A stretch of 64,000 nt of DNA from Flavobacterium hydatis (GTDB lineage Bacteria; Bacteroidota; Bacteroidia; Flavobacteriales; Flavobacteriaceae). A program made the position numbers and the translations under genes. The notes below the pieces were generated by a model. It was given only the letters and a program-made list of their open reading frames with translations. It ran no database searches and was not told where the DNA came from. Positions 1-64,000 of this stretch are shown here, piece after piece. Each line of letters begins with the position of its first letter. The first letter of the stretch is position 1. The DNA is taken from contig NZ_JPRM01000023.1 of assembly GCF_000737695.1 (NCBI RefSeq), positions 62,001-126,000 of the forward strand, in the 5' to 3' direction.

Positions 1-69
1 TCCAACTGCACTTTGTAAATAACCTTGCACTTTTGCGGTCGGAATTTCCTTTGGATCAATACTAATCAT
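1..69 (-). CDS. Flavin reductase family protein, N-terminal fragment (cut by window edge)
   Basis: Reading the minus strand from an ATG at position 69 gives an open frame of 23 codons that runs off the left edge, beginning MISIDPKEIPTAKVQGYLQS. I recognise this as the usual N-terminus of the flavobacterial flavin reductase (FMN-binding split-barrel, DIM6/NTAB) family, which binds FMN and typically reduces flavin with NAD(P)H in the cytoplasm. A TAnnTTTG-type promoter element lies about 35 bases upstream on the same strand. Only the first residues are visible, so no cofactor-binding residues can be checked. The coding frame is clear; the family call rests on recollection of the N-terminal sequence. 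Confidence 0.7.
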   Translation of the reverse strand, partial: MISIDPKEIPTAKVQGYLQSAVG

Positions 70-102
70 ACTTATATTTTTCTAATCATTTTTAGAAGAC
101 AA

Positions 103-110
103 CAAAAGTA
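103..110 (-). promoter_or_regulatory. Bacteroidetes -7 promoter element for the flavin reductase gene
   Basis: The minus strand reads TACTTTTG, an exact match to TAnnTTTG. It would place the transcription start around position 97, giving a leader of roughly 28 bases before the ATG at 69. No clear -33 TTG box was seen. Confidence 0.5.
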
Positions 111-226
111 CATAAATCGTTTAAGTTTCAAAAGAAGTCTATTCATTTTAAAAATAAAAATCTTTGTATGCATACAAAATATATACTGTGTTTATTTCGT
201 TATATTTATACCACAAAATTTAATTT

Positions 227-1381
227 ATGTTTTTTTCAGAAAGAAGAAATACAACCCGATGGATCATTATTTGCGCTTCCTTTTTGATTATTTCCTTAAT
301 TCTTTGGAATACTTATACCTTTTTTCAGATTTTTAAAAATGAAGAACGATTAAAAATGAATCTTTGGGCTAATGCTCAAAAAACATTGATTAATGCTGAT
401 GAAAATAGCGATGTCGAATTACCATTACAGATATTTAGCAACAACACTTCGATTCCTATTATTTTAACAGAAAAAGATAGTATCATAAGTGCAGTAAACA
501 TTGATGAAACTATTATAAAAGATAAACACAGGGCTAGTTCTATCTTAAACAAATTAAAACGAGAGAATGAAGCAATTGTAATCGAGTATGCTCCGGGAAA
601 ACATCAGGAACTCTATTACGGTAACTCTGAACTATTAAATAAACTTAAATATTACCCAATTGCTTTATTATTGATTATTTTCTTGTTTGGCGGTTTAGTT
701 TACAACTTCTACAGAAGTACAAAAATGGCTACCCAAAATAAACTTTGGGCGGGAATGGCAAAAGAAACGGCACATCAAATAGGAACTCCTTTATCATCAT
801 TAATTGGTTGGGTCGAATTTTTAAAAACCGAAAATATTGATCAATCAATTACTTCTGAGATTGAAAAAGATATTGAGCGATTACAAACTATTACGGATCG
901 TTTCTCTAAAATAGGTTCTACCCCTGTTCTCGAAAATAAGGATATTGTTCAGGAAACAGTAAATACTTATGATTATTTACAATCTCGTTTCTCTAAACAA
1001 GTTAATTTTTCCTGCCAGATGCCTGAGCATCCAATTATGGTTATGATTAACCCAATTCTTCATAGTTGGACTATCGAGAATTTGGTGAAAAATGCCATTG
1101 ATGCAATGAAAGGAAAAGGTAATTTGTCACTAAAAATTGAGCAAGAGGGAAACTTGGTGAAAATAAATGTGTCAGACACAGGAATTGGGATTCCAAAAAC
1201 CCAATTTAAAACCATATTCGAGCCTGGTTTTACAACCAAAAAAAGAGGTTGGGGATTAGGGCTTTCGTTAACTAAAAGAATTGTCGAGGAATATCATAGC
1301 GGCAAGATAAAGGTTTTACAATCTGAAATAGGAAAAGGAACTATTATCCAACTTAATTACAAAATAAATAATCTAACATAA
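227..1381 (+). CDS. Membrane sensor histidine kinase (orphan)
   Basis: 384 aa. Two transmembrane segments, about residues 12-33 and 143-161, flank a short periplasmic sensor region of about 110 residues. A dimerisation/phosphoacceptor helix follows, with His183 in the motif AHQIGTPLSSL, the H-box form common in Bacteroidetes. The HATPase domain shows the N box (ENLVKNAIDAM), the G1 box (DTGIGIP) and the G2 box (GWGLGLSLTK). The enzyme should autophosphorylate from ATP and pass phosphate to a response regulator, but no receiver-domain gene lies beside it, so its partner is encoded elsewhere. It is transcribed alone and ends at a strong hairpin terminator. Kinase identity is certain; the signal is unknown. 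Confidence 0.93.
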   Translation: MFFSERRNTTRWIIICASFLIISLILWNTYTFFQIFKNEERLKMNLWANAQKTLINADENSDVELPLQIFSNNTSIPIILTEKDSIISAVNIDETIIKDKHRASSILNKLKRENEAIVIEYAPGKHQELYYGNSELLNKLKYYPIALLLIIFLFGGLVYNFYRSTKMATQNKLWAGMAKETAHQIGTPLSSLIGWVEFLKTENIDQSITSEIEKDIERLQTITDRFSKIGSTPVLENKDIVQETVNTYDYLQSRFSKQVNFSCQMPEHPIMVMINPILHSWTIENLVKNAIDAMKGKGNLSLKIEQEGNLVKINVSDTGIGIPKTQFKTIFEPGFTTKKRGWGLGLSLTKRIVEEYHSGKIKVLQSEIGKGTIIQLNYKINNLT

Positions 1382-1425
1382 AAAAGAAACCACAAATTCA
1401 ATAATGAGTTTGTGGTTTCTTTTTA
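1381..1425. terminator. Bidirectional intrinsic terminator
   Basis: AAAAAGAAACCACAAA and its inverted partner TTTGTGGTTTCTTTTT form a 16-bp stem with runs of A and T on either side. It sits between the convergent histidine kinase and HIT genes and can serve both strands. Confidence 0.85.
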
Positions 1426-1447
1426 TTTAAAAGGTACTTATTTAAGG

Positions 1448-1834
1448 CTATAAATTAGCCTGAATACTTTTAGCCAAAGCCTCAAATTCTTCTTTTGTAA
1501 GTGATACTTTATTATGGAAACGCATTTCGTCCATTTCGTTAAGCGGAATTAAATGTACGTGTGCATGAGGAACTTCAAGTCCTACTACTGCCATTCCTAC
1601 TCTTTTACAAGGAACTGTTTTCTCTAAAGCTATTGCAACCTTTTTAGAAAACTGCATTAATCCTAGATATAACTCATCATCCATATCAAAAATCTTATTG
1701 ATTTCTTGCTTCGGGATACAAAGCGTATGTCCTTTGGCATTTGGGTTTACATCTAGAAATGCCAAAAAATTATCGTCTTCGGTAATTTTATAACTTGGGA
1801 TTTCTCCGTTTACTATTTTGGTAAATATGCTCAT
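1448..1834 (-). CDS. HIT family (histidine triad) protein
   Basis: 128 aa, the normal length for HIT/HINT proteins. The C-terminal histidine triad HAHVHLIP is intact and preceded by the usual VGLEVPHAH context. The N-terminus (IVNGEIPSYKI) is the typical HIT start. HIT proteins are cytoplasmic nucleoside phosphoramidate/phosphate hydrolases; the physiological substrate here is not known. The gene follows greA on the same strand, with about 65 bases between them that look like plain AT-rich spacer, so the two may be co-transcribed. It ends before the bidirectional hairpin shared with the upstream kinase. Confidence 0.95.
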   Translation of the reverse strand: MSIFTKIVNGEIPSYKITEDDNFLAFLDVNPNAKGHTLCIPKQEINKIFDMDDELYLGLMQFSKKVAIALEKTVPCKRVGMAVVGLEVPHAHVHLIPLNEMDEMRFHNKVSLTKEEFEALAKSIQANL

Positions 1835-1898
1835 TTTATATTCGTTTATTTGGTTAATCGTTTAATCGATTTAACGATTAAACAGTTAAACTAAAAAT

Positions 1899-2375
1899 TT
1901 AGTCTCTTGAAATTTCAAGGATTTCGAATTTCAAAACACCATTAGGAACTGTGATTTCAGCAACTTCTCCAACTGACTTTCCTAGTAAACCTTTCCCAAT
2001 AGGAGATGTTACTGATATTTTTCCAGTTTTTAAATCAGCTTCACTTTCCGCAACAAGTGTATATTTCATTTCCATACCGTTGCTTTGGTTTTTAATTTTT
2101 ACATTAGAAAGCACCAACGCTTTAGAAACATCTAACTGCGATTCATCGATTAATCTTGCATTCGAATACACTTCTTCTAATTTAGAAATTCTCATTTCAA
2201 GTAGGCCTTGTGCTTCTTTAGCTGCATCATATTCGGCGTTTTCAGATAAATCTCCTTTATCTCTTGCTTCGGCTATATCTTGGGATGCCTTTGGACGCAT
2301 TACACTTTTTAAGTGCTCCAATTCATCTTTTAATTTTTTTAATCCTTCTGCTGTATAATAAGATACTTTACTCAT
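1899..2375 (-). CDS. greA: Transcription elongation factor GreA
   Basis: 158 aa, the family length. An N-terminal antiparallel coiled coil (about residues 5-75) carries the conserved acidic tip (DLSENAEYDAAKEAQ), and the C-terminal FKBP-like domain includes SPIGKGLLGKSVGE. GreA binds the RNA polymerase secondary channel and stimulates cleavage of backtracked transcripts. The start follows a TAnnTTTG element about 55 bases upstream. The leader contains a terminator-like hairpin (listed separately), which might make expression depend on read-through. The gene is followed on the same strand by the HIT gene. Confidence 0.97.
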   Translation of the reverse strand: MSKVSYYTAEGLKKLKDELEHLKSVMRPKASQDIAEARDKGDLSENAEYDAAKEAQGLLEMRISKLEEVYSNARLIDESQLDVSKALVLSNVKIKNQSNGMEMKYTLVAESEADLKTGKISVTSPIGKGLLGKSVGEVAEITVPNGVLKFEILEISRD

Positions 2376-2399
2376 AACTTCGTCGTTTATATAAATAGA

Positions 2400-2426
2400 A
2401 AAAATCCCATCGGGACGGGATTTCTT
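2400..2426 (-). terminator. Terminator-like hairpin inside the greA leader
   Basis: On the minus strand AAATCCC - GTCCCGAT - GGGATTT is followed by a T run. It lies between the inferred greA promoter element and the greA ATG, so it could act as an attenuator. It could equally be a terminator belonging to the opposite strand or a chance structure; on the plus strand the trailing T tract is weak. Confidence 0.45.
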
Positions 2427-2430
2427 ATTA

Positions 2431-2438
2431 CAAAGATA
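2431..2438 (-). promoter_or_regulatory. Bacteroidetes -7 element for greA
   Basis: The minus strand reads TATCTTTG, matching TAnnTTTG, about 55 bases before the greA start codon. Confidence 0.5.
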
Positions 2439-2499
2439 CTATTATTTTTAATAGTACATAATTATATGTTAATCATATAGATTTCAAATCTAATTAAAT

Positions 2500-2507
2500 T
2501 AATTTTG
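2500..2507 (+). promoter_or_regulatory. Bacteroidetes -7 element for the small lipoprotein gene
   Basis: TAATTTTG matches TAnnTTTG and sits 25 bases before the ATG at 2533, a plausible promoter distance with a short leader. Confidence 0.5.
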
Positions 2508-2532
2508 TTTCACTAATTCTTTTTTTATAATA

Positions 2533-2949
2533 ATGAAAAAATTCTGGCTTTTATCCCTGTTTGTTGTTCTGCTCATGTCTTGTAGTGATAGTCGTGACAG
2601 AAGTAAAAATCCTAATATTCCGAATTATTCTGTAAATCTTACTGTTGATACGAATTTGCCTGCCTATTCTAATCTTAAATTTATAAGTAATCCCGTTTAT
2701 ATTCCTAACTATGGAGCAAAAGGTTTAATTATAATGAAAGTTGGCGAAACTTCCTATAATGTTTTTGATGCAGCTTGTCCTAATCAACCTATATCAGAGT
2801 GTGTTGCCATGACGATTGATGGAATAAATGCTGTTTGTTCTTGTGACAAAAGTGCTTATAGTTTATTTACAGGATTGGGAGATAAAGAATACCCTATGAA
2901 ACAATATCGTGTAGATATAGCTGGAAGTACATTACGTATATATAACTAA
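2533..2949 (+). CDS. Small lipoprotein with degenerate Rieske-like fold
   Basis: 138 aa. Signal peptide with a lipobox ending at Cys17 (LLMSC), so the mature protein should be lipid-anchored in the periplasm or outer membrane. The body resembles a Rieske [2Fe-2S] domain in spacing: a first cluster-like loop AACPNQP, then VCSCDKSAYSLFTG followed by a short strand ending in the C-terminus. In true Rieske proteins the pattern is CxH...CxxH. Here the cysteines persist but the two histidine ligands do not, so a normal [2Fe-2S] cluster is unlikely. Function unknown; it may be structural or use disulfides. It stands alone between the divergent greA and the convergent TonB receptor gene, with its own promoter element and terminator. 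Confidence 0.8.
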   Translation: MKKFWLLSLFVVLLMSCSDSRDRSKNPNIPNYSVNLTVDTNLPAYSNLKFISNPVYIPNYGAKGLIIMKVGETSYNVFDAACPNQPISECVAMTIDGINAVCSCDKSAYSLFTGLGDKEYPMKQYRVDIAGSTLRIYN

Positions 2950-2962
2950 AAAAGAAAAAAAG

Positions 2963-2998
2963 AAAAGCCTGAAAGATTAAAATTTTCAGGCTTTTTTT
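2963..2998. terminator. Intrinsic terminator between lipoprotein and TonB receptor genes
   Basis: AAAGCCTGAAA and TTTCAGGCTTT form a stem followed by seven T on the plus strand. It is A-rich on the other side, so it may serve both convergent genes. Confidence 0.85.
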
Positions 2999-3019
2999 AT
3001 AATATAAAACTAAATTGAT

Positions 3020-5203
3020 TTAAAACTTAAGCGTTAATCCTGCTAAGAAGTTAATTCCTGCCTGTGGATAATAAGATGGATAAATATCCCACATAGCTCC
3101 GTTTGAAACATATTTTTTATCCAGAATGTTATTTACCAAACCAGTAATTGTAATTGATCTAAAAATAGATTTTGGTTTTATCTCGTAAGCAATATTCAAA
3201 TCGTTTGTAAAATAATCCGCTAGTTTCGCAGCTGGCAATTCTATATTATTCATGAATTGTTCTCCTACGTACTTTTGCAATAGCGAAACATACAATCCTT
3301 CTATTGGTTTATAAACAATAATGTTTCCTACTATTACTTCTGGTGAATAGGCAATACTTGTTGTACCATAATACTCTCCATCCACAGCCAAATCTACATT
3401 TTTGTTACTACTTAATGTAAAATTAGGTCTTATTATAAACTTTTCCGACAAGGCAATCGTAGCATCAACCTCTAGCCCTAAACGGTAACTTTTTTCGGTA
3501 TTTGCACGGATTGGAGCTCCAACATCATCTAACCTTCCTGTTAAAATCAATTGATCTTTGTATCCCATATAATATACATTTGAAGTCAATTGTACTTTCT
3601 CTGAATTATATCTCCATCCTAATTCAAAGTCATTTAATTTCTCTGGCTTTACATTTCCTCCTTCATAATCTGTTCTATTTGGCTCACGATTAGCTCTTGC
3701 ATAAGAGAAATACAAGGTGCTTTTTAAGTTGATTTCGTAATTCAATCCTGCTTTTGGATTAAAGAAATTAAAATTATCATCGACTAAACCAGTTTGTTTA
3801 CTATTGGCTTTATACTGTACATTTCTATATTGCAAATCACCATAAAAACTAAATTTATCGGTTAATTGATAATTTGCTTTCGCAAAAATATTCCCGTCTG
3901 TTTTTACTGAATGATCATCGTAATAACGATCTCCTAGTTCTGTTTGAGCAGCATTTCTTGCCCAAATTACTTTACCAAAATGATCGCCTTCATATCTATT
4001 CCAGCCTCCTCCTAAAATTACATCTAACTTATCTGTAACATATTTTGCAGAAAAAGTAGTTCCATAAAAATCATTATCCAACCATTTCTGGCGAATTAAA
4101 TCTGTTCCCGGAACTAATTCTCCTAAATCATTATACACCATCTTAGTAGGCTCAATTCCTCCGTAACCTTCAACTGGTTCATTATATTTATAATTCTCAT
4201 AATATCCTTTCCCTTTTGTATAATGCGCAGCAAGATTTGTACTCCATTTTTCGGATATAAACTCACTCCAATGCAACTGATAATGGTTTTGATTATAATT
4301 ATCGGTTTCATTATCATAAAAACGAATATTCCCTGATGCATCTTTAAACTTCCCTGCTGAGTTGTAGGTTCTGTTTGTATTTAGAGTTACTGCATCAATT
4401 CCGTTCCAAGCTTGGTACGTTTTTTCGGTTCCACCAAAAACCAAAGCTTTAATTAAAGTCGTTTTACCTACATAAGTTCCTTGCAAAAAATAAGATTTTA
4501 AATCGGTACTTGCTCTATCTATATATCCATCTGATTTTATAGTCGATAAACGTCCTGCAATTTCAAAATGGTCATTTAATAAACCCGTACTAAACTTAAC
4601 TGTATTTTTTAATGTATTGAATGATCCAACCGAAGTAGCAATTTCTCCCGTAGCCTTTGTAGCATAACTATCGGTCAATAAGTTTAAACTTGCTCCAAAA
4701 GCGCTCGAACCGTTTGTTGAGGTACCAACACCTCTTTGTAGCTGTAAACTCTCTACAGAAGAAGCAAAATCAGGCATATTTACCCAAAATGTTCCTTGAC
4801 TCTCTGCATCATTATATGGGATTCCGTTTATGGTAACATTTACTCTTGTAGCGTCACTTCCTCGTACACGTATTCCTGAATAACCTATTCCGTTTCCAGC
4901 ATCCGAAGTCGTAACAACCGACGGCATATAGTTCATAAGAACAGGGATATCCTGACCTAAATTTCTGAATTTAATGTCTTTTTTATTTAAATTACTAAAA
5001 CTAACAGGAGTTTTGGTTGTAACACGCACTGCCGAAACCAATACATTATCTAGCTGATTAACTTTGGTTGTATCTTGTACTTGTGCGAAAGAGTGAAGGG
5101 AATAGAAGAAAGAGAATAGAAAAAAGAGAGATGGCTTATAGTTTTTCAACTTTGAACCTTTGCAACTTAGTACCTCAGTACCTTTAATAAAAATAGTTTT
5201 CAT
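3020..5203 (-). CDS. TonB-dependent outer-membrane receptor, probable thiamine/TPP importer
   Basis: 727 aa from the ATG at 5203. An in-frame ATG at 5284 lies too close to the riboswitch and would give an unlikely N-terminus. A plug domain follows the signal peptide (DNVLVSAVRVTTKTPVSF, then the RGxGTSTNGSSAFGASLNL plug motif), and a 22-strand-type beta barrel ends in an aromatic residue (LAGLTLKF). There is no CarboxypepD_reg-like extension, so it is not a SusC. The gene sits behind a TPP riboswitch and near pnuT, so the inferred substrate is thiamine or a phosphorylated form, taken across the outer membrane with TonB energy. Odd point: the n-region of the signal peptide is lengthened by an in-frame octamer repeat (plus-strand 5141-5186). 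Confidence 0.92.
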   Translation of the reverse strand: MKTIFIKGTEVLSCKGSKLKNYKPSLFFLFSFFYSLHSFAQVQDTTKVNQLDNVLVSAVRVTTKTPVSFSNLNKKDIKFRNLGQDIPVLMNYMPSVVTTSDAGNGIGYSGIRVRGSDATRVNVTINGIPYNDAESQGTFWVNMPDFASSVESLQLQRGVGTSTNGSSAFGASLNLLTDSYATKATGEIATSVGSFNTLKNTVKFSTGLLNDHFEIAGRLSTIKSDGYIDRASTDLKSYFLQGTYVGKTTLIKALVFGGTEKTYQAWNGIDAVTLNTNRTYNSAGKFKDASGNIRFYDNETDNYNQNHYQLHWSEFISEKWSTNLAAHYTKGKGYYENYKYNEPVEGYGGIEPTKMVYNDLGELVPGTDLIRQKWLDNDFYGTTFSAKYVTDKLDVILGGGWNRYEGDHFGKVIWARNAAQTELGDRYYDDHSVKTDGNIFAKANYQLTDKFSFYGDLQYRNVQYKANSKQTGLVDDNFNFFNPKAGLNYEINLKSTLYFSYARANREPNRTDYEGGNVKPEKLNDFELGWRYNSEKVQLTSNVYYMGYKDQLILTGRLDDVGAPIRANTEKSYRLGLEVDATIALSEKFIIRPNFTLSSNKNVDLAVDGEYYGTTSIAYSPEVIVGNIIVYKPIEGLYVSLLQKYVGEQFMNNIELPAAKLADYFTNDLNIAYEIKPKSIFRSITITGLVNNILDKKYVSNGAMWDIYPSYYPQAGINFLAGLTLKF
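5141..5186 (-). repeat. Octamer-period dispersed repeat inside the receptor signal-peptide coding region
   Basis: On the minus strand the units AAAGGTAC, TGAGGTAC, TAAGTTGC, AAAGGTTC, AAAGTTGA follow one another with an 8-base period. The same array type recurs in a non-coding gap at 23221-23259. It is translated here into the extra residues between MKTIF and NYKPSLFFLF of the receptor. Confidence 0.75.
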
Positions 5204-5297
5204 CCGTAAATAATTACGAATAAAAGGGGGAATTATTCTTTTTGTTAAATTAATAAATGTTTCACGACAAAATATAGTGTGCACGCTAAAATTGTCG

Positions 5298-5385
5298 TTT
5301 TTTCCCTTAGCAACATTACTCGCTCAGGTTCTTTGGGTATGATCTCAGCTCGTTATTTAGAGCACCCCTTTGAGACGATGCAAAA
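5298..5385 (-). ncRNA. TPP (THI-element) riboswitch
   Basis: The minus strand carries the THI-box signature in order: AGGGGTGC, then GCTGAGATCATACCC, then GAACCTGAG, then GTAATGTTGC followed by AAGGGA. These are the pyrimidine- and pyrophosphate-sensing arms of the thiamine pyrophosphate aptamer. It lies directly upstream of the TonB receptor gene and ends about 95 bases before its start codon. Regulation is inferred to be repression at high TPP; no obvious terminator stem was found after it, so control may act on translation or on a structure I did not resolve. The aptamer identity is firm; the exact boundaries are approximate. Confidence 0.95.
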
Positions 5386-5388
5386 GTA
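5381..5388 (-). promoter_or_regulatory. Bacteroidetes -7 element upstream of the TPP riboswitch
   Basis: The minus strand reads TACTTTTG, matching TAnnTTTG, immediately before the aptamer. The transcript would start almost exactly at the riboswitch 5' end. Confidence 0.6.
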
Positions 5389-5458
5389 GAAAAGATTTTT
5401 AGATATATTAGATTGTTTGACTATTAGATTTTTTTAAATTGACTAAAATCAAAGAGCA

Positions 5459-5863
5459 TTAATCTAAATCAGGCTTCCTACGAGATTGCTTTATCTCCGA
5501 AACGTTCTTTTTATCCTTGATACGTTTACGAATTACTGATTTTGGAACCTTAGTCGCTTTTCGAGGTTTCTGAATTATTAATGCATTCTTAATCAATTCT
5601 AAAAAACGTTTTGTTACAATACTTTTATTTTTTAGCTGACTTCTGTCTTCATCACAATTCAAAATTAAAACTGTATCTAAAGTTAATCTTGTCGCTAATT
5701 TTATTTCTAAAAGTATTTTTTCTTCTGCAGATAAAGCTTGTGAATTTCGTAAATCAAAGCTCAAAACTACCTTTGAGGATACTTTGTTTACATTCTGTCC
5801 GCCAGCGCCACTACTGCGAACAGCTTTATAAGTTAACTCTGTAACAATTTTTTCTATTTCCAT
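5459..5863 (-). CDS. arfB: Alternative ribosome-rescue factor ArfB (YaeJ-like peptidyl-tRNA hydrolase)
   Basis: 134 aa, the length of ArfB and far shorter than RF1/RF2. The catalytic GGQ loop is intact (SSGAGGQNVNKVSSK), followed by the family's FDLRNS strand. The C-terminus is a basic tail (RKRIKDKKN...KQSRRKPDLD) of the kind that probes the empty mRNA channel of stalled ribosomes. The protein hydrolyses peptidyl-tRNA on non-stop ribosomes. Its ATG overlaps the stop codon of the upstream kinase-DUF4301 gene by one base (TAATG), suggesting translational coupling, although no functional link to thiamine is evident. Confidence 0.93.
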   Translation of the reverse strand: MEIEKIVTELTYKAVRSSGAGGQNVNKVSSKVVLSFDLRNSQALSAEEKILLEIKLATRLTLDTVLILNCDEDRSQLKNKSIVTKRFLELIKNALIIQKPRKATKVPKSVIRKRIKDKKNVSEIKQSRRKPDLD

Positions 5864-7977
5864 TATTGTGGCTGATGAGCTGCTTTTAATAAATCGTTTA
5901 CTGTTTTTACAGGATTAAAAGTAATTATCGGTACTGCAACAAAAACAGTTAACCATTTTGCCATTGCACCGTTCCACAGTCCTGGTAATTCGTAACTTTT
6001 TACCGTTTGTCCTAAATTACTCTTCTCAACTATAAAACCAGCATTATTATCTACAAATTGCATCAAATCAAATTTTTGGCTTTTATAATTTTTTATCCCA
6101 CAAACTAAATCTACTGGGTTAAAATGAGTTGCATTTGCTAAAATAGCTGCTTGGTTTTTATCTTCTAAATCTACCTGTGAAGCTTCGACAATCTGAAGCG
6201 AAATAACTCCTTCTTCATCCTGAACCCAAAATGGCCCTCCTCCTGGTTCTCCTTCATTTTTTACCATTCCGCATACGCGAATTGGTCTATCTAGAACTTC
6301 TTTTATTCTATTTGCTTTATTTTCTAAAGTAAGTTCTTCAATATCTGCTCCTACTTCTATATTCAGATTCTGTTTTAAAAACAAAACTACCTCAGTAATC
6401 TTTTCTTCTGTTACTTCCTTATTTTCGATATCCCTTAAATATCCGAAAATCTTATTTTGTAATTCTATTAGAATCCCTGCCAAAGCTTTTTTATATAAAG
6501 CAATTTTCTCGATATGATTCTGGATTACATTATCGATGTTCTTAATAAAAATAACATCTGCATCTAGATTATTCAAGTTTTCTATTAAAGCCCCATGTCC
6601 GCCTGGTCTAAATACCAATTGCCCATCATCGGTTCTTACTGGTTTATTTTCTAAATCTACAGTAATTGAATCGGTACTTTTATTTTGATAAGAATAACTG
6701 ATTCCGATTTTTGTTCCTGACTCTTTCTCAATTTTTGTTTTAACAGCATCAACACATTCTTCAAATTGACTTTGATGAATTTCTGAAACTGTAAAATGTA
6801 AATTTGAAACAGAATTTGAACTAGCGTAATAAGCACATTCATGCAAATGTTCCTCGATAGGATTTGCAATATGAGTTTTATATTGATGAAAAGGTAAAAC
6901 TGCTTTTGGTTTATTAGCAAAATCAAAATAATCTGAAGCCAATAATATTTTTATAAAATAATAATTTTTATAATCTGTGCTTAAAGAATCAAAATCAGGA
7001 TATACTTCTCTTAACTTTTTATCTACAGCTTCAAAAAAAGGAAACTTATCCATCCCTATAATAAAAAGAGATAACTGACTTTCTTTCTTTCTATTGATGT
7101 ATGCATTAATACTCTCCTTTTCGATATTAAAATCATTTAGAAATGCACTCAAAAACTTAAACATCCTGCTTGCTGCTCCCGATGCTGGAACGAATTTTTT
7201 TAGCTTTAAATTCGATTTATTCCCATCAAATACAGCCGCTTTAGTTTCAAAATCAGCCTCCGATAAGTTCAAAATTCCGTTTAAAACTGTAGCTGGACTT
7301 ATTAAGTTACTTTTGTTTATTCCGCTTTTAAAAATCTCTAATTGATTTTTAATTTTTTCAAAAGGAATTCCGTACTCATAAATCTGTACAAAATCGGCCG
7401 AAGAAAACCCTAATTCTTTAGCAATTGTCAAATTATTGATTATTTCTATTGCCTTAGCCAAGCGTAATTCTTTATTCCCTGATAAGGTTATATACGGTTT
7501 TCTAGTCTTTACTACTGTTTCTTTAAAAACTGAAAAAACAGATTCTCTTTCGTTTGGACTGTCCCGAATATCATCTTTCTCCCAAGGAACATCTATATCG
7601 GTAAGGAAAAATAAGTCGTATTCGTGTTCTAGTGCAGCTTCATTTAATAGTGGATTACAAAAACCATAGTACATCTCCGAGAATACTTTGGTTACCATAA
7701 GATTGGTATCGCAAAATAAATACTTATTTGCTAAAGCTAATTTTTCGTTTTCTAGTTTTGTTTGCCCATAAGCAATTGGCATCATATCTTCCTCAACACA
7801 AATATGCTGATTCTCTTCCCATCTTTCTTGAAGATAATCACGTGCAAACTCAGGAACCCACTCCGTTTCATAATACGAAGCAAGTTGCTTAGCCAAAGTT
7901 GTTTTACCAGTACTCTCGGGACCGAATAAAGCAAATTTTAATATTCTTGTATCTTGTTGTTTAAGATTTTCTTCCAT
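5863..7977 (-). CDS. NadR-like P-loop kinase fused to DUF4301 domain
   Basis: 704 aa starting at the ATG at 7977; the frame is open further upstream but that stretch lies inside pnuT. Residues about 12-190 form a NadR-type (AAA_28) kinase: Walker A GPESTGKTT (19-27), the segment FCDTNLMVTKVFSEMYYG, and PWEKDDIRD in the lid region, as in nicotinamide riboside kinases. The remaining ~500 residues match DUF4301, an uncharacterised Bacteroidetes family. Its start, FVPASGAASRMFKFL, resembles the nucleotide-binding loop of sugar-nucleotidyltransferases, and it has a second glycine-rich motif RPGGHGALIENLN. Next to pnuT and near a TPP-controlled receptor, the kinase half is inferred to phosphorylate imported thiamine and trap it in the cell. 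The role of DUF4301 is unknown. Confidence 0.85.
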   Translation of the reverse strand: MEENLKQQDTRILKFALFGPESTGKTTLAKQLASYYETEWVPEFARDYLQERWEENQHICVEEDMMPIAYGQTKLENEKLALANKYLFCDTNLMVTKVFSEMYYGFCNPLLNEAALEHEYDLFFLTDIDVPWEKDDIRDSPNERESVFSVFKETVVKTRKPYITLSGNKELRLAKAIEIINNLTIAKELGFSSADFVQIYEYGIPFEKIKNQLEIFKSGINKSNLISPATVLNGILNLSEADFETKAAVFDGNKSNLKLKKFVPASGAASRMFKFLSAFLNDFNIEKESINAYINRKKESQLSLFIIGMDKFPFFEAVDKKLREVYPDFDSLSTDYKNYYFIKILLASDYFDFANKPKAVLPFHQYKTHIANPIEEHLHECAYYASSNSVSNLHFTVSEIHQSQFEECVDAVKTKIEKESGTKIGISYSYQNKSTDSITVDLENKPVRTDDGQLVFRPGGHGALIENLNNLDADVIFIKNIDNVIQNHIEKIALYKKALAGILIELQNKIFGYLRDIENKEVTEEKITEVVLFLKQNLNIEVGADIEELTLENKANRIKEVLDRPIRVCGMVKNEGEPGGGPFWVQDEEGVISLQIVEASQVDLEDKNQAAILANATHFNPVDLVCGIKNYKSQKFDLMQFVDNNAGFIVEKSNLGQTVKSYELPGLWNGAMAKWLTVFVAVPIITFNPVKTVNDLLKAAHQPQ

Positions 7978-8561
7978 TCTAAATAAGCTGAAATAGCCAA
8001 AATTGTAAAAATTAAATATTGGAATGATAACATTCCTAACCCACGATAAGCATATAAAGGCACCACAATAATGTCGCCAATAATCCAAAGGGTCCAATTT
8101 TCTATCTTTTTCTTTGCCATATACCACATTCCGGTAAAGAATATGCCTGAGGCAAGAATATCAATATAATTATCTTTATGTAACTCGTAATCGAAAAATT
8201 TATAGATACCAAAAACTACAAAAATTGTAATGACGAATAGTCCAATACCTATTATTTTTTCCTGATTATTGGTACGTGTAATTGGTAAATTATCTTCTTG
8301 ATTTGTTCCTTTTGCCCAGTTGTACCAGCCATAAATACTCATAATCGAGAAATATCCATTAATCATCATATCGCCTAAATAACCTGCTATATAAAGCAAA
8401 TAAACCGAAATTACTGTGGCTATTAATCCTGTAGGATATACCCAAATATTTTCTTTTTTAGCAAACCAAACACTTAAAATCCCAAACACAAAAACAAGAA
8501 ACTCTAAGCCAATATGCCAAAGAGGAACATTTTTGTACGCATTAAGAAAAAAATCAATCAT
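7938..8561 (-). CDS. pnuT: PnuC-family vitamin transporter, probable thiamine transporter PnuT
   Basis: 207 aa, with about seven hydrophobic segments as in PnuC proteins. It carries family signatures: YGWYNW in the middle and a Trp-rich segment (NWTLWIIGDIIVVPLY) that lines the substrate site in PnuC transporters. These proteins pass an unphosphorylated vitamin through the inner membrane by facilitated diffusion and depend on a cytoplasmic kinase for trapping. Its 3' end overlaps the start of the NadR-like kinase gene by about 40 bases, a tight pairing that mirrors PnuC with NadR. PnuT rather than PnuC or PnuX is inferred from the TPP riboswitch and receptor nearby; the specificity is not proven by sequence. 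Confidence 0.85.
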   Translation of the reverse strand: MIDFFLNAYKNVPLWHIGLEFLVFVFGILSVWFAKKENIWVYPTGLIATVISVYLLYIAGYLGDMMINGYFSIMSIYGWYNWAKGTNQEDNLPITRTNNQEKIIGIGLFVITIFVVFGIYKFFDYELHKDNYIDILASGIFFTGMWYMAKKKIENWTLWIIGDIIVVPLYAYRGLGMLSFQYLIFTILAISAYLEWKKILNNKIQEY

Positions 8562-8595
8562 TGAATTTGTTTGTTTTTATTACTTAAATCAAGTT

Positions 8596-9324
8596 TTAGG
8601 ATTCAAAAAAATGAACATCATTTTCAAAAGCTGTTCCTATAACTACTAGATCTGCCCCCATTTCATAGGCTTTTTGAATTTGAGACAAAGCTACAATTCC
8701 GCCGCCAACAATTAGTGGGATATTTATATTTTGAGAAATCAATTGAATCATTTCTAAAGGAACGGCTTGCTTAGCTCCACTTCCTGCCTCTAGATAAATT
8801 AATTTATTACCCAACATTTCGCCTGCTTGTGCTGTTGCTAATGCCAAATCGAGATTTGTTCTATCTAGAGGCTTAGTTTTACTAACGCGTGCAACTGCAG
8901 TTTCGTTTCCGCTTTCTATTAAAATATATCCTGTTGGAATAATCTCCAAATTCATTCTTTTTAATATTGGCGCTGCCTGAACCTGATATTCGATTAAATA
9001 ATCTGGATTTCTACCCGACAATAACGATAAAAACAAAATTGCATCGGCTTGTGGCGAAATTTGCGATGGATCTCCAGGGAAAATTATAACGGGCAAAGTC
9101 GTTTTTAATTTTAACTGAAAAACTAAATCTTCGAGAATTGTACTTTCTACCAAACTACCTCCTACAAAAATATGTGTAGCGGGCGATTGATTTATTTTTT
9201 GCAGTAAGCAATCAAGATTTTGCCAAGTAATTTTATCTGGATCCAAAAGAATTGCAAGTAATTTTCGATTCTCGATTTTGGCCAATCGTATTTGTTTGTA
9301 TATGTCTTGTACTTTTTGTTCCAT
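8596..9324 (-). CDS. Geranylgeranylglyceryl / heptaprenylglyceryl phosphate synthase (PcrB-like)
   Basis: 242 aa from the ATG at 9324 (MEQKVQDIYK). A TIM-barrel prenyltransferase with the family's features: AILLDPDK near the N-terminus (Mg/phosphate site), THIFVGGS, an IPTGYILIESG segment binding the polyprenyl chain, IYLEAGSGA, and the phosphate-binding loops VGGGI and GTAFEND. It joins a polyprenyl diphosphate to sn-glycerol-1-phosphate, the first step of archaeal-type ether lipids. Bacteroidetes members of this family (group II, including one from F. johnsoniae) have been studied, but their lipid product's role is unclear. It lies 34 bases upstream of pnuT on the same strand, so it may head that transcript. 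Confidence 0.92.
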   Translation of the reverse strand: MEQKVQDIYKQIRLAKIENRKLLAILLDPDKITWQNLDCLLQKINQSPATHIFVGGSLVESTILEDLVFQLKLKTTLPVIIFPGDPSQISPQADAILFLSLLSGRNPDYLIEYQVQAAPILKRMNLEIIPTGYILIESGNETAVARVSKTKPLDRTNLDLALATAQAGEMLGNKLIYLEAGSGAKQAVPLEMIQLISQNINIPLIVGGGIVALSQIQKAYEMGADLVVIGTAFENDVHFFES

Positions 9325-9377
9325 AACGAGCGTAAAAGTAAAAGTTTTTTTATGCAAGAGAACTATTTCGAATCAAT

Positions 9378-9385
9378 TATATTTG
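9378..9385 (+). promoter_or_regulatory. Bacteroidetes -7 element for the Crp/Fnr operon
   Basis: TATATTTG matches TAnnTTTG, about 35 bases before the ATG at 9420. Confidence 0.55.
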
Positions 9386-9419
9386 TGTATTCGCTTTAAC
9401 TAACGAAAGAAACAAACCT

Positions 9420-10016
9420 ATGATTGCTATTGAGTTACTGGAAAAATATGGTGCAGTACAGAAAAATTTCACAAAAACAGCTGTTATTTTTAAAGAAGGA
9501 AAACTTCCTGCATACTATTTTCAGATCCTTTCGGGCGAAGTAAAAATGAATAATTATAATGATGATGGTCGGGAATTTATTCAGGGCATTTTTTATAAAA
9601 ACCAATCTTTTGGAGAACCTCCTTTATTCTTAAATCAAAATTATCCTGCTAGCGCTGTTGTTGTAGAAGATGCCGAAATACTTTGCGTTCCCAAGGAAAG
9701 TTTCATGAAATTACTAAATGAAAATCCTGCAATTAGCATTAAGATTATCGAAAACTTAGCACAACGTTTGTATTACAAATCGGTAATGGCTGCCGAAATA
9801 TCTACTCATGAACCTGAACATCGTGTGCTAAGATTGATTGATTATGCTATTGCAAATTTTAATTTCAAGAAAGATTCAAACGGTTACCTCATCAATTTTA
9901 CCAGACAACAAATTGGAGATTTATCTGGACTTCGGGTTGAAACTGTTATACGCGCTATAAAATCATTGGAGAAGAAAGGCGAATTAAAAATCATAAACAG
10001 GAAAGTATATCGGTAG
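9420..10016 (+). CDS. Crp/Fnr family transcriptional regulator
   Basis: 198 aa. An N-terminal cyclic-nucleotide-binding-like beta barrel (about residues 15-115; FKEGKLPAYYFQILSGEVKM ... FGEPPLFLNQNYPASAVV), a long dimer helix, and a C-terminal winged helix-turn-helix (FTRQQIGDLSGLRVETVIRAIKSLEKKG). No N-terminal cysteine cluster is present, so it is not an iron-sulfur FNR. It heads a compact cluster with a small membrane protein and a truncated haemoglobin, which suggests response to nitric oxide, nitrosative stress or low oxygen. The effector is unknown. Confidence 0.93.
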   Translation: MIAIELLEKYGAVQKNFTKTAVIFKEGKLPAYYFQILSGEVKMNNYNDDGREFIQGIFYKNQSFGEPPLFLNQNYPASAVVVEDAEILCVPKESFMKLLNENPAISIKIIENLAQRLYYKSVMAAEISTHEPEHRVLRLIDYAIANFNFKKDSNGYLINFTRQQIGDLSGLRVETVIRAIKSLEKKGELKIINRKVYR

Positions 10017-10090
10017 TTTTGCTTTATGATTTGAGTCATAAATGTGAAGTATATGCAGGCAGTAACTTTGTTACTCTAAAATTATATATC

Positions 10091-10372
10091 ATGACACTTT
10101 ATAACTCAACATTCGAAATTTTTAATAAAAGTTACATTGGTTCTGCAACTATGGCAATTATAGGACAAAGCTGTCTTGGCGCTGCCGCAGCAATGTTTGT
10201 TCTGGCTAACGGAACTTCGGTAATACAAATGATTCAGCTTGGTGTAATTGTATTTGCTAGTATCATTGCCAATACTTCTATCCTGGCACAAATGAGCCAT
10301 AAAACGGTTTTTAATCTTATTATAACAAGCGTCTTTTTTAGTATCTTGTTTATTATTATAAATAACATTTAG
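10091..10372 (+). CDS. Small three-helix membrane protein of unknown function
   Basis: 93 aa from the ATG at 10091 (MTLYNSTFEI). Three hydrophobic segments of about 20 residues (ATMAIIGQSCLGAAAAMFVL, a central stretch around IQLGVIVFASIIANTSIL, and LIITSVFFSILFIIINNI) are separated by short polar loops. I do not recognise a named family. It sits between the Crp/Fnr gene and the truncated haemoglobin gene with only 2 bases before the latter, so it is almost certainly co-transcribed and may share their stress role, for instance as a membrane partner of the haemoglobin. Confidence 0.75.
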   Translation: MTLYNSTFEIFNKSYIGSATMAIIGQSCLGAAAAMFVLANGTSVIQMIQLGVIVFASIIANTSILAQMSHKTVFNLIITSVFFSILFIIINNI

Positions 10373-10374
10373 TT

Positions 10375-10764
10375 ATGAGAAAACAAATAGAAAACAGGGA
10401 AGATATATCGCTTCTTGTTAACACTTTCTATACTAAAATAAGAGCCAATGATGAGATTGGCTTTTATTTTAATGATATGATTAAGGATTGGGAAGAGCAC
10501 TTGGAGAAGCTAACTGATTTCTGGGAAACCAATTTATTTGCTGTCAAAAAATACAAAGGCAATCCTATTGAAGCACATAATAAGGTTGATGATCATTTTA
10601 ATCATCAAATTTCATCGCATGAGTTCGGAATCTGGCTAAATGTGTGGTTTGAAACGCTGGAAGAACTTTTTGAAGGAGAAAATGTCGATACTCTTAAACG
10701 TAGAGCAAGAAAAATGAGTACGTTCCTTTATTTGAATATGTTTGAAAACCGTTCTAAGTCTTAG
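10375..10764 (+). CDS. Group III truncated haemoglobin
   Basis: 129 aa. It carries the 2/2 globin pattern of group III: FYTKIRANDEIGFYFND, then HLEKLTDFWETNLF, YKGNPIEAHNKV, and the F-helix region SHEFGIWLNVWFETLEELF, whose histidine is the likely proximal haem ligand. Group III proteins bind O2 or NO and are suspected in nitric-oxide detoxification or redox sensing. It ends the three-gene cluster headed by the Crp/Fnr regulator. After the stop the next 200 bases are repeat-rich and non-coding. Confidence 0.93.
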   Translation: MRKQIENREDISLLVNTFYTKIRANDEIGFYFNDMIKDWEEHLEKLTDFWETNLFAVKKYKGNPIEAHNKVDDHFNHQISSHEFGIWLNVWFETLEELFEGENVDTLKRRARKMSTFLYLNMFENRSKS

Positions 10765-10973
10765 TTGTTATTGTGTAGATTATTACGCTAAGTTTCTCAA
10801 AGAAAGCACGAAGGGACACGAAGTTTTATTAAAGTCATATACTGAAAACTGAGACTTTTTTAGCACACAGATTTGGCTGATTTAGCAGATTATTATTTTG
10901 ATTTCCTCTTATTGATTACTGCGACTGAAAACTGAAACTGTTTTTCACTGGAACTAAAAACTGCGACTAAAAA
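10765..10973. repeat. Repeat-rich intergenic junction
   Basis: Short dispersed repeat modules are packed together here: a CACGAAG-type array near 10800-10822, an ACTGAAAACTGAGAC unit near 10840-10856, a CACAGATTTGGCTGATTT unit near 10865, and GACTGAAAACTGAAACTG with ACTAAAAACTGCGACT around 10923-10975. The last type recurs at about 60440-60502. No gene is visible in this gap. Confidence 0.65.
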
Positions 10974-11606
10974 CTACTTCTCCAGCGCGTAGACTAAAGT
11001 AAAATTCTCAATTTCTTCATAATACACTACAAAGTCTTTTACTAAATCATCAAAATGTAGGCTTGCTAATGTTTTACTTTCTTCTAACGAAAAGGGATTC
11101 ACACGAATATGATCTTTAAAACTTATTCCTTTTTCGTTTCGGATTTTGAATATAGCTTCTTTTGCTCCCCAAATCACAGTAAGTTTTTTAATATATTCTT
11201 CTAACGAATCTGGATTTAAATAATCAAATTCTTTATCGACGAATTTATCGGCGATTCTTAGGATTTTTTCGCGTTGGAGTTCGATATCAATTCCTACGGT
11301 TTCTTCGCTAATAATTATTGCCGAAAAATTATGCGAATGCGTAATTGATATATGATTGTGACAGCTTAAATACGGCTTTCCGAATTGGTCGTAATGCAAA
11401 TCCAGATCGGTAAAACCAGCTTCTTGCATTAGCATACGAACACTTAAGAATCCTCGTTTATGCAAATCAGATTTCATTCCGTTTAAACGAAGTTGTGTTT
11501 TTTCTTTTAAAACTACTTTATCAAGCAACTCTTCGAAAGACTCGGTTATCTTCCAAATTAAAATTTGTGTTGTTGGGTTAAACTGTATTGTTTGATATAA
11601 AGGCAT
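10974..11606 (-). CDS. 4'-phosphopantetheinyl transferase superfamily protein (Sfp-type)
   Basis: 210 aa. The two conserved motifs are visible: VGIDIEL (the Mg-binding Asp pair) and IWGAKEAIFK (the WxxKEA motif), with ITHSHNFSAIII upstream. The enzyme transfers the phosphopantetheine arm from CoA to a serine of an acyl or peptidyl carrier protein. The length and Sfp-like layout suggest broad carrier specificity rather than AcpS. No carrier-protein or NRPS/PKS gene lies nearby. It is transcribed on its own away from the ahcY side. Confidence 0.9.
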   Translation of the reverse strand: MPLYQTIQFNPTTQILIWKITESFEELLDKVVLKEKTQLRLNGMKSDLHKRGFLSVRMLMQEAGFTDLDLHYDQFGKPYLSCHNHISITHSHNFSAIIISEETVGIDIELQREKILRIADKFVDKEFDYLNPDSLEEYIKKLTVIWGAKEAIFKIRNEKGISFKDHIRVNPFSLEESKTLASLHFDDLVKDFVVYYEEIENFTLVYALEK

Positions 11607-11787
11607 TCGTTTTAATTGTGAATTATGAGTTGTTAATTATAAATTATGCATGGTATTAAAAATACGAAAATATAAATTATGTTTTCTAAAGCTTTTAAGT
11701 GATGTAAGTAAATTAATCCTTAAATTATATGAATTTAAATGACTTATATAATATGCTTAGGTCAATTTTAAATATATCTGGTCTTTC

Positions 11788-11872
11788 TAGCCCTGATGGT
11801 AACGGCATCCTATTGTGGCGGGGTTCGCCGCAATAGATATAGTGGACAGCAGGAAATAGCTTCGAATAAAAA
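11788..11872 (+). repeat. Dispersed structured repeat, copy 1 of 2
   Basis: Begins TAGCCCTGATGGTAACGGC and ends GGACAGCAGGAAATAGC. Between these arms lies a hairpin TATTG...CGG-GGTTCG-CCGCAATA. The outer arms can pair (CCTG with CAGG). A second copy at 60604-60683 has the same arms with compensating changes and a different inner hairpin. Role unknown; it is not specific to ahcY. Confidence 0.75.
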
Positions 11873-11955
11873 CCATTTAGCTAAAGTTCAAAAGATTAAG
11901 CAATTAAACATTTCACAAATCTTTTTAGAAAATAGTTAAATATAAAGTTATTACG

Positions 11956-11963
11956 TAAATTTG
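11956..11963 (+). promoter_or_regulatory. Bacteroidetes -7 element for ahcY
   Basis: TAAATTTG matches TAnnTTTG, 31 bases before the ahcY ATG. Confidence 0.55.
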
Positions 11964-11994
11964 CAAAAAATTTATAATTACAAATATACTATAA

Positions 11995-13311
11995 ATGAGT
12001 ACTACAACTACGCCTTTTGTGGCTTTCAAAGTAAAAGATATCTCCCTAGCGGCTTGGGGAAGAAAAGAAATTGAATTAGCTGAAGCTGAAATGCCAGGTT
12101 TAATGGCTCTTCGTGCTGAATATAAAGACGAACAACCTCTTGCAGGTGCTCGTATTGCTGGATGTTTACACATGACTATCCAAACTGCAGTTTTAATCGA
12201 GACTTTAATCGCTCTTGGTGCTGAGGTTACTTGGTCTTCTTGTAACATTTTCTCTACTCAAGATCAGGCTGCTGCTGCTATTGCTGCTGCTGGAATCCAG
12301 GTTTATGCTTGGAAAGGTCTAGATGAGCAATCATTTGACTGGTGTATTGAGCAAACTTTATTCTTTGGTGAAGACAGAAAACCATTGAACATGATTCTTG
12401 ATGATGGTGGAGATTTAACTAACATGGTTATTGACCGTTTCCCTGAATTGGTTCCTGGAATTAAAGGATTATCTGAAGAAACTACAACTGGAGTTCACAG
12501 ACTTTACGAAAGAGTAAAAGCCGGAACTTTACCAATGCCTGCAATCAACATTAATGACTCTGTTACTAAATCTAAATTTGATAACAAATACGGTTGTAAA
12601 GAATCTGCTGTAGATGCTGTACGTCGTGCAACTGACTTAATGTTAGCTGGAAAAAGAGTTATCGTTTGTGGATATGGTGATGTTGGAAAAGGAACTGCTG
12701 CTTCTTTTAGAGGTGCAGGATCTATTGTAACTGTTACTGAAATTGACCCAATTTGTGCTTTACAAGCTGCAATGGACGGTTACGAAGTTAAAAAATTAAA
12801 CACTGTAATTGCTAATGCTGATATCATCATTACAACTACTGGAAATAAAGATATCGTTCTTGGAGAGCACTTCGAGCAAATGAAAGACAAGACTGTTGTT
12901 TGTAACATCGGTCACTTTGATAACGAAATTGATATGGCTTGGTTGAACAAAAACCACGGTGCATCAAAAATCGAAATCAAACCACAAGTTGACAAATATA
13001 CTATCGCTGGAAAAGATATCATCATTCTTGCTGAAGGTCGTTTAGTAAACCTTGGTTGTGCTACAGGTCACCCAAGTTTTGTAATGAGTAACTCATTTAC
13101 AAACCAAACTTTGGCTCAAATCGAATTATGGAAAAACAGTGCTGCTTACAACAATGACGTTTATATGTTACCAAAACATTTAGATGAAAAAGTTGCTGCT
13201 TTACACTTAGCTAAATTAGGCGTTGAACTTGAAGTTTTACGTGATGATCAGGCTGCTTATATTGGTGTTCCGGTTGAAGGTCCTTTCAAACCAGAATACT
13301 ACAGATACTAA
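11995..13311 (+). CDS. ahcY: Adenosylhomocysteinase (S-adenosyl-L-homocysteine hydrolase)
   Basis: 438 aa, the normal bacterial length. It shows ITIQTAVL-type substrate contacts ([16 protein letters not shown]), the NAD-binding Rossmann loop ([19 protein letters not shown]), the [11 protein letters not shown] motif and the hallmark C-terminus KPEYYRY with its conserved Lys and Tyr contacting NAD of the partner subunit. The enzyme splits S-adenosylhomocysteine into adenosine and homocysteine, keeping methylation reactions from product inhibition. It is monocistronic: its own promoter element upstream and a hairpin terminator downstream. Codon choice looks stronger and more regular than in neighbouring genes, as expected for a highly expressed core enzyme. 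Confidence 0.98.
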
Positions 13312-13368
13312 ATTGATTTTAGATTTAAGATTGTAGATCTTAGATTTTTAAAATTAAACTGAATATTA

Positions 13369-13398
13369 GAACCCTTGCAGAAATGCGAGGGTTTTTCA
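13369..13398 (+). terminator. Intrinsic terminator after ahcY
   Basis: AACCCTTGCA - GAAA - TGCGAGGGTT, followed by a T-rich tract. A compact GC-containing stem with a GAAA tetraloop. Confidence 0.85.
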
Positions 13399-13544
13399 TT
13401 TTAGATCCTTTTTCAAAATAAGTAAATCGTTTATTTGTATGCGCAAAAACATTTCTTATAAAAAAATTATACCTTTATAGAATAAGTACTTAATTTTAAA
13501 ATAAAAATAAGTCTCAATTTCTCAAATACATAAACATTGTAATC

Positions 13545-15863
13545 TTGAAAAAAACATCTTATTTATTCGTCTTCTTATTTTTACTTATTCTCCCGCAAAT
13601 TATTTTTTCTCAGGAAAAGAAACCCAAAGTCGTTTTAGTCTTAAGTGGTGGTGGAGCAAAAGGACTTGCACATATTCCGCTTTTACAAAAACTAGATTCT
13701 TTACATATCGTTCCTGATCTTATTGTTGGGAATAGTATGGGAAGCATTATAGGAGGTTTGTATGCAATGGGATATTCTGGTGATAGTATCGAGAAATTAA
13801 CTAAAAATATTTATTGGGATAAATTACTTGGCGGAGGTCAGTCATTAAGATCTGCAAGTGTAGAGGAAAAAAGAGAATTCCAGAGATATTTAGTTGGAAT
13901 AGGAATTAAAGATAAAAAACTAAACAGCGTAGGTTCGCTTTTAAATGATCAAAATTTAAGAGAATATCTCTCAGAATTAACTTATCCTGTATATAATATC
14001 AAAGATTTTGATAGTCTGTCAATACCTTTTAGAGCCATGGCTACTGATCTAGCCGAAGGAAAAGAGGTTATACTAAGCAAAGGTAGTTTAGCTTATGCCA
14101 TGAGAGCAAGTATGTCATTGCCTGGTATTTTTAAGCCTATGCCATACGAAAAAACAGTACTAGTCGACGGAGGAGTACTGAATAATTTCCCGACAGATGT
14201 AGCCAAACAAATGGGTGCTGACATTATTATTGGTAGTGATGTAGGTGGCGGAATGGAACCAATAGATAAACTGAACAATCTTATAACGATATTGACTCAA
14301 ACCAGTATGTTCCCGAGTAATATTAAGAATCCTGCAAACCGAAAGCTCTGTGACATCTTAGTAGATCACTTGCCAAACTTACGTTTTTCTACGGCAGATT
14401 TTTCTGATAGCCAAGAAATCTACAAAGATGGTAAAATTGCAACAAATGAAAATCTTCCGGCTTTAATCGCATTATCCGAAAAACTAAAAGGATATACTCA
14501 ACGAACTCACGAATTACCAAACATTCCTTCAGAATTTGTTCTTGACACCATTGTTTACAAAAGAATCAGCCCCGAAAACCTTGCTCTGGTATTAGGAAGA
14601 ATGAACCTTAAAACACATGTAAAATATACCACCAAAGATTTAATAGCAGGAATTAACAGAGCCATGGGTACCAATCTTTTTGACGAGATTACATACAACT
14701 ATTTCATTAAAGACGGCAACAAACTAGGCGTTACAATATTTGGACATGAACGTGCCAAAAACCAACTAAATGCATCCGTACATTACGACACTTACCGAGG
14801 TGTTGGAATCATTTTTAATTACACCGCCAGAAATGTTCTTGCCAGAGCTTCTCGTCTTCTTGTAACCATCGACATAGCTGAGCAACCAAAAGCACGAATC
14901 AATTATCAGAAAAATTTCGGTAAAAATCGAGATTGGTGGTGGTCATCTGAGCTTTATGGGGCCTTATTAAGGGAAGAAATTTATTTTAACGGCAAAGCCT
15001 CAGATAATGTACTTTATAATTCTCTTGAATTTAATAATGAAATCAACAGAAATTTAAATTCCCTTAAAAGTTATTTTGGCTATGGTTTACACTATCAATA
15101 CTCTAATTTAAAACCAAAATACGAAAGAGAATACAATCCTAACTCAATCGATTTTAAGGATTACTCCATAAACAACATAGAATTAAACATGCATTATTCT
15201 TATAATGATATGGATAAAGTTTTCTTTGCCGAAAATGGAACAATTATAAAAGCAAATGTAACCCGATCATTGTTTACAGATGTCTACATCTCTTTGAACG
15301 ATCCGGATCAAACAAGCATATCTGGTTCAACCAATGGTTATACAAAATTTGGTTTCAGTTTTGAGAAGAGAGTACTCTTAAAAAAGAAAATTACAGGAAT
15401 CATTGGGTTCGATTCTTATTTTATTTTTGAGGATAAACTTAATGATGATCAAATCTCATATTCGGATTTTGGTTATGCTTCAAAATATTTTTTAGGAGGA
15501 ATTATACCAAGTTCTGGTAGTAATCGTTTTGCATTTCCTGGCCTTAATGAAGACGAGCTCAATGTTTCGCAATATATGGGCTTAAAACTAGCTTCTCAAA
15601 TAAATCTTATGGGAAAAATCTATCTAACTCCCCATTTTAATATAGCAACTGTTGGTTTTGAGTCTTTTGATAAATACATAAACAACGTATTTACCCCAAA
15701 AGGAAAATGGGATGATGGCTTCGACCCTAGCCTAGTGATGTCTGGAGGAGCAGCTATTTCCTATCAGTCCATTTTGGGTCCTATTCATTTTGATACTTCC
15801 TGGATAAATAATATCGACAAAGTACGCTTGTTTTTTAGTGTCGGATTGTCACTTAATCCTTAA
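13545..15863 (+). CDS. Patatin-like phospholipase with POTRA/Omp85-type barrel (PlpD-like, type Vd)
   Basis: 772 aa starting at TTG, chosen because it gives an intact signal peptide (MKKTSYLFVFLFLLILPQIIFS) and no ATG serves. The patatin domain (about residues 30-300) has the oxyanion loop GGGAKGLAHIP, the nucleophile motif GNSMGS and the Asp motif DGGVLNN, so the Ser-Asp dyad is intact. A POTRA-like linker follows, then a C-terminal beta barrel of the Omp85/BamA type ending in GLSLNP. Proteins of this layout are outer-membrane lipases that present or export their phospholipase domain. It is a single-gene unit on the plus strand. Confidence 0.9.
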   Translation: MKKTSYLFVFLFLLILPQIIFSQEKKPKVVLVLSGGGAKGLAHIPLLQKLDSLHIVPDLIVGNSMGSIIGGLYAMGYSGDSIEKLTKNIYWDKLLGGGQSLRSASVEEKREFQRYLVGIGIKDKKLNSVGSLLNDQNLREYLSELTYPVYNIKDFDSLSIPFRAMATDLAEGKEVILSKGSLAYAMRASMSLPGIFKPMPYEKTVLVDGGVLNNFPTDVAKQMGADIIIGSDVGGGMEPIDKLNNLITILTQTSMFPSNIKNPANRKLCDILVDHLPNLRFSTADFSDSQEIYKDGKIATNENLPALIALSEKLKGYTQRTHELPNIPSEFVLDTIVYKRISPENLALVLGRMNLKTHVKYTTKDLIAGINRAMGTNLFDEITYNYFIKDGNKLGVTIFGHERAKNQLNASVHYDTYRGVGIIFNYTARNVLARASRLLVTIDIAEQPKARINYQKNFGKNRDWWWSSELYGALLREEIYFNGKASDNVLYNSLEFNNEINRNLNSLKSYFGYGLHYQYSNLKPKYEREYNPNSIDFKDYSINNIELNMHYSYNDMDKVFFAENGTIIKANVTRSLFTDVYISLNDPDQTSISGSTNGYTKFGFSFEKRVLLKKKITGIIGFDSYFIFEDKLNDDQISYSDFGYASKYFLGGIIPSSGSNRFAFPGLNEDELNVSQYMGLKLASQINLMGKIYLTPHFNIATVGFESFDKYINNVFTPKGKWDDGFDPSLVMSGGAAISYQSILGPIHFDTSWINNIDKVRLFFSVGLSLNP

Positions 15864-15893
15864 AAAACCTCATAAATCTAAAATTTATAATTT

Positions 15894-16010
15894 GGGCGTG
15901 CCACCATTAAAAAAAAGAGCCGATGAGCATTACGTTCATTGGCTCTTTTATTTAATGCTGTCGGGCTATCCGGGCTACTTTGGTAGCCTCCTCCTATCCC
16001 TCACGCGGCC
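15894..16010 (+). repeat. Dispersed GGGCGTGCC...CCCTCACGC element
   Basis: Begins GGGCGTGCC and ends ATCCCTCACGCGG; GCGTG and CACGC can pair to close it. It contains the phrase GTCGGGCTATCC, a small hairpin GGCTAC-TTT-GTAGCC (near 15972-15988), and a terminator-like hairpin (15911-15951) that may end transcription of the phospholipase gene. I associate these end sequences with a dispersed repeat common in Flavobacterium genomes. Confidence 0.7.
15911..15951 (+). terminator. Terminator hairpin carried within the dispersed element
   Basis: AAAGAGCCGATGA pairs with TTCATTGGCTCTTT around a short loop and is followed by TTATTT. It is preceded by an A run, so it could also work on the opposite strand. 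Confidence 0.75.
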
Positions 16011-16091
16011 GGTAAAAACTCATAAAAATTGATCAAATATTCTACTTTATTTTTGAAATTTAAGTATATTTTTGAAATCCAAAACCCAATT

Positions 16092-16589
16092 ATGAGATCC
16101 CTTTTTATTACATTGATTATAATCATATTACCTCTTTTTACTAATGCACAAGCCCCTGAAATTTTTAAAGAGGCGTCAAGAAATATAGGACGCCAACAAG
16201 CAGAAAAGATTCTTTATCCTATGCAGAAACAGTATCCCGAACTTCCAAAAACACCTTCCTTCAAACCTCTTTATCGAAATCGCATAGAAAATGCAGAAGC
16301 CAAATTAGTAAGAGAAGAACGAAAACTGAAAAAACTAGAAAATCAAGCACAGGAAAAAAAAGATGATTTAAAAACAAATCAAGAAAAATTACTAAATCTT
16401 GAAAATGCTCCGAAGAATACTAATGATTCTGATTACCAAAAAAATATTGAAAGACACAAGGAGCAAATAGCTAAAATTCAGAATGAACTAAACAAAGTTA
16501 AAATCCTGATAGAATCAAGGTCAAAAAAAATAGCAGACCTTGAAATAGCGATGGAAGATGCTAAATTCAAAAGAGAAGAAGATTATTAA
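16092..16589 (+). CDS. Secreted coiled-coil protein of unknown function
   Basis: 165 aa from the ATG at 16092, chosen because it begins a good signal peptide (MRSLFITLIIIILPLFTNAQ); the frame is open further upstream without a sensible N-terminus. After about residue 55 the protein is almost wholly charged, with heptad-like Leu/Ile spacing (ENAEAKLVREERKLKKLEN ... IESRSKKIADLEIAMED), so a long periplasmic coiled coil is predicted. No enzyme motif is visible. It could be a structural or scaffold protein. A hairpin terminator follows directly. Confidence 0.75.
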   Translation: MRSLFITLIIIILPLFTNAQAPEIFKEASRNIGRQQAEKILYPMQKQYPELPKTPSFKPLYRNRIENAEAKLVREERKLKKLENQAQEKKDDLKTNQEKLLNLENAPKNTNDSDYQKNIERHKEQIAKIQNELNKVKILIESRSKKIADLEIAMEDAKFKREEDY

Positions 16590-16598
16590 TAATATCTC

Positions 16599-16637
16599 AA
16601 ACCCGATAGTTTTTAAAAACCTATCGGGTTTTGTTTT
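16599..16637 (+). terminator. Intrinsic terminator after the coiled-coil gene
   Basis: AAACCCGATAG and CTATCGGGTTT form an 11-bp stem followed by TTGTTTTT. Confidence 0.9.
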
Positions 16638-16828
16638 TAATACAATTTCAGGAAGTAATTCCTAGATTATATTTATATATTAGCTATGAAACATTATAAA
16701 AGATAAAAAATGTTTTAAAATCAAATCAGGAATTAGTTGATGATATCAACATAATGAAATTGAATATTTTAAAACCTCAACCAATCTATAATGTAAATAA
16801 ACCCGATTAGATTAATTACGATTAAAAT

Positions 16829-17113
16829 ATGATTAAAAAAGTTATATGTGAGCAACACGGCTCAAAAGATATGTCTTTTGCCTGTATTCATCTTGCGATG
16901 GCAATAGACAAAAAAGAAAAAGTTGGCTTTTTTTATTCCGAAGCAGGAGAAGACTTACCTCAAATTGCTTGGTGCGGATCATGCGAACAATGGCTACTAG
17001 ATAATGGCGAAGAATGGAATCAAGCATTTGAAGATTTAGCCGATTTTAAAATACTATGCTCCGATTGTTACGACGAAGCCAAAGACATTCAATTCGCAAC
17101 TGATAAAATATAA
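16829..17113 (+). CDS. Small cysteine-rich protein, putative immunity-type zinc-binding protein
   Basis: 94 aa. Cysteine/histidine pairs are spaced like a zinc ribbon or treble clef: CEQHG near the N-terminus, then CIH, WCGSCEQW and CSDCYDEAK near the end. It is acidic and lacks a signal peptide, so it is cytoplasmic. I recognise the general pattern from an uncharacterised family scattered through bacteria, but no function is established. It starts a run of five same-strand small genes; the next gene begins 6 bases after its stop. Confidence 0.7.
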   Translation: MIKKVICEQHGSKDMSFACIHLAMAIDKKEKVGFFYSEAGEDLPQIAWCGSCEQWLLDNGEEWNQAFEDLADFKILCSDCYDEAKDIQFATDKI

Positions 17114-17119
17114 ACAAAC

Positions 17120-17755
17120 ATGATTTCTACTGAAGATTTTAAATTATTACCTAATAAAAATTCATTACAAAATATCTGCAAAGCAATTTCGATTCTAGAT
17201 GCCATTATTTGTCAAGAATGGGAATATCGATACTACTCCTACAATTCTAAATGGGGAGAAGGTGAAGAATTTTGCGAAATGAGAGATGGTTCTGGAGATT
17301 TAATAAATATTCTTTTTCTTGAAAATCGTTGTGTAATAAATGGTTTTGCACGCGAATATCAGCATAACAAAAAAAGTGATTTGACTAAGAACCTTCCTGA
17401 AATTTATAATGATTTCATTTTTGGTGAACCTGTTGCATCTTTTGGAACAACATTTTGTTTGTGGACAAATGAAACCGAAAATTGGGAAGTTGGAACAATT
17501 GAAGATTATAATGACAACTCCGCCGAATTCCTAGACATTTTTGATGGGAATCCGCAAACCTATATCAATTGGGCAAGCGAGTATTTTGATGAATCTTATA
17601 AAGAAACGGGAATCCCATTAAAAACTGTAACCGAAATTTATGAAGGTAAAATCTTGACTAAAGAAATGGTTTTGTCTATTGTAGACGAAATTGAAGATTG
17701 GAAATTACTAGAAGAAGATTTAAAAGAAATAAATTACGAATACGATTTTAAATAG
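17120..17755 (+). CDS. Uncharacterised acidic cytoplasmic protein, immunity-like
   Basis: 211 aa, strongly acidic, no signal peptide and no membrane segment. The N-terminal half carries the conserved-looking blocks WEYRYYSYNSKWGEGEEF, MRDGSGDLINILF and INGFARE; later blocks are SFGTTFCLWTN and IFDGNPQTYINWASEYFDE. I recall a widespread uncharacterised family with these blocks in many phyla. Small acidic proteins of this kind in tandem are typical of polymorphic-toxin immunity genes, but that role is inferred from context only. It is followed after 10 bases by a WG-repeat protein gene. Confidence 0.7.
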   Translation: MISTEDFKLLPNKNSLQNICKAISILDAIICQEWEYRYYSYNSKWGEGEEFCEMRDGSGDLINILFLENRCVINGFAREYQHNKKSDLTKNLPEIYNDFIFGEPVASFGTTFCLWTNETENWEVGTIEDYNDNSAEFLDIFDGNPQTYINWASEYFDESYKETGIPLKTVTEIYEGKILTKEMVLSIVDEIEDWKLLEEDLKEINYEYDFK

Positions 17756-17765
17756 ACTAACCGCA

Positions 17766-18860
17766 ATGAAACGCTTTTTTATCCTCTGTACATTTCTCTT
17801 TGTAAGCTGTACGTTATTTGCTCAAAATAATGATACCTGGACTGCCTTTTGGGATAAAGACACTACGCATACCGGATATAAAGATAAAAATGGCGTAATT
17901 AAAATTGAACCTAAATTTATAGGAATGACAATTGCCCATAAATTTGATGATATCATTGCAGTTTCAGAAGAAGAAGAAAATCAAAGCTGGAAGAATTATT
18001 ACCTAACAAAGACTGGTAGAATAGTTGGTAGAGATAGTTTGTACATATTTGACAATGGCCCTGATTGCGAAAACGAAGGTTATATACGTTTTAGAGATCC
18101 TAAAACAGATAAAATGGGAATGTTTAATGGTAATGGAAAAATCGTAATTCCTGCTGAATATAATAACTTAAACAAAGTTAAAAACGGAATGATTATCGTT
18201 TTAAAAGGCGCCGAAAAAGTAAACGATACTCATGATGGAGGTTGCAATCACTTTAGTTGGAGTGGCGGAAATGATTACCTTATTGATACAAATAATAAAG
18301 TCCTAATTGAGAATTTTACATATAATAATGAACTCAATTTTTATTCTTTACAAAAATCAAAAGAACCAAGTTTAGACCCAATAAGAGAAAATTTTCTTGG
18401 TGTAGATGGGCAATATTATTCGTTTATAAATTATGACAAAGAATTTAAATTGTGGCTGAAAAACGATTTACTATCCGATTTATCCAAAAAGAATCTACTA
18501 AAACATTCCTATGAAGAAATCTTCTATTGGAAAGAACCAATTGGCTGGATAAGTGAACCAAAAACTAAGTTCATTAATAAAAACTACAAACTCATAAAAG
18601 ATAAATTAGTAGAACTAAACAATCCTACATCTGATTATTTTGTTACAACCGATGGATTAAATCAATTTATCTATGAAGCAGACAAATACAATGAATATTT
18701 TAATAACTGTAACGAATCTAAAGACTGGAAATATCCAATAAAGAGTATTATTACTCAACGTGATAAAAAAAATTCCACACAAGATCATTTTGATTTTTTA
18801 AGAACCGAAAATGGGTATCAGCTGATAAGTGTTTCTATAGGAAAAGGGGAACTTAAATAG
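17766..18860 (+). CDS. Secreted WG-repeat protein
   Basis: 364 aa with a signal peptide (MKRFFILCTFLFVSCTLFA) and then repeats resembling the WG beta-repeat: DKNGVIKIEPKF, TKTGRIVGRDSLYIF, GNGKIVIPAEYNNLNKVKNG. The repeats weaken in the C-terminal half, which is unassigned. WG-repeat proteins are probably periplasmic or surface beta-propeller-like proteins of unknown function. It is the only secreted product in this run of five genes, with 10 bases separating it from the preceding gene. Confidence 0.75.
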   Translation: MKRFFILCTFLFVSCTLFAQNNDTWTAFWDKDTTHTGYKDKNGVIKIEPKFIGMTIAHKFDDIIAVSEEEENQSWKNYYLTKTGRIVGRDSLYIFDNGPDCENEGYIRFRDPKTDKMGMFNGNGKIVIPAEYNNLNKVKNGMIIVLKGAEKVNDTHDGGCNHFSWSGGNDYLIDTNNKVLIENFTYNNELNFYSLQKSKEPSLDPIRENFLGVDGQYYSFINYDKEFKLWLKNDLLSDLSKKNLLKHSYEEIFYWKEPIGWISEPKTKFINKNYKLIKDKLVELNNPTSDYFVTTDGLNQFIYEADKYNEYFNNCNESKDWKYPIKSIITQRDKKNSTQDHFDFLRTENGYQLISVSIGKGELK

Positions 18861-18905
18861 TTTTTAAATTATTGGATTTTCAGCATCCTTCTCAGCAAAT
18901 AAAGT

Positions 18906-19364
18906 ATGACAAAAGAAGATTTTAAAATCAACCTAGAAAAAGCCCTTGACGGTCTTATAGATTTTACACAGGAAATGGTAATAAACAAATTACCGCACGA
19001 TTATAAATTCATAATTAAAACCAATTGTTCATACGATGGAAATGAACTAGAAAATGATGAAGAAATTTATCCCGATGATAAAATCGATGAATCAAATTCT
19101 ATTAATCCCGCTACAAAATTGACTGCAATTGATTATTTATGGAGGAATGGTAAAGTCCCACAATGGATAAATGTTCAGGTTAGTAGTTGTGACTCCAATT
19201 TTAGCTATATAACATTAGAATGCTGCGGAAGATATTCGGCTTTTTTAAATCACAAAGATGGCCCTTTTCGTGGATTAGGACCTAGTATACCTTATCGCTA
19301 TTATGATCCAATTTCTGAAAAACTGCTACAGAAAGTAGACTTAAATGAAATAAAACAAGCATAA
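18906..19364 (+). CDS. Uncharacterised small acidic protein, immunity-like
   Basis: 152 aa, cytoplasmic, acidic. The N-terminal helix region is followed by a beta-rich core with INVQVSSCDSNFSYITLECCGRY and a proline-rich GPFRGLGPSIPYRYYDP near the end. I recall an uncharacterised family with the order 'V...TL.CCGR...LGP.IP', often as a lone gene or beside toxin loci, but cannot name it. It shares strand and spacing with its neighbours. Confidence 0.65.
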   Translation: MTKEDFKINLEKALDGLIDFTQEMVINKLPHDYKFIIKTNCSYDGNELENDEEIYPDDKIDESNSINPATKLTAIDYLWRNGKVPQWINVQVSSCDSNFSYITLECCGRYSAFLNHKDGPFRGLGPSIPYRYYDPISEKLLQKVDLNEIKQA

Positions 19365-19427
19365 TCGTGTTTTATTATAGCTATACTTTTTTTTATAATC
19401 AGGAAATAGAGATTAAAACAGAGAAAT

Positions 19428-20039
19428 ATGAATACAAAAAATACCTATCAGGAAGTTACCAAAAAATCAAGAATCTATGTTGACTTTAATGAAATGATCG
19501 ACTTCGATTTGGTTTTATTATCTCAAAAAAACACAAAGTTAAATTCCGAAGATATTGAAGTTGAACTAATTGAAGGAATGAAAATTGATATTTATATGGC
19601 AGATGAGCAAGCAGATGGTTTTAAAGACAATTTAATTGCAAGTGGAATTGTAGAAAGGAATCGTTCTGGTTTATTTGAAATCTCAAAATGGTGTTGCCGA
19701 ATTGATGAAGATGGAATTCAACATGAAAGTGAGGAAATCGAAAAGAAATTAAGATCTAAAGACTCAACTAGAGTTATAAATACATTATTAGAAATAACTT
19801 TCCATAACCAAAACTGGGAATGGGTTCAGGATTTATGCATTGAATTACTCGAAAATAAAAATCCAGATATAAAAGGTTTGGCTGTAACTTGTATTGGTCA
19901 TATTGCCAGAATACATGGAACTATAGATAAAGAAAAAGTTCTAAAAGCATTTGAAAACAGAAAGAACGACCATACTATTAACGGAAGAATAGAAGATGCA
20001 ATTGATGATATTAATATGTTTGTGACAGATAAAAAATAA
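19428..20039 (+). CDS. HEAT-like repeat protein, immunity-like
   Basis: 203 aa in two parts. Residues 1-100 form an unassigned alpha/beta domain (IYVDFNEMIDFDLVLLS ... VELIEGMKIDIYMAD). Residues about 105-200 look like two or three HEAT-type helical hairpins (RVINTLLEITFHNQNWEWV, DLCIELLENKNPDIKGLAVT, CIGHIARIHGTIDKEKVLKA). HEAT-repeat domains serve protein binding and are found in several immunity families. It ends the five-gene run; no toxin gene is adjacent. Confidence 0.65.
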   Translation: MNTKNTYQEVTKKSRIYVDFNEMIDFDLVLLSQKNTKLNSEDIEVELIEGMKIDIYMADEQADGFKDNLIASGIVERNRSGLFEISKWCCRIDEDGIQHESEEIEKKLRSKDSTRVINTLLEITFHNQNWEWVQDLCIELLENKNPDIKGLAVTCIGHIARIHGTIDKEKVLKAFENRKNDHTINGRIEDAIDDINMFVTDKK

Positions 20040-20082
20040 AGTAATATTCAACAAATTCTTCTTTTCACTAAAATACAAAGGC

Positions 20083-20090
20083 TAACTTTG
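20083..20090 (+). promoter_or_regulatory. Bacteroidetes -7 element for the SMR transporter gene
   Basis: TAACTTTG matches TAnnTTTG. It lies 15 bases before the ATG, which implies a very short leader. Confidence 0.55.
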
Positions 20091-20104
20091 TAAAAACGTG
20101 AATT

Positions 20105-20437
20105 ATGAAAAACTTTTTATTTTTAGGAATTGCCATTATATTTGAAATCATTGCAACTTCGGCATTAAAAAAATCAGAACAGTTTACGCAACTTATTCCA
20201 AGCATAATAACATTTATAGGATATGCAGGAGCATTTTACTTCCTTAGTTTTGCTATAAGAACAATTCCTGTGGGTGTTGCTTATGCAATTTGGTCTGGAG
20301 TTGGCATTGTATTAATTACCATTATCGGAGCTGTATTTTTTAAACAAACTCCTGATTTACCAGCAATAATCGGATTGGCATTAATTATAATTGGCGTTGT
20401 TGTTATCAATGTTTTTTCTAAAACTACATCACATTAG
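20105..20437 (+). CDS. Small multidrug resistance (SMR) family transporter
   Basis: 110 aa with four transmembrane helices, as in EmrE/Gdx proteins. The membrane-embedded glutamate is present in the first helix (IIFEIIATSALKKSEQF), and the third helix has the conserved VAYAIWSGVGIV segment. These act as dual-topology dimers exporting cationic compounds or guanidinium derivatives in exchange for protons. The motif AYAIWSG with FEIIATSALK fits the multidrug (EmrE/QacE) branch somewhat better than the guanidinium branch, but I cannot decide this by eye. It has its own promoter element. Confidence 0.92.
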   Translation: MKNFLFLGIAIIFEIIATSALKKSEQFTQLIPSIITFIGYAGAFYFLSFAIRTIPVGVAYAIWSGVGIVLITIIGAVFFKQTPDLPAIIGLALIIIGVVVINVFSKTTSH

Positions 20438-20462
20438 GCTAAAAATTAAACTACAAAAAAAC

Positions 20463-20493
20463 TTTTGATAGTATCAAATGATACTATCAAAAA
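20463..20493. repeat. Near-perfect palindrome between SMR and GNAT genes
   Basis: CTTTTGATAGTATCA is followed by AA and then TGATACTATCAAAAAG. Read on the minus strand it is followed by a run of T, so it could be a terminator for that strand, but no minus-strand gene ends here. An operator or a two-way transcription stop is possible. Confidence 0.6.
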
Positions 20494-20531
20494 GAATAAA
20501 ATCATAATACATCTATCTTAAACATCTACTA

Positions 20532-20996
20532 ATGAACTTAAGAAAAGCTACTATTTCTGACCTGAAAGAAATGCAGGAATTATATATCGAAACTATCAAA
20601 CATGTTTGTAAAAACGATTATAATTCAGCTCAAATAGATGTTTGGATTTCGGGAGTTAAAAATACGGAACGCTGGGTTGACGTTATCAATACACAATTTG
20701 TTTTATTGGCTATCATTCAAGATAAAATTGCTGGTTTCGGAACTTTGAAAGATGGCAATTACATTGACTTCTTTTACATTCATAAAGATTTTCAGCGACA
20801 AGGAATAGCCGATAAACTCTTAACCGAATTAGAACTTGAAGCAAAAAAGCAACATACTAAAACAATAACATCTGACATAAGTATAACCGCCAAACCTTTC
20901 TTTGAGAAAAAGGGATTTATTGTAAAAGCCGAACAAAAGAATATCCGATTAGGTATTGAACTTATCAATTACAAAATGGAAAAAGAGTTACAGTAG
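20532..20996 (+). CDS. GNAT family N-acetyltransferase
   Basis: 154 aa with the GNAT fold. The N-terminus starts MNLRKATISDLKEMQELY, and motif A is HKDFQRQGIADKLLTELE, where the QRQGIA loop binds the acetyl-CoA pyrophosphate. The C-terminal FFEKKGF block is the usual beta-alpha end of the family. The acetyl acceptor is unknown. The gene follows the palindrome at 20463 and stands before a repeat-rich gap. Confidence 0.92.
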   Translation: MNLRKATISDLKEMQELYIETIKHVCKNDYNSAQIDVWISGVKNTERWVDVINTQFVLLAIIQDKIAGFGTLKDGNYIDFFYIHKDFQRQGIADKLLTELELEAKKQHTKTITSDISITAKPFFEKKGFIVKAEQKNIRLGIELINYKMEKELQ

Positions 20997-21344
20997 CGCT
21001 ACAAATCTCTCGCAAAGTCGCAGAGACACAAAGTTTTAATTTTAAAGTTTACCAATCTTTGCTGATTTTCTGTGTGGTCCTTCGACTTCACTCAGGATGA
21101 CAATATTGCAAAAAAAACTTTGCGTCTCTGCGTCTTTGCGAGCAAAAAACATAGCATACTTTGCGCCCTTCTACTTCGCTCAGGATTACAATATTGCAAA
21201 AAAACTTTGTGTACTTTGCGTAAATCTTTGCTTACTTTGCGGTTAACAAAACACAATTCGCTTTCTGTTTAAAAAAACACAGCAAGTTTCGGATTTTATG
21301 CCCGCAAAAACCAATCGATATTTGCATTATAAAATTGAACGAAA
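20997..21344. repeat. 348-base gap filled with octamer arrays and a direct repeat
   Basis: Contains GCAAAGTC-GCAGAGAC-ACAAAG (21012-21033) and CTTTGCGT-CTCTGCGT-CTTTGCGA (21118-21141), both with 8-base period, and further CTTTGCG/CTTTGTG units to about 21241. A direct repeat (CTTCGACTTCACTCAGGATG at 21080 and CTTCTACTTCGCTCAGGATT at 21168, each continuing into CAATATTGCAAAAAAACTTT) is spaced 88 bases apart. A short frame across it is repeat-derived and not supported as a gene. Just before the next gene there is a near-match to the -7 motif (GATATTTG, about 21318). Confidence 0.7.
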
Positions 21345-22196
21345 ATGAACACACAGGAAAACATTAATTATAATCGCATTACCGATGCAATAGATTATAT
21401 CAAAGCTAACTTTAAGGAACAACCCAACTTAGATGAGGTTGCCGAAAAAGTACATTTAAGTCCGTTTCACTTTCAGCGTTTGTTTACCGAATGGGCAGGA
21501 ACGAGTCCGAAGAAATTCTTGCAATATATAAGTGTTGAACACGCCAAAAAAATCCTCAAAGAAAACAATCAGGCCACTTTATTTGATGCCGCTTATGACA
21601 CGGGACTTTCTGGAACAAGTCGTTTGCATGATTTATTTGTGAACATCGAAGGAATGACTCCTGCCGAATATAAAAACGGCGGTAAAAACTTAGCTATTAA
21701 TTTCAGTTTTGCCGAAAGTCCGTTCGGGAATATTATTGTTGCTTCGACTAGTAAAGGAGTTTGTTATATGGCTTTCGCCGAAGATGAAGAAACCGGATTT
21801 AATCATTTACAATACAAATTCCCAAATGCAACATTCTCTCGAAAACTAGATTTAGTACAACAAAATGCTTTGTTTATTTTTCAGAACGACTGGAGTAAAT
21901 TATCCGAAATAAAACTGCATTTAAAAGGAACTGATTTTCAATTAAAGGTCTGGGAAACGTTGCTCAAAATCCCTATGGGGCAACTCTCTACCTATGGTTC
22001 TATTGCCCAACAAATAGACAAACCTAATGCTTCCCGTGCAGTAGGAACTGCCATAGGTAGTAACCCTGTAGCATTCCTGATTCCGTGTCACCGCGTTATT
22101 CAATCATCAGGAACTTTTGGCGGATATATGTGGGGAAATACCCGAAAAACAGCCATTATCGGTTGGGAAGGTGTACAGGTAAATCCTGCAATATAA
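21345..22196 (+). CDS. Ada-type AraC regulator fused to O6-alkylguanine-DNA alkyltransferase
   Basis: 283 aa. Residues about 10-110 form an AraC-type double HTH (VHLSPFHFQRLFTEWAGTSPKKFLQYI, then DAAYDTGLSGTSRLHDLF). Residues about 125-280 are a methylguanine-DNA methyltransferase, with the acceptor Cys248 in IPCHRVIQSSG and the helix-turn region SRAVGTAIGSNP. It removes alkyl groups from O6-alkylguanine by irreversible transfer to Cys248 and likely regulates repair genes. Unlike E. coli Ada, the N-terminal zinc domain is absent here; a related zinc domain is encoded separately at 23382. It starts the split Ada/AlkB locus. Confidence 0.94.
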   Translation: MNTQENINYNRITDAIDYIKANFKEQPNLDEVAEKVHLSPFHFQRLFTEWAGTSPKKFLQYISVEHAKKILKENNQATLFDAAYDTGLSGTSRLHDLFVNIEGMTPAEYKNGGKNLAINFSFAESPFGNIIVASTSKGVCYMAFAEDEETGFNHLQYKFPNATFSRKLDLVQQNALFIFQNDWSKLSEIKLHLKGTDFQLKVWETLLKIPMGQLSTYGSIAQQIDKPNASRAVGTAIGSNPVAFLIPCHRVIQSSGTFGGYMWGNTRKTAIIGWEGVQVNPAI

Positions 22197-22501
22197 AGTC
22201 ACACAACGTACATCTGTAGAGACGCACCGCAGTGCGTCTACGCAAAGATTGTTAACAAAGATTCTTCGTGGAAATACGTAATGTTAGACGCACTGCGGTG
22301 CGTCTCTACAGGATAAAAATTACGGTAAAATATATTACATTTTTTTTACACAGATTCTGCTGCGTTTTAAATCATTCTAATCTTTTTAATCTGTGGCAAA
22401 AATAGAACAATCTTTGCGTAGACGCACTGCAGTACATCTTTACAGATATACTGTATGTGAATGATTCGCCATGATAAATTCAATAACATCTAAAAAAATT
22501 T
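22197..22501. repeat. Palindromic GTAGAGACGCACC repeat cluster, copy A
   Basis: 305-base gap with no gene. The unit GTAGAGACGCACCGCAGTGC (itself an imperfect palindrome) starts near 22216, and its inverted partner (TTAGACGCACTGCGGTGCGT) starts near 22284. A third, decayed inverted copy runs 22407-22456, preceded by a CACAGATT...AATCTGTGG hairpin (22350-22396). The outer ends read as inverted repeats of each other (CAAAGATTGTT at 22243 against AACAATCTTTG at 22407). Confidence 0.75.
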
Positions 22502-23215
22502 ATGCAAAATATACAATCAAAAATTGCTTCTCTTAATTGGGAAAGCATCACCGAATCTATGCACGAAAATGGATATGCAATAATTCCTAATGTGCTTAAT
22601 AACGACCAATGTGAAGATTTAAAATTCGATTATGATAATCCTAATTTATATCGAAAAACAGTTGTTATGGAGCGTTATCGTTTTGGTTTGGGCGAATACA
22701 AATATTTTAACTATCCGTTGCCTGATTTAATCCAAACGGTTCGTTCTACTATTTATCCTAAACTTGCTCCAATTGCAAATGCCTGGATGAAGGCATTAAA
22801 TATAAACACTATTTTTCCTGAATCTCATGAAAAATTATTAGAACAATGTCACGTCAATAATCAACTTAAAGCGACTGTTTTAATTTTGAAATATGGTAAA
22901 AGCGGTTTTAATACCTTACATCAGGATTTGTATGGTGACATTTATTTTCCAATTCAGATTGTACTTTTCTTAAATGAACCTGATCAAGATTTTACTGGTG
23001 GTGAGTTTGTATTAACGCAACAAACTCCCAGAGCACAATCGAAAGCTATTGTCTTGAAACCTAAAAAAGGTGATGTTCTGGTTTTTACCACCAATTTTAG
23101 ACCTGTAAAAGGTTCTAAAGGTTATTATCGTGTGAATATGAAACATGGTGTGAGTGAGATTCATTCTGGCGAGCGACATACGCTGGGGATTATTTTTCAT
23201 GATGCGTTGTCTTAA
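22502..23215 (+). CDS. 2-oxoglutarate/Fe(II)-dependent oxygenase associated with Ada/AlkB repair
   Basis: 237 aa. The double-stranded beta-helix core shows the metal triad HxD...H: His140 and Asp142 (LHQDLYGD) and His215 (MKHGVSEI), with Arg225 (GERHTLGI) as the likely 2-oxoglutarate anchor. The strands TGGEFVLT and KGDVLVF are typical of the prolyl-hydroxylase-like branch. Homologues often sit beside ada and alkB in bacteria, which suggests a role in alkylation damage response, but the substrate is unknown. It is flanked on both sides by copies of the GTAGAGACGCACC repeat cluster. Confidence 0.88.
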   Translation: MQNIQSKIASLNWESITESMHENGYAIIPNVLNNDQCEDLKFDYDNPNLYRKTVVMERYRFGLGEYKYFNYPLPDLIQTVRSTIYPKLAPIANAWMKALNINTIFPESHEKLLEQCHVNNQLKATVLILKYGKSGFNTLHQDLYGDIYFPIQIVLFLNEPDQDFTGGEFVLTQQTPRAQSKAIVLKPKKGDVLVFTTNFRPVKGSKGYYRVNMKHGVSEIHSGERHTLGIIFHDALS

Positions 23216-23220
23216 TTTTA

Positions 23221-23259
23221 AGGTTCAAAGGTGCTGAGGTACTAAGGTACAAAGGTTTT
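23221..23259 (+). repeat. Octamer-period dispersed repeat
   Basis: AGGTTCAA-AGGTGCTG-AGGTACTA-AGGTACAA-AGGTTTTA: the AGGT core recurs every 8 bases. It is the same family as the array inside the TonB receptor gene at 5141-5186. Confidence 0.75.
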
Positions 23260-23366
23260 AACATACAGTATATCTGTAGAGACGCACCGCAGTGCGTCTA
23301 ACATCACGTAAATTAATCCATAAGAACAATCTTTGTGTAGACGCACTGCGCGTCTACACAGAATAA
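23260..23366. repeat. Palindromic GTAGAGACGCACC repeat cluster, copy B
   Basis: Starts ACATACAGTATATCTGTAGA, carries GACGCACCGCAGTGCGTC, and ends with an inverted, slightly shortened unit GTAGACGCACTGCGCGTCTAC. The two halves face each other around about 45 bases. It abuts the octamer array at 23221 and lies just before the Ada-like zinc-domain gene. Confidence 0.75.
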
Positions 23367-23381
23367 AAATATAATAACATT

Positions 23382-23627
23382 ATGATTGAGCACAATAATA
23401 TTTCAAATTTAGATTTACGAAATAAGATTAAAAATGCAGAAATTTACTTTGGTGGAAACCGAAAGCTAAAAATTTACGGATCACTAAAATGCGCATCTGG
23501 TAAAAGAATGAAACGCGAAAACCGAGTTTTCTTTTTATCTGAAAATGAAGCCAAACAAAATAGCTTTAGGCCTTGCGGACATTGCATGAAAGCTGAATAT
23601 AAAAACTGGAAAAATGGACTTATTTAA
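23382..23627 (+). CDS. Stand-alone Ada-like metal-binding domain protein
   Basis: 81 aa, aligning with the N-terminal zinc domain of Ada: IYGSLKCASGKRMKRENRV corresponds to the first cysteine segment, and SFRPCGHCM to the second (E. coli FRPCKRC). Only three cysteines exist (37, 65, 68); one of the first Cys pair, apparently the position of the methyl-accepting Cys38 of E. coli Ada, is missing. It may therefore bind zinc with a histidine as fourth ligand and act in DNA or damage recognition rather than methyl transfer. It overlaps the start of alkB by 14 bases, so the two are translationally linked. Confidence 0.85.
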   Translation: MIEHNNISNLDLRNKIKNAEIYFGGNRKLKIYGSLKCASGKRMKRENRVFFLSENEAKQNSFRPCGHCMKAEYKNWKNGLI

Positions 23628-24225
23628 TCCCGAAATAGACGAAACGACCAATTTATTACCTAAAGATGGAACTGTAAATTATTACGGAAAATTATTTTCC
23701 AGAGAAAATTCAAATCACTATCGAGATATTTTACTCAATACAATTGAATGGAGAAATGATGAAGCCATTATCTTTGGGAAATTAATAATTACAAAACGCA
23801 AAGTGGCTTGGTATGGAGATTCTCCTTTTGAATACACGTATTCTAACACTACAAAAAAAGCGCTTCCGTGGACAAAGGAATTACTCGAATTAAAAACTAT
23901 TATCGAGGAAAAAACAGGCGAAACATTTAATTCTTGTTTGCTTAATTTATATCATTCTGGCGACGAAGGAATGGCGTGGCATAGTGATGCCGAAAAGGAT
24001 TTGAAAAAAAATGGCGCGATTGCTTCGGTAAGTTTTGGTGCAGAACGAAAGTTTGCGTTCAAACATAAAGACACCAAAGAGACTGTTTCATTAATCTTAG
24101 AACACGGTAGTTTATTGGTTATGAAGGACACTACTCAAACCCATTGGTTGCATCGATTACCGCCAACTAAAACAATATCTAAACCTCGAGTAAACTTGAC
24201 TTTTAGGACTATTGTTTCACAATAA
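23614..24225 (+). CDS. alkB: AlkB-like alpha-ketoglutarate-dependent DNA dealkylase
   Basis: 203 aa. It carries the complete AlkB catalytic set: His123 and Asp125 (AWHSDAE), His180 (HWLHRLP) and the arginine motif RVNLTFR (Arg192, Arg198). The lid region FNSCLLNLYHSGDEGM binds the nucleic acid and 2-oxoglutarate. It oxidatively removes methyl groups from 1-methyladenine and 3-methylcytosine. The layout is closer to the short ALKBH2/3-like bacterial AlkB than to E. coli AlkB. It ends the alkylation-repair locus and faces the convergent grpB gene. Confidence 0.94.
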   Translation: MDLFNPEIDETTNLLPKDGTVNYYGKLFSRENSNHYRDILLNTIEWRNDEAIIFGKLIITKRKVAWYGDSPFEYTYSNTTKKALPWTKELLELKTIIEEKTGETFNSCLLNLYHSGDEGMAWHSDAEKDLKKNGAIASVSFGAERKFAFKHKDTKETVSLILEHGSLLVMKDTTQTHWLHRLPPTKTISKPRVNLTFRTIVSQ

Positions 24226-24233
24226 AGTACAAT

Positions 24234-24755
24234 TTATAATAATCCGCATTTTTTGTAGATATCTAATATTACTGATTCTTTTCCTAAAAGATAATTATCT
24301 ATATCATGAGGAAATTTTTCTGCCATTTCTATTTTTATCTGGCTATATCTGTCCCTATCATCATCATTTAATCGAAGATGATTTCGGAAAGTAACATGTC
24401 TTTTTAACTCCTTAGATTCTTTGTTGCATACATATAAATGATGTTCCATAAGATGTTCTTTATTTTTATAACTAAAGGCATCTCTACCTTCAATCCCTAA
24501 ATTGCCTACATGTTCGTAATCAAGCTCTTTAAGCTTTTGTTTCACTATCAAAAACTTATCACTCTCGACTACAATATCTATATCTATAATCGGTTTTGCA
24601 TACAAGCCCTCTACAGATGTACTACCAACATGCTCTATTGATAATACCTCATCTTTTATAACTGTAAGTAATTCTCTTTCGATTTTTTTAAATTCATCTG
24701 CCCAAGTAGGATTGTACGGAACAACAATTATATTCCAATTTTCAGCACCAATCAT
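24234..24755 (-). CDS. GrpB family protein (UPF0157, nucleotidyltransferase fold)
   Basis: 173 aa. Typical GrpB pattern: VVPYNPTWADEFKKIERELL, then IEHVGSTSVEGLYAKPIIDIDIVV, with the two Asp residues of a nucleotidyltransferase active site, and FRNHLRLNDDDRDRYSQIK near the end. Members are related to CoaE-like or minimal nucleotidyltransferases, with no settled substrate. It is followed (upstream in coordinates) by the convergent alkB. A TAnnTTTG element precedes it. Confidence 0.9.
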   Translation of the reverse strand: MIGAENWNIIVVPYNPTWADEFKKIERELLTVIKDEVLSIEHVGSTSVEGLYAKPIIDIDIVVESDKFLIVKQKLKELDYEHVGNLGIEGRDAFSYKNKEHLMEHHLYVCNKESKELKRHVTFRNHLRLNDDDRDRYSQIKIEMAEKFPHDIDNYLLGKESVILDIYKKCGLL

Positions 24756-24766
24756 ATCTTTTTTTG

Positions 24767-24774
24767 CAAATATA
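24767..24774 (-). promoter_or_regulatory. Bacteroidetes -7 element for the GrpB gene
   Basis: The minus strand reads TATATTTG, matching TAnnTTTG, 12 bases before the ATG of the GrpB gene, so the leader would be very short. Confidence 0.4.
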
Positions 24775-24785
24775 ATAATTGGTTA

Positions 24786-25106
24786 TTAACGTTTCTTCGG
24801 TAAAACATTATAATAGGAAACTGACAATGCATCTTGTAACATGGACTCTGGAACTTTAACCAGATCTACAATTGTCCAGCCTTGTTGTCCCCATTTATTA
24901 GGAACTGGGTAAAAGAATTTTTCGCTTGAAGCGCAAAAAACAGATTGCTCGATTTCGTTAAATTTCAATACGCCTAAGTTTTTATTTACATCGAGTGTTG
25001 CAAATATTTTCTTCTTCACCCGAAAAGAAGTTTTTTCAAAGTGTGGTTCTTCCGTTGCTTCTGAGAATGATAAAGCTAATTTTCTAAATTCATCAATACT
25101 TACCAT
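24786..25106 (-). CDS. MmcQ/YjbR family protein
   Basis: 106 aa, the usual length. It shows the family's N-terminal pattern (EFRKLALSFSEATEEPHFEKTSFRV), the central KKIFATLD strand and the C-terminal VPESMLQDALSVSYYNVLPKK. The fold resembles a DNA-binding alpha/beta 'double-wing' domain, and the function is unknown. It lies between grpB and the Nudix-like regulator, on the same strand as both. Confidence 0.9.
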   Translation of the reverse strand: MVSIDEFRKLALSFSEATEEPHFEKTSFRVKKKIFATLDVNKNLGVLKFNEIEQSVFCASSEKFFYPVPNKWGQQGWTIVDLVKVPESMLQDALSVSYYNVLPKKR

Positions 25107-25181
25107 GATTTCATTTATTTATTAAACTTAACATGTTCTATCCCTCGCCTCCGGGAATACTAGGTCTGAGTTAAATATATT

Positions 25182-25937
25182 TTACCAACCTTGATTTAGT
25201 CCGTTTTTAAGAACCTCATCATATTTTTCTTTATCAAAAGTATATAAATTTGGAGCTTTGTGCGCTACATTACTTTTCTTTTCGTCGAGCTTATTCAAGA
25301 TTCCGATGTTGGTAATTTTTCGGAGAAAGTTTCTTCTATCGAGTTTTCTGTCCAAAATCGTTTCATATAATTTTTGAAGCTCTGGAATTGTAAATTTTTC
25401 GGGCAATAAATTATATCCTACGGGTATTAAATTTAACTCATTTCGGAGTGTGATTAATGCTTTATCAAGAATTTCTTTGTGATCTAAGATTAATTCTGGG
25501 ACTTCTTTATGATCAACCCATTCTATTAATTCTTCTTTTTTACTTTGTTGCGGAACTGTTTGCAAGAAATCGACCAAGGCATAATATCCTACGGTTACAA
25601 ATCGCTGTGAAAGCCATTTTCCTGCTTCTCTGGGAATTTTCAGATGCTCTAAAATTGCATTGCCAAAATGGGTATCGTTTCTTTTTACTTTACCAAAAGT
25701 TGCAAATTGTCTCAAAAAAATACCTTCTACTCCTGTCCTGATTTTAAGTACTCTTACTGCTGCATCATCTATATCTTCATCTATTGGGACAAATCCGCCG
25801 GGTAATGACCATTTATTTTCATACGGGGTTTTAATTAGCAAAACTTTAAGCTGATTGTCATGGAAACCGAAAATTACACAATCGATAGAAAGTCCTGGCT
25901 GATAATCTTCATGAGTATATATAGTGGTATTTATCAT
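25182..25937 (-). CDS. NrtR-like regulator: Nudix-type sensor domain with winged helix
   Basis: 251 aa. An N-terminal Nudix fold (residues about 8-150) is followed by a winged-helix domain (FTIPELQKLYETILDRKLDRRNFLRKI). The Nudix box begins normally (GFVPIDE) but the catalytic REuxEE part reads RVLKIRTG: the metal-binding glutamates are lost. This is the usual state of the NrtR family, in which the Nudix domain senses a ligand rather than hydrolysing it. In Bacteroidetes such proteins often control sugar use, so a link to the beta-glucan locus further on is possible but not shown; an intergenic gap and a small gene separate them. Confidence 0.88.
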   Translation of the reverse strand: MINTTIYTHEDYQPGLSIDCVIFGFHDNQLKVLLIKTPYENKWSLPGGFVPIDEDIDDAAVRVLKIRTGVEGIFLRQFATFGKVKRNDTHFGNAILEHLKIPREAGKWLSQRFVTVGYYALVDFLQTVPQQSKKEELIEWVDHKEVPELILDHKEILDKALITLRNELNLIPVGYNLLPEKFTIPELQKLYETILDRKLDRRNFLRKITNIGILNKLDEKKSNVAHKAPNLYTFDKEKYDEVLKNGLNQGW

Positions 25938-26307
25938 GCAATTATTATTTGTTCAAATTTTATTCGACATAAAATAAGTGTGCAATTTAGCTTATTTTCA
26001 ATAAAAGAAAATCAATCTTATTTTCTAACACTGTTTTTGCAATTAAAGCAAGCTATAGTACAGATTATTTATGCCTTAAAAAATCATAAATTAATGTCAA
26101 ATTTACAATCAAATATAAAACGACTTAAAAAAAATAAGTACATTGCGTCATAATAACACATTTAATGCTTCGCTTGTTATTTTTCCTCAAAAAATAAATT
26201 AATAAGCTAATTATAAGACATTAATGTGCCGTTAAAGAATTACTGTTTTGTAACAATCAAATAAAAAGACAGTCATATAATTAATTGAAAACATAACTAA
26301 TTATATT
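25938..26307. other. 370-base AT-rich intergenic gap
   Basis: Very AT-rich sequence. A plus-strand frame crosses it but is antisense to the start of the Nudix-like gene and has no family features. A weak hairpin (AATAACA...TGTTATT, about 26151-26180) is visible. It should contain the promoters of the divergent Nudix-like and small-protein genes; I cannot place them confidently. Confidence 0.5.
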
Positions 26308-26562
26308 ATGAGCATCCCAACTCTAGAAAAACTGAACAAGAAGCTTATTAGAAAAATATGTTCTTCTTTTGGATTAGTATCAAAAAACGATCTTTTAGAA
26401 GAATCGTTAAAATATAGCATTAAGCAGGAAAAAATTTCTGATCAACTTTTGAGTAATGTTGATCCTAAGGACAAAAAAGCAAAAAAAGATGCATACGAGC
26501 AAGCCATAAATGAATCCTACAAAGGAATTGGAGTTATGGATTTTATGAATACTTTAAAATAA
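26308..26562 (+). CDS. Small lysine-rich protein of unknown function
   Basis: 84 aa, cytoplasmic, mostly helical by composition (LNKKLIRKICSSFGLVSKNDLLEESLKYSIKQEK), strongly charged, with no recognised motif. An ATG start, a well-defined terminator directly after its stop and coding-like codon use support it as a real gene. It is transcribed toward the GH3 gene and shares a bidirectional terminator with it. Confidence 0.65.
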   Translation: MSIPTLEKLNKKLIRKICSSFGLVSKNDLLEESLKYSIKQEKISDQLLSNVDPKDKKAKKDAYEQAINESYKGIGVMDFMNTLK

Positions 26563-26597
26563 AAAACGGGCAAAATATATGTTTTGCCCGTTTTTTA
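26561..26597. terminator. Bidirectional terminator between small gene and PUL
   Basis: AAAAAACGGGCAAAA and TTTTGCCCGTTTTTT form a 15-bp stem with A and T runs on each side. It ends the small plus-strand gene and the minus-strand PUL after the GH3 gene. Confidence 0.92.
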
Positions 26598-26616
26598 TTA
26601 TTGAAAATTGCTGTTA

Positions 26617-28845
26617 CTATTTCACCAATTCGAAATCAGATTTCACACGAATATCTGCCGAAGATGACCCTATCATCAATTCAAAATCTCCAGGTTCTGA
26701 GCCCCATTCTATTTTATCATTATAGAAAGATAGTTTTTCGTTATCTATTGTAAACTGAATCGTTTTGGTTTCTCCTGCATTTAATTTTACTTTCTGAAAA
26801 TCTCTAAGTTCTAAAACTGGTCTTACAACTGATCCAAATTTATCTTTTAAATACAATTGTACCACTTCTTCTCCTGCTACTTTTCCAGCATTTTTTAACT
26901 GAAAAGAAACTTGAATTTTCTCATTGCTTTTCATTTTGGTTGTAGATAATTTTAAATCAGAATAATCGAATTTAGTATAGCTTAATCCAAATCCGAAAGG
27001 GAATTTAGGACTGTTTTTTAAATCTGTATAAGCAGAAACATATCCTTTTGCATCGTCATCTTGTGCTGGTCTTCCTGTGCTATAATGATTGTAGTAAATA
27101 GGAATTTGTCCTACTTCTCTCGGGAATGTCATTGGCAATTTTCCTGAAGGATTGTAATCTCCAAATAATACATCTGCAATAGCATTTCCTGCTTCGCTAC
27201 CTAACCACCATGTATAAAGAATAGCTGGTACATTATCGGCGGTCCAATTAAAAACAAGTGGTCTTCCTGCGTTAACCAAAACTACAACTGGTTTTCCTGT
27301 TGCCTGAATCGCTTTTACTAATTCTTCCTGAACTCCTGGTAAGTTTATGTTGCTTCGGCTTTTGGCTTCTCCGCTCATATCATGTCTTTCTCCAATACTC
27401 AAGATTACTACATCGGCTTGTTTTGCTGTTGCTATTGCTTCGGCAAAACCATCTTTGTTATCCCCTTCTACTTCACATCCTTTGGCATATAATAGTTTGG
27501 TATTCTTCCCTACTTTATTTTGTAATCCGTCCCATTGCGAAACCACCCATTTGTTATAATCTACTTCTGGTAATTCAACTGCCCAGAAACCCATATTGGC
27601 TTTGTACTCTTTTACCATTGGCCCTATAAATGCAATTGTTTTTGTGCTTTTAGAAAGTGGTAATATCGCATTGTCATTCTTTAATAAAACGATACTTTTT
27701 GCTGCAACTTCACGCGCTGCTTTACGGTGTTCTGGATTATTTAATTCTTGTTTCTCTCTATCTGGATTAGAGTATTTGTATGGATCTTCAAATAATCCTA
27801 ACTCAAATTTCTTGCGCAAAATTCTTTTTACAGCATCATCTACTAAGTCTATCGAAACTTTGTTTTCTTTTATCAATGCTGCCAAGTTATATCTGTATGC
27901 ATTACTTTCCATGTCCATATCGCTACCCGCAGTAATTGCAGCTAGTGCAGCTTCTTTAAGATCTTTAGAATAGCCATGTGCAACCATTTCTCCTATTGAT
28001 CCCCAATCTGAAACTACAAATCCTTGAAAGTTCCATTTTCCTTTTAAAATATCTCTTTGTAAGTGTACATTTCCTGTTGCTGGAATTCCGTTAATATCAT
28101 TAAATGAATTCATAAATGTTGCTGCTCCAGCATCTAGTGCTGCTTTAAATGGTGGCAAATAGGTTTCCCACAACATTCTTTCGCTCATATCTACCGAGTT
28201 ATAATCTCTACCTCCAATAGCGGCTCCATAAGCCGCAAAATGTTTTACGCATGCCATTACTGAGTTTAAACTTCCTAGTTTATCGCCTTGAAATCCTTTT
28301 ACTCTGGCATAAGCTATTCTGGAACCTAAATAGCTATCTTCTCCTGCTCCTTCCATTACACGTCCCCAACGCGGGTCACGACCAATATCGACCATTGGAG
28401 CAAATGTCCAATGAATTCCGCTTGCCGCAGCTTCGGTCGCTGCAACTCTAGCCGAAAGTTCTATCGCTGCCAAATCCCAACTTGCAGCTTCTCCTAACGG
28501 AATCGGGAATGTGGTTTTAAAACCGTGTATTACATCCTGACCATATAACAATGGTATTTTAAGACGCGATTGCATGGCCAATTCCTGATATTGTCGGGTG
28601 TATTTTGTTCCAACTACATTAAGCATTGAACCTACTAAACCTCCTTTAATTTCGGCTTGTTTGTTTGGGTTTATTGTAATAGGTCCTGTTGCAGCATTGT
28701 TACCTGTATATTGGTTAAGCTGCCCAATTTTTTCCTCTAGCGTCATTTTTTTTAACAACGCATCTACTTTCTGATCTATTGTTTGCTGTTGTGCTATCGC
28801 AAAAAACGAAATCATCAAACAAGTTAATGTGGTAATTCTTTTCAT
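26617..28845 (-). CDS. Glycoside hydrolase family 3 beta-glucosidase (BglX-like)
   Basis: 742 aa with a signal peptide (MKRITTLTCLMISFFAIAQ), so periplasmic. The GH3 N-terminal barrel contains the substrate-binding KHFAAYGA and the nucleophile in FVVSDWGSIGEM. The C-terminal alpha/beta sandwich carries the general acid region (SIGERHDMSGEAKSR) and a fibronectin-III-like tail follows. These exo-enzymes release glucose from the non-reducing end of beta-glucan oligosaccharides. As the last gene of the PUL it should finish degradation of products from the GH30 and GH5 enzymes. It follows a GH30 gene after 30 bases. Confidence 0.95.
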   Translation of the reverse strand: MKRITTLTCLMISFFAIAQQQTIDQKVDALLKKMTLEEKIGQLNQYTGNNAATGPITINPNKQAEIKGGLVGSMLNVVGTKYTRQYQELAMQSRLKIPLLYGQDVIHGFKTTFPIPLGEAASWDLAAIELSARVAATEAAASGIHWTFAPMVDIGRDPRWGRVMEGAGEDSYLGSRIAYARVKGFQGDKLGSLNSVMACVKHFAAYGAAIGGRDYNSVDMSERMLWETYLPPFKAALDAGAATFMNSFNDINGIPATGNVHLQRDILKGKWNFQGFVVSDWGSIGEMVAHGYSKDLKEAALAAITAGSDMDMESNAYRYNLAALIKENKVSIDLVDDAVKRILRKKFELGLFEDPYKYSNPDREKQELNNPEHRKAAREVAAKSIVLLKNDNAILPLSKSTKTIAFIGPMVKEYKANMGFWAVELPEVDYNKWVVSQWDGLQNKVGKNTKLLYAKGCEVEGDNKDGFAEAIATAKQADVVILSIGERHDMSGEAKSRSNINLPGVQEELVKAIQATGKPVVVLVNAGRPLVFNWTADNVPAILYTWWLGSEAGNAIADVLFGDYNPSGKLPMTFPREVGQIPIYYNHYSTGRPAQDDDAKGYVSAYTDLKNSPKFPFGFGLSYTKFDYSDLKLSTTKMKSNEKIQVSFQLKNAGKVAGEEVVQLYLKDKFGSVVRPVLELRDFQKVKLNAGETKTIQFTIDNEKLSFYNDKIEWGSEPGDFELMIGSSSADIRVKSDFELVK

Positions 28846-28875
28846 GAAATAAATATTAAATTGGTATTGATTTTT

Positions 28876-30315
28876 CTACCAAACGTAACTTGCCACCGAA
28901 CCTGCGTCTAATGAAGTTGCTATTTGTTTTTGATTGTATTTAATGTTGAATGTTTCAGCTTTTTCGCCATCATTTTCAACTATTAAAACAATGTTTCCTT
29001 TTGGGGTTTTAAAAGCTACATTGTGTATGTTGCCACTTATATTACTCGCAATTCGTACGGAACCTTCGGGTACAAATTTGGATGCATGTGCAATAATATA
29101 ATATCCTACTTCTCTCTTTATTACTCCATCTTTATCTATCATCAATGCGCCTTTGCACGTACTGCATCCGCCTGGAGTAAATGGTTTATAAAATTCATCA
29201 TTGGCTAAGCCCCAAGAAAGCGCATTCTTGCTCCAATTACGCATCGAACTTATTACAACATTTTTTACATTCCATTTTAAATCTGTCTCAAAGCTGCTGC
29301 CTGATCCTGTATATTGTTCTGTAAAATAAATATTTTTATTGGGATATGCATCATGTACGGTCGATAGTGCGCTAATATCTCCTTCGTATAAATGAAAAGC
29401 CGAACCATCTACAAATGGTAATGCTTTTGCATCTTTTAAAATCGTTAAGGGATATTCGGGTTTGTTACAATTATGATCGTAAGTCACAATTTTGGTTTTG
29501 ATTTTTGCTTTCGCGAAAGCGGGACCTAAATGATTCCCAATAAAATCTGCCTGCTGTTCTGCAAGCATTAATAAACTTGGATTATTTCCTGGATGTAATG
29601 GTTCGTTTTGAGGAGTTATGGCATCAATTATAATCCCTTCTTCTTTCATTTTCTGAATGTATTTTACAAAATAATTCGCATATACTTCGTAATACTGTGG
29701 TTGCAAACTTCCTCCTTTTGTACTTCCGTTATCTTTCATCCAAACTGGTGGTGACCAAGGCGATCCCATTATTTTTATATCTGGATTTATAGCAATAATT
29801 TCTCTTAAAAGCGGAACTAGCGCTGTTGCATCTGGACCTAGATTAAAATGTTCTAGCTTTAAATCTGTTTTTCCTGCTGGCATATCATCATAAGAGAATA
29901 CCTCAGCATTAAGATCTGACGCTCCGATGCTAATACGGAGGTAACTAATTCCTACCGAATTATCTTTTGAGCCAAAGAGTTCTTGTAATAATGCTGTTTT
30001 TTTTGATTTCTCTAATTTATTAATGGCTTCGGCACTTCCGCCTGTTAATGAAAATCCAAAACCATCTATTGTCTGGAATTTCTTCGAAGCATCTATTTCT
30101 ATCGTTGGGTTTGTATTTGTTACAGTAGTAAAAACTAATGCTTCAGTTTGTTTTTGAAGCTTTACCGATTGGTCACTTTTGGTAACCCAATATTCCACTT
30201 TATCTGTTTTGGATGTTGTAGTTGTAGTCGCATTTTTTGTTGAGCCGCACTTTATTTGCATTGCAATAAGTGGCAGCAAAATCAAAATTTGCATGGTATT
30301 ATTTATTTTTTTCAT
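28876..30315 (-). CDS. GH30 lipoprotein, subfamily-3-like (endo-beta-1,6-glucanase type), copy 2
   Basis: 479 aa with a lipobox (IAMQIKCGS), so membrane-anchored, probably on the cell surface. The GH30 barrel has the acid/base motif TPQNEPLH and the nucleophile motif FTEQYTG, and carries the CxxC insert GGCSTCKGALMI seen also in its paralogue at 33268. This arrangement resembles GH30_3 beta-1,6-glucanases. It would cut beta-1,6-linked glucan backbones internally. It follows the EEP gene after only 3 bases, so the two are coupled. The subfamily is judged by eye. Confidence 0.9.
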   Translation of the reverse strand: MKKINNTMQILILLPLIAMQIKCGSTKNATTTTTSKTDKVEYWVTKSDQSVKLQKQTEALVFTTVTNTNPTIEIDASKKFQTIDGFGFSLTGGSAEAINKLEKSKKTALLQELFGSKDNSVGISYLRISIGASDLNAEVFSYDDMPAGKTDLKLEHFNLGPDATALVPLLREIIAINPDIKIMGSPWSPPVWMKDNGSTKGGSLQPQYYEVYANYFVKYIQKMKEEGIIIDAITPQNEPLHPGNNPSLLMLAEQQADFIGNHLGPAFAKAKIKTKIVTYDHNCNKPEYPLTILKDAKALPFVDGSAFHLYEGDISALSTVHDAYPNKNIYFTEQYTGSGSSFETDLKWNVKNVVISSMRNWSKNALSWGLANDEFYKPFTPGGCSTCKGALMIDKDGVIKREVGYYIIAHASKFVPEGSVRIASNISGNIHNVAFKTPKGNIVLIVENDGEKAETFNIKYNQKQIATSLDAGSVASYVW

Positions 30316-30318
30316 GGT

Positions 30319-31155
30319 TTAGTTAATTTCTATTAAAACAGGGAAATGATCCGATGGGTATTTTAAATCTATTGAATCACTTAAAACTGCATGCTTTTTT
30401 ATTTTTAGATTGTTATTTTTAGAAACAAAAATATAATCTAGCAATAGCGTAACTGGTTTGTCATGCTTAAATTCATTAAAGGTTCCTGATGGTCCAAATG
30501 GCTTTTCTTCTGAAATTTCACGGGTATCGTTCATTATTTTTTTCAAAGAAATAATACGTTCTTCATTGGGTTCTGTATTAAAATCTCCCATAAGAAATAC
30601 TGGATATCCTTTGGTATTTACTGCTGTCATTTTGGAAAGAATTAGTTCTAATCCTTTGGTTCTTGCTTCTTCGCCTATGTGATCTAAATGTGTATTAAAA
30701 ACCCAAAATGTTTTTTTAGTTTTTAAGTCTTTAAAAAGTGCGTACGTACAAACTCTATTATAAGCTGCATCCCAACCTTTTGAGATTACATCTGGAGTTT
30801 CTGAGAGCCAAAAGGTATTGGCTTGTTGTACTGTGAATCTATCTTTTTTATAAAATATAGAAGATGATTCGCCCTTTCCTTCTCCTTCGCGAGCGACACC
30901 TATATGATTATAACTTGGTAATGCCGTTGCAATATCATTAACCTGATTGGGCATTGCTTCTTGTACTCCAAAAATATCTGGGGCATAAAATTGTATTTGT
31001 GATGTAAAAAAATCTTTTCGGTTTGGCCATGCATTTTCTCCATCTGAAGCAATATCTAAACGGATATTATAAGTCATGATTTTTAAATTTTGTCCATAAA
31101 TTCCATTAAAAGACAAAAACATTACAAGGGCGATTAGTTGGTTTATTTTTTTCAT
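30319..31155 (-). CDS. Secreted endonuclease/exonuclease/phosphatase-fold hydrolase
   Basis: 278 aa with a signal peptide (ending SFNGIYGQ). The EEP metal and catalytic motifs are complete: MTYNIRLD, FGVQEAM, VFNTHLDH, LMGDFNTEP and SDHFPV. The family covers DNases, inositol-phosphate phosphatases and sphingomyelinases; the substrate cannot be read here. It is embedded in the PUL between GH5 and GH30 genes, and such proteins recur in Bacteroidetes glucan loci, so a phosphodiester or phosphate-removing role on the substrate or on a decorating lipid is possible. Confidence 0.9.
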   Translation of the reverse strand: MKKINQLIALVMFLSFNGIYGQNLKIMTYNIRLDIASDGENAWPNRKDFFTSQIQFYAPDIFGVQEAMPNQVNDIATALPSYNHIGVAREGEGKGESSSIFYKKDRFTVQQANTFWLSETPDVISKGWDAAYNRVCTYALFKDLKTKKTFWVFNTHLDHIGEEARTKGLELILSKMTAVNTKGYPVFLMGDFNTEPNEERIISLKKIMNDTREISEEKPFGPSGTFNEFKHDKPVTLLLDYIFVSKNNNLKIKKHAVLSDSIDLKYPSDHFPVLIEIN

Positions 31156-31278
31156 AATTAAAGGTTTTAATCCATTAAAGCTCCAGTTTTATCCGAAGCT
31201 TTTAATGGAGAAAACTAATCTAACAAAATATTAATTACAAACACTATTATAGGTTTTACTTTACGTTTTTTTAACAAC

Positions 31279-33021
31279 TTACTTCTTTGTAATTGCAAAA
31301 TCTAGGTAATTCAAATTGAATCCTCCTTTATCAAAAACAACTTTAATTTTGTTTTCTCCTTTTTTCAGCTTTACGCCCGAGAGTATAATTGTTCTCCAAG
31401 TTGTATCATTTCCTGTTGCCGGAAGGGTGATTGTTTCTGAGATTTTTCCTGTTTCATTCTCCAGATGTAATTTGCCTTCTTCTTTTTCGCTTGAGTATCT
31501 AATGGCAACATCATATGTTGCTGCCGATTTACTTGTTGCTGTAAATTGTAACCATTCGGTATCTTCGATAAATGATACCTGATATCCATTTGAGGAATCG
31601 TCTTTGCATGGCAATATATCAACTCCGTCATTTCGCATTGTTTTTCCTTTATTCCATTCTTCAAATGTTCCAGTTTCTACACGATAATTCACAAAATCTT
31701 TATCGGAATATGCAAATCCGTTTGTTCCCAAGTCATATTCGGTTGCAAATATTTTTGCAGGTAAAACTCGTTTTTTATAACTTTTTGTTTCATTTGTTTG
31801 TACTTGACGAAACATTGCGTCAAGTACGCCTGCCTTTATTGTGGTATTCTCTAACTTAAAATTTTCGGCTAATTGCATCAATGCTTTTTCTGCAAAATCG
31901 GGGCTTGGTTTTTCACCTCCATCTTTCCAATATAATCGTAGTTTTTCATACTCGGGTGTTTTGGTAACTGAAGCGATTCCTGCAATATTTTCGATTTTTT
32001 TCATTGGCCAAAATGCCCAACCTATATTATTTGTTTCGAATAAAGTAATGGCGTCTTTAAACCAAACATTGGAGTTTTCGCCACCTTCTCCCATCCATAT
32101 TGGCACATTATATTGTTTTCTATAATCTAGCATTTTCTGGATTGATGCTGTCGTGTTATAATTCCAATATTTATGAAAACTCATTGCCATATTATCATCC
32201 CATAGCGGAAACATTCCGTTGTAATTATTTCCCCAACAATTTCCTTCGATAATAATCATGTGATTTTTATCGACTTCGCGGATTGCTTTTGTAATGGAGA
32301 CTAATAGTTCACGTAAAGGCGCGTTTGAGGTTTCATCGCAACCATTTTTATTTGTTCCTGTAAAATTCCAATTTGGCTCATTTATAATATCATAAGCTCC
32401 CATCCATGGATTGTCTTTATAACGTAGAGCTAATTTTCTCCATAATGCGGTCATTTTTTTACGATTGGCTTCGCTTTCCCAAACTGATGGTTTTGTATCA
32501 TCATAATCAGAGATTGCAGCATCTTTTCCTTGTCCGCCTGGTGCAGCATGAAGATCCAGAATAAGATATATTTTATTTTCAGCACACCACTTTAGCAAGT
32601 TATCGGTCATTGTAAAACCTTCTTCTATCCAAGTAATTTCACCGTTCTTTTCTGCTTCTATTGGCGGTGTGTATAAATTATAATGCATTGGCAAACGAAT
32701 GGAGTTAAATCCCCAAGCTGCCAATGAGTCAACATCTTTTTTGGTTATTCCGTTGGCTCTGTAGGCTTCGTAAAATTTTTCAGTTTTTTCGACTCCGATT
32801 AAATCTGTAATTTTTTGTTTTATCACATATTGCGGACTTGCAAATGGTTCGGTTTGAATCATGTATCCTTCCTGAACCATCCATCCTCCTAATCCTAATC
32901 CTCTTAATACTATATTTTTACCTTTTCCGTCTACAATATTTTGTCCGCTTTGGTGCAAAAACCCTTGTCCAAAAGAGGTCAATGAAAACAATACCAGTAA
33001 TGGCAAAACTATTTTTCTCAT
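31279..33021 (-). CDS. GH5 family glucanase with C-terminal CBM6-like domain
   Basis: 580 aa with a signal peptide (MRKIVLPLLVLFSLTSFG). The GH5 barrel (residues about 20-390) has FNSIRLPMHYNLY, the acid/base in YDIINEPNWN and the nucleophile in IWMGEGGENS. The C-terminal ~140 residues form a CBM6/35-type beta sandwich (TEWLQFTATSKSAATYDVAIRY ... FNLNYLDFAITKK). It probably cleaves beta-1,3- or beta-1,4-linked glucan; the order of motifs is compatible with exo-beta-1,3-glucanase-like GH5 members, but substrate is not certain. A repeat element separates it from the preceding GH30 gene. Confidence 0.93.
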   Translation of the reverse strand: MRKIVLPLLVLFSLTSFGQGFLHQSGQNIVDGKGKNIVLRGLGLGGWMVQEGYMIQTEPFASPQYVIKQKITDLIGVEKTEKFYEAYRANGITKKDVDSLAAWGFNSIRLPMHYNLYTPPIEAEKNGEITWIEEGFTMTDNLLKWCAENKIYLILDLHAAPGGQGKDAAISDYDDTKPSVWESEANRKKMTALWRKLALRYKDNPWMGAYDIINEPNWNFTGTNKNGCDETSNAPLRELLVSITKAIREVDKNHMIIIEGNCWGNNYNGMFPLWDDNMAMSFHKYWNYNTTASIQKMLDYRKQYNVPIWMGEGGENSNVWFKDAITLFETNNIGWAFWPMKKIENIAGIASVTKTPEYEKLRLYWKDGGEKPSPDFAEKALMQLAENFKLENTTIKAGVLDAMFRQVQTNETKSYKKRVLPAKIFATEYDLGTNGFAYSDKDFVNYRVETGTFEEWNKGKTMRNDGVDILPCKDDSSNGYQVSFIEDTEWLQFTATSKSAATYDVAIRYSSEKEEGKLHLENETGKISETITLPATGNDTTWRTIILSGVKLKKGENKIKVVFDKGGFNLNYLDFAITKK

Positions 33022-33101
33022 ATATCTATTTTATTTATATAAATTCTAGATCTAATCTTTATCTCCTTTCGTGTTAGCGCAATCCTTAAAATTTTATTTA
33101 C

Positions 33102-33230
33102 CACATAGAAACATAAATTTTATACTCTCAAGAAAGACGTTTCACTTATTTAAAACACACATAGCTAACTATGTGAAAGAAATGTTTTTCTTTTTGTCTT
33201 CTTTTAGGAAGAAACCTATGTTTCTATGTG
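33102..33230. repeat. Inverted-repeat element between GH5 and GH30 genes
   Basis: CACATAGAAACATA at the left end is the exact reverse complement of TATGTTTCTATGTG at the right end (129 bases apart). The centre (33158-33175) is another palindrome, CACATAGCTAACTATGTG. No gene is present, and transcription of the PUL has to pass through it, so it may fold in the RNA between the two coding regions. Confidence 0.75.
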
Positions 33231-33267
33231 CTAAACTAATTCTATCCAAAAGGTTTATTTATCTATA

Positions 33268-34743
33268 TTATTTCCAAGTATAAGTTCCTACTGATCCTCC
33301 GTCTAATGAGGTTGTAACCCACTTACCATTAAATTTTATATTGAATATCTCAGTTGTATCGCCATCGTTTTCTACTATCAATACTTTTTTACCTGTTGGG
33401 GTTATAAAAGCTACATTTTGCAAATTCCCACTTATATTACTAGAAATTCTTATGGAACCTACGGGAACAAATTTAGAAGCATGGGCTATAATATAATAGG
33501 CTAAATTACGATTAAAACTACTGCTAGAATTTACGGTTAATGCGCCTTTGCAAGTATTACAGCCTCCCTGTGTATGTGGTTCAAAAGAACCGTTGTTGGC
33601 CAAGTTCCATTCTAATGCATTCTTACTCCAATTACGCATTGAACCAATAATTACATTTTTGAGATGCCATTTTAAATCCCCTTTAAAATCTCCTGTCGAA
33701 GAGGTGAACTGCTCTGTGAAATACAAATTTTTATTTGGGAACGCATTATAAACTGTCGAAAGTGCATTGATATTTCCTGCGTATAAATGAAACGCTGATC
33801 CATCTACAAAAGGACTTGCGATAGGATCTCCTAAAATCGCCATGGCATATTGTGTATTATCACAATTGTGGTCATAAGCAATAATTTTGGTTGCGAGATT
33901 GGCTGCTTTAAATGCTGGGCCTAAATTGTTTTTGATAAAATTTGTTTGTTCTAAAGCGGTCATTACCATACTCGGATTATTCCCACCATGCAATGGTTCG
34001 TTTTGTGGAGTAACTGCATCAATGGTTATCCCTTCATTTTTCATTTGCTGAATGTATTTTACAAAATATTTTGCATACACATCATAGTATTGTGTTTGTA
34101 GGCTTCCGCCAACAAAACTATCTTTATCTTTCATCCAAAGTGGAGCCGACCAAGGTGTTGCCAATATTTTAATACTTGGATTAATTGCCAGAATTTCTTT
34201 TAAAAGTGCAATTACTCCGTTTTTATCAAGGTCTAAACTAAACTTAGCCAAATCTAGATCGGTATCGCCTTTTGGCAAATCATTATAGGTAAATGCTTTC
34301 TCATTTAAGTCGGACGCTCCAATACTTATTCTTATATAATTTATTGAAATAGAAGTTTCGGTCGAGCCAAATAATTCCTGTAATAATTCCTTTTTTTTCT
34401 GGGTACTTAATTGGTTAATTACCTGTGCACTTCCGCCTGTTAAGGTATATCCAAATCCATCGATGGTTTGGTATTTCTGAGCTTCGTATACCTCAATATT
34501 TGTGTATGAATTTGTTGTGGTATTAAACCCAAGAATTCCGTTTTGTTTGGTAAGCAATACTGTCTGATCTCCTTTGGTTAACCAAAAATCTACATCATTA
34601 GTAACTACAGTGGGCGGATCTGGTTTTACTGGCGGATTTGGTGCTGGATCGACAGTATCGCTAGTGGAAGAGCATTTTACCTGCAATACGATTAGTGCAG
34701 CAAAAAATGCAACTTTTATAATTTTACTTAAATACTGTTTCAT
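33268..34743 (-). CDS. GH30 lipoprotein, subfamily-3-like, copy 1
   Basis: 491 aa with a lipobox (IVLQVKCSST) and a proline-rich linker (DPAPNPPVKPDPPT) before the barrel. Acid/base TPQNEPLH, nucleophile FTEQFTSS, CxxC insert GGCNTCKGAL. It is a close paralogue of the enzyme at 28876 over its whole length, so they arose by duplication. Both are likely surface endo-beta-1,6-glucanases, and the second copy may differ in chain-length preference. It starts 20 bases after the preceding GH30 gene ends. Confidence 0.9.
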   Translation of the reverse strand: MKQYLSKIIKVAFFAALIVLQVKCSSTSDTVDPAPNPPVKPDPPTVVTNDVDFWLTKGDQTVLLTKQNGILGFNTTTNSYTNIEVYEAQKYQTIDGFGYTLTGGSAQVINQLSTQKKKELLQELFGSTETSISINYIRISIGASDLNEKAFTYNDLPKGDTDLDLAKFSLDLDKNGVIALLKEILAINPSIKILATPWSAPLWMKDKDSFVGGSLQTQYYDVYAKYFVKYIQQMKNEGITIDAVTPQNEPLHGGNNPSMVMTALEQTNFIKNNLGPAFKAANLATKIIAYDHNCDNTQYAMAILGDPIASPFVDGSAFHLYAGNINALSTVYNAFPNKNLYFTEQFTSSTGDFKGDLKWHLKNVIIGSMRNWSKNALEWNLANNGSFEPHTQGGCNTCKGALTVNSSSSFNRNLAYYIIAHASKFVPVGSIRISSNISGNLQNVAFITPTGKKVLIVENDGDTTEIFNIKFNGKWVTTSLDGGSVGTYTWK

Positions 34744-34763
34744 TTTATTTTTTTTATAATTTC

Positions 34764-36248
34764 TTAATAAACTAAAGTTTGCATTGCATGTGCCGGAATT
34801 GTAATTGTCTTTTTCTCGGATGCTGTTATTAAATTATATGTTATTTCTTTATCGCTTTTGTTCATTACTACTGTTGCAATTTTTCCATCTGTATTAATAA
34901 ATGATGTACTTAACAAAGCATCTGTACTTACTTGGGTTATGATTCTTTTGGCATTTGGACGAATAAATTTTGAAAAGTGTCCTATATAATAGTACATCGG
35001 TGTGTATATTAATTCATCGGTATTGGTGTTGGCATGAATTGGGGCAAAACAAAAATTACCTACATGGTTTGGTCCTCCATTCTGATCCAAGAGAATATTC
35101 CAATCTGTCCAGCCTACTGTTCCGTTATTAAAATCATTAATCATGTTGATTCCGTATCGCTCGGCATTTCCCCAGAATTGATATTTTGTAGCATCAAATT
35201 TTTCAATACAACCTTCGGTAAATAATAAGTTTTTATTTGGGTAAGCTGCATGTACTGCTCCAACCGATTCAAATTTAGGTGGCCCTCCTGCCCAGGTTTC
35301 GTACCAATGAAATCCTATTCCCCAAGCATATTTAGAAACTTCGGGATCTGAGAAAACAAGACGAGCTCTTTGCTCCAACATTTCGCCACGGTTATGATCC
35401 CAGATTATAATATTTTTAGATGCTAATCCTTCTTTTGTCATTGTTGGGCCTAGATAATCTCTTAAAAAATCTCGTTCGGCTTCTGAAGTATATATGCAAG
35501 ATTCCCAACTTTGGCTTGCCATTGGTTCGTTCTGAATGGATAATCCCCAAATAGGTATACCTTCTTTTTCATATTCGCGAATAAATCTTACGTAATAATC
35601 AGCCCATGATTGTGCATATTCTGGCAATAATGTACCTCCTCTTAGCATATTATTATTACTTTTCATAAATGCTGGTGGACTCCACGGACTTGCAAAAAGG
35701 GTTAATTTTCCTCCTGCTGTTGCAATCGCTTTTTTTAATAACGGAATACGATATTTACGATCATGCTCTACAGTAAAGGTTTTTAAATCTTTGTCCCCTT
35801 CTTGAATATAGGTATAACTACCACTGCTAAAATCTGAACTATGTATTGTGGTTCTTGCCAATGAATAGCCTATTCCTTTGTCGTTATCATAATAAGCAGT
35901 AAGAAATTCTTGTTGTTTTTTTGGGCTTAATTTAGCAAAGACTTCTGCACTTGCATCTGTAATGGCTCCTCCGATTCCTAAAAATGTCTGATCTGTTTTT
36001 TGAGGATTTACAGTTATTGAAATTGTATTGTTTGAATTCTCTTTTGCGGAAGCGAGAATTAAATTATCTGTTTTAGATAGTTTAAATTTTGTATTCTCGG
36101 CTGTTGTAAAGATTTCAATTTTTTGATGATTTTGATTGTGTTCGTTTTTTGAGTTGTTATCTGTCACATTTGATGATGAACAGCTTAATGCAAAAACTAT
36201 TATCAGTATAGGTGAAATATTTTTTATCAGTTTTATAGTATTGTTCAT
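34764..36248 (-). CDS. GH30 lipoprotein, glucosylceramidase-like (subfamily-1 type), copy 2
   Basis: 494 aa with a lipobox (VFALSCSSS). The barrel differs from the QNEPLH pair: it has LSIQNEPMASQSWESC as acid/base segment and LFTEGCIEKFD with the nucleophile Glu, the pattern of GH30_1 enzymes such as glucocerebrosidase-like beta-glucosidases. In glucan loci such enzymes may act as exo-beta-1,6 or beta-1,3-glucosidases. It is a paralogue of the enzyme at 36327 (shared long blocks such as GIGYSL, TTIHSSDFSSGSY). It follows that gene after a hairpin terminator and about 80 bases. Confidence 0.9.
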   Translation of the reverse strand: MNNTIKLIKNISPILIIVFALSCSSSNVTDNNSKNEHNQNHQKIEIFTTAENTKFKLSKTDNLILASAKENSNNTISITVNPQKTDQTFLGIGGAITDASAEVFAKLSPKKQQEFLTAYYDNDKGIGYSLARTTIHSSDFSSGSYTYIQEGDKDLKTFTVEHDRKYRIPLLKKAIATAGGKLTLFASPWSPPAFMKSNNNMLRGGTLLPEYAQSWADYYVRFIREYEKEGIPIWGLSIQNEPMASQSWESCIYTSEAERDFLRDYLGPTMTKEGLASKNIIIWDHNRGEMLEQRARLVFSDPEVSKYAWGIGFHWYETWAGGPPKFESVGAVHAAYPNKNLLFTEGCIEKFDATKYQFWGNAERYGINMINDFNNGTVGWTDWNILLDQNGGPNHVGNFCFAPIHANTNTDELIYTPMYYYIGHFSKFIRPNAKRIITQVSTDALLSTSFINTDGKIATVVMNKSDKEITYNLITASEKKTITIPAHAMQTLVY

Positions 36249-36272
36249 CTAAGTAGTTTGTTTTTTTTAAAT

Positions 36273-36320
36273 AAAACCAGAAATTAAAAATGAATGAACA
36301 CATTCAATTTCTGGCTTTTA
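36273..36320 (-). terminator. Hairpin terminator between the two GH30_1-type genes
   Basis: The minus strand reads AAAGCCAGAAATTGAATG, pairing imperfectly with CATTTTTAATTTCTGGTTTT. It follows the stop of the gene at 36327, with T-rich flanks. It may only reduce downstream expression, since further PUL genes follow. Confidence 0.7.
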
Positions 36321-36326
36321 TTATAA

Positions 36327-37781
36327 TTAATAGACTAAAGTTTGAATTGCACGAGCAGGTATTGTAACAACGGTTTTCTCTGATGCGATAATTAAATTAT
36401 AAGTCACACTTAAATCGGTTTGGTTCATTACAACTGTAATCATTTTGCCATCGGTATTAAGAAATGAGGTACTTAGCAAAGAACTTCTACTTACTGCCGT
36501 ACTTACTCTTTTTGCATTTGGGCGAATAAATTTTGAGAAATGCCCGATATAATAATATGATGGTGTATAAATTAATTCGCCTGTACTTGTGTCGGCATGA
36601 ATTGGGGAGAAACAAAAATTCCCCACATGATTTGGCCCTCCATTTTGATCTAAAAGGATATTCCAATCTGTCCATGCAACAGTACCGTTATTAAAATCAT
36701 TAATCATAGCGATTCCATATCTTTCGGCATTTGGCCAAAATTGATATTTAGCAGCATCAAATTTTTCGATACAACCTTCAGTAAACATTAATTTTTTATC
36801 TGGATAGGCTTGGTACACTTGTTTTACATTATCAAACATTGGTGCTCCACCAGTCCATGTTTCGTACCAATGAAAACCCATTCCCCAAACATATTTTGAA
36901 GCCTCGGGGTCGGAATAAATTACATTGGCTCTTTGGTTCATTAAATCACGATTATGATCCCAAGCAATAATTTTTTTGTCTCCTAACCCTGCTTTTTTCA
37001 TTGTTGGCCCTAAGAAGTTTTTTATAAAATCTCTTTCTGCTTCTGCCGAGTAAATACAAGATTCCCATGTTTGCGTTGCCATTGGTTCGTTCTGAACCGA
37101 TGTTCCCCAAATAGGCATTCCTTCTTTTTCGTAAGCTTTTATAAATTTTACGTAATAATCTGCCCAAGCCTGATTGTATTCTGGTAATAGTGTACCGCCT
37201 TTTAGCATGCTTTTATTACTTTTCATAAATGCTGGCGGACTCCAAGGCGCGACATATAAAACCATATTATTGTTAGCAGTTTTCATCGCTTCTTTAATCA
37301 TTGGTATGCGATATTGCTTGTCATGATCAATATTAAAAGTTTTTAAATCTTTATCTCCTTCTTCGATATAGGTATAGCTTCCACTGCTAAAATCAGAACT
37401 ATGTATTGTGGTTCTTAGCAATGAATAGCCTATTCCTGTTTTTGTATCGTAGTACGCTTTTAAAAATTCTGCTTGCTTTTCTTTTGATAATTTGGCAAAA
37501 ACCTCGGCACTTGCATCTGTAATTGCGCCTCCAATTCCCATAAAGGTTTGAAAGGTTTTTTTAGGTTCTACAAAAACCGAAATTTCAGTTTCTAATGGTT
37601 GTTTTGATGCTGAAAAAACGAGATTATCTGTTGGTGTTATTCTTAATTTTGAATTATCTGCTGTTGTGTAAACTGCAATTTTTTTTCCATTTGTTGTAAA
37701 CTCTTGCTTGTTTTTTTGCTGCTGCGAAAAAGCGGTCAACGTAAATAATAAGCAAAGAATTTTATAGCTGTTTTTTTTCAT
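36327..37781 (-). CDS. GH30 glucosylceramidase-like enzyme (subfamily-1 type), copy 1
   Basis: 484 aa with an ordinary signal peptide (MKKNSYKILCLLFTLTAFSQ) and no lipobox, so periplasmic, unlike its lipoprotein paralogue at 34764. Acid/base TSVQNEPMATQTWESC and nucleophile MFTEGCIEKFD are both intact. The different location of two near-identical enzymes suggests division of labour across the outer membrane: one on a lipid anchor, one soluble. It is preceded by a terminator that separates it from the SusCD genes. Confidence 0.9.
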   Translation of the reverse strand: MKKNSYKILCLLFTLTAFSQQQKNKQEFTTNGKKIAVYTTADNSKLRITPTDNLVFSASKQPLETEISVFVEPKKTFQTFMGIGGAITDASAEVFAKLSKEKQAEFLKAYYDTKTGIGYSLLRTTIHSSDFSSGSYTYIEEGDKDLKTFNIDHDKQYRIPMIKEAMKTANNNMVLYVAPWSPPAFMKSNKSMLKGGTLLPEYNQAWADYYVKFIKAYEKEGMPIWGTSVQNEPMATQTWESCIYSAEAERDFIKNFLGPTMKKAGLGDKKIIAWDHNRDLMNQRANVIYSDPEASKYVWGMGFHWYETWTGGAPMFDNVKQVYQAYPDKKLMFTEGCIEKFDAAKYQFWPNAERYGIAMINDFNNGTVAWTDWNILLDQNGGPNHVGNFCFSPIHADTSTGELIYTPSYYYIGHFSKFIRPNAKRVSTAVSRSSLLSTSFLNTDGKMITVVMNQTDLSVTYNLIIASEKTVVTIPARAIQTLVY

Positions 37782-37857
37782 TATTTAATTTTTAATATGC
37801 AAATTCTAACAACATTTTCGATGTCAATAAAACATACCTTTTGTGTCTAAGTAATTT

Positions 37858-37897
37858 AAAAATAGCCCATAGTCATAAAGAAGATGGGCTATTTTAC
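37858..37897 (-). terminator. Terminator after the SusCD-lipoprotein genes
   Basis: AAAATAGCCCAT...ATGGGCTATTTT forms a 12-bp stem about 40 bases after the stop of the surface lipoprotein gene on the minus strand. It separates the binding/import genes from the enzyme genes, giving uneven expression across the PUL. Confidence 0.85.
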
Positions 37898-37934
37898 AAC
37901 CTAACTTAAACTTATTTAACTCAATTCTTAATTA

Positions 37935-38822
37935 TTATTTCCCTCTAAATTCTACTTCTGTAATTGTCATTCCAGTCGGAGTAAATCCGTTACCACCACT
38001 TCTTATTACTAAATAGATTTTACCTGATTGTGTGAATTTTACAACATTACTTACCTTGCCTGTAGCACTGTTTTTAACACATCCTACAATCGATAATTTT
38101 CCTGCAAATGCGTCTTTCCCGCAACCATCTCCAGAACTCATTCCCATAACTTTATTATCGCCATACTCAACTCCTGAAACCGGAACTGTTTTTCCTGCAA
38201 ATACTTCAAACCATGTATCGGTAGATCCGCTTGTTGCAGATATATACATATCTATAGTATATTCTTTATCTGCTACAACATCTATTGCCTGATAGATTCC
38301 CTCTTGATTCCAAGTAGTTCCGCTTGCATTTATAGTTGCACTTCCTGGGCTAAATGTCCAGGCAGCTAATCCGTTAGTATTAAGATGTAAATTTGTCCAT
38401 TGTGCTTGTTCAGCAGCGTCTAAGAAGCTACCTCCTTTTACTAAATTTCCTTTTTCTGGATCAGATTTAGCTACAATAATTTCTTTGGTTGCAGTACCTG
38501 TAGTTCCTCCACGGCCTACGGCTGTATGTACTACTGTATATTTTCCTGCATCTGGTAAAGAAATTTCAAGATCCATTTTGCCAAAATACTCTGCCTTTCC
38601 TACTTTCCAATAAGAATTTAAAACATTGTCTGTCGCGGATTGCAACAAATAAACATTCACCTTTCCTTCTACTGGAGTAATTGTAAATGAAGGATCCACA
38701 CTTGCAGCAGTCAATCCGTTGCCTGCTCCTGCTGTGTCTGGCTCACAACTTATTAATGAACCTAATGTTCCAAAAGCAAACATTAGGTATATACTTTTTT
38801 TAAAAATTATATTTAAATTCAT
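37935..38822 (-). CDS. Surface glycan-binding lipoprotein (SusE/F-position)
   Basis: 295 aa with a lipobox (GSLISCEPD). Residues about 35-125 look like a PKD-type immunoglobulin domain (DLEISLPDAGKYTVVHTAVGRGG). Residues about 130-290 form a carbohydrate-binding-like beta sandwich (VKGGSFLDAAEQAQWTNLHL ... KIYLVIRSGGNGFTPTGMTI). It sits directly after susD, the position of SusE/SusF or SGBP proteins, which hold the polysaccharide at the cell surface for SusCD. It is not a clear SusE homologue in sequence. A terminator follows. Confidence 0.85.
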   Translation of the reverse strand: MNLNIIFKKSIYLMFAFGTLGSLISCEPDTAGAGNGLTAASVDPSFTITPVEGKVNVYLLQSATDNVLNSYWKVGKAEYFGKMDLEISLPDAGKYTVVHTAVGRGGTTGTATKEIIVAKSDPEKGNLVKGGSFLDAAEQAQWTNLHLNTNGLAAWTFSPGSATINASGTTWNQEGIYQAIDVVADKEYTIDMYISATSGSTDTWFEVFAGKTVPVSGVEYGDNKVMGMSSGDGCGKDAFAGKLSIVGCVKNSATGKVSNVVKFTQSGKIYLVIRSGGNGFTPTGMTITEVEFRGK

Positions 38823-38833
38823 ATGATCTTTAT

Positions 38834-40354
38834 TTAATCGTTATAATTAGGGTTCTGAACAATTTTAGTATTTTCTAATTCTTTAAAAGGAATTGGCCAA
38901 ATTTCATTTTTACCTGCCTGAAATCCTTTAGATGCCAATGCTGCAGCAGCTTTTCCTGTTCTTACTAAATCAAACCAACGGTGTCCTTCTCCAGCTAATT
39001 CTTTTCTTCTTTCTAACGCGATTGCATCCATAGAAACTGGAACTGGTCCTAAACCTACACGTGCTCTTACGGCATCTAGTAATGCTTGCGCTCTTGCTCC
39101 TGTAGCTCCTAGTGCTTCTGCTTCCATCAAGTAAGTATCTGCTAAACGAATTGCATATACATCTTGTTTGTAATTTAAAGCTGTTGCTCCACTACCTGTA
39201 GATGTATCTGAGTTTAAAGGCATGAATTTTTTTAAGAAATATCCTGTATCATCATAGTTAGGAGCCCAATCTGCTTGTTTAGCCGCTTTTAATGCTGCCA
39301 TATCAAGAATGGTAGCATCAAAACGAGGATCTCCTTTTAAAACATCATACAAACCTTGTCTTACTGTACTAAAACTCCATCCCGAAACATAATCTGGTGC
39401 TGTAGAATTTGCTGATCTGTTGTATCCTCTAGGTCCTACCATAATACAAACAGAGTTTCCTTCATCTTTTCCTCCACCCCAAAAGCCCCAATCGGCATTA
39501 CTTTTATCGGTATGTACAATTTCAATAATCGATTCTGAATTAAACTTGTTGCTTATCTTCCATAAATCAGCAAAATCAGCTACCAGTTTATATCCGTACA
39601 TACTTGTTCCTCCAGGAGTACCATTTACATCAACAAATTGCGCTGCTGCTAATGCGTTTTTTCCATCGTATAAATAAACTTTTCCTAACAATGCTTTGGC
39701 TGCTCCTTGTGATAAGCGACCTGCTTCGTCTGTCATATTTGTAATTATAACAGGTAATCCCGGAAGTGATTCTATTAAATCTTTTTCAATCTGTGCATAT
39801 ACTGCTTCTGGTGTTGCTTGTACTACATTAAAAATATCTGTCGTTTTTATTGGCTCTAATATCAATGGGATATTTCTGAAAGTACGAACCAATTCAAAAT
39901 AATAATAAGCTCTTAAAGCTTTCGCTTCGGCTGCAAATCTTACTTTTTTAGCTTCATCCATAGGAACTGCTGGTAACTTTTCTAGCAATACGTTTGCTCT
40001 AAAAATTCCTTGATAAAAATCTCCCCAAAAGCTACCTGGTATTGTTGATTGGCTAAGCGAATAATCTCCAAATGCATGTATTCCTGCTCCATCTGTAGCA
40101 CCTCCTCCAGCTGCATTAAAATCATCTGAACCTGCATTTAACATACAGATCATATTTTCAAACCCTTTAGACTGTTTACCAAGTATATCATAAACGGCTA
40201 CTAATCCTGCATAAGCCTGGCTTTCATTCTGGTAATAGTTTGCTTCTAGTGAAGTTCCTTTTGGCTCTACAGTTAAAAAATCCTCACCGCACGACAGGAC
40301 AGTAAAAAGTACTCCGCAAACAACAAGTGAATATTTTATATTTTTTAGTTTCAT
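38834..40354 (-). CDS. SusD/RagB family outer-membrane lipoprotein
   Basis: 506 aa from the ATG at 40354; an ATG three codons upstream (40363) is equally possible. Lipobox TVLSCGED, an N-terminal TPR-type helical pattern (SQAYAGLVAVYDILG), and the family C-terminus ALERRKELAGEGHRWFDLVRTGK. SusD proteins cap the SusC barrel and deliver glycan to it as a pedal-bin lid. It overlaps no gene but follows susC by only a few bases, so both are translated from one transcript. Partner: the SusC protein encoded just upstream. Confidence 0.95.
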   Translation of the reverse strand: MKLKNIKYSLVVCGVLFTVLSCGEDFLTVEPKGTSLEANYYQNESQAYAGLVAVYDILGKQSKGFENMICMLNAGSDDFNAAGGGATDGAGIHAFGDYSLSQSTIPGSFWGDFYQGIFRANVLLEKLPAVPMDEAKKVRFAAEAKALRAYYYFELVRTFRNIPLILEPIKTTDIFNVVQATPEAVYAQIEKDLIESLPGLPVIITNMTDEAGRLSQGAAKALLGKVYLYDGKNALAAAQFVDVNGTPGGTSMYGYKLVADFADLWKISNKFNSESIIEIVHTDKSNADWGFWGGGKDEGNSVCIMVGPRGYNRSANSTAPDYVSGWSFSTVRQGLYDVLKGDPRFDATILDMAALKAAKQADWAPNYDDTGYFLKKFMPLNSDTSTGSGATALNYKQDVYAIRLADTYLMEAEALGATGARAQALLDAVRARVGLGPVPVSMDAIALERRKELAGEGHRWFDLVRTGKAAAALASKGFQAGKNEIWPIPFKELENTKIVQNPNYND

Positions 40355-40368
40355 GATTCTCATTTTTA

Positions 40369-43300
40369 TTAAAATTGTAAATTAACTCCCAACATTATAG
40401 TTCTAGCCTGAGGGTAAATACCTCTATCTATACCTATAACATTTCCTGTAGTACTGTTTGCTCCGATTTCAGGATCATATCCGGTATATTTAGTAAAAGT
40501 GAATAGATTCTCTCCTGTTAAATACACTCTGGTTTTCTCTAAACCAATTTGTCCGATAGTCTTAACTGGCAATGAGTATCCTATCTGAACTGTTTTTATT
40601 CTTACGTAATCTCCTTTTTCAAGATAGAAATCTGAAGGATTGTTAAAGTTTTTGTTGGTATCATCAGATGTTAATCTTGGGTAGGTATTAGATGTCCCTT
40701 CTCCTGTCCAACGACCTAAAGCGGTAGTCTGATAATTAGAGTTCTCGATATCTAACCTACGTAATCCCTGAAAAATTTTATTTCCGGCAGCTCCTTGAGT
40801 AAAAATCATTAAATCGAAATTTTTATAATCTAAGTTTACTGTAAATCCGAAAGTGTATTTTGGTATTGGGCTACCAATAAATGTTCTGTCATCTGAAGTA
40901 ATTTGACCATCTCCATTTATGTCTTGCCAACGGAAATCTCCAGGTTTAGCATCTGGCTGAATTAATCCTCCTGCTGCATTTTTATAAGCATTAATTTCGT
41001 TTTGGTTCTGGAAAATTCCTGCTGTCTTAAATCCGTAGAAAGATCCATAAGGTTGTCCAACTTGCGTTCTTGTAATGTCATAAGTCATCGCTTTAAATTG
41101 TTCACCTGTTGCCAAGAAATCAACTCCACGTCCTAGATATGTTACTTCATTTTCCAGATAAGATACGTTTGCGCTTAAAGACATATTAACCTGTCCTAAT
41201 TTTTTACGGTATCCTAATTCTAAATCGATACCTTTATTTTGCATATCGGCTACGTTTCCTGTTGGATTTCCTGAACCAACATAACCTGGTAACATGATTT
41301 CCTGAAGGATTCCCGTAGTTTTTTTAACATACCAGTCTACAGATAAATTAAAATCAGAAAAAATAGTAGCGTCTAAACCTATATTTGTTTGGCTCGTTTC
41401 TTCCCATTTTAAATCTGGGTTTGATGGTGCATTCGGGCTATTACCAATAGTTACAGATCCAGATGTTCCTATAGTATAGTTACGACCATCTCCTACAGTT
41501 GCCAAATATTTAAAATCTCCAATATTATCGTTACCAGTTACACCGTAACCTCCTCTAAATTTTAATTGATTTACTACTTTATTTTCAACCCAGAAAGCTT
41601 CTTTAGATGGAACCCATCCTAATGAGAACGAAGGGAAAGTACCATATTTATTATTTGCTCCAAATCTTGAAGATCCATCTCTACGAATAATACCTGTTAC
41701 TAAGTATTTCTCTTTAAAATCATACGTTAATCTAGAGAATAAAGAGGTTACTCTGTGCTCATTTCCTGTAGTTGCTGTAGCATTTATTTGATCTTTTGGA
41801 AGGTCAAAATTAAAAGATGCATCATCATGAGTATCTACTGGTAAATTAGTATATGTAATTGTTGTACCACTATTTCTATTGTCTACATAAGCTCCCTGAC
41901 CTAATAATACACTAAAATTATGATCGCCTATACTTTTTGTATAAGAAGCAATATTCTCAATATTCCACCCAAAACCTTGATTTGTATTTCTTGAAAGGTT
42001 ATTTACTTGTGTAATATTAGTTGAGTTTAAGTAAGCAACTGGTGCAAAGTTTTCATAACCCCAATAAGCAAGTTTCCCTCCTAATGTAGTTCTGAATTTT
42101 AATCCTTTTATAGGTTCAATTTCTAAATATGCATTTCCAACAAAATTGTCTGCCCAATTGTAATTTCCTAATCTTGTTTGAGTATACGCTAATGGATTAG
42201 ACATTTCTTGTGTAACCATAGTCGAAACACCGTAAGGATTTCCAAAAGGATCTCTTAAGATTCCTTTACCATGACCATCAATCCCCACAGAATATGGTGG
42301 CAATGCAGCCATTCTAGGATCAGTTACGATAGCAGGAGTAATTGGATCTAAATTTATTGCCGAACTTAATGGTCCTCCAAACTCACTATTTGTATTTCCT
42401 AATCCTACCGTTTTCTCTCTAGAGAATCCTAATGTCTGACCGAAAGTGATCCATTTAGATATTTTATGAGTTGAGTTTAAACGAATGTTTTTTCTGTTAT
42501 AACTCGAAATATCCGTTGTTACTATTCCTTCTTGATCCAAAAGTCCAAAAGAAGCATAAAAAGTAGATACATCATTTCCTCCTGATAAACTTAGCTCTTG
42601 ACCAATACGTGCTGCACCATCATTAAAAATAACCGATTGCCAATCTGTACCCGCACCTAATGCATTAGGATCTGGAAAAGGTAATGTGAAAGTATCTGTT
42701 GGAGATTTTTTAACATATCCATTTGCATACTTCTCATTTCTTAAAGTTGCATATTCAGTAGCATTTAAAAGGTTTAATTTTCTTGCTGCCGAAGAAAAAC
42801 CAGTATAACCATTATAGCTAACACTCATTTTACCTGATTTTCCTTTTTTGGTAGTAACAATAATTACCCCAGCTGCAGCTCTAGCTCCGTAAATTGCTTG
42901 AGAAGCGGCATCTTTTAATACCTCGATCGATGCAATATCCGACTGGTTTAAATATCCAATTCCACCAGCATCAACCACGACTCCATCTACAACCCATAAC
43001 GGATCATTGTTACCTAAAGTAGTAATACCACGCACACGAATTGTAGATGCTGATCCTGGTTGCCCAGAACTCGCAGCAATAGTAACTCCAGAAACTCTAC
43101 CTTGCAAAGTTTGTTCAACTCTTGATATCGGTAAGTTTTCGATATCCTGAGCTTTTACCTTTGAGATTGCTCCTGTAACTACACTTTTCTTTTGAGTACC
43201 ATATCCTACAACAACAACCTCATTTAACGTTTGTGATTCTGGACGTAATTGTACAACTATTTTATTTCTACCATTTATTGGTTCATTAATAGTTCCATAA

Positions 43301-43530
43301 CCTATAAAAGTAATTATTAAAACACCATTAGAAGGTGCCTGAAGTTGAAACTTCCCATCAAAATCGGAAGATGTTCCCTTCCCCGTTCCTTTTATTAAAA
43401 CAGATGCTCCTGGTACTGGCATACCACTTTCATCATTAACTATTCCGTTTACTGTAACGTCTTGCGCTTGAGCGTAAATTGAGAATAGAATAGATGAAAA
43501 ACAAAAAATAAGTAATTTTGTTAATTTCAT
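40369..43530 (-). CDS. SusC/RagA family TonB-linked outer-membrane transporter
   Basis: 1053 aa. A signal peptide is followed by a carboxypeptidase-regulatory-like domain (VTVNGIVNDESGMPVPGASVLIKG), a TonB-box region (LNEVVVVGYGTQKKSVVTGAI), a plug (residues about 110-230; IRVRGITTLGNNDPLWVVDG) and the large barrel, ending ...GVNLQF. It imports beta-glucan oligosaccharides with SusD and TonB. It is the first gene of the PUL transcript, with a divergent sensor/regulator gene upstream, which implies regulation by the sugar that regulator senses. Confidence 0.96.
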   Translation of the reverse strand: MKLTKLLIFCFSSILFSIYAQAQDVTVNGIVNDESGMPVPGASVLIKGTGKGTSSDFDGKFQLQAPSNGVLIITFIGYGTINEPINGRNKIVVQLRPESQTLNEVVVVGYGTQKKSVVTGAISKVKAQDIENLPISRVEQTLQGRVSGVTIAASSGQPGSASTIRVRGITTLGNNDPLWVVDGVVVDAGGIGYLNQSDIASIEVLKDAASQAIYGARAAAGVIIVTTKKGKSGKMSVSYNGYTGFSSAARKLNLLNATEYATLRNEKYANGYVKKSPTDTFTLPFPDPNALGAGTDWQSVIFNDGAARIGQELSLSGGNDVSTFYASFGLLDQEGIVTTDISSYNRKNIRLNSTHKISKWITFGQTLGFSREKTVGLGNTNSEFGGPLSSAINLDPITPAIVTDPRMAALPPYSVGIDGHGKGILRDPFGNPYGVSTMVTQEMSNPLAYTQTRLGNYNWADNFVGNAYLEIEPIKGLKFRTTLGGKLAYWGYENFAPVAYLNSTNITQVNNLSRNTNQGFGWNIENIASYTKSIGDHNFSVLLGQGAYVDNRNSGTTITYTNLPVDTHDDASFNFDLPKDQINATATTGNEHRVTSLFSRLTYDFKEKYLVTGIIRRDGSSRFGANNKYGTFPSFSLGWVPSKEAFWVENKVVNQLKFRGGYGVTGNDNIGDFKYLATVGDGRNYTIGTSGSVTIGNSPNAPSNPDLKWEETSQTNIGLDATIFSDFNLSVDWYVKKTTGILQEIMLPGYVGSGNPTGNVADMQNKGIDLELGYRKKLGQVNMSLSANVSYLENEVTYLGRGVDFLATGEQFKAMTYDITRTQVGQPYGSFYGFKTAGIFQNQNEINAYKNAAGGLIQPDAKPGDFRWQDINGDGQITSDDRTFIGSPIPKYTFGFTVNLDYKNFDLMIFTQGAAGNKIFQGLRRLDIENSNYQTTALGRWTGEGTSNTYPRLTSDDTNKNFNNPSDFYLEKGDYVRIKTVQIGYSLPVKTIGQIGLEKTRVYLTGENLFTFTKYTGYDPEIGANSTTGNVIGIDRGIYPQARTIMLGVNLQF

Positions 43531-43881
43531 TTTTCTAAAAATTTTGGTTAATTAATTAGTAATTCGAAACAATAATAATGAGTTTTTTTAACTATACGTA
43601 ATTAATAATCACTACAAAAACACATCAAATCTGAAATTAACACTAGACAAAAACACATCAAAAAAAATATAATAATTTGATTTACAATTATTTAAAAATT
43701 AAATTACGCTATTTAAAAAAAATATAAAATTAAAATAAACACTACATTCAATATAAATCGATTACTTTAGCTTTTACAAGGTAATTTTTCAAAATCAAAA
43801 CAGCAATAAGTATAAAATTTTAAGGATTTTGAAGCAGTTTAAAAATCAAAATAAAATATGTAAGCCTATTATAATGTAATT
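43531..43881. promoter_or_regulatory. 351-base divergent control region between susC and the regulator gene
   Basis: Very AT-rich, with no gene. It must hold the susC promoter on the minus strand and the regulator promoter on the plus strand, and probably the regulator binding site. I could not find a clean TAnnTTTG on either strand. No inverted repeat strong enough to call an operator was noticed. Confidence 0.5.
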
Positions 43882-46752
43882 ATGAATTTCACAAGATTTA
43901 ACTTCATAGCAGTTTATTTTTTATTCTTTTCGAGCATATTATTAGCTCAGGTTAAAAATATCGGGGTTCCGGATATCCGAAACTATAAACGAGCAGAATA
44001 CAAAGGGGCTACCCAAAACTGGAGTATTGACCAAGATAAAAACGGAAATTTATACTTTGCCAACAATAGTGGTCTTATACAATTTGATGGATCCTCCTGG
44101 ACAAAATACCTCTTACCCAACTCTACATCGGTACGATCTGTAAAAGTGGATAAATCTGACAGAATATATGTGGGTGGCTATAAAGAACTCGGCTATTTTG
44201 ATGCAGATGCTAAAGGAAAATTAAAATATACCTCTTTATCAAAACTCATCAAATCAAAAAGCGCTCAGGAATTAGATTTTGTATGGAGAATTCATATTGT
44301 TAAGGACGAAGTAATTTTTCAATCCTTTGCCAGAATTTATATTTTTAAAGACAATAAGCTTAAAACAATAGAAGCTCCTAAGCGTTTTCAGTTTTCTTTT
44401 CAAATTAATAATACTGTTTACCTACAAGACAATTCTCTGGGTATTTTAGAATATAAAGACGGAAAATTATATCCTCTAAAAGGCACAACTGCTCTAAACA
44501 ATACTGAGGTGTGGGCTATGTTTAAAATGCCAAATAATAAACTCTTAGTTGCAACTCTAGAAAAAGGGCTTTTTATCTATAGTAATCAAACTCTGACTCC
44601 TTGGGATACGGAAGCCAATACTTTTATCAAAAAAAATAGTTCATTAGGAGGAGTTTCCATCAAAGACAAATTCATAGTATTAAATTCTGTTTTAAATGGT
44701 ATTATTATATCTGACCTTAACGGAAAAATTATTCAACATATTGATCGCAAAAAAGGCTTACAAAACAATACTGTACTTACTTCCTTTATAGATAGCAAAA
44801 ACAATCTCTGGCTTGGTCTTGATAATGGTATTGCATTTATTAATGAAAGTTCTCCATTTACATATTTTGGTTTTAGTTATGATATAAGTACTGTATATGC
44901 ATCTGTAATTCATGATGGATATTTATATGTAGCAACAAATCAAGGTGTTTTTTTCCATGCCTGGAATACTGCTTTTAAAGAAGGTGCCTTCTCGCTTGTA
45001 GAAGGAACAAATACGCAAACATGGAATATCCAAGTTATTGGTAATGAATTAATATGTGCCAATAATAGAGGTGCTATAATTATAAAAGGAAATAAAGCCG
45101 TAAAATTGTTAGATAAGAATGGTTATTTCGGTTTTAGAACAATTCCCAATCATCCAAATTTTGTTATAGGATCTAATTATAATGGATTTGCATTGTTTGA
45201 AAAAACAGCAAATGGTTTAGTATTCCGAAATCAAATTGCAGGATTTAATAAATCTTCTATTTTGTTCGAATTAGACAATGACTATTTATGGCTAAAAAAA
45301 GATGAATTTTTATATCAAATGAAATTATCTGATGATTTAAAAAAATTCCAATCCATAAAAATAATTCGCAATTTATCAAAAGAAAAAGGCATCGGAAGTA
45401 TCCAAAAAATAAACAACAACATTTATTTTCAAACAAATAATCATTTCTATAAATATTCTAAAGAGCAAGAAGTTTTCTATAAGGATAAAAAAATGACAGC
45501 GCTTTTTAAAGATATCCCCGTGATAAATTCCCTTTATGAAGATTCAAAAGGCAATCTTTGGTATGTATTTAATGAATCTATGGGAGAACTAGTTAAATCT
45601 CCAGACGGAAATTATAAAAATGTAGTTGCCCCATTTTCAAACCTAACTGGCAATCTGGTAACCAACTATCTCTCAGTTAACACTATTGATCCTCAAAATA
45701 TATTTATAGGATTAACAGATGGTCTGGCGCATTATGATTCTCAATTAATAAACAATATTGTAACCAAACCGAACGTGTTCATTCGAACTTTTACTTTTAC
45801 AAATGACACCTTAACATTCGGTAACCAAAAGAAAATCTCTGAAAAATATCTAATCCCGTATGCTTCAAATCATGTAAAATTTACTTTTTCTTCTCCTACT
45901 TATGAGAATCTTGAGAATGTAGAATACTCTTATCAATTAGATCCTTTTGATGAAAAATGGAGTAATTGGTCAACAATTTCAGTAAAGGAATATACCAATT
46001 TAAGAGAAGGCAATTATAAAATGAAAGTTAAGGTAAGGAATAGTTACGGGATACAATCTGAGGTAGATGTTATTCCGTTTACCATCTCGCCTCCATGGTA
46101 TAGACATATTGTAGCTTACATCTTTTATTTCTTACTCGTATTAGTAGCTATATATTTTATTTCCTATCGTATAAAAATGAAGATTAGAAAAAATAAATAT
46201 TACGAAACAATCGAACAAAGAAGACTTTACTTAGAAAAAGAATCTAAAATAAGACAAGAACAATATCAATTAGAAAAGGAAATTGAAAAATTAAAAAACG
46301 ACAAATTACAAATAAAGATCCTCACAAAAGACAAAGAACTAGTTAACAATTCTTTGCAAGTAGTAAAAAAGAACAAAATCTTAAATGGAATCATACATAA
46401 ACTGAAAGAAATTGACATTGAAACATTTGATGAGTCTACAAAGTTTCAGTTTAATAAACTAAACAAAAGTATCGTTAAGGAAGTAAATACAGATAAAAGC
46501 TGGAAGGATTTAGAAAAGCATATCAAGAATGTTCATTTTGAATTCCTAAAACGCTTAAAAGAAAAATATCCTAAAATTTCTCCTAGAGAACTAGATTTAG
46601 CAACCTATTTATTAATGAATATGTCGACCAAAGAAATTGCCGAAATCATGAATATTTCAAACGGAGGCGTTGAACTAGCTCGCTATAGATTAAGAAAAAA
46701 ACTAGAATTAAATAAAAAAGAAAACTTAATAGGATTCCTAATGAGTATTTAA
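43882..46752 (+). CDS. One-protein membrane sensor/HTH regulator (Y_Y_Y, LuxR-like C-terminus)
   Basis: 956 aa. A signal sequence is followed by two seven-bladed-propeller-like Reg_prop regions (GGATQNWSIDQDKNGNLYFA-type repeats), a Y_Y_Y beta-sandwich (VEYSYQLDPFDEKWSNW), one transmembrane helix (about residues 740-762), a coiled coil, and a C-terminal helix-turn-helix (ISPRELDLATYLLMNMSTKEIAEIMN). It looks like a hybrid two-component sensor with the kinase and receiver domains absent: the periplasmic sensor connects straight to DNA binding. It is divergent from susC and so is the likely regulator of this PUL, responding to glucan breakdown products. Confidence 0.88.
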   Translation: MNFTRFNFIAVYFLFFSSILLAQVKNIGVPDIRNYKRAEYKGATQNWSIDQDKNGNLYFANNSGLIQFDGSSWTKYLLPNSTSVRSVKVDKSDRIYVGGYKELGYFDADAKGKLKYTSLSKLIKSKSAQELDFVWRIHIVKDEVIFQSFARIYIFKDNKLKTIEAPKRFQFSFQINNTVYLQDNSLGILEYKDGKLYPLKGTTALNNTEVWAMFKMPNNKLLVATLEKGLFIYSNQTLTPWDTEANTFIKKNSSLGGVSIKDKFIVLNSVLNGIIISDLNGKIIQHIDRKKGLQNNTVLTSFIDSKNNLWLGLDNGIAFINESSPFTYFGFSYDISTVYASVIHDGYLYVATNQGVFFHAWNTAFKEGAFSLVEGTNTQTWNIQVIGNELICANNRGAIIIKGNKAVKLLDKNGYFGFRTIPNHPNFVIGSNYNGFALFEKTANGLVFRNQIAGFNKSSILFELDNDYLWLKKDEFLYQMKLSDDLKKFQSIKIIRNLSKEKGIGSIQKINNNIYFQTNNHFYKYSKEQEVFYKDKKMTALFKDIPVINSLYEDSKGNLWYVFNESMGELVKSPDGNYKNVVAPFSNLTGNLVTNYLSVNTIDPQNIFIGLTDGLAHYDSQLINNIVTKPNVFIRTFTFTNDTLTFGNQKKISEKYLIPYASNHVKFTFSSPTYENLENVEYSYQLDPFDEKWSNWSTISVKEYTNLREGNYKMKVKVRNSYGIQSEVDVIPFTISPPWYRHIVAYIFYFLLVLVAIYFISYRIKMKIRKNKYYETIEQRRLYLEKESKIRQEQYQLEKEIEKLKNDKLQIKILTKDKELVNNSLQVVKKNKILNGIIHKLKEIDIETFDESTKFQFNKLNKSIVKEVNTDKSWKDLEKHIKNVHFEFLKRLKEKYPKISPRELDLATYLLMNMSTKEIAEIMNISNGGVELARYRLRKKLELNKKENLIGFLMSI

Positions 46753-46754
46753 AC

Positions 46755-46788
46755 AAAAAAAGCATCCGACAAATCGGATGCTTTTTTG
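46755..46788. terminator. Bidirectional terminator between regulator and murF
   Basis: AAAAAAAGCATCCGA and TCGGATGCTTTTTT form a 14-bp stem with A/T runs on both sides, between two convergent genes. Confidence 0.92.
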
Positions 46789-46807
46789 TTATTTATCATT
46801 TTTACTT

Positions 46808-48091
46808 TTAAATAAAATTTAAAACTCTTTCCAGAGCCATACCTCTTGAACCTTTAATTAGCATCGTTTGCTCATTAAAAGTAGTATTCCCTAAATAAGC
46901 TGCAAAAGCATCGAACGAATCAAAGAAATGGAAGTTCTCTTTACCAGCTTTATGCTTAAAGAAAGAAGGTCCTATAAAATAACAATTTGTTTTATTTTCA
47001 CCCAAAAGTGATGTTACAATAGTTTTATGTTCTTGGTCACTTTCAGAACCTAGCTCAAACATATCTCCCAAAATCATGACTTTATTTTGCTTTTCTAATT
47101 GAATAAAATTCTCAATTGCAACAGCCATACTACTTGGATTTGCATTGTATGCGTCCAAAATAATTTCATTTGTTCCCTTTACCAATAATTGCGAACGATT
47201 ATTCTCAGGTATATAACTCTCTAAAGCATCTTTTATAGCAGAATCATCTATCTTAAAATACTTCCCTATCGCCAACGCTGCACTTATGTTATTAGCGTTA
47301 TATAACCCGATTAAATGCGAAGTAATAGTTTGGTCATTAAATCCTAAAACAACAAAAGGATTTGCTGTAATAGTACTTACAACAACATCTCCGTTAGTAT
47401 TTTTATACCCAAATGAAAATTTCTTTATTGCACTTGTTTTCTCTACCTGAATAGAATCGTCAAGATTAACAAAAGCCATTTTTTCATGAGCAGAAAGATA
47501 AGCATACAATTCGCTTTTCCCCTCTATAACTCCCGAAATGCCTCCAAATCCTTCTAAGTGTGCTTTTCCAAAATTAGTTATATATCCAAAATCTGGTTGA
47601 GCTAATTCACATAAAAACTCTATTTCTTTTTTATGATTAGCTCCCATTTCTACAATACCAATTTCGGTTTCTTTTGTAAAAGTCAACAGCGTTAAAGGAA
47701 CACCAATATGATTGTTTAAATTTCCAACGGTTGCTTTTGTATTATACTTTTTAGAAAGCACAACATTAATCAGTTCCTTAGTTGTCGTTTTTCCATTACT
47801 TCCTGTTAAAGCAATAATAGGTAATTGTAAATAGGCACGGTGAAACTTTGCTAATTCTTGCAATGCAATCAAACTGTTTTCGACCAAAATAGTTCTTTGA
47901 TCAATAAAATAAGATGCATTATCGATAATTACAAATAACGCTCCTTTTTGCAAAGCCTCTTCTGCGAATGTATTTGCATCAAAATTATCTCCTTTTATAG
48001 CAAAAAACATTGAATTTAATTCAATTTTACGAGTATCTGTCGAAACTGACTGGCATTGTAAAAACAAATTATGAATGTGAGCAATATCCAT
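46808..48091 (-). CDS. murF: UDP-N-acetylmuramoyl-tripeptide--D-alanyl-D-alanine ligase MurF
   Basis: 427 aa, the normal length. The ATP-binding loop ALTGSNGKTTTKELI is intact, along with the MGANHKKEIEFLCELAQP block and the C-terminal domain with the DAYNANPSSM motif of the MurF group. It adds D-Ala-D-Ala to UDP-MurNAc-tripeptide in peptidoglycan synthesis. The gene is away from a dcw cluster and next to gldJ on the same strand, as in other Flavobacterium genomes I recall. Confidence 0.95.
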   Translation of the reverse strand: MDIAHIHNLFLQCQSVSTDTRKIELNSMFFAIKGDNFDANTFAEEALQKGALFVIIDNASYFIDQRTILVENSLIALQELAKFHRAYLQLPIIALTGSNGKTTTKELINVVLSKKYNTKATVGNLNNHIGVPLTLLTFTKETEIGIVEMGANHKKEIEFLCELAQPDFGYITNFGKAHLEGFGGISGVIEGKSELYAYLSAHEKMAFVNLDDSIQVEKTSAIKKFSFGYKNTNGDVVVSTITANPFVVLGFNDQTITSHLIGLYNANNISAALAIGKYFKIDDSAIKDALESYIPENNRSQLLVKGTNEIILDAYNANPSSMAVAIENFIQLEKQNKVMILGDMFELGSESDQEHKTIVTSLLGENKTNCYFIGPSFFKHKAGKENFHFFDSFDAFAAYLGNTTFNEQTMLIKGSRGMALERVLNFI

Positions 48092-48109
48092 TTTAAAACA
48101 GATTTAAAA

Positions 48110-48140
48110 CAATAAAAGCCCTAATCAAAGGGCTTTTATT
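48110..48140 (-). terminator. Intrinsic terminator after gldJ
   Basis: AATAAAAGCCC - TAATCAAA - GGGCTTTTATT; 11-bp stem located between gldJ and murF on the minus strand. It suggests murF has a promoter of its own or relies on read-through. Confidence 0.85.
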
Positions 48141-48156
48141 ACTATTATTAAATTTC

Positions 48157-49845
48157 TTAATTTCTAGGTGATTTTCTTTTTTCAGATTTAGGTCCTACTC
48201 TTGACATTGCACATCTGAAACCTATGTAATCAGTTGCCATATCTTGTGGGAAATATCTTCTTTGAGCTGGATCTAACCAATATGCTCTATCTCTCCAAGA
48301 ACCTCCTTTGTAAACTCTAACATTATCATTTACTAAAGTCGTTCTTTTGCTTGACTTGTCATATTTTCTAACCATGTTACCTAAACTATCTGTTGTAACG
48401 TTATGTTTAGGAGAATTGTACATTGCTTGTTTTGCTTTATCAGCAGCAGTTTGCTCTTCTTCTGAAGCTCCGAAATCATAATATTTAGATGATTGTTTGT
48501 CTCCATCTCTATAGTTAATGTTATCACTTGTAGAGAAGTTTTGTCTCAAATAAGTTTCTTGCTCATCAACAGGAACTTGTGCAATATCTCCAGGGAAATT
48601 TCTTGCTACAATTTTACCATTGCTTAAAGTATCATATTTGATAGTTTCTTTAGTAACGATTTCTACTTTACCATCTTTACCAATTTTATTCTTAGCATAT
48701 AAGTTACCTCTAAAGTAGTTAAAGTCATTCGCTTCATTATCGATAAGAGGTCTGTAAACATCGGCAACCCATTCGGCTACATTTCCAGCCATATCATACA
48801 ATCCAAAATCATTTGCAGGATATTTTTTTACTTCGTTTGTAATATCTGCACCGTCATCAGACCATCCAGCTATACCACCGTAATCTCCATTACCTTGTTT
48901 AAAGTTTGCCAATTGATCACCTCTTGTTGCTCTTTTTCCAGAACGAGTATAATCTCCAGACCAAGGATATTTCTTTTGTCCTTTGTAAATATTGTATTCT
49001 CTTTGTCCAACATCTGCAGCTGCAGCATATTCCCACTCTGCCTCAGTTGGTAATCTATATTCTGGTAAGATAATTCCAGAAGAACGCTGTGCATAAACAT
49101 TTTTAGGCTCTTCAGCAGCATCTCCTTTTTTAGTTCTTCTTACTTTTTTACCTTCTTTTAAAACAATCTCTTCGTTTCCTCCAAATGTAGATGTAGGAGC
49201 GATTAAATATGTTTCAGTATTAAAGTTACTTTCAGCACTTACATCATCTGTTTTAGCGCCTTTTTTAAGATATCCATTTTTTTCAAGAACCGCTTCGTTT
49301 ACACGGTTAGTTCTCCATTTACTAAATTCAACTGCTTGAATCCAGTTTACACCTACTACAGGATAGTTAGCGTATGCAGGATGTCTTAAGTAGTTATTGG
49401 TCATAGTTTCATTATAACCTAGACGGTTTCTCCAAACTAAAGTATCTGGCGAAGCTCCTTCATATATATGTTTATAATTTTCTTCTGTTGGTGGGAATAC
49501 TTTTTTCAACCACTCAAGGTATTCTAGATACATCATGTTAGTCACCTCAGTCTCATCCATATAAAAAGACTGTACGTGTTGTTGTGTTGGTGTATTATTC
49601 CAATCATGCATAACATCATCCTGAACTTTACCCATTGTAAACGTCCCTCCTTCTACAAAAACTAGCCCAGGTCCTGCTTGTTGTTTTTTGTTAGAAACAT
49701 TTTGAGCTGTTCCATTAATACTATTAACATCCCAACCCGTAGCTCTTGATGCACTCGAACTAGATTTTTTACTACAGCTAGCCATTCCCAGAACCAATGT
49801 CATAGATAACATTAACTGTAAGGCCATAATTTTGTTTACTTTCAT
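48157..49845 (-). CDS. gldJ: Gliding motility lipoprotein GldJ
   Basis: 562 aa from the ATG at 49845 (MKVNKIMALQ). An upstream in-frame ATG at 49878 is less likely because it disrupts the signal peptide. Lipobox LGMASCSKK. The body is a formylglycine-generating-enzyme-like (SUMF1) fold without the catalytic cysteine pair, with family blocks GPGLVFVEGGTFTMG, YRLPTEAEWEYAAA and DYIGFRCAMSR. GldJ is an outer-membrane lipoprotein of the gliding motor and is needed for T9SS stability. It lies head-to-head with porU, as in F. johnsoniae. Confidence 0.97.
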   Translation of the reverse strand: MKVNKIMALQLMLSMTLVLGMASCSKKSSSSASRATGWDVNSINGTAQNVSNKKQQAGPGLVFVEGGTFTMGKVQDDVMHDWNNTPTQQHVQSFYMDETEVTNMMYLEYLEWLKKVFPPTEENYKHIYEGASPDTLVWRNRLGYNETMTNNYLRHPAYANYPVVGVNWIQAVEFSKWRTNRVNEAVLEKNGYLKKGAKTDDVSAESNFNTETYLIAPTSTFGGNEEIVLKEGKKVRRTKKGDAAEEPKNVYAQRSSGIILPEYRLPTEAEWEYAAAADVGQREYNIYKGQKKYPWSGDYTRSGKRATRGDQLANFKQGNGDYGGIAGWSDDGADITNEVKKYPANDFGLYDMAGNVAEWVADVYRPLIDNEANDFNYFRGNLYAKNKIGKDGKVEIVTKETIKYDTLSNGKIVARNFPGDIAQVPVDEQETYLRQNFSTSDNINYRDGDKQSSKYYDFGASEEEQTAADKAKQAMYNSPKHNVTTDSLGNMVRKYDKSSKRTTLVNDNVRVYKGGSWRDRAYWLDPAQRRYFPQDMATDYIGFRCAMSRVGPKSEKRKSPRN

Positions 49846-49975
49846 ACTCTTTAGTAGGTAATAATTTAGGTGCTGCAATATAATAATTAAAATTAATTCG
49901 CAACATCAATTATAAAACAATTATAAATATTCCATGTACCAGATTCTTGTCAAATCATCTCACATAACTCGAACG

Positions 49976-49983
49976 CAAAAATA
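49976..49983 (-). promoter_or_regulatory. Bacteroidetes -7 element for gldJ
   Basis: The minus strand reads TATTTTTG, matching TAnnTTTG, with about 125 bases of leader before the gldJ ATG. Confidence 0.45.
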
Positions 49984-50066
49984 TACTTTTTATTATTTAC
50001 TATAACACTAAATACCATATTTTTACTTGGTATAATACAACTATATCATTTTTGTTAAAGCACGCA

Positions 50067-53000
50067 ATGAAAAAGACCTTATTAACCTGTTTTATCTTAC
50101 TATATATCAGCTCTTTCGGACAAACGAAAGATGATGTTATTATAAATTGGCTCGATAAAAAAGACATGTATTTTGGAGACTTTAAAGTCAATGCCCCCCT
50201 ATTTTCGGGCAATAACTACCAATTAAACTCCGATACAAAGACAATTTTATATGCTTTAAACCTGACGCAATTCAATTATTCTGAGAACAGCGTCGTCCAA
50301 TTATCTAATATAGTTTACGAAACGATTTCAGAAAATCAGCTGGGTGATTTAACATTAAAAAACATCCCAAAAACTATTAATGAAACGTTAAAAATATCTT
50401 CCGCAAGAGGAATCAATCAAGCTTTATTAACCCTATCACCAATAATTAATGATGGGACTGGATATAAAAAAATAAAATCTTTTACCTATAATATAATAAC
50501 CAATTCTCAGAACAATACTTCTTCAAGAACATCACTAACCCGAAAGAACGCTAACATCTCCAATTCTGTTTTATCATCTGGAGATTGGTATCGATTTTAT
50601 ATTGAAAAATCGGGTGTGTATAAAATTTCCAAAAGCTTCTTGCAAAATTTAAGCCCCGACTTAATAAAAACAAATCCTAAAAACATAAAAATATTTGGGA
50701 ATGGCGGCAGAATGCTCCCTTTATCTAACGCAAGTTATTACCCTAATGACTTAACAGAAAATGCAATTCAGATTATTGGGGAAAATGATGGAAGCTTTGA
50801 TAATGATGACTACATTTTATTTTATGCCGAAGGCGTTGATACTTGGAATGACGAAAGCAGAACCTATAGCAATTTATTCGACAACAAATCTTACTACTAT
50901 ATAACAGCTCAAGGAGGTAACGGGAAAAGAATTACTCAAATGCAACCACCATCCGGAAGCAGCACTATAAACCTATCCACATTTGACGACCACCAATACC
51001 ATGAAAAAGACCTCATAAACATAACTCACCTTGGAAGAGAATGGTATGGCGAAGCTTTTGAAATGGACAACGAACAAGAATTTGATTTTAGCTTTCCAAA
51101 TATCGACACTTCAATTCCTGTAAAAATACAAGTCAAGACTGCATCTGCTTCATACACGAACACATCTTTTAAAGTTGCGGCTAACGGACAAGATATAGGA
51201 ACTATTAATTTCCCTGCAATAACACCTAATTCTGAAATTAAATTCTTTACGGACTCCTTGCCCTCAAACAAAACATTTACAGAAACCGAAAACATTAAAA
51301 TAAAACTTAATTATAACAATAATGGCGTTCCTGGATCAAAGGGATATCTAGATCAGATTAAATTAATTGCTAAACGAAAATTACAAGGATATGGAAAACA
51401 ATTTCTTTTTCAATACGATTTAGCCAGCTCCAGCTTCGGGATTGCTAATTACGACATAACAAACACATCTGGCATTGTTCAAATTTGGGACGTTACCGAC
51501 ATATATAATGTAAGCACTCTTGAAAACTCAAATCAAAACGCAATTAGCTTTAAAGCACAATTAGGAGAAATAAGAAAATATGTAGCTCTTGATCCATCCG
51601 ACTACTACATTCCGTTTAAAGACAACAAAACCAAAATCCCTAATCAAAACTTAAAGGGAACACTTTTAAAAAATAATCAAGGCGCTTTTCAAGATATAGA
51701 TTATGTAATCATCACTCCATCTTTTTTACTGAATCAAGCCGAAAGATTAGCAAATTTTCACAGATCTCATTCTAATTTAAGCGTAAAAGTGATTTCAACT
51801 GAATCAATTTACCAAGAATTCTCATCTGGAAAACAAGACATAGCAGCCATTAGAAACTGCATTAAATATATTTATGACAATGCCTCATCTCCAGACAAAA
51901 GAATTAAATATGTCAACCTTTTCGGAGATGCTTCTTTCGATTATAAAAACAGAATCAATAATAACGGAAACATTGTACCTATATATTACTCTTTGAGAAG
52001 CAATACTACAGGAGAAGCCTCATTTGCATCTGATGACTTTTATGGATTAATGGATAATGACGAAGGTAATATAACCTCATTTTTTGGAGGAATAGACCTT
52101 GCGGTAGGAAGAATGCCTGTTAACGACACAAAACAAGCAAACGAAATGGTTAATAAAGTGCTGGAATATCATGATATTAAATCCTACGGAAACTGGAAAA
52201 ACAACTTCGTATTAATTGCTGATGATTCCGATAAAGCAACGGATACTACACTACAAAGCCGACAAAATAAATTAGCTGATGTAATAGGTACCGAAAAACC
52301 TTTTTTCAATATTGATAAAATTCTCTTAGATTCCTACACACAAGAAGCTTCAGCAGGAGGATCAAGATATCCCAAAGCACGAACTGACCTATTTGATGCT
52401 TTCGAAAAAGGAGCACTCGTTTTTAACTATCTAGGTCATGGTGGTGAAGATGGTTTAGCTGGCGAACGCATTTGGTCAAAAGCTGATGGACAAAATCTAA
52501 ACAATCAATATAAATATCCATTATTTATAACTATAACCTGCGAATTCTCAAGATTTGACGACCCTACAAGACCTACAGCTGGCGAATATACTTACTGGAA
52601 TCCTAAAGGAGGTGCCATCGCTATGCTCACAACCATAAGATCCATCGGACAGTTTAGCGCTGAAAACTTCAATGATATCTTATCAAAAAATTTATTATCA
52701 TACGGATCTAACCAATATACAACTATTTCTGAATCATTGCGATTATCTAAAAACAGCAATCCGAGTTCTGCCAGTAATGTTATTGTATATATAGGTGATC
52801 CAGCACTAATGCTTGCTATCCCCAAACCAAAAGTAAGACTAACTAAAGTAAATGATGTTGTTATTTCTCAACCAATTGACGACTTAAAATCACTATCAAA
52901 AATTAAATTATCCGGAGAAATAACAGATGAAAATAATATTTTACTATCTAACTATAATGGTGAATTAACTACTGCGATATTTGATAAATTAATTATATCT

Positions 53001-53909
53001 TCGACACTCAATAATGATGGCTTTAGTCCCCCAATGCAATTTAACACTTTGGGAGAAACTATTTTTAGAGGAAGTGCATCTGTAACCAACGGTTTATTTG
53101 AGTTTAGTTTTGTAGTACCAAGAGACATCCGAATTCCTGTAGGAAACGGAAGAATCAGCTTTTACGCAAAAAAACAACAACTTCTTGAGAACCAAACCGG
53201 TTACGATACAACCATAAAAATAGGCGGAATTAATGAAAATGCACCTCAGGACAATAATAGTCCAAAAGTGCAGTTATATATGAACGATGAAACATTTGTA
53301 TCAGGAGGGGCTACAAATGAATCTCCTTTTTTACTTGCAAATCTTGAAGATGAAAACGGGATAAATACCGCAAGTGGAATAGGACATGACATAGTTGCAA
53401 TTTTAGATGGAGACGTTAGTAATCCTTATATATTAAACGATTATTATCAGACCAAATTAGACGATTACACGCATGGAACATTACGTTTTCCGTTCCGTAA
53501 TTTAGCTGTCGGATTGCACACCGTTTCGGTAACAGCATGGGATGTATACAACAACCCTGTTACAGCCGAAATTCAATTTATTGTTTCAGGTGATGACACA
53601 ATAACATTAACGCATGTTTTAAATTATCCGAATCCGTTCACAACCTATACTGAGTTTTGGTTTTCACACAACAAACCCTATGAACCTTTAGAAGTTCAAG
53701 TACAAGTAATGACAATTACTGGGAAGGTTGTATGGACAAAAAATCAAATTATTACTACCGAAGGTTTTTTATCTCGGGACATAACTTGGAACGGAAGAGA
53801 CGATTTTGGCGATCGAATTGGCAAAGGTGTTTATATTTATAAACTAACTGTAAAATCGAACACAACAAATAAAAAAGCAGAAAAAATTGAAAAACTTGTC
53901 ATACTTTAA
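50067..53909 (+). CDS. porU: Type IX secretion system sortase PorU
   Basis: 1280 aa from the ATG at 50067, which gives a normal signal peptide (MKKTLLTCFILLYISSFGQ). The central domain is a gingipain-like C25 cysteine peptidase with catalytic His about 791 (NYLGHGGEDGL) and Cys about 825 (TITCEFSRFDDP). An Ig-like region and a T9SS-type C-terminal domain (NYPNPFTTYTEFWF ... GVYIYKLTVK) follow. PorU removes C-terminal signals from T9SS cargo and attaches the product to the cell surface lipid. It is followed by porV after about 35 bases, and the two function together in the attachment complex. Confidence 0.97.
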   Translation: MKKTLLTCFILLYISSFGQTKDDVIINWLDKKDMYFGDFKVNAPLFSGNNYQLNSDTKTILYALNLTQFNYSENSVVQLSNIVYETISENQLGDLTLKNIPKTINETLKISSARGINQALLTLSPIINDGTGYKKIKSFTYNIITNSQNNTSSRTSLTRKNANISNSVLSSGDWYRFYIEKSGVYKISKSFLQNLSPDLIKTNPKNIKIFGNGGRMLPLSNASYYPNDLTENAIQIIGENDGSFDNDDYILFYAEGVDTWNDESRTYSNLFDNKSYYYITAQGGNGKRITQMQPPSGSSTINLSTFDDHQYHEKDLINITHLGREWYGEAFEMDNEQEFDFSFPNIDTSIPVKIQVKTASASYTNTSFKVAANGQDIGTINFPAITPNSEIKFFTDSLPSNKTFTETENIKIKLNYNNNGVPGSKGYLDQIKLIAKRKLQGYGKQFLFQYDLASSSFGIANYDITNTSGIVQIWDVTDIYNVSTLENSNQNAISFKAQLGEIRKYVALDPSDYYIPFKDNKTKIPNQNLKGTLLKNNQGAFQDIDYVIITPSFLLNQAERLANFHRSHSNLSVKVISTESIYQEFSSGKQDIAAIRNCIKYIYDNASSPDKRIKYVNLFGDASFDYKNRINNNGNIVPIYYSLRSNTTGEASFASDDFYGLMDNDEGNITSFFGGIDLAVGRMPVNDTKQANEMVNKVLEYHDIKSYGNWKNNFVLIADDSDKATDTTLQSRQNKLADVIGTEKPFFNIDKILLDSYTQEASAGGSRYPKARTDLFDAFEKGALVFNYLGHGGEDGLAGERIWSKADGQNLNNQYKYPLFITITCEFSRFDDPTRPTAGEYTYWNPKGGAIAMLTTIRSIGQFSAENFNDILSKNLLSYGSNQYTTISESLRLSKNSNPSSASNVIVYIGDPALMLAIPKPKVRLTKVNDVVISQPIDDLKSLSKIKLSGEITDENNILLSNYNGELTTAIFDKLIISSTLNNDGFSPPMQFNTLGETIFRGSASVTNGLFEFSFVVPRDIRIPVGNGRISFYAKKQQLLENQTGYDTTIKIGGINENAPQDNNSPKVQLYMNDETFVSGGATNESPFLLANLEDENGINTASGIGHDIVAILDGDVSNPYILNDYYQTKLDDYTHGTLRFPFRNLAVGLHTVSVTAWDVYNNPVTAEIQFIVSGDDTITLTHVLNYPNPFTTYTEFWFSHNKPYEPLEVQVQVMTITGKVVWTKNQIITTEGFLSRDITWNGRDDFGDRIGKGVYIYKLTVKSNTTNKKAEKIEKLVIL

Positions 53910-53945
53910 TTAAATATTATATTTGTTTACTATTTTAAAACCTAG

Positions 53946-55115
53946 ATGAAAAAACCTACCCTCATTTTAATTTGCCTTTTTGTCGTTTCATTAGCAAAGG
54001 CACAAGAAAGAACTATTACAACCGCAGTACCTTTTTTATTAGTAGCTGCTGACGCTAGAGCAGCAGGTATGGCCGACCAAGGTGTCGCCACATCTGTAGA
54101 TGCATTTTCTCAACAATGGAATCCCGCAAAGTATGCCTTCTCCGAAGACAAACAAGGATTTTCTGTTAGTTATACTCCCTATCTTACCGATTTGGTAAAT
54201 GATGTTTCCCTAGGACAAATCACCTATTATAACAAAATAAACGATCGAAATGCATTTGCAGCGAGTTTCCGTTATTTTGGATTTGGTGATATCGAATTAA
54301 GAAAAACCGATAGCCCTGATGAAGCAGTAAACATCGTTTCTCCTAACGAAATGGCGCTTGACGGGTCTTACTCTTTAAAGCTAAGCGAAAAATTCTCGAT
54401 GGCTGTAGCAGGAAGATATATTCGCTCAAACCTGAAAATCGCTTCTGAAGAAATAGATGCTAAACCTGCAAGCTCATTTGCAGTAGACGTAGCTGGTTTT
54501 TATCAGTCAGAAGAAATTGCTTATAACAGTTTTAACGGAAGATGGAGAGGTGGTTTCAACATTCAGAATTTAGGACCTAAAATGAAATATGATAGCGACG
54601 AACTCAACGCTAATTTCTTACCAGCTAATTTAAAAGTAGGTGGAGGATTTGATTTTATCCTAGACGAATACAACAAAATAGGCGTAGGTGTAGAATTTAG
54701 TAAATTATTAGTTCCGACACCTCAGGACCCAGATTTAAATGGTGATGGTACAGTTACCCTAGACGAAAGAATGCAAAACAATGAGGATTACCGATCAATA
54801 GGTTGGGTATCTGGAATATTTCAATCTTTTGGTGATGCCCCAGGTGGTTTTAGCGAAGAACTAAAAGAGATTACTTATAGCATTGGTGCAGAATATATGT
54901 ATCAAGATGCGTTTGCATTCCGATTAGGATATTTCCATGAAAGCCCAGAAAAAGGAGCTAGAAAATTCTTTTCACTAGGAGCAGGTTTCAAGTATAATGT
55001 AGTAAAAGTAGACGTTTCTTACTTATTCTCTACATCAAACGTAAAAAATCCACTAGAAAACACACTTCGTTTCTCACTAACCTTTAACTTTGGCGACAAA
55101 TACGAAGTATATTAA
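53946..55115 (+). CDS. porV: Type IX secretion outer-membrane protein PorV (LptO)
   Basis: 389 aa with a signal peptide (MKKPTLILICLFVVSLAKAQ) and a FadL/PorV-like beta barrel. The conserved N-terminal block VPFLLVAADARAAGMADQGVATSVDAFSQQWNPAKYAFS is present. PorV takes cargo from the Sov/SprA translocon and shuttles it to PorU for processing. Its gene follows porU in the same order as in F. johnsoniae. It ends with a hairpin terminator. Confidence 0.97.
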   Translation: MKKPTLILICLFVVSLAKAQERTITTAVPFLLVAADARAAGMADQGVATSVDAFSQQWNPAKYAFSEDKQGFSVSYTPYLTDLVNDVSLGQITYYNKINDRNAFAASFRYFGFGDIELRKTDSPDEAVNIVSPNEMALDGSYSLKLSEKFSMAVAGRYIRSNLKIASEEIDAKPASSFAVDVAGFYQSEEIAYNSFNGRWRGGFNIQNLGPKMKYDSDELNANFLPANLKVGGGFDFILDEYNKIGVGVEFSKLLVPTPQDPDLNGDGTVTLDERMQNNEDYRSIGWVSGIFQSFGDAPGGFSEELKEITYSIGAEYMYQDAFAFRLGYFHESPEKGARKFFSLGAGFKYNVVKVDVSYLFSTSNVKNPLENTLRFSLTFNFGDKYEVY

Positions 55116-55140
55116 TAAATAAAAATTACAATTATAACAA

Positions 55141-55173
55141 TCCAAATTTCACTTTCGTGAAATTTGGATTTTT
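55141..55173 (+). terminator. Intrinsic terminator after porV
   Basis: TCCAAATTTCAC - TTTC - GTGAAATTTGGA, followed by eight T. A perfect 12-bp stem. Confidence 0.93.
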
Positions 55174-55188
55174 TTTCCTAAATACATA

Positions 55189-55671
55189 ATGAAAGAAATA
55201 TCTATTACAACGCAATTTTCTGTTTTTGAATCTATCGAAGAACTTTCAAAAGACACCCAAGACTTAATGAATGAAGCAATCGCTATTCGCAAAAAAGCAT
55301 ATGCACCTTACTCTAAATTTAGAGTTGGAGCAGCATTACTTTTAGACAATGGTCAAATTGTTTTGGGTTCTAATCAAGAAAACGCAGCTTATCCTTCGGG
55401 ACTTTGCGCAGAAAGAGTAGCTATTTTTCATGCAGGAGCAATTTATCCTGATGCAAAAATTTTAAAAATTGCCATCTCAGCAGCTTCAGATATGAATCAA
55501 ACAAAAGCTCCAATCCCTCCTTGTGGATCTTGTAGACAATCGATTGCAGAATATGAGATAAAACAAGAGACCCCTATCGAAATTTATTTCATGGGAGAAA
55601 TAGGTGCAATTTATCAATCGGCATCCCTAAAAAATTTACTTCCTTTTATGTTTGATAAAAAGTTCTTGTAA
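55189..55671 (+). CDS. cdd: Cytidine deaminase
   Basis: 160 aa. Zinc-binding and catalytic motifs are complete: CAERVAIF (with the catalytic Glu) and PPCGSCRQ (two cysteines), and YSKFRVGAALL upstream. The enzyme deaminates cytidine and deoxycytidine in pyrimidine salvage. It lies between porV and the pyruvate dehydrogenase genes and is separated from porV by a terminator. Confidence 0.95.
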   Translation: MKEISITTQFSVFESIEELSKDTQDLMNEAIAIRKKAYAPYSKFRVGAALLLDNGQIVLGSNQENAAYPSGLCAERVAIFHAGAIYPDAKILKIAISAASDMNQTKAPIPPCGSCRQSIAEYEIKQETPIEIYFMGEIGAIYQSASLKNLLPFMFDKKFL

Positions 55672-55720
55672 AAAAAACCAAAAATTAGCTTTTAAATTTT
55701 ACTTCTTAGTAGGAATGTCT

Positions 55721-55728
55721 TATTTTTG
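55721..55728 (+). promoter_or_regulatory. Bacteroidetes -7 element for pdhA
   Basis: TATTTTTG matches TAnnTTTG, about 100 bases before the pdhA ATG. The leader contains a small hairpin (CCCGA-CCCT-TCGGG, near 55733-55746) of unknown meaning. Confidence 0.55.
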
Positions 55729-55826
55729 CATCCCGACCCTTCGGGCGCAAATTTGTGGGAGGAAACTATTTTGCGTTATAGGCAACAATTGATAACAGAA
55801 ACACTTTAGCAAAAGAAAGAATTCAG

Positions 55827-56825
55827 ATGAAAGAAGTTACAAAAGAGGTATATTTAAAGTGGTATGAGGACATGCTACTTTGGAGAAAGTTTGAAGACAA
55901 ACTAGCAGCATTGTACATCCAACAGAAAGTAAGAGGATTTCTTCACCTATACAATGGTCAAGAAGCTGTACTCGCTGGTGCATTGCATGTCATGGATTTG
56001 ACAAAAGATAAAATGATAACTGCATACAGAAACCACGTACAACCAATTGGTATGGGTGTAGATCCAAAACGTGTAATGGCTGAACTTTTAGGAAAAGCAA
56101 CAGGAACATCTAAAGGAATGGGTGGATCTATGCACATTTTCTCAAAAGAGCACCGTTTTTATGGAGGTCACGGAATTGTAGGTGGACAAATTCCTGTAGG
56201 AGCTGGTTTAGCTTTTGCAGATAAATATTTTGAAACAGGTGGTGTAACTATGACCTATTTTGGTGATGGAGCTGCAAGACAAGGTTCTTTACACGAAGCT
56301 TTTAACATGGCTATGTTATGGAAACTTCCAGTTGTATTTATTGTTGAAAACAATGGATATGCAATGGGAACTTCTGTAGAAAGAACTGCAAATCATACTG
56401 ATATCTGGAAACTTGGTTTAGGTTATGAAATGCCTTGTGGACCTGTTGATGGAATGAACCCTGTGAAAGTTGCAGAAGCAATGTACGAAGCTGTAGAAAG
56501 AGCTCGTCGTGGCGATGGTCCAACTTTCTTAGAAATGAAAACATACCGTTACAGAGGACACTCAATGTCTGATGCACAATTATATCGCTCTAAAGAAGAA
56601 GTAGAAGAATACAAAAAAATTGACCCAATTACACAAGTTCTTGATGTAATAAAAGATCAAAAATTTGCTACTGAAGAAGAAATTGAAGAAATTGACCAAA
56701 GAGTAAAAGACTTGGTTGAAGAGTGTGTGAAATTTGCTGAAGAATCTCCATATCCAGAATTACAACAACTTTACGATGTAGTATACGCACAAGAAGACTA
56801 TCCATTTACACCTCATAAACTATAA
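55827..56825 (+). CDS. pdhA: Pyruvate dehydrogenase E1 component, alpha subunit
   Basis: 332 aa, the alpha chain of a heterotetrameric E1. Thiamine-diphosphate-binding motif GDGAARQGSLHEAFNMAMLWKLP...ENN and the phosphorylation-loop-like region YRGHSMSDAQLYR are present. It decarboxylates pyruvate with the beta subunit and passes the acetyl group to the lipoyl arm of E2. The E2 gene follows after 3 bases; no beta-subunit gene is present in this stretch and must be elsewhere. Confidence 0.96.
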   Translation: MKEVTKEVYLKWYEDMLLWRKFEDKLAALYIQQKVRGFLHLYNGQEAVLAGALHVMDLTKDKMITAYRNHVQPIGMGVDPKRVMAELLGKATGTSKGMGGSMHIFSKEHRFYGGHGIVGGQIPVGAGLAFADKYFETGGVTMTYFGDGAARQGSLHEAFNMAMLWKLPVVFIVENNGYAMGTSVERTANHTDIWKLGLGYEMPCGPVDGMNPVKVAEAMYEAVERARRGDGPTFLEMKTYRYRGHSMSDAQLYRSKEEVEEYKKIDPITQVLDVIKDQKFATEEEIEEIDQRVKDLVEECVKFAEESPYPELQQLYDVVYAQEDYPFTPHKL

Positions 56826-56828
56826 ATC

Positions 56829-58466
56829 ATGGCGATAAAAGTAACAATGCCTCGTTTGAGCGATACTATGACGGAAGGAACGGTAGCAACTTGGCTAAAA
56901 AAAGTAGGAGACAAAATTAGCGAAGGAGATATCCTTGCTGAAATTGAAACTGACAAAGCAACAATGGAATTTGAGTCTTTCAATGAAGGAACTCTTTTAT
57001 ATATAGGAATACCTGCTGGAGAAACTGCTCCAGTAGATTCATTACTAGCAATTATAGGAAACGAAGGTGAAGATGTTACGGCATTAATCGCTGGAGGAGA
57101 CGCTCCTGCTGCTCAAGCTCCAAAAGCTGAAGCTGCAACTACAGAGGCTAAAACAGAAGCACCAGCTCCTGCAAAAGCTGCAACTGAATTACCAAAAGGT
57201 GTTGTTGTAGTAACTATGCCTAGATTAAGCGATACTATGACTGAAGGTACAGTAGCAACTTGGCTTAAAAAAGTTGGTGATGCTGTTGCTGAAGGTGATA
57301 TTCTTGCTGAAATCGAAACTGATAAAGCTACAATGGAATTTGAATCTTTCAACCAAGGTACATTATTATACATTGGTATTCAAGAAGGAAACACAGCTCC
57401 TGTTGATAGTTTATTAGCTATCATCGGACCTGCTGGAACTGACATTTCTGGTATTGCTCAAAACTATACTCCTGGTGGCGCTCCTGCAAAAGCAGTAGAA
57501 GAAACTAAAGCAACTCCTGCTCAAGAAACAGCAGAAACTGTTGAAGTAGTAAGCGACGGAAAAAGAATTTTAGCTTCACCTTTAGCAAAGAAAATTGCTT
57601 CAGATAAAGGAATTCAATTATCTCAAGTAAAAGGATCTGGTGAAAACGGACGTATCGTAAAAAGCGATATCGAAAACTTTACACCTGCTACTGCAGCAAC
57701 TACACAGCCAGTTGCAACTGCACCTGCTACTAAAACTCCTGAAGTTACTGCTGCTGCTGCAAAAGTTTTTGTTCCTGCTGGTGAAGTTTTCACAGAAGAA
57801 ATCAAAAACTCGCAAATGCGTAAAATCATTGCTAAACGTTTAGCAGAATCATTGTTTACAGCTCCTCACTATAACTTAGTGATAGAAGTAAGCATGGATG
57901 AAGCAATGACATCTAGAGCTACAATAAACAGCGTACCAGATACAAAAGTATCTTTTAACGATATGGTAATTAAAGCTTGTGCATTAGCATTGAAAAAACA
58001 TCCAAAAATTAACTCTCAGTGGAAAGAAGATGCTATCATCATCAACCACCATGTAAATATTGGTGTTGCTGTAGCTGTTGAAGATGGATTAGTAGTTCCT
58101 GTATTGAAATTTACAGATGCTATGAGTTTATCTCAAATTGGCGCTAGCGTAAGAGATCTTGCTGGAAGAGCTAAAAACAAAAAACTTGGACCACAAGAAA
58201 TGGAAGGAAGTACTTTTACAGTATCTAACCTTGGAATGTTTGGTATTACAGAATTCAATTCTATCATAAACCAACCAAACTCTGCTATCCTTTCTGTAGG
58301 TGCAATTGTAGAAAAGCCAGTAGTTAAAAACGGTCAGATTGTAGTAGGAAACACAATGATGTTATCATTAGCTTGTGACCACAGAACAATTGACGGTGCA
58401 ACTGGAGCTCAATTCTTACAAACATTAAAACAATACATCGAAAGCCCAGTTACAATGTTGGCATAA
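56829..58466 (+). CDS. pdhC: Dihydrolipoamide acetyltransferase (pyruvate dehydrogenase E2)
   Basis: 545 aa with two lipoyl domains (about residues 1-80 and 127-205), each with the lysine in ETDKATMEFES. An Ala/Pro-rich linker follows, then a peripheral subunit-binding domain (ILASPLAKKIASDKGIQLSQVKGSGENGRI) and the catalytic domain ending with CDHRTIDGATGAQFLQTLK. It transfers acetyl from lipoyl-lysine to CoA. The two lipoyl domains are nearly identical in protein sequence, which points to internal duplication. It is coupled to pdhA. Confidence 0.96.
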   Translation: MAIKVTMPRLSDTMTEGTVATWLKKVGDKISEGDILAEIETDKATMEFESFNEGTLLYIGIPAGETAPVDSLLAIIGNEGEDVTALIAGGDAPAAQAPKAEAATTEAKTEAPAPAKAATELPKGVVVVTMPRLSDTMTEGTVATWLKKVGDAVAEGDILAEIETDKATMEFESFNQGTLLYIGIQEGNTAPVDSLLAIIGPAGTDISGIAQNYTPGGAPAKAVEETKATPAQETAETVEVVSDGKRILASPLAKKIASDKGIQLSQVKGSGENGRIVKSDIENFTPATAATTQPVATAPATKTPEVTAAAAKVFVPAGEVFTEEIKNSQMRKIIAKRLAESLFTAPHYNLVIEVSMDEAMTSRATINSVPDTKVSFNDMVIKACALALKKHPKINSQWKEDAIIINHHVNIGVAVAVEDGLVVPVLKFTDAMSLSQIGASVRDLAGRAKNKKLGPQEMEGSTFTVSNLGMFGITEFNSIINQPNSAILSVGAIVEKPVVKNGQIVVGNTMMLSLACDHRTIDGATGAQFLQTLKQYIESPVTMLA

Positions 58467-58507
58467 TTTAAATGTCAGCCTGAGCTAAGCTTAAGGTTAT
58501 TTATAAT

Positions 58508-58545
58508 AAAATCCCGTTTTGATTATTCAAAACGGGATTTTTTGT
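58508..58545 (+). terminator. Intrinsic terminator after pdhC
   Basis: AAAATCCCGTTTTG - ATTATT - CAAAACGGGATTTT followed by TTGTTT. Perfect 14-bp stem. Confidence 0.92.
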
Positions 58546-58579
58546 TTAATTTCCCTCCACTAATTCAATTCTTCATAAA

Positions 58580-60427
58580 ATGAAAAAACTAATCCTTGCC
58601 ACTTTATTTCTGACAGTAATAGCCTGCCAGAAAAAAGAACAAACCGAAAAAACAACTGTTGTTACAGACGAACACAGTTATTCTAAACCAGAACTTGCTG
58701 TTGTAAAACATTTAGATCTGGATATAAAAGTAGACTTTGATACTCAAACTATTTCAGGAAAAGCTTCCTGGTTAATTGACAACGTAAGCAAAGGAAACGA
58801 AATTATCTTTGACGAAAACACGCTTAACATTACAAAAGTAACTTTAGGCGATGATGAAAAAGAAACCAAATTCGAGCTTGGAAAAGACGTCGAATTTCAC
58901 GGAAAACCGCTTCATATTACAATCGAACCTACCACCACCAAAGTAAACATTTACTATAGTACAACTAAAGATGCAGTAGCATTGCAATGGTTAAAACCAG
59001 AACAAACTGCAGACAAAAAGAAACCTTTCCTTTTCTCTCAAGGAGAAAGCGTCTGGTCACGTACTTGGATTCCGTGTCAAGACTCTCCATCAATACGTTT
59101 TACTTATAATGCAAAAGTTACAGTTCCTAAAGATTTAATGGCCGTGATGAGTGCTGTTAATCCTCAAAAGAAAAACGACACAGGAGTTTATACATTTAAA
59201 CAAGACAAAGCAATACCGTCATACTTAATGGCAATTGCAGTTGGAGACATCGAATTTCAATCGATCGATGATAGAACAGGTGTTTACGCTGAACCATCTA
59301 TGCTAAAAAAATCAGCTTGGGAATTTGCTGAACTTGGAAAAATGGTAGTTGCTGCCGAAAAACTTTATGGCCCATACCGTTGGGGACGTTATGATGTTTT
59401 GGTTTTACCACCAAGCTTCCCTTATGGCGGAATGGAAAACCCTAACTTAACATTCCTAACTCCTGGTGTTATTGCAGGAGACCGTTCTTTAACTAGCTTA
59501 TTAGCGCATGAATTAGGACATAGCTGGAGCGGAAACTTAGTAACCAATGCTACATGGGATGATATCTGGTTAAACGAAGGTTTCACCACTTATGTAGAAC
59601 ATAGAATTGGTGAAGCTATTTTTGGAAAGAAAGAATTTGAAATGCAAAACGTTATCATCCGTAAAGAATTAGTTGATAATGTAGCTGAATATGGAGATAC
59701 AAATCCAGATACAAGATTAAAAGTAAGTCTAACAGGAAGAAATCCTGATGATGGAATTAGCATGATTCCTTATGTAAAAGGATATGCTTTTTTAAGAGTT
59801 ATAGAAAATGCAGTTGGACGTGAAAAATTTGACGTTTTCATTAAAAACTATTTCGATGCACACGCTTTTAAATCTATCACAACAGATGATTTTATTAAAT
59901 ACTACAATGAAAACCTTATAAAAGGAGACAAAGCACTTGCTGATAAAATAAAAGCTGAAGATTGGATTTTCAAACCTGGAATTCCATCAAACATTACTCC
60001 AGTAAGTTCAGCAGATTTTGATGCAATAGACAAAATTCAGAAAAGCTGGAGAGAAACTGGCGTAAAAGGTTTAAGTAAAAAAATCACAACAACTGCAGAA
60101 AAACAACATTTTATAGATAATCTGCCAACAGACATCACTGCAAAAGAAATGGAAGCAATTGATGCTGAATTTAATTTTACAAAGGGAGGTAATTTCGTTA
60201 TCAAACGCCAATGGTTTATTCCATCGATTCGCTATAAATACACTGCTGCTAATCCTGCAATTGAACAATTTTTGATTTCAAGCAGCAGAACAGGATCTGT
60301 AATGATGCTTTACAAAGAAATGGCAAAAACTCCTGAAGGAAAAGTTTGGGCAAAACAAATTTTTGACAAAGCCAAATCTGGTTATCACGCAACAACCGTT
60401 CAAGCTGTTGAAAGTGTTTTAAAATAG
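58580..60427 (+). CDS. M1 family aminopeptidase, lipoprotein (LTA4H-like)
   Basis: 615 aa with a lipobox (TVIACQKK), so anchored in the periplasm or outer membrane. It has the exopeptidase motif YGGMENPNLTFL, the zinc site HELGHSWSGNL with the third ligand in NEGFTTYVE, and a C-terminal helical domain. The layout follows the leukotriene-A4-hydrolase/aminopeptidase B type. It releases N-terminal residues from peptides, probably for peptide nutrition. It is its own transcription unit between two terminators. Confidence 0.94.
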   Translation: MKKLILATLFLTVIACQKKEQTEKTTVVTDEHSYSKPELAVVKHLDLDIKVDFDTQTISGKASWLIDNVSKGNEIIFDENTLNITKVTLGDDEKETKFELGKDVEFHGKPLHITIEPTTTKVNIYYSTTKDAVALQWLKPEQTADKKKPFLFSQGESVWSRTWIPCQDSPSIRFTYNAKVTVPKDLMAVMSAVNPQKKNDTGVYTFKQDKAIPSYLMAIAVGDIEFQSIDDRTGVYAEPSMLKKSAWEFAELGKMVVAAEKLYGPYRWGRYDVLVLPPSFPYGGMENPNLTFLTPGVIAGDRSLTSLLAHELGHSWSGNLVTNATWDDIWLNEGFTTYVEHRIGEAIFGKKEFEMQNVIIRKELVDNVAEYGDTNPDTRLKVSLTGRNPDDGISMIPYVKGYAFLRVIENAVGREKFDVFIKNYFDAHAFKSITTDDFIKYYNENLIKGDKALADKIKAEDWIFKPGIPSNITPVSSADFDAIDKIQKSWRETGVKGLSKKITTTAEKQHFIDNLPTDITAKEMEAIDAEFNFTKGGNFVIKRQWFIPSIRYKYTAANPAIEQFLISSSRTGSVMMLYKEMAKTPEGKVWAKQIFDKAKSGYHATTVQAVESVLK

Positions 60428-60509
60428 CATTCAGTTTCAATTTACAGTCGCTGTCTCAGTTTTCAGCTTACAATCTGACCGAAGACTGCGACTGAAAACT
60501 GCAAAGCAA

Positions 60510-60552
60510 AAAATCTCCGGTTACACCTTGTAATCGGGGATTTTTTTTTATT
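60510..60552 (+). terminator. Intrinsic terminator downstream of the aminopeptidase gene
   Basis: AAATCTCCGGTTAC - ACCTT - GTAATCGGGGATTT followed by a run of T. The stem has a few G-T and mismatched positions. Confidence 0.8.
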
Positions 60553-60603
60553 CTTATTTGTCATTTTCTAGGAACGAGAAACATTCTTATGAAAACAATT
60601 GCC

Positions 60604-60683
60604 CTAGCCCCGATAGAAGTGGAAATCCTTTTGCTTTTTTCTTTAAAAAGCAAAAGATTGTAACGAATAGCGGGATTAGCTCC
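60604..60683 (+). repeat. Dispersed structured repeat, copy 2 of 2
   Basis: Arms TAGCCCCGATAGAAGTGG and ACGAATAGCGGGATTAGC around an inner perfect hairpin CTTTTGCTTTTT-TCTTT-AAAAAGCAAAAG. Relative to copy 1 (11788-11872) the outer pair CCTG/CAGG has become CCCG/CGGG, a compensating change, and the inner hairpin is different but still pairs. Confidence 0.75.
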
Positions 60684-60811
60684 TAAAAAAACACCTCAGG
60701 GAAAATTATCCATTACATAGCGTAAATTCTCCATGTTCTAAATTCTGTAATCATCACACCTTTGTAATGTCAAAAGACAACAACAAATAAATAACATAAA
60801 AATTAAATACG

Positions 60812-61354
60812 ATGACACGATTAACAGCATTAAACCCAGAAGAAGTAACAGGAAAAACTAAAGATTTATTCAGCGCTGTACAAGCTAAATTAGGAGTTGT
60901 TCCGAACATGATGAGAACGATGGGGAATTCTCCAGCAGTTCTAGAAGGATATTTAAATTTAAGTGGTGCTTTAAGCCACGGAAAATTAAGTGCAAAAACA
61001 GGAGAACTAATCGCCTTAGCAGTTTCTGAAAGTAATTCATGCGATTACTGCTTAGCAGCTCATACCTTTATTGGAGAAAAACTGATAAAAGCAGACCCTG
61101 CTGTTTTACAAGCAGCAAGAACAGGAAACTCAACCGATATTAAAATTGAAGCTGTTTTACAATTTGCTAAAACCCTAATCAGCAAAAATGGTTTAGTAAA
61201 TGATGAAGACGTAAACAAAGCAAAAAATGCAGGAGTTACTGATGCTGAAATTGCAGAAACAATTGGACATGTAGCTTTAAATGTTTTAACAAACTATTTT
61301 AACAATACAGCAAACACAGAAATTGATTTCCCAGTTGTTTCAAGTTTAAATTAA
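60812..61354 (+). CDS. Carboxymuconolactone decarboxylase family protein, AhpD-like
   Basis: 180 aa with the CMD helical fold and the redox motif SCDYCLAAH (CxxC plus His), as in AhpD-type alkylhydroperoxidases. The N-terminal block GVVPNMMRTMGNSPAVLEGYL is typical of the uncharacterised peroxidase-related subgroup. It probably reduces peroxides with a thiol partner. The next gene encodes an AraC-type regulator on the same strand, separated by a hairpin, and may control it. Confidence 0.92.
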   Translation: MTRLTALNPEEVTGKTKDLFSAVQAKLGVVPNMMRTMGNSPAVLEGYLNLSGALSHGKLSAKTGELIALAVSESNSCDYCLAAHTFIGEKLIKADPAVLQAARTGNSTDIKIEAVLQFAKTLISKNGLVNDEDVNKAKNAGVTDAEIAETIGHVALNVLTNYFNNTANTEIDFPVVSSLN

Positions 61355-61370
61355 TTCAAACAAAAACACT

Positions 61371-61414
61371 TTATAAAGATAGTTGTGAATTCTTTTCATA
61401 ACTATCTTTATATT
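61371..61414 (+). terminator. Hairpin between AhpD-like and AraC genes
   Basis: TATAAAGATAGTTGTGAA and TTCATAACTATCTTTATA pair around a short loop. The 3' flank has T's, so it is probably a terminator, although it might also serve as an operator before the regulator gene. Confidence 0.7.
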
Positions 61415-61434
61415 TTCAAAAACAAAAAGAAATC

Positions 61435-62313
61435 ATGAGCAGTCAGAATGTTTTCACCTTGATCAATCCACAAAATGGCAATTTAGCTTTCAAGCTACTT
61501 CCTTTTGATAATAATAGTCATTTTGACCATTTGCAGCGTAATAATTATTTTTCCTTAATTTGGGTAACCAAAGGAAAAGGCAAAGTAAAAGCTGATTTTG
61601 CAGAACATCATTTTGAAGAAAACTCACTCCTAGCCTTTTCTCCTTATCAACCTTTTATGCTATGCGTAAGCGAACCAATTGAAGGAATCGCGATTCATTT
61701 TCACCCAGACTTCTACTGTATTCACATGCATCAAAAGGAAGTTTCATGCAATGGTATTTTATTTAATAATGTTTACCAACCACCTTTTACCATTATTACT
61801 GAACAAGCCGCAACAACTTTTAGAATGGTTTTAGAACAAATGAAAACAGAAATTCAAAATGCTGAATTAGCACAATATGAATTATTGATTTCGTACCTAA
61901 AAATATTTTTAATTACCGCTTCCCGTCTAAAGAATGAACAATTAGAAGAAATGAAATCATTACCAAATTCTAAAGAACCATTTATTCTTCAGAATCTAAA
62001 AGACGCTATTGAACTAAATTTTAAAACTAAACATTCAGCAGGAAATTATGCCGAATTACTCAATATCTCTCCAAAAGCGTTAGCAAAATTATCTAAGACT
62101 TATTTCAATAAAACATTAACCGATTTAATTGCAGAAAGAATAATAATCGAAGCCAAAAGAGAATTATATATGACCAACAAAACCGTCAAAGAAATTGCAT
62201 ATGAATTAGGTTACGAAGACGAACATTATTTCAGCCGATTTTTTAAAACCAATGCTGATGTTTCGCCTCAAATTTATAGAGAGACAGTAGGCTTTGGAAA
62301 AATGGAGGCTTAA
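61435..62313 (+). CDS. AraC family transcriptional regulator
   Basis: 292 aa. An N-terminal cupin-like sensor region (FSLIWVTKGKGKVKADFAEHHF) and a C-terminal double HTH (YAELLNISPKALAKLSKTYFNKTLTDLI, then VKEIAYELGYEDEHYFSRFFKTNADVSP). The ligand is unknown. The gene stands beside the AhpD-like peroxidase gene, the likely target. Its stop overlaps that of the convergent glycosyltransferase gene by four bases. Confidence 0.93.
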   Translation: MSSQNVFTLINPQNGNLAFKLLPFDNNSHFDHLQRNNYFSLIWVTKGKGKVKADFAEHHFEENSLLAFSPYQPFMLCVSEPIEGIAIHFHPDFYCIHMHQKEVSCNGILFNNVYQPPFTIITEQAATTFRMVLEQMKTEIQNAELAQYELLISYLKIFLITASRLKNEQLEEMKSLPNSKEPFILQNLKDAIELNFKTKHSAGNYAELLNISPKALAKLSKTYFNKTLTDLIAERIIIEAKRELYMTNKTVKEIAYELGYEDEHYFSRFFKTNADVSPQIYRETVGFGKMEA

Positions 62314-63554
62314 TTTTTATTTTTTGTTTCAATCCATTTAGACATATATTTTGTGCTCCTCATTGTATGAAATTGCAACATACTCCCTATAAAATTATTA
62401 TTACGATGAGATTCTAAATTAGATTGTAAATAGAAAATTGTTTTCATAAAATCCTTTGCAAAATTATCTTTTAAATAACGTGCATTAATAATTTCGATTC
62501 CTTTTATTTGAGCTTCATTCCACAGATTTTTATCTTGATATAACGCTACCGCTGCTTTAGCCAAATCTTCGGCATCATCAACAATAAAGCCATTCCAAGG
62601 TAAATCACCATTCATGGCTTCCGCCCCTATTGTTGTGGTTACACTTGGTGTTCCAGATTGCATGGCTTCAACAAGTTTTCCTTTTAGACCCGCACCAAAA
62701 CGTATCGGAGCCAAAACTATTCGTGATTTTTGTACTACTTCCTGAGCATTATCTGCACGGCCCATAATATAAAAACCTGATTTAGGCTGATGCAATTGCA
62801 AAACTTTTTGTGAAGGATAAGCACCATAGATATTTAAAACTGCATCTGGTAATTGTTTTTTTATCAAAGGCCAAATTCCTTCTTTCAGATATTGAACGGT
62901 GTTCCAATTAGGTTCATGCAAAAAATTACCAATGAAAATAAAATCAGTTCTTTCTTCAAAAGAGGGTAATACTTTTAATATATCTTCAGAGATTGGATTC
63001 AATAAAAAAGGTAAATAATGCAATAAAGACGTATCGATTTTAAATACCGATTCTAGCAACTCCATTTCAAACTCAGAAATCATCAAAGACAAATCACATC
63101 GCAAAATACTAGCAATTTCTCTCTTTGCAACTTCTTCTGAAAATAAATCACTAATTACGAAATTTCTATTTTCTTTAAATGCTTTCTGACGGGCTTGGCG
63201 TAAACAATGCAAATCCTCAGTATCCAGAATACGCAATGCATTAGGACAATTCTCAGACACACGCCAACCAAACTGCTCTTCAATCATAAATCGATCAAAC
63301 AAAACAATAGATGGATTCAGCTCTTTTATAAAATCATCAAAACTAGAACAGTTTAAAGCAATCGATTTTTTTTCGATTCCTAATATTGGTAGATCTATCA
63401 TAAAATCGCTATCCAAAGCTGGACTAACAAATGTGATTTCAAATCCTTGTTCCTGAAAAATTGAAATTAATTGCATCATTCTCCCCCCTGCAGCCGATGA
63501 ATTAGGCTCAGGCCATACAAAACCAATTATTAAAAGCTTTTTAAGCGCACTCAT
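62310..63554 (-). CDS. Glycosyltransferase, GT4-like
   Basis: 414 aa with a GT-B fold. N-terminal Rossmann region ends around residue 180; the C-terminal half has FIFIGNFLHEPNWNTVQYL and the conserved PIRFGAGLKGKLVEAMQSGTPSVTT, a donor-sugar site of GT4 enzymes. There is no signal peptide, so it is cytoplasmic. The sugar and acceptor are unknown; no other polysaccharide-synthesis genes lie nearby. It runs convergently to the AraC gene. Confidence 0.9.
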   Translation of the reverse strand: MSALKKLLIIGFVWPEPNSSAAGGRMMQLISIFQEQGFEITFVSPALDSDFMIDLPILGIEKKSIALNCSSFDDFIKELNPSIVLFDRFMIEEQFGWRVSENCPNALRILDTEDLHCLRQARQKAFKENRNFVISDLFSEEVAKREIASILRCDLSLMISEFEMELLESVFKIDTSLLHYLPFLLNPISEDILKVLPSFEERTDFIFIGNFLHEPNWNTVQYLKEGIWPLIKKQLPDAVLNIYGAYPSQKVLQLHQPKSGFYIMGRADNAQEVVQKSRIVLAPIRFGAGLKGKLVEAMQSGTPSVTTTIGAEAMNGDLPWNGFIVDDAEDLAKAAVALYQDKNLWNEAQIKGIEIINARYLKDNFAKDFMKTIFYLQSNLESHRNNNFIGSMLQFHTMRSTKYMSKWIETKNKN

Positions 63555-63635
63555 GTCTTGTTATATTTCTACTACAAAATAATACTATTTAAGCGGCAAA
63601 ACCATCATTAAACCCAAAAATCGGGAATAAAACAC

Positions 63636-63643
63636 TAATTTTG
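63636..63643 (+). promoter_or_regulatory. Bacteroidetes -7 element for miaE
   Basis: TAATTTTG matches TAnnTTTG, 20 bases before the miaE ATG. Confidence 0.55.
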
Positions 63644-63663
63644 TAGGTTATAAATAAAATATC

Positions 63664-64000
63664 ATGTTAGGATTAAAATTAGCTACAGACCCACGCTGGG
63701 TAAACATCGTCGAATCGAATATTGAAGAAATTCTAACCGACCATGCGTGGTGTGAGCAAAAAGCAGCTTCAAATGCAATTAGTTTAATAACATACAATTC
63801 AGAATTAGAGGAATTAGTAACCGAAATGTTGATTATTGCCAGAGAAGAATTAGAGCATTTACAAATGGTACATGACATTATCAAGCAAAGAGGCTTGACA
63901 CTTGGTCGCGAAAGAAAGGACCATTATGTAAATGAACTTTTTAAATTCATGAAAAAAGATGGTAGTAGAAAAGACGCACTTTGTGATCGTTTATTATTTT
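63664..64000 (+). CDS. miaE: tRNA-(ms2io6A) hydroxylase MiaE, N-terminal part (cut by window edge)
   Basis: The plus strand opens with ATG at 63664 and stays in frame for 112 codons to the window end (start MLGLKLATDPRWVNIVES). Ferritin-like diiron motifs are visible: ILTDHAWCEQKAASNAISLI and REELEHLQMVHDII, with the carboxylate/His ligands of MiaE. The enzyme hydroxylates the ms2i6A37 base of tRNA using a diiron centre. A TAnnTTTG element lies 20 bases before the start. The gene continues beyond the window. Confidence 0.9.
   Translation, partial: MLGLKLATDPRWVNIVESNIEEILTDHAWCEQKAASNAISLITYNSELEELVTEMLIIAREELEHLQMVHDIIKQRGLTLGRERKDHYVNELFKFMKKDGSRKDALCDRLLF

What the first reader, a model, noticed from the sequence alone, without database searches (positions are those of the whole stretch)
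5863..8561. PnuT overlaps a NadR-like kinase fused to DUF4301
Seen: pnuT overlaps by about 40 bases a 704-aa protein whose first 190 residues are a NadR-type kinase (Walker A GPESTGKTT) and whose remaining ~500 residues match DUF4301, a family with no known function. Known: PnuC-type transporters need a kinase that traps the vitamin. Inference: the kinase half phosphorylates thiamine, and DUF4301, with a nucleotidyltransferase-like loop (FVPASGAASRMF), may act on the product or on a linked nucleotide. This would be an untested bifunctional enzyme in thiamine salvage.
Basis: partly seen in the sequence, partly recalled or inferred. Interest (0 to 1): 0.72.

Follow-up and report, generated by a model that had tools for sequence, protein, structure and literature searches.

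The report
Thiamine-uptake kinase fused to UGPase-like enzyme
A Flavobacterium-like bacterium carries one protein that joins a likely vitamin B1 kinase to a family of unknown function, which turns out to have the fold of the enzymes that make UDP-glucose; the two halves probably do separate jobs and merely travel together.

Summary
pnuT (8561..7938, -) overlaps by 40 nt a 704-aa ORF (7977..5863, -): AAA_28/NadR-type kinase (residues 14-170) plus DUF4301 (193-702).

The kinase belongs with PnuT: it adjoins pnuT with or without DUF4301, usually near a thiamine-binding-protein gene. All 17 sampled family genomes outside the window's genus lack thiamine pyrophosphokinase (TPK), and all 17 have pnuT beside this kinase. 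The four sampled family genomes without it have TPK. I infer thiamine -> TMP, then ThiL.

DUF4301 looks like a nucleotidyltransferase, not evidently a thiamine enzyme. Its confident model (pLDDT 90.9) matches UDP-glucose/UDP-GlcNAc pyrophosphorylases (Foldseek 2.7e-10; Z 24.4) and keeps GHG, NxDN and PVK..DLL motifs. It is away from pnuT in 30 of 66 genomes, 14 of them without any PnuT/PnuC. It is missing from five genomes that keep pnuT-kinase, and persists in 13 pnuT loci without the kinase.

All 44 fusions found adjoin pnuT and lie in three places on the tree. The TPP riboswitch is weak and lies before the TonB receptor gene, not pnuT. No activity is shown; DUF4301's substrate is unknown.

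The parts
7938..8561 (-). pnuT, PnuC/PnuT-type transporter (207 aa)
   Evidence: PF04973 E 3.7e-50; in a starred fork of 30 with kinase-linked and four TPK-linked transporters, without E. coli PnuC
5863..7977 (-). kinase-DUF4301 fusion gene, 704 aa
   Evidence: full-length model pLDDT 89.4, pTM 0.82
7468..7938 (-). AAA_28 (NadR ribosylnicotinamide-kinase-like) domain, residues 14-170
   Evidence: PF13521 E 5.7e-40; PDB sequence matches NadR 9x6f 2.1e-22, 8x7f 5.9e-14, 1lw7 6.8e-13; Foldseek 8x7f E 8e-9, rmsd 1.9 over 177 columns
7900..7923 (-). Walker A GPESTGKT, residues 19-26
   Evidence: sequence; a Walker A of this form in 99 of 99 kinase ORFs examined
5872..7401 (-). DUF4301 domain, residues 193-702: UDPGP-like nucleotidyltransferase fold
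   Evidence: PF14134 E 3e-201; model pLDDT 90.9; Foldseek 3r3i 2.7e-10; VIA-align 2i5k Z 24.4
7159..7194 (-). FVPASGAASRMF, proposed nucleotide-binding loop, residues 262-273
   Evidence: mostly invariant in alignments A1-A3; pattern in 142 of 146 loci; role inferred from the fold
6592..6600 (-). GHG motif, residues 460-462
   Evidence: aligned to GHG of UDP-GlcNAc pyrophosphorylase 3oc9 (E 0.023); 145 of 146 loci
6529..6540 (-). NxDN motif, residues 480-483
   Evidence: aligned to NVDN of 3oc9; 146 of 146 loci
5905..5913 (-). PVK of TFNPVKTVNDLL, residues 689-691; proposed catalytic lysine K691
   Evidence: a relative's FNPVKEVNDLL aligned with FLPVKTCSDLL of UGPase 8c0b/7ppr (weak, E 0.088 and 0.1); 146 of 146 loci; catalytic role of that lysine is recalled
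5459..5863 (-). arfB-type ribosome-rescue hydrolase gene, downstream and overlapping by one base
   Evidence: PRK09256 E 8.7e-34
5286..5379 (-). TPP riboswitch aptamer (weak), upstream of the TonB receptor gene
   Evidence: RF00059 36.5 bits, E 1.8e-4; core pattern at the same place, between arfB and the receptor gene, in 13 of the 80 named loci
3020..5284 (-). TonB-dependent outer-membrane receptor gene (ORF as listed; a more likely ATG lies near 5203)
   Evidence: PF00593 and PF07715

Best explanation
The gene is a fusion of two enzymes that were neighbours in a thiamine-uptake operon. Shown: a NadR-type P-loop kinase domain followed directly by a DUF4301 domain whose predicted fold and several conserved motifs are those of UDP-sugar pyrophosphorylases. 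Inferred: PnuT lets thiamine in; the kinase domain phosphorylates it to TMP and so traps it; ThiL makes TPP. Because pnuT and the kinase gene overlap by 40 nt, their translation is probably coupled. The DUF4301 half is a nucleotidyltransferase that couples an NTP to a phosphate ester, most likely a sugar-1-phosphate, with release of pyrophosphate. Its job is probably housekeeping and independent of thiamine. The halves were fused because tightly packed or overlapping neighbouring genes readily fuse, not because one passes its product to the other.
For: Kinase: it adjoins pnuT in 5 of 5 family genomes without DUF4301 and in all 99 fused or separate kinase loci with DUF4301. A Thiamine_BP gene (PF01910 tested on one member, E 4.1e-7; others assigned by similarity) lies before pnuT in 10 of 10 separate-kinase loci of the 66-genome set and is present in 37 of 45 of the named set, but in only 1 of 22 named fused loci. 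TPK is absent from 17 of 17 family genomes outside the window's genus and present in 24 of 24 of that genus; ThiL is in 33 of 33 tested. In the 66-genome set the kinase is missing beside pnuT in four genomes, all with TPK. Outside the family, of 13 transporter regions that I picked, 5 of 5 with the kinase lie in genomes without TPK and 8 of 8 without it in genomes with TPK. DUF4301 fold and motifs. Independence of the halves.
Against: No activity was measured. The kinase's nearest solved relatives are nicotinamide riboside kinases. The window's own genome has TPK, so the kinase is not strictly needed there, and 20 of 24 genomes of its genus keep both. In the transporter tree only 4 of 10 TPK-linked transporters share the window's starred fork; 4 lie just outside it and 2 on the E. 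coli PnuC side. Fusion at three places on the tree, always of the same partners, and a 4-nt kinase/DUF4301 overlap in 19 of 45 separate loci hint at a functional link. The synteny block (SAHH-PPT-PcrB-pnuT-kinase-DUF4301-arfB) is old, so neighbourhood alone proves little either way. DUF4301's loop departs from the usual glycine-rich loop, and the window's own DUF4301 does not match PF01704 at E<=1.
Confidence: 0.62

Rival explanations
1. The fusion is a true bifunctional salvage enzyme, a re-ordered analogue of NadR: the kinase makes TMP and the DUF4301 half transfers a nucleotide to TMP or TPP, giving an adenylated or uridylylated thiamine.
For: Same two-step logic as NadR (kinase plus nucleotidyltransferase); DUF4301 is of nucleotidyltransferase fold; fusion at three places on the tree; in family f1 DUF4301 is beside pnuT in 36 of 41 sampled genomes.
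Against: 30 of 66 DUF4301 genomes have it away from pnuT, 14 of them with no PnuT/PnuC at all; five genomes keep pnuT-kinase without it; DUF4301 survives without the kinase in 13 pnuT loci.
Confidence: 0.07
2. The transporter and kinase serve nicotinamide riboside, not thiamine.
For: Kinase and transporter both match NAD-salvage families by name (TIGR01526 below cut-off; TIGR01528 at 85.8 bits, above its 42.45 cut-off); best PDB relatives of the kinase are NadR.
Against: TIGR01526 scores 92.1 of 341.15 bits and covers only the kinase part; Thiamine_BP neighbour; TPP riboswitch before the receptor gene; kinase beside the transporter in all 22 TPK-less genomes examined (17 of the family, 5 outside); the window's PnuT does not group with E. 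coli PnuC.
Confidence: 0.15
3. DUF4301 replaces a left-handed-beta-helix sugar nucleotidyltransferase (my alignment A4) and makes the same NDP-sugar.
For: In family f17, 0 of 14 DUF4301 genomes have A4 against 52 of 65 without DUF4301; in f35, 0 of 4 against 8 of the 9 others that appear in my listings. Both are nucleotidyltransferases by family or fold.
Against: In f1 32 of 36 DUF4301 genomes also have an A4-type gene, as do four of four f22 and two of three f48 genomes. The Fisher values (1.6e-8 by genome, 2.1e-5 by genus in f17) ignore shared ancestry. A4 sits with metK and ahcY, which does not point to a sugar.
Confidence: 0.25

Closest known systems
NadR (ribosylnicotinamide kinase / NMN adenylyltransferase)
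   Same: Kinase half has the same fold and motifs; a kinase joined to a nucleotidyltransferase and coupled to a Pnu transporter
   Different: No NMNAT domain found; nucleotidyltransferase is of UDPGP fold and C-terminal; thiamine context
UDPGP superfamily (UDP-glucose, UDP-GlcNAc and UDP-sugar pyrophosphorylases)
   Same: Predicted whole-domain fold (Z 24.4 to yeast Ugp1p, 320 residues, 3.6 A, 19% identity); GHG, NxDN and PVK..DLL motifs
   Different: Below the PF01704 cut-off, different loop (PASGAASRMF); all loci studied are from Bacteroidota samples (other phyla were covered only by 14 control genomes and a capped scan)
Bacteroides pnuT-tnr3 (thiamine transporter plus thiamine pyrophosphokinase)
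   Same: PnuT next to a thiamine-phosphorylating enzyme, TPP riboswitches, outer-membrane receptor (PMC5613172, passages seen)
   Different: The enzyme beside PnuT here is NadR-type, probably TMP-forming, instead of TPK; the riboswitch precedes only the receptor gene
FKP, fucokinase/GDP-fucose pyrophosphorylase (recalled)
   Same: Kinase and pyrophosphorylase fused in one salvage protein
   Different: There both halves act on one sugar; here the halves appear independent

Membership tests
DUF4301 (PF14134) | Score over the Pfam gathering cut-off along the profile | tested here: met
   670.1 bits against 27, profile positions 2-507
UDPGP superfamily | Fold of UDP-sugar pyrophosphorylases | tested here: met
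   On a predicted model: Foldseek 21 hits at E<=1e-3, all of this superfamily; VIA-align Z 24.4, 320 aligned
UDPGP superfamily | GHG, NxDN and PVK-x-x-x-DLL motifs | tested here: met
   Aligned to 3oc9 and 8c0b/7ppr (both weak sequence matches); GHG, NxDN and PVK present in 145, 146 and 146 of 146 loci
UDPGP (PF01704) | Pfam gathering cut-off, 22 bits | tested here: not met
   7 of 20 members match at E<=1, best 0.0019; the window's does not; G009's DUF4301 reaches 18.5 bits
UDPGP superfamily | Glycine-rich nucleotide loop of the usual form (recalled L-x-G-G-x-G-T) | tested here: not met
   Loop is PASGAASRMF, conserved
UDPGP superfamily | NTP:sugar-phosphate nucleotidyltransferase activity | not testable with these tools
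   needs the purified protein
NadR | RNK-type P-loop kinase domain | tested here: met
NadR | N-terminal NMN adenylyltransferase domain and TIGR01526 cut-off 341.15 bits | tested here: not met
   92.1 bits, profile positions 166-318 only
Thiamine kinase (function) | Phosphorylates thiamine | not testable with these tools
   indirect:
PnuT (thiamine PnuC homologue) | Groups with thiamine-linked transporters and apart from nicotinamide-riboside PnuC | tested here: inconclusive
   Starred fork of 30 rows (21 kinase-linked, 4 TPK-linked, 5 with neither), without E. coli PnuC; but 6 of 10 TPK-linked rows lie outside it (quick tree with long branches). NCBIfam names it PnuC, TIGR01528
TPP riboswitch RF00059 | Gathering score 54.3 bits | tested here: not met
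   36.5 bits, E 1.8e-4; relatives L171 and L186 reach 75.6 and 56.2, the other 9 of 11 loci searched show none at gathering

The most novel reading that the evidence does not exclude
The fusion is a new kind of vitamin-nucleotide enzyme: its kinase half makes TMP and its UDPGP-like half joins TMP (or TPP) to a nucleotide, producing an adenylated or similar thiamine dinucleotide, so that thiamine is salvaged the way NadR salvages nicotinamide riboside.
Probability: 0.05. Interest if true: 0.9.

Novelty: new variant of a known kind. Interest (0 to 1): 0.55.

Why it matters
DUF4301 was found in 66 of 395 Bacteroidota genomes and is annotated in gut Bacteroides and Parabacteroides records, yet a full-text search of the held library found the name in one paper. 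Assigning it the UDP-sugar pyrophosphorylase fold, with candidate motif residues, turns an unknown family into a short list of assays. The kinase result fills a gap: the 17 sampled family genomes outside the window's genus carry the thiamine-type transporter but lack the usual pyrophosphokinase, and a NadR-type kinase plus ThiL would explain how they use thiamine.

Tried and rejected
DUF4301 as a thiamine enzyme: rejected as the main reading on distribution. TPP riboswitch control of pnuT-kinase: not supported; the aptamer is downstream of them. DUF4301 as a stand-in for canonical GalU or UDPGP: not informative; only 3 of 79 sampled genomes pass the GalU cut-off and one UDPGP match (partial) passes its cut-off. 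Complementarity with the A4 nucleotidyltransferase: strong in f17 and f35, broken in f1, f22 and f48, kept as a rival only. Neighbours of DUF4301 outside the family gave no common pathway: RelA/SpoT, WS/DGAT and SpoIIE-type proteins, glycosyltransferase, transcription-repair helicase, PALP and STAS. Paper searches that led nowhere; the PnuT paper PMC5749112, PMC5029205 and 10.1074/jbc.M208965200 are not held. The three phage records that match DUF4301 are short unannotated faecal contigs, probably bacterial DNA (not tested further).

The recount mended earlier counts: my ORF caller had hidden pnuT in L090, L091, L098, L125 and L161, so L125 is now counted with pnuT (one search says without) and all separate-kinase loci have pnuT; the TPP pattern between arfB and the receptor gene is in 13, not 14, named loci.
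Full report
WHAT IS THERE. On the minus strand the window reads PcrB-like gene (9357..8596), pnuT (8561..7938), a 704-aa fusion gene (7977..5863), arfB (5863..5459), a weak TPP aptamer (5379..5286) and a TonB receptor gene (ORF 5284..3020). The fusion is one uninterrupted ORF. Its first part is AAA_28 (residues 14-170), the rest is DUF4301 (193-702). pnuT overlaps the fusion gene by 40 nt and arfB overlaps it by one base, so the set looks like one tight operon. Many relatives show a pnuT-kinase overlap of 37 to 55 nt; others appear longer because my caller takes the first start codon, and one (L166) shows 4 nt.

NAMES. The genomes of the genome search are unnamed. I take genus g1 as Flavobacterium and family f1 as Flavobacteriaceae because the closest named loci (the first eleven, 68-75% identical in DUF4301, are titled Flavobacterium) and the other named loci mostly carry Flavobacteriaceae names; this is inference.

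RIBOSWITCH. The TPP aptamer scores 36.5 bits, under Rfam's 54.3. It is probably real: the core pattern recurs between arfB and the receptor gene in 13 of the 80 named loci, directly before a receptor gene but farther on in L166, and elsewhere downstream in L160 and L171. At Rfam's gathering score 2 of 11 loci searched have it, L171 (75.6) and L186 (56.2), downstream of DUF4301 or of the kinase; 9 of 11 do not, among them two with the pattern. It was not seen in front of pnuT. A second aptamer (73.7 bits) lies about 10 kb left of the window, before a thiC-thiE-thiD-thiE-thiG-thiH-thiF run (gene names read by me from the translations).

SURVEY. DUF4301 occurs in 66 of 395 genomes of the phylum sample. 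I fetched all 66 neighbourhoods, about 8 kb on each side where the contig allowed (the window for its own genome): 22 fused with the kinase, 10 with a separate kinase, 4 beside pnuT without a kinase, 30 with neither. A scan of named genomes gave 80 loci, the best 80 of 583 relatives and so biased to Flavobacteriaceae: 22 fused, 45 separate, 9 with pnuT but no kinase, 4 with neither, of which L170 starts at a contig end (corrected by 108). All 44 fusions and all 55 separate kinases adjoin pnuT. In the tree of 146 domains the fused ones lie in three places: a clade of 54 rows (41 fused, 13 without kinase), L085 with L165, and L089; seven label changes are needed, five forced by well-supported branches (FastTree, some long branches).

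KINASE HALF. Nearest solved proteins by sequence are NadR (2.1e-22, 5.9e-14, 6.8e-13), and the model of the fusion matches NadR 8x7f at 1.9 A over 177 columns. It is not NadR: TIGR01526 reaches 92.1 of 341.15 bits and covers the kinase part only. Thiamine is favoured for these reasons. A Thiamine_BP-type gene accompanies pnuT in 10 of 10 separate-kinase loci of the first set and 37 of 45 of the second, though in 1 of 22 named fused loci (Pfam was run on one member). TPK (PF04263) is in 24 of 24 genomes of the window's genus and in 0 of 17 others of the family, while all 41 have a PnuT-family transporter. All 17 have the kinase beside it: 10 separate, 2 fused, 5 without DUF4301. ThiL is in 33 of 33 genomes tested, a chosen subset that includes all 17, so TMP can be finished to TPP. 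In the first set the kinase is missing beside pnuT in four genomes, all of the genus with TPK; in one, L094, a short N-terminal remnant without Walker A may remain (E 0.012 in a one-sequence search). The nine such named loci (seven titled Flavobacterium, two broader MAG titles) were not tested for TPK. Outside the family I fetched 13 transporter regions, picked by me: five have the kinase beside the transporter (G030, G033, G076, G273, G300), all without TPK; eight do not (G012, G017, G210, G249, G275, G281, G331, G371), all with TPK. Against: no activity is shown, and the window's genome has a TPK over the cut-off.

TRANSPORTER. In a quick tree of 42 proteins the window's PnuT falls in a starred group of 30 (21 kinase-linked, 4 TPK-linked, 5 with neither), apart from E. 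coli PnuC; of the other six TPK-linked rows four lie just outside this group and two on the E. coli PnuC side (in that call L048 and L094, which lack the kinase, were labelled kinase-linked by me). Genome G182 holds a second pair, a transporter beside a protein that matches NadR along both domains (TIGR01526 165.4 bits, below its 341.15 cut-off). That transporter joins E. coli PnuC in the tree, but the program warns that both are long branches, so the join is unsure.

DUF4301 HALF. A model from 59 aligned sequences, all from the window and named loci, has mean pLDDT 90.9 and pTM 0.90. Foldseek against PDB gives 21 matches at E<=1e-3, all UDP-glucose, UDP-GlcNAc or UDP-sugar pyrophosphorylases, best 2.7e-10. 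VIA-align gives Z 24.4 to yeast Ugp1p (320 residues, 3.6 A, 19% identity); the first 48 of 50 rows shown are of that superfamily, then GlmU at 18.0 and 17.8. TM-scores of those 21 are modest (0.33-0.52) with high rmsd, so parts have shifted. Sequence agrees weakly but in the right places: the profile's best PDB hit is a UDP-GlcNAc pyrophosphorylase over the GHG and NxDN motifs (E 0.023); one DUF4301 aligns its FNPVKEVNDLL with FLPVKTCSDLL of UGPase (E 0.088 and 0.1), while another, L065, finds no such protein; 7 of 20 members match PF01704 at E<=1, best 0.0019; one matches at 5.5e-4 in a genome search, below the cut-off. Motifs by pattern: NxDN, FNPV, PGLWNG and PVK in 146 of 146 loci, GHG in 145, the loop in 142. 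So DUF4301 works, most likely, like a UGPase, but I do not file it in PF01704 because that cut-off and the usual loop are not met. I could not check how Pfam groups DUF4301 into clans.

ARE THE HALVES LINKED? Outside family f1 none of the 30 DUF4301 genes of the first set has pnuT or the kinase in the fetched stretch, and 14 of those genomes have no PnuT/PnuC homologue. In the five f11/f12 genomes DUF4301 is divergent from a RelA/SpoT gene (one member 57% identical to the gene so annotated in Parabacteroides), as in two named genomes. In f1 it is missing from 5 of 41 genomes that keep the pnuT-kinase pair. Thirteen loci keep it beside pnuT with no kinase, and two Aquimarina loci keep it in the block without pnuT or kinase. 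These facts argue for separate functions. The repeated fusion and a 4-nt overlap in 19 of 45 separate pairs argue the other way; tight or overlapping neighbours may simply fuse easily. The full-length model has pTM 0.82, which does not establish a working interface.

A LEAD ON THE SUBSTRATE. Searching GalU-like enzymes pointed to a left-handed-beta-helix nucleotidyltransferase (A4; NCBIfam best rmlA_long, below cut-off). In family f17 DUF4301 and A4 never co-occur: 0 of 14 against 52 of 65, 13 genomes with neither; by genus 0 of 8 against 23 of 27 (Fisher 1.6e-8 and 2.1e-5, uncorrected for ancestry). Some of these genomes are incomplete. In f35, counting the 13 genomes that my listings show, 0 of 4 against 8 of 9. 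But in f1 32 of 36 DUF4301 genomes have an A4-type gene, as do four of four f22 and two of three f48 genomes. In two of the regions with A4 the next genes are metK and ahcY (L206, L211). This is a lead, not a result.

LITERATURE. DUF4301 is named in one held paper, PMC7035244 (listing only). Bacteroides pnuT-tnr3 and the genetics of PnuT were seen in passages of PMC5613172. Passages of PMC7221760, PMC12442306 and PMC6593275 were seen; none of the passages shown describes a NadR-type thiamine kinase. The searches for such a kinase were made; subscription papers are mostly not held, so this is no proof of absence.

Noticed in passing
own genome G000:C23:52239-52336 (L202), about 10 kb left of the window: A strong TPP riboswitch (73.7 bits) precedes a thiC-thiE-thiD-thiE-thiG-thiH-thiF run, so the organism should make its own thiamine.
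   Followed up: partly
L069-L073, L099, L100: In Bacteroidales and Bacteroidales-like genomes DUF4301 stands back to back with a RelA/SpoT gene, a possible shared promoter region.
   Followed up: partly
L206, L207, L209, L211, L216, L218: A beta-helix nucleotidyltransferase is followed by an about 380-aa gene and then another long ORF, shown to be metK and ahcY in L206 and L211 (metK also in L209); an unexplained pairing. DUF4301 of the window's family also lies near an ahcY gene.
   Followed up: partly
window 11785-11860 and 60602-60681, +: Two Flavo-1 RNAs (67.1 and 81.5 bits).
   Followed up: no
L068 (G289): DUF4301 is split into two ORFs; a pseudogene or an assembly error.
   Followed up: no
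L094: The fusion's kinase part may be decayed to about 110 residues without Walker A while DUF4301 is intact.
   Followed up: partly
L192 (G182): A separate PnuC-like plus NadR-like pair next to a TonB-receptor-like gene, in a genome that also has PnuT-kinase-DUF4301.
   Followed up: partly
L194, L195, L198, L199, L201 against L187-L190, L193, L196, L197, L200: Outside the family too, the NadR-type kinase stands beside the transporter exactly in the sampled genomes that lack TPK (5 of 5 against 0 of 8).
   Followed up: partly
L114: A record titled Klebsiella pneumoniae MAG carries a plainly Flavobacterium-like locus; mislabelled or mixed.
   Followed up: no
MT839125.1, MT837672.1, MT837181.1: Short faecal 'Bacteriophage sp.' records encode DUF4301, probably bacterial contamination.
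   Followed up: no
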